From Henricia sp. BOLD:AAB3569 (taxonomy: Eukaryota > Echinodermata > Asteroidea > Spinulosida > Echinasteridae), in NCBI GenBank assembly GCA_037783545.1, contig JBBELK010000216.1, positions 62,001 through 126,000 of the forward strand: DNA of 64,000 bases, written 5' to 3'. The notes under the pieces were generated by a model. It saw nothing but the letters and a program-made list of their open reading frames with translations. It was not told the DNA's origin and searched no databases. A program made the position numbers and the translations under genes. Shown one piece after another: positions 1-64,000 of the stretch. The stretch's first letter is position 1; every line of letters starts with the position of its first letter.

Positions 1-544
1 TTTTTTTGTACTAGTAGTAGGCCTAGTACTACTAGGATAGGCCTAATGCTTATTTGTTTGCAATAGTGTGCAACTGCAAGTGTTGAGTTGAAGTATTAAA
101 CCACGGAGCTAGGCTACCTCCATGATTAAACCACATATATTACAAATAAAAAACATGAATGGTAGGCCTAATAAATAAGTAATAAATTACAGATGACGCG
201 TTTATGATCATCACAGATTACTGGTGTTAGAGTAAAGGTAATCTGGTGGTAAACTTCATGTAAACAAACCTCAGTCATCCTGCATGCCGTGCGCCGTTCA
301 TCACCAAATCGCACGTGCTAATTTTCGAATGCTACATTTTAGATAGAGGTACGAATCATAATATTTTTGACAATTTACTCAAGTGAACAGCAAACGTATG
401 ATATTATATGATCAAACCAATTCATCAAAACGGCTGTATTTAAGAATAAATCTACTTAAAAACCTAATTTTATTGTTCTTTTCTGTGTTAAAAATTAAAA
501 ATTATTTTTCCACCCTGCTTCCACTTTGAAAACCACCCTGTTGT

Positions 545-660
545 CAAAATGTTCCGGTCCTTCTAAGTTCAATCCGGCCGTTGAGGGCGACAATCTGTCA
601 TGGCGGCGCCCACGACCCGGTTCTCTGTTATGTCTGTGCTATTCGTTAATCAAATTATTT
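545..660 (+). promoter_or_regulatory. Candidate PIGW promoter
   Basis: Local CpG density rises and TTCCGG (ETS core) and GTCATGGCGGC (YY1-like) lie within about 60 bp of each other, a combination common in TATA-less housekeeping promoters. No transcription start can be read from sequence, so this is inference from position and motifs. Confidence 0.3.
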
Positions 661-1215
661 GCAAAAAAACATTTGAGAAATGTAGCAACGGGGCGGTAAT
701 GTTTGTGCTGATATCTACTCCACCTAACTGACTATTTTACGCCAAGTTGGAGCTGTTTAAATTGACTAGTTAGCCTAAAGTTAACACTGGTTAAGGTCAG
801 GTTGGTTATTTATTGATTGTTGACATATGTTAACCGCTAGTAGAAATAACCAGTCCAGTTAACCGTTCATTTTGTCCTTGGCTTTATTTTCACACCTTTT
901 TGGTGTAAGAAAATCTTGCCCAGATGAACTCTAATCATGTACATCAGAAATAATTGATAATCAGTCACTAATGTTATTTATTATTAATATAATCATGACA
1001 TAATCGTTGCTAAATTTGGGATGAAAAGGGTGTATTAAGTTTCGAACACTATGGACTTTTAATGATTATTATATAACCGGTCGTAAGTGAATTTGTTTTG
1101 GCCTGGCATCATCTATGGCCAAATGTCAATGACATTTATGCAGTAATTCATCCACTTGCATTACTTTGACTGCCTGCCACCTCGTAGAAACAGTGGTCAC
1201 ACGTGCTTGCAGTAA

Positions 1216-1361
1216 TATACCTTATGCACGGCGGCCATGATAGAGGGCAGTCACATTGTCACAGTGCGTCATGCACAAGTAGGCACTTTGTGGGTCTATT
1301 GTCACATCATTTGAATATGAAAACCTGCCCTCTATCATGGCCGCCATGCGCATAGGTCTAT
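1216..1361. mobile_element. MITE family A, copy 1
   Basis: About 145 bp with terminal inverted repeats containing GCACGGCGGCCATGA on the left and its complement on the right. The interior (TCACATTGTCAC..., CACTTTGTGGGTCTATTG) is shared with seven other copies in the window. It lies in the presumed 5' UTR intron of PIGW. Confidence 0.75.
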
Positions 1362-1440
1362 TATAAGTATTAAATATTGAGTTATTTCCAGTTCACTTGA
1401 TTTTAAATACGTTTGTATTCTTGTCTTTACAGAAATAACC

Positions 1441-4400
1441 ATGGCATCACACAGTGCCAAGGTGGCGTTCTACACCAATCTGACAGGAACAAGCCCTCTT
1501 GAGGTAGCCCTGGTTGTTGCTGTTGGACCGGCTTCTGAGCTGGTGCGATGGGTCCTTGTGCCTTGCCTCATTATGGTGTTTGGAAGTGTGGTTAAAACAT
1601 TTTGGTAAATGTTTCCAACATTTGAATCCTTTTAATTTTTAATGGGGTTTGGGGCGTATCTTAGGTGATCTCTGGGAGGGGTGGTTATTTCTCTGTAGGG
1701 CTTGCTAAGCTCACGTGATAGCCAATCCCAATCAGTGAGAAACAACTGCAATATACTGTGATTCGAGACCACCAGTTGGCTTCATAGCTCAATTGGTAGG
1801 GCGTCTGCACGTTAAGCAGAAGGTGCTTTTCACTGCAACCAGATTTCCCTAACTCATATGGACATTTGTCCACATTTGTATCGAATTCATTCACCCCGAC
1901 GGTCCCTGGGTAATGGTGTTAGTACTGTTACACTGGAATTTCACTTGTGTGAGTGGGATTGTGTCTGCCAGTGAAAACATCTGTACATTTTGTTCTTTAT
2001 TTTTCATTGGTTGCGAATTTTGCTATGGGTTACTATTAAGCTTGGTTACCATTCACTAATCTAGATTTGCAGGCCCATTCATTTATGACTCCTGAGGCTG
2101 ATTTCACAAAGCGCTAAGATGCATCTTAGGAAAGGTCACTCTTCTTAATATCTTGGAACGTTGGTATGGGAATTAGGACGCATTTGTGAAATCGAACCCA
2201 TGGTCTTGGTCATCATACCCTTTTGCATATATCTTGTGTGTTTTCATTTTTTAACAGAAGCTTCCTTTTTGAACACCAACAATTCATTCACAATTGGCAA
2301 ATGGCAGTGCCCTGTGATTGGTAAAAACAATAAGGCCTAAAAGAGAAAGATTTCATCAATGGCCATTTGAGAAGACTTTTACAAACTAAATTTAACCAAA
2401 CTGTGGGATTTACTTCTGTGAATTCTCCCTTTTCTAAACAGGTTCAGTTTTGCCGTGGATTTTGCCATCCTTGTTCTCCCTCTTCTGTCTGCCCTCACCG
2501 TTTGGAGCGGAAACCTCAAGATGTTTTTAGTTGCACTCCTTGTGACTTCTACAACCCTTCTCCTGGCAGCTTACATCTTTCAGCCGATGAAATCCCACAG
2601 GGCAAAACGGCCCTCTAAAGCAAGTACAACCACACCAAGACACCTGTGGGAGCTCCCCCTGGAATCGGAACACCCATTCTTCATGACCATGTTTCGTGTG
2701 CATGGAATGGTTGCTTCAGCTATTACTATCCTGGCCGTTGACTTTCCAGTGTTCCCAAGAAGGTTCGGAAAGACGGAGGTGTATGGCACTGGGTTGATGG
2801 ACATTGCTGTTGGTGCTTTCATGTTCATGAATGCACTGGTCTCTAAAGAGGCACGTGGAAAACACCAAGTTATATTCAGGTACATCAAATCTTGTTAATA
2901 AGAGGTGCTTGTTTTAAAGGCACAGGCTCGTCAGCCATCGGCGCGCACCAAATTCGTGCCATGAAATATGCAGCTCCATGCCTTTCCCTTTGCTATGGAG
3001 CTGCGTATTTCGTGGCACGAATTTGGCGCGCACATTGCTGACGAGCCTGTGCCTTTAACGGGAACCTTGTATTACCAGGACTGAAAACAATGAAGAACAA
3101 GAAATTCCAACCAAATATTTTTCTTGTTTATATGTAAACGGGGGTGGTTTTTGGTTGAGCTCGAGATTGCCAGCTGAAATGAAGGAGACACGAAAGAGTG
3201 GTGGTCAGAATTGATGTTGTAACAGCACTTTAATTAATGACAAAAAAAGAATAATAATACAAAAATAAACAATCTTTCTGGGAGGGGTGATAAATTATTG
3301 CGAATTCTTAAGATTAGGCTCTACCGGACCTGTCAATGGAACTGTTATACAAAATACAGTTTTTAAAAAAGGGGGCGGTGTCAAAAGATCTGCTCTTGTA
3401 ACAATCTAAAGGGGCACCGTTTACATATAAACAGAATGTTGTATTAACAGTGCTCTCATTATCCGTCCGACTGTATTTTGATAATGAGGTTAGCAGCAAC
3501 AAGACTAAGAAGACAGAGTGTCGGGTTCAGTTCCCAATTGAGTAGAAGATTCTACGTTCAACTTGTAATTAAATTAAACTAAATCAAACTATTCATGTTG
3601 ATAAATTTTGTGTTTTCTTGACAGTTCAGGAATTGTGGCAGGCATGAAGTCTCTTGTGAAGACACTGACATCCACCTTGCCTTTCATTCTGCTTGGTGTA
3701 GTGAGACTTGTTGGCGTCAAAAGCACCGGATACCATGAACACGTCTCTGAATACGGCCTACACTGGAATTTCTTCTTTACGTTAGCTGTTGTGATCGTAA
3801 GACTTAATTTATGCATTTGAGTCTTATGCTGGTATATGCTAATGAGTCCAATCACAATGTCTTTAACTCGCTATACCTCATGCGACAACTCATAGATACT
3901 TTGATGGTATAGGATTAACTGTTGTCAGAAAATACAGAAGGGGCATGCTTACAGAATTTGCATGACAGATTTTCAGCCATAGGCAGGGTTGTAATAGATC
4001 CTTTGCACCGGCGGCCATGACAGAGGGCAGGTTTTTATATTTAAATGATGTGACAATAGATCCACAAAGTGCCTACTCGTGCATGACGCACTGTGACAAT
4101 GTGACTGCCCTCTGTCATGGCCGCCGTGCAAGGGGTCTATACTGGTAACTCGACTCAGTCAGTTGGACCCGAGTCTGACTAGAGTCACAACTTTTGACAA
4201 CTTGCCCCCAAGTTATTTTACTTGACTTATGTCTCGCATTAAAAGACTGGGCTAGAACTTCTGACCGTAATGAATTGTAAGTTGTTATTCGAGTCCGTCT
4301 CGAGTCACATTTTTAAAAACTTGTCCGAGTCTCGCATTCCAAGGCTTACGATTTTTGATTTGCGTCTTCTTTCCATGTTTTCTTTCAGACTCTCTCCTCA

Positions 4401-6311
4401 ATAATCTTCCTCGTCATTCCGCCCAGTCTGAGTGGACTGCTCTCATTGGCTGTTGCTGTGGGTTACCAACATCTCTTGTCCAATCACAGCTTGGGACAGT
4501 TTGTCCTCCACGGCAGTGATGGGAGAGGTAGCAGGGAGGGTCTACTTGATGCCAACCGGGAGGGAATTGTTTCCTGTGTTGGATATGTCGCGGTTTACTT
4601 CGCTGGTGTGTGTGCTGGCAGGTTTCTCCTTAAACGAAGGTGAGATTTCTAGTCAGTGAAATTTGCTACTTTGCAAAGACAAAAGAAACTACAGGACAGA
4701 ATGAAACAATCGTTTCTCCTCAAGACGGGGGAAATTGTGACAAGTGTCTGCAAGGAATATTTTGCTCAAAGTGAGTGCAAAATTATTTACAAGTACTCGG
4801 TCAAGTCTATCACAAGAACATAACTGCTTCAAAAAGGTATAAATTTAGGACATGCACTTCACACGCAGTTCATATGGTAGCCACTCAGTTTATCATAAAT
4901 TGCCTCTCTTCTTCCAAAGCAAATGTGTACTTGTGAGGGCAGTGTAGGTGTTGTTTGATTAGCTCATGACCGCCAGGGCTGTATAGTCCCCAGGGAGTTA
5001 AGAAGGTTCATTTAAGGAAGGCTATAAAGATCCCAATGACCAGGGGTAATAATGTGGAGCACCATGATACATGTGATATGTGCGCTATATAAATATCCAC
5101 ACTATTATTATTACAGCCACCAAACAAATTTACCCACGTTCTCCTCCATCCTTGTCCCCCACAGAACGCTGTTCCTTGATTGGTGGTTGGCATTCCTCTT
5201 ACTAATTGTCATCAATGTTCTGTTGTGGATATTCTTGGAAGCGACATCAACTTACATTGAGCCAGTCTGCAGACGGACGGCCAATCTGCCTTACATTATT
5301 TGGACAGTGAGTTTATAATATGGTTGTTTTCCGACCACTGATTCGTAACAATATGCAAGAGGTATAATATACCAGTACTTATTTTTAATGCATTTTATTA
5401 CACTCTGAAATCTTTTTAATTTTTATTTATTTATTTATTTGTTTACTTTTTTGGCAGCTCTCATTTTGCATGCAGCTGTTGGCGTCCTACATGCTGGTTG
5501 ACATCATCGTCGCCGTGAGTAAAGAATTCATCTGGAGAATGCCCCAAAAGAGCTCCAGGTCAAAGAGCAAAGGTGAAGGGTCATTTAAAATGGTCGAATG
5601 TGTTATTAGAAGCATTGACACTTGGCTAGAAGTCAGTCAGTACGAATTTGAGGGGAATTGTTTTTGGTTAGTTTTAAATATGGTTTTTGGTTATCCAAGC
5701 TTTGTCATTTTTTCTTCCTCTTCCAATAGACCGTATCGAATAGCCGCCATTTCGTGGCCACCTTTTTTTACTTAAACCGTTTAACAATGGAATAACAATA
5801 TGTGCAACCATGCATGTCCTCAATGAACAAAGATACTACCCCACGAAATGGCGGCTGCTCGATACGGTCTATACTGTGCATCACCTCTTGGAAGTATATT
5901 TACACAACGGTTGGTCAGCTCTCAAACATAACAGGCGCGAATCTCAGAAGCATACAACACATGTACAAGACAAAAAACAGACTAGATTGTGGTATGATGC
6001 AATATAATTTGTTTTCCATTTTACTGATATATGCCATGTATAACAACTTACTTTTTGTTTTTCATCCTTTCTCCTTTTCAGCCGCTAGTAACCCCCTGGT
6101 TCCAGACTCCATCCTCATCTCCGCTCTACGGCCAAACCTCCTCCTTGTATTCCTCCTGTGCAATCTCCTAACGGGTGTAATCAACCTGTCTATGGACACT
6201 ATCAACCAATCACCAGCCATCAGTGTCGCCGTTCTGGTTGTCTATATGCTTGGTTTGTGCTTAATGGCACTCGCGCTGCATGCCAAAGGCATCAGGCTGA
6301 AATTTGGCTGA
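1441..6311 (+). CDS. PIGW: PIGW, GPI-anchor inositol acyltransferase (multi-exon)
   Basis: Coding exons are 1441-1604, 2442-2879, 3625-3796, 4389-4639, 5165-5306, 5458-5572 and 6082-6311. All have GT/AG borders and compatible phases, giving 503 aa, essentially the length of human PIGW (504). The family acylates the inositol of GlcN-PI from palmitoyl-CoA in the ER membrane, an early GPI-anchor step. Family signatures are visible: [17 protein letters not shown] in exon 2, [16 protein letters not shown] in exon 3, [11 protein letters not shown] in exon 4 and [12 protein letters not shown] at the exon 5 end. The protein is rich in hydrophobic helices, as expected for a multi-pass enzyme. The ATG follows an intron acceptor by 9 nt and starts [16 protein letters not shown], like known family N-termini. 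An AATAAA lies 51 nt after the stop. Introns carry repeats B1, A2, a SINE fragment and C1. Confidence 0.95.
1775..1850 (+). repeat. tRNA-Asn-like relic (tRNA-derived SINE head or pseudo-tRNA)
   Basis: TAGCTCAATTGGTAG resembles an A box. It is followed by an anticodon-like stem TCTGC/GCAGA with loop ACGTTAA, which would place GTT as anticodon. The T arm is not intact and position 33 is C rather than T, so it is not a functional tRNA. It lies in PIGW intron 1. Confidence 0.45.
2095..2200. mobile_element. MITE family O, copy 2 (degenerate)
   Basis: Imperfect terminal repeats: GAGGCTGATTTCACAAAG on the left and TTTGTGAAATCGAACCC on the right. The ends resemble the element at 51613-51737. Confidence 0.45.
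2914..3058. mobile_element. TTAA-flanked hairpin MITE family B, copy 1
   Basis: A near-perfect palindrome (arms about 60 bp) beginning AGGCACAGGCTCGTCAGC and flanked on both sides by TTAA, the piggyBac-type target duplication. It lies in PIGW intron 2, about 35 bp after the donor site. Confidence 0.85.
3995..4140. mobile_element. MITE family A, copy 2
   Basis: Ends read TAGATCCTTTGCACCGGCGG and, in complement, TAGACCCCTTGCACGGCGG. The core ACAATAGATCCACAAAGTGCC is shared with other copies. It lies in PIGW intron 3. Confidence 0.85.
4970..5118 (+). repeat. Truncated SINE with GCGCTATATAAAT tail
   Basis: CAGGGCTGTATAGTCCCCAG through CCAGGGGTAATAATG matches, in the opposite orientation, the body of the SINE at 59460-59822. 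It ends in GCGCTATATAAAT followed by ATT repeats, a SINE-type 3' tail. The ATT tail ends about 45 bp before the acceptor of PIGW exon 5. Confidence 0.55.
5727..5872. mobile_element. MITE family C, copy 1
   Basis: About 146 bp with terminal repeats TAGACCGTATCGAATAGCCG / complement. The interior (GGACATGCATGGTTGCACAT in complement) is shared with three other complete copies. It lies in the last PIGW intron. Confidence 0.85.
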
Positions 6312-8749
6312 CAAAGACTAAGATCACCTTTTTAGTGGGAAGAAAGAAAATGTTTATACAAAATAAAAATCTACCAATTAATGTGGATGTTCTCTCCAAC
6401 TTGTCTTTGTGGCTACTGAGTATCTGTCTGGTGCGGTTTACAATCAAACCTTGATAATAAGAGCACTGTTAATACAACAGTCTGCTTATAACGAGAACAA
6501 TTTTAGGTCCCAATTCTTTGTTCATAATTGTTTTAAAGCCCCATTATATCATTTGCAATTACCCAATTTTGTTTTTCATGAGTTGACAAGAAATGCCTTA
6601 CTCAAACACCACATTAATTTATTTCCGTCCAAAATGGTATTTCATGCTGGAAATTGACAACTGAAGGTGGTTTTCTAAAATCACTTGTACACAAAATCCA
6701 TATATAGATTTTCAAGGTTTTTTGAAGCATTGACGCATCTAAGTAGCTAAAATTTCTTCAGGCTAGTTTACCAACATTCTTCCTTTGATATAATTACACT
6801 CTTATTCCACGAATCTGTAAAAGTTTTATCTTGCAAATATACATAGGCCTTTAATTCCTGATAATACAATGTTTCTGTTATAACAAGGTCATCTGCAAAA
6901 GTTCTAATGATCTCTATCTTATTTATGAAGTTCGACTGCAATGTTTTTGTTTGTTGTGTCATTTTGTCTTTGAGAAATGGCTGTAAGCGAAGCTGTCAAT
7001 TTTACAAGAAAATCTAAGAAGGTCCTCGGAATCTTTCTACAATTTTGACTGCATAATGGTACTGTACACGGGTAGGTAGTACTGTTTAGATATGTAATAC
7101 CTGCACGTACAGTCAATATTCGAGTAGAAGAATAAATGTCACTGTGAAAATTGAATTGTCTGTAAAGTTCTTAGCTCTCAAATTTGAAACGATGTATGGC
7201 TTATGTCGCCGACTATTTAAATGATGTGACAATAAAAAACAAAATACCAGAAAAGGCGACTATATACGTGTATATATGCTAGCGCCTGCGGTTGCCCCCA
7301 ATATGGCCACTTTGCAAAGGGGCCAATGTCCCCGCACACTCTTGACCATGTTGGTCGGTTGGTGGAAATCTCTCTAACCGGGCTCTCTGATTGGTTGTTA
7401 AAACCGATGACTACGAACTGAATTTTTAATTTATGCGAATGTCTGGCTTGTCATTCGACTTTTTCGGATTCTGAACGAGATCTAGTGTATCACACGACGA
7501 TATATTGCTATAAGCATAAAATAAATATTTCATAATGGCTGTTTTGTGAAAAGCCATCTTTCCGATGAAATGTACGTAGTGCAGATCACGGCAAGTAAGA
7601 TGTCGAAGTTCCCGAAATAATAGGTTTCCGTGATAGAAAAATCTAAGGACGACGACATCTTGATTTGCGGATGTTGCCACTTTTGAATTAAAAAAAGGAA
7701 AATCTCAAGCAAATAACGTACAACCATGCACGATGTAGTAATATCGCTAAATATCCTTGGAAAATGACACTACGTGTATTTCCACAGAAATGTTCGTGAA
7801 ACGTCAGTCAACAATTTGTAACTTTTTTCCTCTCCCTTGGTCCATATGCCACGCCTACCCGTTACAAAAATAAGATTGCCTAAAAAGGCTATACACACGT
7901 AATTTGAGGCGATGATGCTTTTTCGGTTTTGTTTTTTGGTCAATCATGCATGTACATAAACCATGATAGGTTTATTCCGTCCTCCATATTCGGAGTTGCG
8001 CTCGAACTGAACTTAAAACTTCACTTCTGTATTGCGTAATTCCCGTTGTGCAGAACTAGAGTACATTTTGTTAAACTTTCTGAGACTGGAAACCGTTGAC
8101 TGTGGATGCCATTTAACTTATGAATAATTAGCAGCTTTGTGCAATGGACATGGGTGTGCTAGCATATTCGACGGCTGTTTTATGCACTCTTTCAACAACA
8201 GGCGCATTTTAAGTAAAATGTGCCACAATTTTTTGTCGCCAAAAAGTCAGATTTCAAGTTTAGTTGACTTTTTTGTTTTCAAGAACAAATATACATGTAT
8301 TCGGAATTATTTTCATTCGTATGGACGACATACGTGTTTGTGTATATTTTTCTCAATAAGTGGATCATTAATTCAATATTTTATATTATTTTATTTTATT
8401 TATTTTTTGGGGTGGCTGTTTTTTAAAATTTGTGGTGGTTATTTTATTAATTTTATATATTTGTACAAATATTGTTATCATCATCTATTTAAAAAAATAT
8501 TGTTAGTGTGTTTAATGTTTGTACACGTATTGATTGATTTGTTTAGTGGGAATTACATTGCGGTTTGGGACATTCCTAGATTGTATGCATACATAAAACA
8601 GTCGTCAGTACAGTTTACGCATGCGCTGTAAACTGGATTCGCGGGTTTATCATGGTCGTGAAGACGCCGTAGTTTGCGATTGGTAAAGTAACAATTCAAG
8701 GGTCGTGATCTTGCTGAAAATTTGACGGAATCGTTGGACAAATGCACAG
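6312..8749. other. Intergenic: PIGW 3' UTR and promoter-proximal region of the SAMD1-like gene
   Basis: Starts with the PIGW 3' UTR; AATAAA occurs at 6362-6367. The rest is AT-rich, with no convincing exon on either strand. The long open frame at 8137-8631 is made of Phe/Tyr/Ile-rich low-complexity AT sequence and has no coding character. A family A internal fragment (TATTTAAATGATGTGACAAT) is visible near 7213. Confidence 0.5.
8616..8626. promoter_or_regulatory. NRF1-like palindrome upstream of first exon 1a
   Basis: TACGCATGCGC matches the core of the NRF1 consensus (GCGCATGCGC). It lies exactly 134 bp before the ATG at 8750. The same 11-mer lies exactly 134 bp before the ATG of the second first exon. 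The match and spacing are seen; factor binding is inference. Confidence 0.5.
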
Positions 8750-9283
8750 ATGGGTTCCAGGACAAACCAGGAAGTGATTTTGGAAACTATCGACTCGCTG
8801 CGACGCCGCAAGGCCCGGCCAGATCTGGAGCGAATATGCCACATGGTCGAGCGAAAATATGGCGTTAGTGCAGCCGAAGTTGAATGCGAGTTGGAGCGCT
8901 TAGTGGACGATGAAGTCGTGTACAAAGTGGAGTACAAAGGTAGCACAAGCTATCGCAATGCCAGCAAATGGAAGAAAAGTCACCTCAGCGGGATTCTTCT
9001 TAACTCGGCCGATTCCAGCCGCTTACTCGTGGAAACAGTGAAAGAATTGAGCAGAGAGAATGACCAAAGCCGCGGAGTGGCGATTGAGAACATTGAGAAG
9101 CACCTGGTGGGCCTTGACCCTAGCACCAAACTGACCATCAAGATGAAACTACAGAATGCACTAGACAGAGAGGTATTTAGCGGTCGACTGGCCAAAGTGG
9201 CTAGAGGGATCTACGCGATGCCCACGGTACCACACACTACGGAGGAAACATCGGGTAAAGTCCAGCGCGTCAAGAAACGAAAG
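8750..9283 (+). CDS. SAMD1-like alternative first coding exon 1a (tandem winged helices)
   Basis: Open from ATG 8750 to the donor AAG|GTAGGC after 9283; 178 codons, ending in phase 0. Residues about 4-72 form a SAMD1/KAT6-type winged helix ([20 protein letters not shown] ... YRNASKW). Residues about 85-160 look like a second, H15-like winged helix ([11 protein letters not shown] ... [11 protein letters not shown]). The exon ends in a basic KVQRVKKRK tail, a plausible nuclear localisation signal, just before the splice. It would join the exon at 17085 in frame. It is about 97% identical at nucleotide level to exon 1b through the winged-helix part (about 13 differences in ~475 nt), then has its own short linker ([11 protein letters not shown]). 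Without splicing the frame would end at 9307. Confidence 0.8.
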
Positions 9284-12200
9284 GTAGGCTCCTATAAAGT
9301 CTCATGATTATGCAGAACTTGCTTGATCCCTTAGTTCACGCATGGAGGAAGAAATGGTTCACGTCGTGATAAATGATATCAAACTTGAAATGTTGGTATT
9401 TGCTCTACGTCTGATTGATTTTTGGTAAATTAATTTTTAAAATGTGATTATTACGTAATATGAATTATCTTCCACGTGCATGTATCAAGTGGTGAAATAC
9501 ATGAATACAAGCGCAAAATACATGAATGTAAAATATCCGTTCTTGCATGCAAATTTATGGGCTGCGTTTGCACTTGCGCTGGATCCGGTTGACTGCATAC
9601 ACATCCCCCATATGCATGATGGGCACCGGTAATACGCGCACCGCAATGGCACCACACGCTACTTTACCAAGGACACTCAAAATTGCCGAAGTATGGAAAC
9701 GTTTGTATACAATCCTATCACCAAAGGCTGACAGAACAAAAACCTATTGACCCCTTTCGAACACGTGCGAATATGCAATTTTGGGAGTCAAATAATGCTG
9801 AGTCATTGTGGAAGCAATGTGCGTGCGCGTTGTGTGTCTCTCTGGTGGGCGCAACCATTGATTTACATACATATACTGGATACGCCATCTGGGAGTGTTT
9901 GTGTAGAAATGCGCGGCCGAACAATGGCGGCGCGTAGGGAGGGTATTAACGCGTCACTTTGCGTGCTTTGCTGCAGTACGTGTACAATGCATACGAACAA
10001 GATTGTTGTTTACCCTACTTTGAAAATGCACGCGCGGACGCGATTCCAGCCAGATGCCGTCTCCAGTTATTATATATAGCTCAATGGGCGCAACGCGGTT
10101 TAGTTCACCAATGGGAGCCTCATCCTAGCGCGTTACGCGCGTTATGGACACACACAACGCGCGCGCACATTGCTTCCACAACGACGCGGCATTGTTTTAC
10201 TCCCAAAATGACGTCATTGGCACGAGCTCAATAGGCTAGGTATAAACCTGAAGTTAAAGTGTTGCCGCTGTTATCAAAAAGTCCGTTTACACACGTTTCG
10301 GCATATGCCGGGTTAGAATTGCCACGTGCATGGTCTGCATGATCTGATAAAATGTACCATTTTTGAAATGCTCTCCGAATCAAGGGCGAATTTCAAAGGA
10401 ATTTCAAACAAATTGTTATCGGCTGTCTACTGCCAATTAAAATACCGCAAGTTGCGCGCATCGGCAAAAGTCTTCGAGAAAGCAGTTTTTATTTTTGCCA
10501 TTGCACGCGCATCGACAAAAAAAAACGTTTCTGGCTGTTTCGATACAAAAAAAACGACACAAATTACTTTAAAGGAGCGTGACTAGATCACATTTTTGCA
10601 CCCCCCCCCCCCCTCCCCCCTCCCCCCACACACACCTACCCATGTGTACATTACGTACGCACTGTGGACGTTTCTTTGTATTCGTGCACTTAAGAGAATT
10701 GGTCGGAAAATCGTTGTTTTCTCCAAATTCTTCCCTCATCCACCCCAATTTTTTTCCTAATCCATGTTTCTAAACTTTACTCCTGAACCCTAACCTTTTT
10801 TTAACCCTCCACCCCCACCCTAACCCCTTTTCCCAAGTTGGGACAACATGACTGTGGACTTGAGCGAACGAGTGCAAGTCCACAATCCGTCACTTTTTCC
10901 CGCAAATTGTGGACTTGAATGGGTTTCGAGTCCACAGTGCGACCGCAATGCCCACACACACACGGTTCTGCACACACACGGGTTCCTTAAAAGTGCCCAT
11001 TGCATCGCTCGCAAGCGTGAGAAAACCCATGAGGAGAATTAGAAACGGCCAGAGACACCGGGGAATAACTCTTCACGAAAGAATGCTCTGGGATCTTTAA
11101 AGTGCATGCAGTACCTAACACACTGGACCAACGGCTTTACATCCCTTCCGAAGGATGGAGCAAGTGTGTTTAGGTGCCTAAGCTTGCTCAAGGGCACAGA
11201 TATTATACTACCCCCAGCCGGGTATCTGTAACCCCGTTTTCACCCGAGTAGGCTACTGCGAATCATTGATAACATTGATTAATATTGTTCGCATTTCATT
11301 CCTCCATGGTGTGATTGGAAAAACAGAGGACGTAACAGAAAGACGTAAAGCTTAATAATATTTGCGGTCGGAAGATATTTTTGTTGCATGGACCGACTCG
11401 CGTATAAACGCGTACGCGGCGGTTAAGCGGCTGGCAGTTGGTACATGTACGTGTCGATCGCGATCCGCACGGCCTGTATTCCTCGGCATTCTACGACTGT
11501 TGTATTATGTTTTTTGGTAATCGCAGATTATACAGTGTACATTGTAGTACATGTAGTATGATTCCGTGCATTTTGACTTGAATCTCTGTGTTATTATAAT
11601 ACTTCCGAGTTTAAGGCCATAAGGGCATGTTCAGTTGGATTAATTTGTGTTTGCCTTCAAAACGTGGTGCATAACACGTTAATGTCACAAACTTATGGCT
11701 GCGTTCGGGCGTGCAGTTCTCGTTACTCGGGAGTAATGCGTGCGCATTGCACTCGGGTCACATCACGCGAACGGCAAATCCGCAGTCCGCGTGCGCGAAT
11801 GGCAAGTGAAGATGGACGTCTCTAGCTCTTGCCATCACTGTACAAAAAAATGCCGTTTCATTGCTCACAAGAAACTGAGGAAATACAGGCCGTAAGTCGT
11901 GAGAACCTTTGATGCCGTCTAAAACAAACCTTAGTGAGTTATTGTTTCAGTTATTGAGTTGACACGTTGGGCAAATTCACCAAAAATCCCACCCATATTC
12001 CGCCATCTTTGTACAAATCACATGGCACTTGACAGGAGGTACGAGCACACTCCCCATTTGTTGGAGAGTAGTGAGAACATACTGGCTGCGTTCGGGTGTG
12101 TACTCGTGTTAACACGAGTTATACTCCTGCGCGCGTGAACGGCAAGAATAACGACACTCGGGTCAGTGAGAGTATGCTCTCACTACTCCCCAACAAATGG

Positions 12201-15200
12201 GGAGTGTGCTCGTACTCCTGTCAAGTGTCATGTGATTTGTACGAAGATGGTGGGATATTTGGTGAATTTGCTCAACGTGTCAACTCAATAACTGAAACAA
12301 TAACTCACTAAGGTTTGTTTTAGACGGCATCAAAGGTTCTCACGACTTACGGCCTGTATTTCCTCAGTTTCTTGTGAGCAATGAAACGGCATTTTTTTGT
12401 GCAGTGATGGCAAGAGACGTCCATCTTCACTGATTGCCATTCGCGCACGCGGACTGCGGATTTGCCGTTCGCGTGATGTGACCCGAGTGCAATACGCACG
12501 CATTACTCCCGAGTAACGAGAACTGCACGCCCGAACGCAGCCCATGAGTGTCGTTATTCTTGCCGTTCACGCGCGCAGGAGTATAACTCGTGTTATAACA
12601 CGAGTACACGCCCGAACGCAGCCAATTAGTCCAGCACTAGTATCACACATAGCCGATGACGTAGTTACTGAGACACAAGATGCGTGATATTGTAAACGGT
12701 GCATCGGGTACACGTATGTCGGTAGCGTAGACAGGATTTAAAAAAAATTATTTTTTATTTACACCATTTTTAGACTTATTTCAAGCCTGACTTCGTGTAT
12801 AATGTACCAGTTATGCATAGGGTCATAGGGTACTTCCCATAATAGACCGTATCGAATAGCCGCCATCTAGGGTCATTGGTCATGACTTCTAAATGTGCGT
12901 CCGTTGCTATTAGAGGTGTATTTTGCATTAAAATAATATTGCCCTGAAGTTTGCACATAAAACAGCCGTTCAATGCAGTCTTTGACTGAGTACGCATGCG
13001 CGCACGCTGATTTCGCGGGCCGCTGCTTATTTGATAACGACACAATACTTTGCGCGTGAAAACCGAACATTTATCGTGATTTTGTCGACTGAAAACACAC
13101 CCAAACTGTTCCGCAAGTACACAAATGGGTACTAGGACAAATCAGGAAGTGATTTTGGACACTATCGACTCGCTGCGACGCCGCAAAGCCCGGCCAGATC
13201 TGGAGCGAATATGCCACATGGTCGAGCGAAAATATGGCGTGAGTGCAGCCGAAGTTGAATGCGAGTTAGAGGGCTTAGTGGACGATGAAGTCGTGTACAA
13301 AGTGGAGTACAAAGGTAGCACAAGCTATCGCAATGCCAGCAAATGGAAGAAAAGTCACCTCAGCGGGATTCTTCTTAACTCGGCCGATTCTAGCCGCTTA
13401 CTCGTGGAAACAGTGAAAGAATTGAGCAGAGAGAATGACCAAAGCCGCGGAGTGGCGATTGAGAACATTGAGAAGCACCTGGTGGGCCTTGACCCCAGCA
13501 CCAAACTGACCATCAAGATGAAACTACAGAATGCACTAGACAGAGAGGTATTTAGCGGTCGACTGGCCAAAGTGGCCAGAGGCGTCTACGCGATGCCCAT
13601 GAGGCCGGAATCTCGGGCTCAGCAACGGACCAACAATGAAACATTCAGTAAGGTCCAGCGCGTCAAGAAACGAAAGGTATACTGATGAAGACCTGTTCAT
13701 TAAATAGGCTATATCGTTATTACTTCATCTGTATTTTTTCCTCATTTGGTAAGGATTGCAGCTGCAACTGACTGAAAAATCCAGTAACGAAAATTGTAAT
13801 TGGTTTTTAATTGATCTTTCTTTAATCTAAGTTTTTGTTGGCTAGTATCCGTTGCAAACGTGCAACTGTATCCAAATTTCAAATGTGAACATAGCCTACT
13901 TTGTGCAAATTATTGTGAATGGTATAATTGCCGCTTTTAAGTTTCATTAAGTTATTTTAAAGTTAAATCGAGCGTATTTTACACAGCGGACAACGATAAA
14001 GTGTCCTGTGCCATTATTATACAACAAAACCGCGTGTTTACGTTTGTTTGCTACACCTGGAGTATTCATGAATATTCATTAGGTTATTCCGGAATGCAGT
14101 GTTTGCAAGCAGCGTTTATGTTTTGGATACGCGCGTGTGCACATGTACTATGTACATGCATACGTACGTGTACATGTACACGCCGTATAATATGCACGTA
14201 GGTTGCGTGGGCGGACGTTTTTGCGTGTTTCAGCGAACCATGAAATAATGTTAGAGGCCTTTTAATTGGCATTTTCAGTTAACAATAACAGCACCGCTTT
14301 TTAAAATTCTCCCAAATTTGTACTTAACAACATTTGTTATTAACAATGGTTTGTGCCCAATTTCCATTGTTAGTTGCTCATATAGCCTACTCATAGTGCT
14401 ACTTGGCCAGACACGGGGGAAAGGTGCGCCCGCGCTCCTCCCCCTGCTGGATGTATTTACGACACGACCGTATATCCTGTGGTCAGTGTGCTAAAATTGG
14501 GTTTTTTGTGTGTACCAATTGTAATTCCATCAGTGGAATGTTGTGGTTGTCTCTTCTTTGTGGTGAATATCAGATTTTCCCGCATTTGTTCACTTTGTTT
14601 CGTTTATTCTGTTTTCCTATATTTGATTGTTAACTTGAGCATCCCATGCATTTTATCACGCGGATCGAATCGGTTTAGTTTGCACAGGGTGTGACACGGA
14701 AACTATGCGCGATGGCCGCATTATGCACGAGATGCGTCCGCCACTCAGACGTACGTGCACGCACGTGCAGTTAGACCTGACAAAAATAGTGCCAAACTCA
14801 GGAGCTTTTCATCTGACGACAAACGATGTACATTTCATTTCGCACAGGAACTAAAATTAATGTCTTTTTACCCCGTGTTTCCCGCTGGAACCTAGTCTTT
14901 TTTATTAGACCTTGACCCGTTAAGATTCTTCTATAATGTGTAGGCCTACTGACTGTACTACTAGTTCACACGCAGCGCGCGTGACCTAAACCGCACCAGC
15001 CGTTGACACAAGTAGTGTGCGCGGCCGGCATCGTAAGTTGTACATGTAAAAAAAGTATTCGCTCCGATCCGCGCTCGCTCGTAGGGCCAGGGTGAAGCTA
15101 AAGGTTTTTCGGACGACGCAAGTAAACAACAAAATACATGATTTTGTATAATTTCACAGCATAGTCGCCCTTGTCACAATCACAGAAGAAGGGAAATGGT

Positions 15201-18200
15201 TGCCGGGAAATCATGTCGTCGACGTCACAGGATGAAATTAAAACGCGGCTGCAAATAAGACAAATTCCGCACCGTTATTAATTTGGGGAAAACGTTTTAT
15301 AAGCAATGCTGAGCAATGGTAAATTAAAATAAATACAGAATCCTGGGTCAATCGAATATTGTCTGTAAACCCTACGCGGATGTATGTATCCGCGTGCAAA
15401 ATCATTTTGGGTCAGTGCGTAGGCCTTAGTATAAAGAGGAGAAAAAAAGAGAAAAATCGGCACTTTTAACGACTCCAACTCGTGTCGGCAAACCGGGATA
15501 GACAAACGGGTGGGTCTGTCCAGCAACACAGCAATGACACATCAGCGCATGGGACAAACTCCTGCGGGGTCAAAATGGACGCTTGCATTTCCGTCATGCT
15601 CCACTCGCGTCGCCGTATTCTTTGATAACCGATGTTCTGTTTTTACCAAACGTTTAAGCTAAGAATGAACATTATTTTAGCTTTATTATTCCTTTCAATC
15701 AAGATAGCCTACCTTGTGTTTTTATGCCCAAGTATAAGGTTATTTTCCGCACTTTTTATCCCACGGCATTGGCATTTAATTCAAAGGGAAAACAGTTAGC
15801 TAAAGAAAAACGACCGCCAACCCATCGATTGAGCGCGCGCCAACGCCACCAACTCAAAATTATGCGATTTTCAATTCAGAGCGAAAGATAATGTCGTTCA
15901 TTCGGCCTCGGCTAATAACCTAAATTATCTGATGATACATTGATAGAAGATTCGTTTGCGGGAAAACTCAAGGCCATTATGGACATTTAAAACGGCAACT
16001 TTGTTCATCTCATATGTCACACTTCCCGAACCTATAAATCGCCTACGTACGTACGCAGAACAACGTCATCATGGTTAGAAACCTTTCGACCTTGCACACA
16101 CACACACACGATACGATTACCACACAAGGCATGCGGCACAGCAGTCGAAGCGCGGCAAAAAAAAAGCGCGCCGAATATGCTAATGAGTTACGGTTGGATG
16201 TGTCACAGATTGGCGCGTAATATTGCGCGCGGTTCTAGACTGTACGATCGCATCATGGCACTTCAGTCAAATATGTTGTAGATTTACGCAAAATCCGCTT
16301 GAGCAAAACCTAGTCATTGATAACGTTCATTGATTGCTGGCTTACTGGTTATGCTACAATGTAGGCCAGTGGCCTACTGCATTACTTTACAAACAACGAC
16401 ATCACATACGTTGGATTAAAACGAAAGCGAGGTATTTCTGCTGGCGCATATAATGTAGGCGCATATAATGTAGGCCTATATAGTTTCTAGATTTTTGAGT
16501 TGCGCTTTTGCGTCGCCTTTTGTGAAGTTCTTATCCGCTTTTCAGTGTGTCTCATTTCCGTTTAAATACAACACACGTCATTATTCCGGAGGACGAGGAC
16601 GATGGCTTTGTGCGCCGCCATTTTTATTATCGTAAAAAAGTGTTAAACTTTGACAGTGAAGGCCATATCGGAGCTAGTTAGAGGTTGTGTGCGTGACACG
16701 GTGACATTGTATTTTGCCGTATATGTGCGGGTCCCATGTTAGTACGGTGAAGCTAAACTGAAAAGTTGCCGGTGCTGCACTAGCTGCGCTCTGCCGATCG
16801 ACGCGCGTAGGCCTATTTAGGCTTTTTTGTCAATTTTCCCCATACCAAGTATCATTTACATATTTTAACAGATGTGTTTTGGACGTTTTGTAGGTATTTA
16901 TTGTAATAATCGTTTGCAAAAACTTGTTTTGTAAATCATTGCATTTGTCATGATTTTGTTTGTTGTTGAAAAGGGAAGGACCATGTTTGTGAAAGATCAA
17001 AGGATTTCTTTAATTTGTGCTTCGCTCCATAAATGTCCTACATTTAGTCAACCGTAGCTTCATTGATTTTTTTGTACCACACAGCGCATCCGTAAGACCC
17101 ACGGCCCTGATTTCGAGCACGAACCACTCTGCAAACAGCCGTCGTATGACCAAAGATGCGACTACTGCTCACTCAGGGCAAGCTCCAATCGATTTGGCGA
17201 AGCCGAAGAATTACTCGTGTGCAAAGACTGCAGCTTAAAAGGTAAAGATATCAAAATAACTGCTGCATAGTGGCTCCAACATTTAGCCTATGGTGCACGG
17301 TGTTATGTGGTCTACGGCTGTTGCCAGAATGGTCAGTTAATAGTTGTTGAATAAGGTGTGTGGCTCTGTGCATGGCAGTCGGCCAAAATATCGTTCATTT
17401 TTTTTAACGTAGAGCCAAACAGTTAGTTACGTATGTACTTTGGCGCTTTATAATGAAACAAGTGTTCAGAAGATATCCTTAGGATTTTTAAAATGTAATT
17501 TCTGAAGAAAAAAACTTTATTGCGGACGCAAAACAAGCTTATTTGCATGTAACATCTTTGACATTACTTTTTTTTAACCTGCCTTTTTAACATTGCTTAC
17601 TCTTGCTCAGCAAAGACTTGACTCACTTTTTTTTATAAAAACCTTAGGTAAAACAAAAACTTTTTCGCATTACTCATATTGATATAGGCCTACATGTATT
17701 TTTCTTTCTTTTGACCGTTTAGTTCATCCATCATGCATGAGATACTCGGCCGAATTGGCAGAGCGTTCTCGCCTGTCGCCTTGGCAGTGCATGGATTGCA
17801 AGACGTGCTTGGTTTGCAACGAGTCCGGAGACGCCGTAAGTACATCACGCGTGGGGTATGCATGTGCGTCACAATATGAATATTCATGAGCCATGAAAAC
17901 GTGCACGTCGGCGGTGACATATATGAATAAATAAATCGTTATCTCAAGCATAATTTATATTTCACCGCGTTGGTATGTCGTTTCAAATTGAACGATGATT
18001 GTAACCAACCCAAAACATGCAATAGAACCACTTTCCAGATAAACATTGGTTTCCCATCAATAATTGTACGATTATTCCATTCTTACGCTACAGGACAAAC
18101 TGCTGTTTTGTGACTCCTGCGACAAAGGTTACCACATGGCCTGCCACTACCCTCCGGTATTTAAAAAGCCAGAAGGTTGGTCAAGTATACATATAAAGTC

Positions 18201-19848
18201 TTTGTTTTTAGTTAAGAAAGTAATTAATTAGCATATTCATTTCATTTCTACAAGATGGCAACATATTTTATAGGGTACGTTTTATAATGATGATATTGTT
18301 CCCTTTTCAGGAAAGTGGGTGTGCTTCGCTTGCGAGAGAGATGAGGAAATGGAGTATTACTCAAGCGATGGTAGCGTCGTGTTGTCAAGTAACGAAGGTA
18401 ACGTCCCTGTGTGTCACAACGTGTCACGCATGTGACAGATGTTGTTCATTAATGACCGATTCGTAATTTTGGCACGTCTACGTGTACATTACGCTATAAG
18501 GTAAAACACTATACGTAAATAACGTAAAAGCGAATGCCTTTTTGGCGTCGCTAGATGAAAAGACGTACTAACTCTTCTAACAGTGGCATTCTAACTTGTT
18601 GATCTTGTACGATACGTCTTCAGTTTTAATGTAAGATGGTTATCTTTTATAAGCGGTTGATAATAAAGGTTTCCCATTGTCGGTTTTTGTCGGGTACGTA
18701 GGCCCGTTTTAATTCTTGCCATTAATTCTTCTTTCCGTAATTCACATTTTTATTTATAGATTTCTACAGTTTTCAGTCTTCCCCGTCCGAGCCAGGGCTT
18801 GTGCTACCGCTTAATGATGCTTCGAATGAATTAAGGTATAGAAATATATGCAATTTAGACTTATAGGATAAATGTCGTTATCGATGTATTTTGATCACGT
18901 TGCATTACCATTTTGCCTAAAGCCGGCCTAACACTATGCAATTTTTACTCAGAATTGTTCACGATTAGGTATAAGTTTGTAGAGATTGTACCTGATGTGT
19001 CTATATAGAGTCTGTATGTTCAGTCTCGGGTAATATCAACAAATCTTACCAAATTGTTGAATTTCGTAGCAAAAATCCACCGGCTTAACAATAACAAATG
19101 AGCGTTTGGCATTGCCAAAGCATTTGCCACATATAATATTTAAAGCTGTTGCAAGCATGTAAGAATTATTTTAATTTGGTATCTAAATTTTCACCACGCA
19201 TGCAGCGCGGTAGCGGGTAAAATCAGCCCTGACGTAGCCACTCCGAGCCTATCTAACGCCGCTAGTCTTCCGGAGCAGTCGGCATCAGCAGGAGCTAGCC
19301 GTGATTTTCCCATGACTGACCCCTTAAAGTGGGGCATAGAGGACGTGGTCAAGTACTTCACGGTACACGGATTCCCGGAACAGAGTCGAGCTTTCCAAGA
19401 ACAGGTGCATAATCTTTTGATTCCTTTTGAAACAAAAAATTTATCAAAAGTATCTGTGAGCAACAGCGGCCTGAAGAAATTTGTGGTGGAAAATGGGTAG
19501 ATATATCGAAGTTTTGCGTGGTTATTTAAGAAAATGGCATATGTGTACATTGGCATATTGACATCACTAATCCTAAACTGATTGTTCAACTTTAAAAAAA
19601 AAAAATTTTCTCAGGAAATTGACGGCAAGTCTCTCTTACTCATGAAGCGCCTAGACGTTTTGACAGGCCTTTCCCTCAAGCTAGGCCCGGCTCTCAAGAT
19701 CTATAACCACGTAATGAGATTGCAGCTGTTCTGTAAACACGGTAACAAGGCCAAGATGGAGAAGAATGGCAAGAACGGCTCCACAGGCTCAGGATCAGTT
19801 AAGACGGCTGCGAAAGCGTCTACGTCTAGCGCGCCCACAACAAAATGA
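8750..19848 (+). CDS. SAMD1-like chromatin reader: winged helices + double PHD finger + SAM
   Basis: Alternative first exons 8750-9283 or 13125-13676, then 17085-17241, 17723-17835, 18094-18175, 18311-18397, 18760-18835, 19206-19404 and 19615-19848, all in compatible phases; 493 or 499 aa. Order: tandem winged helices, basic linker, double PHD finger of MOZ/DPF type (CDYCSLR ... LLVCKDC ... HPSCMRY ... [12 protein letters not shown] ... [16 protein letters not shown] ... WVCFAC), an acidic/serine linker, then a SAM domain ([10 protein letters not shown] ... [12 protein letters not shown] | [16 protein letters not shown]). The SAM matches SAMD1/SAMD13. Vertebrate SAMD1 binds unmethylated CpG DNA through the winged helix and represses with KDM1A. 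KAT6 proteins use the same winged helix and PHD pair but end in a MYST acetyltransferase, which is absent here. Nuclear function is inferred. AATAAA at 20190. No gene symbol is given because one-to-one orthology to SAMD1 is unproven. Confidence 0.88.
9741..10231. mobile_element. Inverted-repeat element G
   Basis: Ends read CCTATTGA ... / ... TCAATAGG. Arms of about 100 bp share, in complement, TTTTGGGAGT, TTGTGGAAGCAATGTGCG and GCGCGTTGTGTGT. Non-autonomous; no open frame resembling a transposase. Confidence 0.6.
10600..10627. repeat. Poly-C tract
   Basis: Almost uninterrupted run of C with single T interruptions. Assembly length here may be unreliable. Confidence 0.8.
11036..11225 (-). repeat. 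SINE body fragment (minus orientation)
   Basis: CACTGGACCAACGGCTTTAC, CATCCCTTCCGAAGGATGG and TTGCTCAAGGGCACA are shared with 46890-47085 and, in the other orientation, with 61563-61812. CCAGAGACACC and the flanking AGCGTGAGAAAACCC are also shared with the 61.5-61.85 kb copy. The tRNA-like head is not intact. Confidence 0.65.
11697..12542. mobile_element. Fold-back element F, outer pair (arms about 380 bp)
   Basis: The left arm (11697-12083) starts GGCTGCGTTCGGGCGTGCAG. The right arm (12166-12542) is its near-exact complement, including AAAAAAATGCCGTTTCATTG and CTTGTGAGCAATG. Arms are roughly 97% identical by eye, so insertion or copying was recent. No transposase frame. Confidence 0.8.
12084..12624. 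mobile_element. Fold-back element F, second pair interleaved with the first
   Basis: An ~82-bp arm at 12084-12165 (GGCTGCGTTCGGGTGTG ... ACTCGTGTTAACACGAG) recurs in complement at 12543-12624. The order of arms is A, X, A', X', so the two pairs cross rather than nest. Both use the same GGCTGCGTTCGGG terminus. Confidence 0.75.
12843..12870. repeat. Solo end of MITE family C
   Basis: TAGACCGTATCGAATAGCCG followed by CCATCT, then unrelated sequence. The partner terminal repeat is missing. It lies about 255 bp upstream of the ATG of exon 1b. Confidence 0.65.
12991..13001. promoter_or_regulatory. NRF1-like palindrome upstream of first exon 1b
   Basis: TACGCATGCGC, identical to the site at 8616-8626 and also exactly 134 bp before its ATG (13125). 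A second shared upstream word, CATAAAACAG, lies further 5' in both copies (8592 and 12956). Confidence 0.5.
13125..13676 (+). CDS. SAMD1-like alternative first coding exon 1b (tandem winged helices)
   Basis: Open from ATG 13125 to the donor AAG|GTATAC after 13676; 184 codons, phase 0, joining the exon at 17085. The winged-helix part is nearly identical to exon 1a. Amino-acid changes are few (S3T, E13D, R50G, I158V, then a different linker). The linker after YAMP is [17 protein letters not shown], longer than in 1a, before the shared KVQRVKKRK end. It is the closer of the two first exons to the rest of the gene (3.4 kb). An in-frame stop follows at 13683, so splicing is needed to make the full protein. 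Confidence 0.8.
14330..14381. repeat. Hairpin family M, half copy
   Basis: ATTTGTTATTAACAATGG then TTTGTGCCCAATTTCCATTG, matching the right half of the complete hairpin at 50377-50463. Confidence 0.55.
16600..16630 (+). promoter_or_regulatory. YY1-like GCCGCCATTTT in a CpG patch
   Basis: GCCGCCATTTT at 16614-16624 within locally CpG-rich DNA about 460 bp upstream of exon 17085. It could mark a downstream promoter giving a PHD-SAM isoform without the winged helices. Motif seen; function inferred. Confidence 0.25.
17085..18397 (+). CDS. SAMD1-like gene: double PHD finger exons
   Basis: Four exons (17085-17241, 17723-17835, 18094-18175, 18311-18397) encode a tandem PHD of the KAT6/DPF type: Cys pairs CDYC, CKDC, HPSC, CMDC, CLVC, CDSC, then H and C in GYHMACH and the closing CFAC. 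The phases are 0, 1, 0, 1, 1. In the KAT6/DPF family this module reads acylated histone H3; that activity is inferred from the family, not shown here. Confidence 0.88.
19206..19848 (+). CDS. SAMD1-like gene: SAM-domain exons and stop
   Basis: Exons 19206-19404 and 19615-19848 carry the SAM domain, split at QEQ|EIDGKS. The match to SAMD1/SAMD13 is strong ([34 protein letters not shown]). SAMs of this type form oligomers in SAMD1; that is family knowledge. The C-terminus is a Lys/Ser/Thr-rich tail ending APTTK at 19848. Confidence 0.88.
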
Positions 19849-19918
19849 AAGAGCGTAAAGCGATTTCAAATTTGAAAATGGCGCCAAAACAGAGTAGTGC
19901 AAAATCTGGTCCAGAACA

Positions 19919-20047
19919 TTATACCCTTTGCAAGGGCGGCCATGACAGGGGGCAGTCACATTGTCACCGTGTGTCATGCTCGAGTAGGCACTTGATTTGA
20001 ATATGAAAACTTTCCCCCTGCCATGGCCGCCGGTGCATAGAGTCTAT
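19919..20047. mobile_element. MITE family A, copy 3, in the SAMD1-like 3' UTR
   Basis: Left end ATACCCTTTGCAAGGGCGG and right end TGGCCGCCGGTGCATAGAGT. Slightly shorter than other copies. It lies between the stop codon (19848) and the first AATAAA (20190), so it is probably transcribed. Confidence 0.75.
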
Positions 20048-20189
20048 TGGCCACCATCTTATGTTGTATCCAATCCCCATAACTGTAGTTTTATTTTTAC
20101 GACCTAAATGCTGCATACATGTATTACTACCCAATATAAACCTCATTAGTAAATATCACTCTGTACTGCATGTGATCAATGAAATGTAT

Positions 20190-20195
20190 AATAAA
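20190..20195 (+). terminator. Candidate polyadenylation signal of the SAMD1-like gene
   Basis: AATAAA about 340 nt after the stop at 19848. First such hexamer seen on the plus strand after the stop. Confidence 0.35.
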
Positions 20196-21552
20196 AAATA
20201 TGTAAATATATGTAGATATTAACAATATGATCACAATCTCCGTGGAAAAACCCTTTGTAAATTCGTTGGGGAAAACTGACTTTGTAAATACGTTTGTTAA
20301 CACGTCGTATACGATTTGCACAGAAGCCCTTTTTGTTTTGAATAATAATGTCGTAGAAATAATGAGAAATCATTAAGTAGGCCTATAGCTGATAGTTAAT
20401 AAAAAGGAATCGTAAAGAGTAGATTTTTTTGGTGAGCAAAAACTTAGCTGCTTTCATATTAGTATTTTTGTTCATTTTGTATGATACCTTGAGAATCCCG
20501 TTGATATGGAAACGCAGATTCCCGATTATGGTGTTTTTGTAACTAATTTTCTATGCAATTGACCATATCTCCCATGTATATATACAACTTTTCTTTTGTA
20601 CTGAAGCTATTGTTTAAATTGTTGTTAATTACTGATTTTTTTATGGAAATGAACTCTTTTTCCCGAGCGCAACTTAAAACGAGAGTACATGACATCAACT
20701 ACACTGGCGTGGCAAGTCGAAGGAATCCCATTGGTACAGCGCGCGCGTTCCTGATACAACCAATGGGGTGCTTTCGTTTGACTCGTACTATAGAACGACC
20801 ACTTGATACACGGCCGCTAATATGCACAAACTTGGAGGGGCTTGCGTGTGTTTAGTAATATTACGATGATGAATATTACAGGTTTAGATACCAAGGCACG
20901 TTTTTTACGCAGTACGATATGTGGAGAAAATCAATTAATGACCGTGGTTGAACCAATAAGTGGCATGCGATAATCCTGTATTTATTAAATTTTGGATGCA
21001 AAATATATTGTTCGACCAAAGTCGAAGGGTTTGTGGATTTAATTTTGTGGTTATTTAATATGTCTTCATCTGAGTCAATCGTTCAATTTTCCTCGTTCGT
21101 CACTTGGCACTGTTTTTGTTGAACAGCGCCACCTGCCGGGCGAACATGATGCTGCAGGCATACACTTAGTATGGGCTCCAGATCCATGGATTTTGATTAA
21201 GAGAATCGTAAGGTCAGGGAACCAGACTAGCGTCCACTAACCAATGATCTAGATTAAAGGGGGAAACGCCTCTACTAAAAAAAAATTAAATACAGCAGTT
21301 TCTATTGCATCGCTTTTATGAAAGGAAAAACATTCATTTAGGATGTCGCCTTTATTGGTACATGTATGAAATTCTTATATCGCACACAATTCCACCAAAT
21401 AAGATCGCTCATCATTACCCCTGGTCATGGGTTCAATTCCCTGGGGAGCATGTATAAAGTCTTGAAGATAGGCCTATACATGTAGCAACACTTGCAGCAG
21501 TAAAGATGCGATTCTTCGGAAGACAATCTCACTGCTTTGAGGCTGCCGCGAG

Positions 21553-21817
21553 TTATTGTTTGGGTTCTAGATCTTGTCCTCCAAAAGCTTCTTTAAATCG
21601 ATCCCGGTTAACCCCAGTAGAAGCTGTCACTTCTTGTCTTGGCTCTACGGAGTAAGAGATGGACATATCGTATGGAACAGCGGCGATATTTAGCATCTCT
21701 CTCGGCGGGAGAACACGGCGAGACGACACGGGCCAGCTAGCGGTCCACGCTTGGTGCGTCAACTGATCACGACGCTTTCTCAACATGGTTTCGGATAAAT
21801 AATCAGACGTCAAGGGC
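21553..21817 (-). CDS. Candidate terminal coding exon, unrecognised protein
   Basis: On the minus strand a long pyrimidine tract and TATAG acceptor precede an 87-codon frame, entered with one base of a split codon and ending in a stop at 21553. The peptide reads PLTSDYLSETMLRKRRDQLT, then ...WPVSSRRVLPPREMLNIA, and ends GGQDLEPKQ. It is soluble, mixed-charge and not low-complexity, unlike the surrounding spurious frames. Base composition is also GC-richer than the neighbourhood. I do not recognise the family and found no convincing upstream exon in this window. It could be a real gene's last exon, a lineage-specific gene or chance. Confidence 0.4.
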
Positions 21818-23113
21818 CTATAGGCAAGTAGGAAAAAAGAAAAAGAAAAGTTAAAGAAAAGGATAACATGTAATGCAGTACATGTGTCGTGGAGATATAT
21901 ATAGATGAGAAAAAGACCTAGGTCTAAGCCTTTTTGGTTGTGCATTTGATGTACATGTGTTTTATTTTTGGATTTTGTGATGTGTGAAATTGAGTTACAT
22001 TATTATCACATTGCATTATGTTCATCAATTAACATGCCTATACTGAAACTCGTGGACATTTTTTTAAAAACCAGTATTTTTACCACATCTTCCTTAAGTA
22101 ATTTCAATGTGTACAGCTACAGGAGCACTAATGTACGAAGGTTTTCTGGCGTCAATATTTCAGGAGGCAGTTGCAGTTATCGTTTAGAATTCTGTATATT
22201 TTTTAAAACGACTTCGACTCCGTTTGTTCTCTTGTTGGGTAATGTCTGGCCTGCAAGGTATGGCATGCCGACTATTTGGTAGAGAAATGTATATTTACAT
22301 GCAAATCACTTGCCTGAAGCAAATATTTCTCAAATATTTCTCAAGAAGCTCGGTACGCATTGATATTCAATATGCACTTCACACTACAGAATATAGAGGG
22401 GGCTGTGCATGAACTGCATAGAGGTTTCATGGAAGATGAATGTGGTAATGTGGTAACTGCAAGATCGATGTAAGTTGTCGATTGGAATAGGGAATTAACA
22501 ATTTCATATTAGAATGGATCGCTTTGGTCTATACAGATCAAAGCTTAACACAGCACGTAACACCGGGACGGAACTTAAATTTTTGAACTGATGTGTTAAC
22601 GAGAAAAAAGGAGGAAATTGTTGGACAATGGTCTCGATTTATAAACATTCGACGGGAATGTTCCTGATTATGCAGACGATATCATGTTGTCTTTATCAGA
22701 TAGATATTCTTTTCAAACTCAGAGGTTTTATGCAGGAAACGGATCTTAAAGATTACACTACGGGACGCTGGAGAGTGACCCCGTGTCAACCTCGGTTTCC
22801 GGTTCATAGCTAGACTTGCTCAAGTCTCGTTTCTACTGAGGACCAAGACGTCGACCGAAAAACTATCGTAACAAGAATATTATCAGTCCAAACCAATTGA
22901 ACTGCCTAAACCTAAATCGGTATACCAGATTGACTCATGGCTATCATCTCACATTTATATCTACCGTATTTCGGTATAATTATGATGTATAGACTTGCAG
23001 AATGCACAGGGGGGGACACGGACCGGGGCCTAAAATCCCATCATGCACACGCGGGACTCGAACCTACGTCGCGTGTATGATAACCCCAATCACGCGTATT
23101 GCATCATTTATTT

Positions 23114-23577
23114 ACACCGCTGTAGCCATCGATATATATACACTGGATGAAGTATGCAATATCAGTTGGCTATACGAGCATTTGAAGCCACACGCCGGCC
23201 GCCATTGTACCCCACGAACAATGCTTGGCCAAGACTGCTCCCCGGTCCATGCGATCGCTTGCATTCCACTTAAAGCGGGCCTCCCACTGTGCGATTTTGG
23301 GCACGAATTATGTACGATTAGCTACGATTTGGTACGATTGTGTGTAGAGCCTATACGTAGACAGTCTCTGGTAATCGTACCAATTCGTAGGAAATTCGTG
23401 GCAAAAATCGCACAGTAGGAGAGGCCATGATGTAGACTAGTGAAGACAGTACGACCAGTCTAGGCAAGGCATTGTATTTGGTGGGGTAGGGGCCTACAAG
23501 GGCGGACGGTGGCTTCAATTTTAGACGTCGTTGCTTCATCCAGTGCATATATAAATCGATGGCTGTAGCCCATAAAA
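23114..23577. mobile_element. Inverted-repeat element H, copy 1, with an insertion
   Basis: GCTGTAGCCATCGATATATA ... CACTGGATGAAG on the left recurs in complement near 23530-23571. The body (CGGCCGCCATTGTACCCCAC, CTGCTCCCCGGTCCATGC) is repeated at 25246-25450. It is interrupted by the element at 23275-23426. Confidence 0.65.
23275..23426. mobile_element. Small MITE nested inside element H
   Basis: Terminal repeats GGCCTCCCACTGTGCGATTTT / complement of AAAATCGCACAGTAGGAGAGG (about 20 bp). The related copy H2 lacks this segment, so 25246-25450 acts as an empty-site comparison. Confidence 0.65.
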
Positions 23578-23934
23578 CAGGGAAATAACCTGTGCAATCC
23601 AAGGTTAATTCGGGTTATTTGTGTTCAACGCTCAAAGTCAAGCAATGCAAAAAGGCCTTAATTACTGAACTTTTTTCCCCAGTAATTAGCCTTTTGCGTG
23701 TTGTATGAATGGCGTTTGATACCATGGCGTTTGGGTGCATGTACATCCTTTCACATGTATGCACACTTAGTATTCAGATGACCAGACTAAATTTGTGTTG
23801 CTATGTAAAGTGACCTGGTGCACGCTGCAGGAGTAAAACACAGATTCAGTATACCGTGTTCATCGGGCAGCACGATATTGTTTCCCCATTGTGTCTCAAA
23901 CATCCAATGAATTTCAAAGGAATTCCTCCATCCC

Positions 23935-23978
23935 GGAGGTGGAGGGGGAGGGAGGGGGGGGGGGGGGGGGGGGGGGGT
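23935..23978. repeat. Poly-G tract
   Basis: GGA-interrupted then pure G run of about 30 nt. Reads as a proline-rich frame on the minus strand, which is not a protein signal. Confidence 0.85.
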
Positions 23979-24805
23979 GCATTAACAAAAGGGAACAGTG
24001 TGTTGATGTATAGGGGCGTTATAGGGGGAGTCCCTTTGCCGCATATCGTGCTGGGTACAGTGTTCACGGTAGGCGAGAATGACATAAAGCGACCAGACTG
24101 AGTGATTACTATAGGCATTGGCGTGCACCACGTAGCAACAACAGCATAGTATGTGGACTTTCTAAACTACACCTCCATTTGAAAGTGAAGAGTTCAGGTG
24201 CCGTCCATAGTGCAATGGTAGCACGCAAAAGGCCCATTACAAAACCTCCTCGGCGGAACCGAATACTCGATCATTTGAATCGACGGAAGTAATCGACAGG
24301 TTTATTGCCAACCTGCCACCACTTTCACCCTCTGTTATCTGGTGAGATACGCGTGTACCGATTCAGGGGATTTAAAACAAGGGATATTTATCCCATGTCA
24401 TGTATTTTCGAGAGATAATGATAAGCCAAGGTCACTAAACAACCGGCGGAAGCTCAGAGCTTTCCTGTTTGTTTGTTTATTGAGTGTATTATGATAGCTG
24501 ACCCACTCTAGATAGCGCCGTACCAAAAACACATACACCCGTGACCTCGCAGATAGAACTGCCCACAATCACGCGAAATTTTAGTGCGTCCATTTCATCT
24601 TTTAACTTTTATTTTTGATTAATTTCATTATATTGTCTATTTGAAGAAAAAAATGGAAAATGTACATATGAGATCATTTGAAATACATCAAGATCGAGAT
24701 AAGGAATAAATTTGACCAACAAATGTTTAGACCCAGTTACCACAGCAAATGACGTCACAAATTCTGCCGAGTCACTAGGTCTCTGCCCAGCACTCGCACC
24801 AATCG

Positions 24806-25257
24806 ATATATATGTGGGTCTGTCCACAGTAATGGGGTACATTTCTGTAACATTCAAGATCTTAGGTCCCAGTTCACTTCAAATGTCTTAATTTTATCTT
24901 TAAATTATCAAGCTAAACTGAGGAAATAACCTTTTCACCTATAGAGAAAAATAGTCCTACAACATACATTTGTGAAAACCTCGTGCACAAATTTTCCTAT
25001 TACGCATGTAACAAAGACGGGAAAAAATGTCACAAAATTGTCTGTCCACGTTACATGCGTAATAGGAAAATTTGTACACTTGCTTTTCAAAAATGTATGT
25101 TGTGGCAACAATTTCTTACTTTTTTGGGCAAAAGTTATCTCCTGAGAACAAAACAAGGACATTTCTTTAATTCTGAGATAAACTCAAGACTTCTGAAAGG
25201 AATTATTGACTTATTTTTCAAATGTACCCCATTACTGTGGACAGACCCATATATATA
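24806..25257. mobile_element. Inverted-repeat element E, copy 1
   Basis: Outer arms TGGGTCTGTCCACAGTAATG ... and complement (CATTACTGTGGACAGACCCA). An inner pair around CAAATTTTCCTATTACGCATG (left) and CATGCGTAATAGGAAAATTTG (right). It sits between TATATA stretches within a second copy of element H. Confidence 0.8.
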
Positions 25258-25450
25258 CACTTGATGAAGTATGCAATAGTAGTTGGCTATACGATAATTG
25301 AAGCCACGCGCCGGCCGCCATTGTACCCCACGAACAATACTTGGCCTAGACTGCTCCCCGGTCCATGCTATCGCTTGCATGCCACTTAACACATGTACAC
25401 CATGACGTGGAATAGTAAAGACAGTATGACCAGTGTAGTATATCGATGAC
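25246..25450. mobile_element. Element H, copy 2 (fragment, no nested MITE)
   Basis: TGATGAAGTATGCAATAG, GGCCGCCATTGTACCCCACG and CTGCTCCCCGGTCCATGC match copy 1. Its 5' side is cut off by element E1. Confidence 0.65.
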
Positions 25451-25574
25451 CCGAACCCCATATAAAAAAAGGAATATTGTTTTCAAACATTGTGAATTAA
25501 AAACACCAAGCGTTTTGTTATTTTTCCATGTTCACACATTGCCACGAATCAGAGCTCAATCCGTGCATAGCACC

Positions 25575-25856
25575 TATAGACCTTTATCACGGTGCGTCCA
25601 TCTTTGTCTTGTTCCCCCATAGTACGTGTCGGGCACGATCAGTGCGTCTGCGTGACCGAGCGATAGCGCGTGTAATCTCCCGTCCACGCTGCACACTCTC
25701 TTGACCGCGCGCGCAACGCCTGTGCCATTGTGATGCACACAATAAAAAGAAAATCAAAACCGGGACCAAACTATTTTTTTCTGCAAGCCTCGCTTTGGTT
25801 ACGTTCATTTTAATAGGAGAAAGGAGAAGATGGCCGCACCGTGATAAAGGTCTATA
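25575..25856. mobile_element. MITE family U
   Basis: Terminal repeats TATAGACCTTTATCACGGTG on both ends (in complement on the right), TA-flanked, about 280 bp. The subterminal sequence includes GCGGCCATCTTCTCC on the right arm. Confidence 0.75.
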
Positions 25857-26253
25857 GCTGCATGTCCACACATAATTTTGTCACACTTCCGTGCTTTCAG
25901 GAAGCCTAAAAACCTACGCGTCAGTGGACCAATCTCTGTGCACTTCATACGTTTTTCCTGCTTAGATCTAGATAAGGCGCGCGATTTGGCGTGCAAACCT
26001 GAAAACAGCAGTTGGCCCATGACATAAAGAATCCTGGTTTAGTGCAAGACGGATGTCGGAGTGTTTATGTGCACATGACCCTGCAGTTTTATCTGAAACT
26101 CACAGACGATATCAAGTACCAAGAACACCCGAACTCGTAGCCTACTCGTAAACTCTTGTACCACTTATCATTCTGTACGTACCTTTCAATCTGAGCCGTG
26201 TGGATGTCACTTGATATCGGTGTCCTAGCGTGAGTGGCAGACAACACACCGTA

Positions 26254-54835
<28,582 letters not shown>

Positions 54836-55800
54836 TGCAGTAACGAGACCAAGAATCACTATATACTGCCCTCTAGTGGCAGAGATAGGACACAAAGCGC
54901 CCCCAAGAACTCGGCCAAACTTGTGTTGATGGATTGCAGTTGCATTATGGGTATGCTGCAGTGTGCATTGTGGGTATGCTGTGCATTGTGGGTACTTGGC
55001 AGTGATTTGCAGGTAACAAAAGGTGAATGTCACCAGACTGTAACAAGCAGCTGACCGAGAGTTGCACTAGTTGTACAGTCGAGTCCTTCGCAAGTCCTTC
55101 ACTAGCCTTTTTCCAAGGCTTCGCAGCTGCGTGTGTATTGTGAGCGTGTATGAGAGTACCACCATGCGATGAGAATGCGGTGAGCAAAGCCTTGGACAAA
55201 GGGTAGTCCTTCATGGTAACTTTGTTACACTGAAAGTGACTGATAAGGAACCAAAATGGAGATCGGCGAATTACCTGTGAAGTGTAGTGTCTGTTTGTCT
55301 CAAGTCTAGTTCCATGATTGTTTGAGTCATGCCATTATTGCAGTTTATATAAAAAGTTTGATTTGAGTTTAGGGGAGGACAGAGGGGATTTGTGATGGAC
55401 TTGTGTGGACTTGTTAAGTTCATCGCAAGTCCTTACAATTGTGGGGACTTGCGATGAACTCGACTACAGCACTAGAACTATTAGCCAAAGCAATACCGGC
55501 ACACAATACCAGTCAATAGTTTCAGTACACACATACTGTATGTTTTTATTTGTACTTTTTAGCTGTTTAGAGAAACTTTCATAGAGTGAAACTTTGGCAA
55601 TAATGATAAACTGTTTTTTTTTCAGCAGGTGTACTCAAACTTTTGACTAGTACTGTATGGTATAATTTTGTCAAATGTCAGAAAAATATAGGGGGAAAAC
55701 ATGGCCGATAATTTCTGGGAATTTATCAGAAAATGAGCATAAAAATCAAATGCTGAATACCTAAAAACAATTATTAAAATAGGCCTTTTTGTGTTTCTTT

Positions 55801-55916
55801 TGGGGCCAGTTTCATGGAGATGCTGAGCACAAAATTATGCTTAATTCATACAAATTTTGCTTTGAAAAATTGTGTGTATTCTATTTTTTGATAAGCAGCT
55901 CCATAAATTTGGCCCC
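55801..55916. mobile_element. MITE family I, copy 3 (short)
   Basis: TGGGGCCAGTTTCATGGAG / complement of CTCCATAAATTTGGCCCCA; half the length of copy 1. Confidence 0.65.
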
Positions 55917-55926
55917 AATAGAAATA

Positions 55927-56361
55927 TACTGACACACTTTAGAAATGCAAAACACGCACTTTAAAAATGCAAAACGAGTTTGGAATGCAATAATATCACA
56001 TGGACATTAAATGTTCTCGCAACCTCGCTGTGTGATGTTCCTGCCAGCACCATACCCAAAGCTCGCTCTCTCTCACCTTCCGTTAACCGTGGCATGATGG
56101 GAGTGCATGACATCTCGTGATTGTGTCTTGCTTTTAATGCATCCAGGTACTTGTGTTGCATTCAACATGATTGTGCATGCCTGTGACAGCTGCACAGAAT
56201 TTTCTGCATTTTGTCTGGATGAGATTTAAACCCAGCCTTATTGACAAAATTATGTCTTTGCCACTCACAAATGTTCTTTGGGCCTTATCATTCTTATTGC
56301 CTGCATTACATAATAATTACACTAAATTTTCTGTTTTGCATTTCCAAAGTGTGTCCGGTAT
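55927..56361 (-). mobile_element. Tc1/mariner-type transposon remnant
   Basis: Terminal repeats ACACTTTAGAAATGCAAAAC / complement of GTTTTGCATTTCCAAAGTGT. On the minus strand a frame at 55961-56161 contains MPRLTEGERERALGMVLAG followed by SEVARTFNVH, the N-terminal helix-turn-helix signature of Tc1-like transposases. The catalytic DDE part is missing, so it is a deletion derivative and cannot move by itself. Confidence 0.75.
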
Positions 56362-56459
56362 ATTACCATTCTGGTAATGGTAATTGATATGCAACTTGAA
56401 CTTGCATCGAGTTTGAGTTGATTTTTGTACAGTGTATGATAATTAGAAACTTTGCCTTT

Positions 56460-56608
56460 TATAGGTTCTTTGCACCGGCGGCCATGACAGGGGGCAGGTT
56501 TTCTTATTTAAATGATGTGACAATAGATCCATATAGTGCCTACTAGTGCATGACAAACGGTGACAATGTGACTGTCCCCTGTCATGGCCGCCGTGCAAAG
56601 GGTCTATA
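56460..56608. mobile_element. MITE family A, copy 6 (best preserved)
   Basis: TTTGCACCGGCGGCCATGAC / complement; the arms match at nearly every position for over 30 bp. Interior TATTTAAATGATGTGACAAT. Confidence 0.9.
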
Positions 56609-56831
56609 GCCAGTGGATCTTTGCAATACAGTACTTGAGGTTAATTAAAAATGTCCATAATCTAGATTTTTATATTTTTTCTTGTTTAAAACATTAATGC
56701 ACTTTCAACTTGAATGCTGCAAGAGTAGTACATGTTTCAAGTGTTATCCGTCTTTCCGTGAACAAAATGAAACCTTTCTTTGAGAAAAGTAAAGAGTACT
56801 TTTAAGTAAAGTTGACATTTAATTTTAAAAA

Positions 56832-57012
56832 GTACAGTAAACTCTTGTTATAACACCCCCTGATATAAAGCTCTTCTCGATATAAAGCTCCTTTTTCTAA
56901 GTCCCAGCCATTATTCTCTGCATTGTGTATACATTGGTTATAGCGCTCTCTGGATATAAAGCTGAAATTATTTTGGTCCCTTGAAGAGCGTTATAATGAG
57001 AGTTTACTGTAC
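56832..57012. mobile_element. Inverted-repeat element R
   Basis: GTACAGTAAACTCTTGTTAT / ATAATGAGAGTTTACTGTAC; internal words CTGATATAAAGCTC and CTGGATATAAAGCT repeat directly. Confidence 0.8.
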
Positions 57013-57152
57013 ATAAAACAAATTTACATCTTAACAAATTGGGAGAGTTTTGGAAGGAGCAAAATATTTACAGTTTATACTTAACATCATATGTACTTTG
57101 TTGAAAATGATACATGAAGCTTGATAAACATTGGGATACATTATACATGTAC

Positions 57153-57293
57153 TTAAAGGCAGAGACTCGTCAGCAATGCGCGCGCGCCAAATCCGTGCCA
57201 CGAATTACGCAGCTCCATAGCAAAGGCATGGAGCTGCGTATTTCGTGGCACAAATTTGGCGCGCGCGCATTGCTGACGAGCCTCTGCCTTTAA
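57153..57293. mobile_element. TTAA-flanked hairpin MITE family B, copy 5
   Basis: AAAGGCAGAGACTCGTCAGC and complement, TTAA at both ends, central CATGGAGCTGCG. Confidence 0.88.
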
Positions 57294-57611
57294 GTACAGG
57301 AGTAAAAACAAGAATTTGTGCTGTAGTTGTAGATTATAGAATGTTTTTTATTGATAACATTTTACTTTTTTGCATTCCATGAAGTAAGAGAAAGAACTAA
57401 GATGATGATTTAAAAATGAGTCGATTATGAGTTGCAATTTACTCCTTTTGTAATAACTAGTGTGTAAATAATATAACATTTATGTAAATATCGTTATGAA
57501 TTTTGTTAAGCCCACCCCGTCCTTCATGTATGCATACATATGTACAACAATGCAAATTCCTCCATATTAAATGTTGCACGTAATATTTACACTTTACAGT
57601 ACAGTGGCAAA

Positions 57612-58037
57612 TCACTACAATGGGCCGAATATAGAAAAAACTAGCAATTGCTTTTTCTAGGCTTTTACTTACATTCTTATACATAAAAATAAGCAAGTGC
57701 TCACAAGCAAAAGCTTCTACTTTGAAGCAAAAGCAAGAACTAATCTCCTTCAAGCAAAAGCTTCCCAGATTAGCAATTCCTTAAAAACATATACATAAAA
57801 ACAAGCTTTTGTTTTTGCCACTAAGCATTTGCTTGATGAATAGCGCTATTGTTCAGATCCCCAAGCAATTGCTGAGAAAAAGCTTTAGAAAAAGCTGTCG
57901 GCCAAAGCAAAGGGTTATGAATATGTTTTCAAGCAATTGCTTTTGCGTTTGCTTCTGCTTGATGAGTTTATGCTTTTGCTCGGTGCTTCTCCTTATTAGC
58001 AGTTGCTAGTTTTTATGCATTTGGCCCATTGTAGTTG
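57612..58037. mobile_element. Inverted-repeat element P
   Basis: ACTACAATGGGCCGAATA ... ACTAGCAATTGC and complement GCAGTTGCTAGT ... TTTGGCCCATTGTAGT. Interior rich in AAGCAATTGCTT / AAGCAAAAGC words. Confidence 0.75.
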
Positions 58038-58291
58038 GTGAACTTCCAACTAGTAAAACACTTCTTACAAAAATTTTCTTTTACCCCCAGCTGTTCATAA
58101 TTATAAGTTAGTTTTTGTATATAACATTTCTGGTAAGAGTTGTATAAGCAGTATTTGAATTAAATGTGTGCTAATGACATAACAGTATCTTAATAGGACC
58201 AAAGCAGACAGTTTATACATTATGCATTGAACAAAATTATTTGCAGGGAAAAGGTCTGTTTTTTTTTTTTAAATAGTCTTCAACTTGAAGA

Positions 58292-58801
58292 TTAAAGCCT
58301 AGCGTACATCGACATTGCAACTGGAAGCAACTGGTGTTTCCGGCAACTGTAAGCAACTCGCGGCAACTGGGAGCAGCTGATCAGTTGCTTAAAAAGGTTG
58401 ATGTGCGCACACTTGCAACTACTGGAAACTGGAAAAATCCCAGTTGCCGCGAGTTGCACATGTTCTACTTTCTGGCAACTAGTTGTACCCAGTTGCGGTC
58501 AGTTGCGTCGATGTACGCGTACTTGCAACTAGTTTCTGTCAGTTGCACGTGTGTGTCTGAATACGTGCGTGCACATCGACAGCAACTGCAAGCAACAGTT
58601 GCTGCCAGTTGCAAGGTCAATGTACTCTAGGCTTTACCGAGTTGCCGTGTCGATGTGTGTGCTCTGAAAACTGGATGTTCTCAGTTGCCGCTAGTTGCGC
58701 AACTGATCAGTTGCTGTCAATGAGCGCGCTACGCACACATCGACAGCAACTGATCAGTTGAGTTGTTTCCAGTTGCAATGTCGATGTACGCTAGGCTTAA
58801 C
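58292..58801. mobile_element. TTAA-flanked inverted-repeat element Q with AGTTGC-repeat interior
   Basis: TTAAAGCCTAGCGTACATCG ... and complement CGATGTACGCTAGGCTTAA. The whole interior is built from GCAACT / AGTTGC words in both orientations, giving many alternative hairpins. Confidence 0.8.
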
Positions 58802-58954
58802 ACTGTACAAATTATAAGTTTATCCAAGATGGTAAAAATCTGTAGCTGTTTTCGAGACATAGGAATAAGGTGTCTAGTTTTTCCTGTAAAATGTTGAATT
58901 TTATAATGTTCATGCTGTGCATTATGTTGTTTAAAAGTACCAGTTGAAACTAAA

Positions 58955-59080
58955 TAGACCGCATGGAATAGCCGCCATCTTGTGGGGCAGTTTCTTTGTT
59001 CCTTGAGGACATGCATTGTTGTACATTTTGTTAAATAACAAATGTTTCCCTACAAGATGGCAGCTATTCGATACAGTCTA
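58955..59080. mobile_element. MITE family C, copy 4
   Basis: TAGACCGCATGGAATAGCCG / complement of CAGCTATTCGATACAGTCTA, shortened loop. Confidence 0.8.
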
Positions 59081-59288
59081 TTCGAAGACAAGTGGATACC
59101 TGTTGCACATTCACATTACACAGTTTCCCCAATGTATAAATGTTTAGTCGGGCAACTGAGCAAAGTAACAATACTTTCTTGAGGCAAGTCGGGAAATATA
59201 ATTTACACGTAGAGTTACAAATAAAATTGGCTATTTTGTGACTTTGATTGAATTGTGCAGGTTTTAGAAATCTATGAGTCTAATAACC

Positions 59289-61906
59289 TCACAAGGCTGT
59301 TTGTTCTCTCGATGTCACGTATGGCTTAATGGTGAGGGTGTTTGGACGAGCCGTGATGAGTGCTAATGCCTTGTTAACGACGAATCTCTCCCATGTAATC
59401 ATTCTGTGATAGGGGAGAAAGATAAATGGTCAATAAGTTAGTAGTTCCATTTTCAGAAGAATAATAATGGTATGGACTTCTACCGCGCACTTATCGGGGA
59501 AACCCCATCAAGGCACCTACACTATCATTACCCCTGATCATAGGGCTCCATTAAATCACTCCATATACCATCTCAGCTTCCTTGGGAGTATACAGCCCCG
59601 GCTGCCTATCAGGCGCTCAATGGCTAATCAAACACATCAACTTTTTCTAATCTCTCAGGTACCCATTTTGCTCCTGGGTGGAAAGAAGCATTGCGTGGCA
59701 AAGTACCTTGCTCAAGGGTACATGCACCATGGATGGGCCGGACCGGGATTCGAACCCACTACCTTTGGAACTAACCAAGGTTTTGAATACGATCCACTAG
59801 ACTGCTCCGCTGCAGCCTGTGTCTTGCAATATTGCTTTATTTTATGTTGGGAATCATATGAACAACTCTGCTGCAATCTTTATGGAGAAAGGGGAACTCG
59901 CCTTCCATTGTTCCCCCATTGTGTCTCAAACATCCAAGGAATTCGTTTCAGGTTTTAGGAAGAGTTCCTCTTGCTTTGTTCTTTGTGATTTTGATTTTGT
60001 CTTTCTGTAAATTTGTCCTCTTGCTATTTTGTTCTTTTCCTGTTGTTTTGTCCTTTTTTTTAATTTTGGCCCTTTTGGCCGCCCATAGAGTTGATGCTGT
60101 GAAGCCAATTAATACTTACTTGTTACATTCCTGTGACCAACTCGACCTTTCAAAAGAATGCATCATTTCATCTGTTTCATGTAGCCTGCGGATCAAATGA
60201 GAAAACAAATTGACAATATTTAGATAAACCTACATTGTTTCAACCCCCGCTCACTGAGCCAAATTCAAGGTGTAGGCATTGGACTCACCCAAGAGCACGT
60301 AGCCAACTTCTGTAAGCCTGTTCCGATTCACCAACTGTAATCATGCCGATGTTGGAATTGTCCAACATTCTGAAATACTTGCGCAGTTTTGTAATTTCCT
60401 TCAGTTTCAGATGGCCGATGAGTTTGCTCTGAAAGGAACGAACAGGTACAAAGAACACTTTATAATGTTAGTTATATGGAACACTCATTTTATGTGATAG
60501 TTCCTTCATTTTTTGAAATGAATCTTTCCACGGTAAAAGGGGCATTTTGGAAACACAGACCATATTTTCCAGAAAATACCTTTGTCTGGTCTGAAAATAA
60601 AAGAAATAAGTTTAAGTGTTCTGAAGAGATAACTTAGGCCCAAAAAGGGTTACAAATGACAACATGCATTTCTAAAAAATCCTGTGTACAAATGTCCAAT
60701 ATACGCTCAAAACCGGGACGGACACTTGTTACATTTTAGGCCGTACAGTCAAACCTGACCTGGGGTTCTCGTCGTAAAATTTTGATTGATTCCACCATGG
60801 CATAATCTCCCCACGTCACAACTCCGTCACTGTCACAATCGTACTCCTGAAACTGTAAAAAAAAATAAAATACATGTGTATTTTATCACATTTTTGAAAT
60901 ACCTAAAACAGAAAAACCTTGAGAGTGAAGTTACATCTATGAAAAATAACTTTTCTCTTTTATCAAAGTAATCATTCGAGCAGTAATTTCTTTAAAGGTG
61001 ACTGGTTTTTAACAAACAAAAAGTCAAAAATTTGATTTTCTAGTAAAACTTTACCATATCTTCCCACTCTCTCATCTTTGAACCAGGCATGCTCGTGTTG
61101 TTTTCTTCTTCATATTTAGCAAATTCATACTCCATAATGTCGGGTAAAGTTATAGCAGAATCTGGGGAACAAAAAAGTAAGATAAATCAACAATCTGGTC
61201 CAACTGGTAAAAACTGTATTTGTATTTTAAAATAATTGAGTTGGTGTTCAGGTGTAGCAGGTGACTCAAAAAGGCTGGACACTCACACAAAGCAATGCCA
61301 CTGTTGAAGCTTGATCGAAACAGGTGTGGTTTCAGACTGTGACCTATGGAATTGGGAGGACTTGCAGGGCCTTGTAACATTTTTTGAAGCCTTGTTTACA
61401 ATATCAATGTCTATGTATTTGACAATGTATTATGATTTGTCAGCCACTGGAATAAGCACAGTAATTTAGTTGGTCATTTGGGCTTTTAATTAATCAATTT
61501 TATCAATAGATATTTTCAATTTCTATTTCTAATTCTAATTCTTCATGGGTTTCCTCACGCTTGTGGGGTACCGTGGCCGAGTGGTTTGGGTCATTGACCC
61601 GCAATCATGGGTGAAAACTTGGGGTTGCGGGTTCGAATCCGGCTGCGGTACCTGTGCCCTTGGGCAAGGCACTCAACCACACTTGCTCCATCCTTCGGAA
61701 GGGATGTAAAGCCGTTGGTCCAGTGTGTTAGGTAATGGTAACGCACTCTAAAGATCCCAGAGCATTCTTTCGTGAAGAGCCAGGGGATTCCCAGGTGTCT
61801 CTGGCCATTTCTAATTCTAATTCTTCATGGGTTTCCTCACGCTTGCGAGTGACAGTGCAATGAGCACTATTGAGGAATCCTTGGTATGAATACCAGAAAG
61901 AAATAA

Positions 61907-61937
<31 letters not shown>

Positions 61938-64000
61938 AATAATTTTCCCCTACCTCCATCAGTGTCATATCTGTCAAACTGAATCATCAGCTCACTTATA
62001 TTGTCCATTGAGATGAGGTCACTCAGTGTTTCCTGTAACAATACAAACAACTTTTAGATTTTCATTAACAACAGAAGGTATAGGACCAGTAAGGGGGCAG
62101 GGCCATGTACCATGCTGGGTATAGACCCTTTGCACTGGTGGCAATGTTAGAGGGCAGGTTTTCTAATGTACTCATGCATGATGTACATAGTGACAATATG
62201 ATTGCCCACTAAGATGGCCGCCATATGCAAAGAGTCTATATGTTGACAATCGGACACGCAACTTACACAATCAGGACAAGTCCAGCCAACCTCTGTGTCG
62301 GCATTCTCCATAGCCTGGGATGAGTTGGTGTCCAGCCCTAAGCCTCGACCAATCAGGCATCCATGATGGAATGGCCGCCCACAAACGCGGCATAAAAACA
62401 CCGTGTCACGCTTGTACATCCGGCAGATTTCACATGGGTCCTCGGATTCCAACTTTTGGAGAAAAAAGGAAAGACCAAAACTTGATTATTAGTTATTGAT
62501 TTATCACAGTAGAAGGCTGAGTATGAAAACTCCTATAGAGCTTCTGCACCGGCACCCATGACAGGGGCAGGTTTTCTTATTTAAATGACAATGGAACCAC
62601 AAAGCACCTACTCATGCTTGACACACAGTGACAATGTGACTGTCCCCTGTCATGGCCGCCGTGCAAAGGCTCTATTCAAACCACTCTGATAACACAGCAG
62701 GGGCGGATCCAGGAATTTTTCCAGGAGGGGGTTTTGCCACCAGGGAGGGGTTTTGCCCATCAGATTTTTATGTCTGCTTGTTTCGGACAGACGGACACGC
62801 AAAAAATGCATTACATTATATTTTTTGGTGTCGGAGCAGGGGGAGGTTTTGACCCCCAAAACCCCCCCTCTGGATCCGCGCCTGCACAGCTAGCTTCTGA
62901 TCTTGCATTCCCAGGCTAAACTGAGTTTTCTCTTCAGGGCTCTCTTATAAATGCTATGCATGCATGCATCAGGGTTCAGGCACTTGGTTTCAAGACAAGA
63001 AAGAATAAATATCTCACACAATGTCTTCCTTTTGTACCTGCTCAAATACTGCATCATACTTGAGTTTTCCATTCCAGTCATCCAAGTTCAAGGCTTCCGA
63101 GACTGCTAGATTCTTCAGCTCCTCCTCCCGAGCTTGTTTCTTTTCTTCTTGTTCAGACAGAGCTCGGAGTGCCACTGGGGCCATATCAGGTTTGGCTCTG
63201 TTCATAACAAGAAATCATTCTTTAAAATGTTACTTTGATCTGACAAAGTTTGACAATTAATATTATAAGCACCTTCAGAAAAGAGCATTTTCAGAGCAAA
63301 ATGTTTTAACTACTTTTCACTTTGTCAAGTGGTCAGTTGATCAAATGGTCAACTTAAATCCCGGGCAATTCCAAAATGAATTTAATACTTACCAAAGCAA
63401 AGGAAACAGACCACATAACCAGGCTGCTGCAGCCCCCTGTTTTAACTTAGGCCGATAACAAATGTGTGTTTTTGTTGTTTGTATTTAAATAAGTCTGACC
63501 TGGAATAATTAGGCCTAACTTTGAAAAAAAAAACAGATGATTTTTCTTATGCCTTTATTCTTTGAACAAAAATGCAGTGAAAGCTTCTTCCGGGATGCAA
63601 CATAATTGAGAATATTAAGCTGCTTTTGCCTGAAATCTGGGTGATTCTCCTTTTTTAAGGCTGCGGTAAAATTAAAAAGGTAGGCCTATCCCGTCATCAT
63701 GCCAGTCGCTTTTCGCACACTCACACTAGTTTATAGTCACACTCAGAAGAAAAAGCCAACTTTTGAGATGACGATCGGCCGAAAATTTGATGCGATGTTA
63801 TGGGTGTTTTTTTCACAGACCAAAGACTTACACTTTAGATAAGAAATTGTTCCATCCTGATGATGTTGAAGGTTCACCACCAGTGTCCGTCGTGCTAGTT
63901 TGGTCAGCGTGACAACTGGGCCTCATCGCCCGGATGATCATGCTCAACCTCCCCACTCGTTTGGCTTGCGCTGCCGCTTCGTTCCCGTCACTCACCACAT
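59289..64000 (-). CDS. PHF24: PHF24-like PHD finger plus EF-hand protein, 5' end outside window
   Basis: Minus-strand exons: 64000-63832 (partial), 63197-63038, 62452-62267, 62032-61954, 61161-61055, 60852-60760, 60428-60289 and 59403-59289; all phases agree. About 349 codons are present. Order: Arg/Ser N-terminal part (VGRLSMIIRAMR ... STSSGWNNFLSKV), a charged helix (LRALSEQEEKKQAREEELKN), a PHD finger (CEICRMY ... FLCRVCGRPFHHGC ... GWTCPDC), two EF-hand loops (DTDGDSAITLPD split across two exons; DCDSDGVVTWGD), a third degenerate EF-like helix pair (LDNSNIGMITVGE) and the family-typical end ITWERFVVNKALALITARP. This layout matches vertebrate PHF24 (KIAA1045), a neural protein of poorly known role. 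No start codon is visible here. The gene is convergent with Tie. Confidence 0.9.
59460..59822 (-). repeat. Full-length tRNA-headed SINE in the terminal region of the PHF24-like gene
   Basis: The head at 59745-59822 has box B complement GGGATTCGAACCC; the body contains TTGCTCAAGGGTACATG and CTTGGGAGTATACAGCCC; the tail reaches an AT-rich ATT run at about 59460. It explains the fragment at 4970-5118. It lies in the last intron of the minus-strand gene. Confidence 0.65.
60610..60745. repeat. Family E fragment (copy 4)
   Basis: GAGATAACTTAGGCCCAAAA, ACAACATGCATTTCTAAAAA and GTGTACAAATGTCCAATATACG match the left arm of element E; the right arm is missing. Confidence 0.5.
61512..61862 (+). repeat. 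Tandem tRNA-headed SINE
   Basis: The tRNA-like head at 61564-61652 has a perfect 7-bp acceptor stem GGTACCG/CGGTACC, box A TGGCCGAGTGG and box B GGTTCGAATCC, but a poor anticodon stem. The body follows to about 61812, ending in the tail TTCTTCATGGGTTTCCTCAC. The same tail also precedes the head at about 61527-61560, so two copies are joined or the tail is duplicated. Confidence 0.65.
61901..61943. repeat. (AAT)n microsatellite next to a splice donor
   Basis: About 13 AAT/ATA units ending 11 bp from the exon border at 61954 of the PHF24-like gene. Confidence 0.85.
62120..62240. mobile_element. MITE family A, copy 7
   Basis: TATAGACCCTTTGCACTGGTG / complement ending CATATGCAAAGAGTCTATA; interior shortened. 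PHF24-like intron. Confidence 0.8.
62534..62675. mobile_element. MITE family A, copy 8
   Basis: TATAGAGCTTCTGCACCGGC left end, CATGGCCGCCGTGCAAAGGC right end; 140 bp. Same gene as copy 7, neighbouring intron. Confidence 0.85.
62698..62884. mobile_element. hAT-like MITE
   Basis: CAGGGGCGGATCCAGGAATT / complement of TCTGGATCCGCGCCTG, the CAGGGGCGGATCC terminus typical of widespread hAT-type elements. No transposase frame. Confidence 0.7.

Follow-up and report, generated by a model that had tools for sequence, protein, structure and literature searches.

The window analysed here, i.e., 64,000 bp of Henricia sp. BOLD:AAB3569 (positions 62,001 to 126,000 of contig JBBELK010000216.1), contains a chromatin-reader gene that, judged from its sequence, probably has two alternative first exons, both preceded by a proximal promoter of their own and both spliced to a common body. 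Two homologous first exons, exon 1a at 8750-9283 (178 residues, ATG at 8750) and exon 1b at 13125-13676 (184 residues, ATG at 13125), precede one body at 17085-19848, all on the forward strand. The coordinates, frames and donors given for them in the preliminary description proved exact, including the KVQRVKKRK ending common to both exons, the phase 0 donor AAG/GT and the in-frame join to 17085. Exon 1a encodes a SAMD1-type winged helix (WH1), a KAT6-like winged helix (WH2), a short linker and KVQRVKKRK before the donor AAG/GTAGGC; exon 1b encodes the same module with a longer linker before the weak donor AAG/GTATAC. The common exons encode a double PHD finger (exon 2, 17085-17241, its start; exon 3, 17723-17835; exon 4, 18094-18175; exon 5, 18311-18397, its end), a linker (exon 6, 18760-18835) and a SAM domain (exon 7, 19206-19404, its start; exon 8, 19615-19848, its end, the tail and the stop). 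The gene models have 493 residues via exon 1a and 499 via exon 1b, with AG/GT introns throughout and consistent phases, and the downstream exons are single copy in the window as well as in 29 kb of a second contig, C105 (tblastn). With tandem homologous first exons and one constant body, the locus would belong to the variable-first-exon genes, a kind already known from protocadherin and Ugt1.

Transcripts starting at 1a are unlikely to include exon 1b internally, because no in-phase splice acceptor was found in the 135 bp scanned upstream of 1b, where the only AG is out of phase. The 1b frame is also closed above 13080 and opens only there, and tandem splicing from 1a to 1b was rejected on these grounds. 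In front of exon 1a an AG at 8748-8749 is in phase, and 40% of the 20 bases preceding it are pyrimidines.

A search of the same genome with 158 residues of exon 1a returned eight matches, four of them strong and placed two on each of two contigs, namely the exon-1 modules at C216:70750 and C216:75125 in the contig of the window and at C105:383168 and C105:378782. Two of the remaining matches were KAT6-like (contigs C451 and C386) and two had E values above 4. Contig C105 is colinear with the window; both first exons are present and open there with GT donors kept, and exons 2-8 show no gap and keep AG/GT. C105 was read as the other haplotype, and C451 and C386 likewise form a pair with 95-97% identity, so that the assembly would appear to hold both haplotypes. 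BLAST of the window against C105 gave 93.4% identity over 8364-9711, and the two haplotypes are identical in codons 1-88 of both first exons. The possibility of a misassembled or collapsed haplotype was rejected, since the complete pair of exons, flanked by diverged sequence, is present on each of the two contigs. A foldback element at 11650-12625, with a self-inverted match over 11697-12542 (87.7%) and two overlapping pairs of GGCTGCGTTCGGG ends, lies between the twin exons; it is absent from C105 and looks like an insertion polymorphism.

The motif TACGCATGCGC had been placed exactly 134 bp before each ATG, and it was indeed found there, at 8616-8626 and 12991-13001 on the forward strand, these being the sole exact copies in the window. 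The same spacing occurs in C105, i.e., the motif stands at -134 in all four exon copies. When one mismatch was allowed, three sites were counted in the window (shuffle mean 0.49; 3 of 100 shuffles reach three), and the count alone is not extraordinary. Genome-wide there are 1529 forward and 1557 reverse copies in 740.7 Mb, about 2 per million bases per strand, and yet in front of both ATGs it stands, within homologous sequence, at one common offset and on one strand; this placement is not due to chance and is explained by common descent. A conserved site at a fixed position thus precedes each first exon. The label NRF1-like is reasonable for this putative NRF1 target, in which ACGCATGCGC departs from the NRF1 consensus GCGCNTGCGC at a single base. 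According to PMC10810270, the same one-base change gives human NRF1 a Kd of 1.27 vs 0.31 uM, about fourfold weaker, and single changes in the NRF1 site lower reporter activity about threefold.

The motif does not by itself mark promoters. Its genome-wide excess (3086 copies vs 337 of the reversed control) was dropped as promoter evidence, as the site also occurs in repeats. Among eight other places sampled (the first eight listed of the 3086), a dispersed repeat around the site is common to three (L001, L004 and L005). The promoters of the locus have a single match to that repeat, a stretch of 29 bases covering the site in 1b (E 0.001); by this comparison the two promoters are not members of the dispersed repeat. 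In L001, L004 and L005 the repeat is 72-91% identical around positions 1300-1711, with repetitive reading frames adjoining, and C30:1457488-1464564 is an array carrying the 11-base site about every 283 bp.

The claim that most other upstream sequence has diverged needs a correction: the sequence has diverged but is not unrelated. The proximal promoter/5'UTR regions of exon 1a (8616-8749) and exon 1b (12991-13124), both on the forward strand, are homologous but differ by many gaps and mismatches. Their gapped global score over -134 to -1 is 199, which none of 1000 dinucleotide shuffles reached (mean 65.9) and which also exceeds the maximum of 112 among 200 random pairs of windows. Scores were relied on here because gaps raise the aligned identity, whose median is already 73% for random pairs of windows. 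With the site removed, the global score of the 134-bp block was reached by 0 of 1000 shuffles and the local score by 45. The evidence on possible homology farther upstream than the site is mixed: the score of the 80-90 bp before it was matched by 6 of 1000 random pairs, and that of -400 to -135 was reached in 1000 shuffles 33 times by the local measure and 86 times by the global one. Allelic differences number 1/268 in the two 134-bp promoters (0/134 in 1a and 1/134 in 1b) vs 28/809 just upstream (Fisher 0.0039), which is consistent with constraint on both. We infer that both promoters are probably used. The independent regulation first proposed for the two isoforms may apply; the proximal element is retained in front of both exons, and the donor of exon 1b is weak. 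Two upstream ATGs (8652 and 8742) follow the site in the 1a leader and none in the 1b leader, besides one ATG inside each site (8621 in 1a, 12996 in 1b); a translational difference between 1a and 1b is possible from this contrast.

It could be argued that the gene uses just one of its first exons and that the second is a partial duplicate on its way to a pseudogene or the source of a truncated protein ending in the intron. The donor of exon 1b is weak, as it scores 3.96 vs 8.45 for 1a and is the lowest of eight donors scored (with a vertebrate matrix); it is without +5G in the second haplotype too. ATTAAA stands at 13699, just 3' of this donor, and a stop is met within a few codons when either first-exon donor is read through. 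This explanation is nevertheless rather unlikely, as both frames are open in both haplotypes, codons 1-88 are free of allelic differences in either copy, the promoters differ at only 1/268, and the interval 9283-13125 has no AATAAA, only ATTAAA at 10436 and 12927. A separate truncated gene at 1a was rejected as the main reading, given the lack of AATAAA in this interval and of a second copy of the downstream exons nearby.

The coding cores of the twin exons are 97.2% identical, with 13 of 471 nucleotides differing over 157 codons (nine synonymous, four not), and the synonymous divergence is 0.057 for codons 15-150 and 0.091 for all 157 codons. The last nine codons of the exons differ at one site. 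The linkers differ by 18 bases in length. The first description, that the isoforms differ only in a linker, is nearly but not quite right, as they also differ at S3T, E12D, R50G and I154V. Differences were found at 9/105 synonymous sites of the core vs 35/122 aligned promoter positions (Fisher 1.6e-4). The linker is also more diverged than the silent sites of the core, less strongly than the promoter (Fisher 0.030). No similarity above chance was detected between the first 134 bp of the two introns (1000 shuffles), and a farther intron stretch is at most marginal, with a score reached by 728 (local) and 35 (global) of 1000.

The differences between the copies are unevenly distributed when the two haplotypes are compared. 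Codons 1-50 have eight fixed and no polymorphic sites, codons 51-152 have no fixed and seven polymorphic sites, and codons 153-157 have two fixed sites and one polymorphic site; Fisher's test of codons 1-50 against 51-152 gives 1.6e-4, with breakpoints chosen after the data were seen, and the 18 sites together give 0.0027 in a run test. One polymorphism is shared by both copies, T/C in codon 143, a single transition that could be recurrent. Within codons 51-152 the copies on one haplotype differ at three sites and the alleles of one copy at four, and copies compared across haplotypes differ at five (a1-b2) and three (a2-b1). Polymorphism there amounts to 4/306 per copy, and in 1b two of the variants change an amino acid. 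Under constraint, polymorphism should be reduced along with divergence, and gene conversion is therefore the better account of codons 51-152 (13275-13580 in 1b, with 8900-9205 in 1a as partner, forward strand), the likely recent conversion tract; since the copies on one haplotype are as alike as alleles, constraint alone does not account for the similarity. These few sites in two haplotypes suggest that the first exons were kept nearly identical by copying of sequence from one to the other, and their near-identity need not mean a recent duplication. The proposal of a duplicated promoter-plus-exon unit feeding one body is supported, with both copies open in two haplotype contigs and 1b without an in-phase acceptor. 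The single-duplication history that it implied is incomplete, however, because outside the coding core and the last codons the copies are no longer highly identical, which looks like conversion acting on an older duplication.

Selection at the nucleotide level, for an RNA or DNA function inside the exon, could also have held the core of an old duplication identical without conversion. The absence of allelic differences from codons 1-88 and the single difference in the last nine codons would agree with such selection, but codons 51-152 are polymorphic within the copies, amino-acid changes included, with nothing fixed between them, and this explanation is very unlikely. A recent duplication alone, with a young core and the rest diverged through selection or insertions, fits the low synonymous divergence of the core but is highly improbable, given that the homologous promoter is far more diverged than the silent sites of the core (the linker less strongly so), that the introns at their beginnings are no more alike than expected by chance, and that it is only an inner tract that lacks fixed differences.

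From its N terminus, the predicted protein carries WH1 of SAMD1 type, the KAT6-like WH2, a double PHD finger of KAT6/DPF type and a SAM domain of SAMD1 type. WH1 matches PF21524 at 6.6e-29 and 5.2e-28, and also 6lui. The SAM domain matches 6luk (7.2e-25) and 6luj (9.2e-25), and scores 20 bits with Pfam SAM_1, under the cut-off of 23. PF24971 (SAMD1_SHD) was listed for exon 1b only, at 16.4 bits for the whole and 17.8 for a segment, both below the cut-off of 27, and not for exon 1a. WH2 is KAT6-like by one BLASTP alignment; searches of its sequence against PDB and Pfam found little, and structure prediction without an alignment gave low-confidence models (pLDDT averaging 61.5 across the full exon and 57.7 across WH2 taken by itself), the list of folds covering residues 1-78 only. 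The N terminus has the WH1-WH2-double PHD arrangement of KAT6, its WH2 part by that single alignment. No MYST domain is among the 11 Pfam families listed at E up to 1 for the 493-residue model. That the gene is KAT6 itself was rejected, since the KAT6-like N terminus occurs on contigs C451 and C386.

The gene is like SAMD1 (atherin) in having both a SAMD1-type winged helix and a SAMD1-type SAM domain, and unlike it in the double PHD finger and KAT6-like second winged helix that stand between them. To our knowledge, SAMD1 has no PHD finger. Unlike KAT6A/KAT6B (MOZ/MORF), the protein has no listed MYST domain and ends in SAM. By domains alone it resembles Drosophila Lint-O (CG2662), a co-repressor of L(3)mbt, which according to PMC9535798 has two PHD fingers plus SAM. 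In that paper the SAM domain of Lint-O is needed for L(3)mbt binding, the word "winged" occurs 0 times, and the human counterpart is left open by the authors. The terms invertebrate, Drosophila, PHD, MYST and KAT6 are all absent from PMC8175269. The domain order is a lead on the relation among SAMD1, KAT6 and fly Lint-O.

As for the mechanism, an older duplication would have copied promoter and exon 1. The 5'UTR, linker and introns would then have diverged, and gene conversion would have preserved the near-identity of the coding core, most recently over approximately codons 51-152. By analogy with its relatives, WH1 may bind unmethylated CpG DNA, WH2 and the double PHD finger may engage the nucleosome and the H3 tail, and the SAM domain may pair with an L3MBTL-type repressor. 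The two promoters would then place almost the same reader under two kinds of regulation, the two versions differing slightly in the linker, residue 50 and splice strength. A wider combination of ideas is possible though, taken jointly, quite unlikely. The twin units would stay in step by ongoing conversion of the DNA-binding exon only, and the promoters would diverge round a fixed GCGC-containing site to which the gene's own protein could bind, so that dosage would be autoregulated in two settings. In its WH1-WH2-double PHD-SAM layout the protein would combine the half of KAT6 responsible for targeting with the half of SAMD1 that contains SAM, and its body would be similar to that of Lint-O in the fly.

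Like the protocadherin, Ugt1 and Gcnt2 clusters, the locus has tandem homologous first exons and one constant body, and unlike them it has two members only, encodes a nuclear chromatin reader and yields almost identical products. According to PMC1885805, a conserved motif lies at about the same place before each variable exon of Ugt1, and gene conversion is predominant in the variable exons of protocadherin; no prevalent conversion was found in Ugt1, so that conversion is not general in variable-first-exon genes. The present locus would share the motif before each first exon with Ugt1 and conversion with protocadherin. It is unusual for its gene, a chromatin reader, and for the apparent role of conversion in keeping both products the same. 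As one two-promoter gene with conversion on the coding exon and its neighbours spared, it is a compact candidate.

Reading frames of other genes were noted in the window. Upstream, at 2422-6311, frames match Pfam GWT1 (3.3e-35 and 4.7e-15) and indicate a PIG-W-like gene. Downstream, at 33716-54232, frames encode EGF, immunoglobulin, three fibronectin type III and tyrosine-kinase segments, apparently of one receptor tyrosine kinase, which we take to be Tie-like. On the minus strand, a frame at 62147-62482 matches Pfam zf-RING_15/KIAA1045 (2.1e-12).
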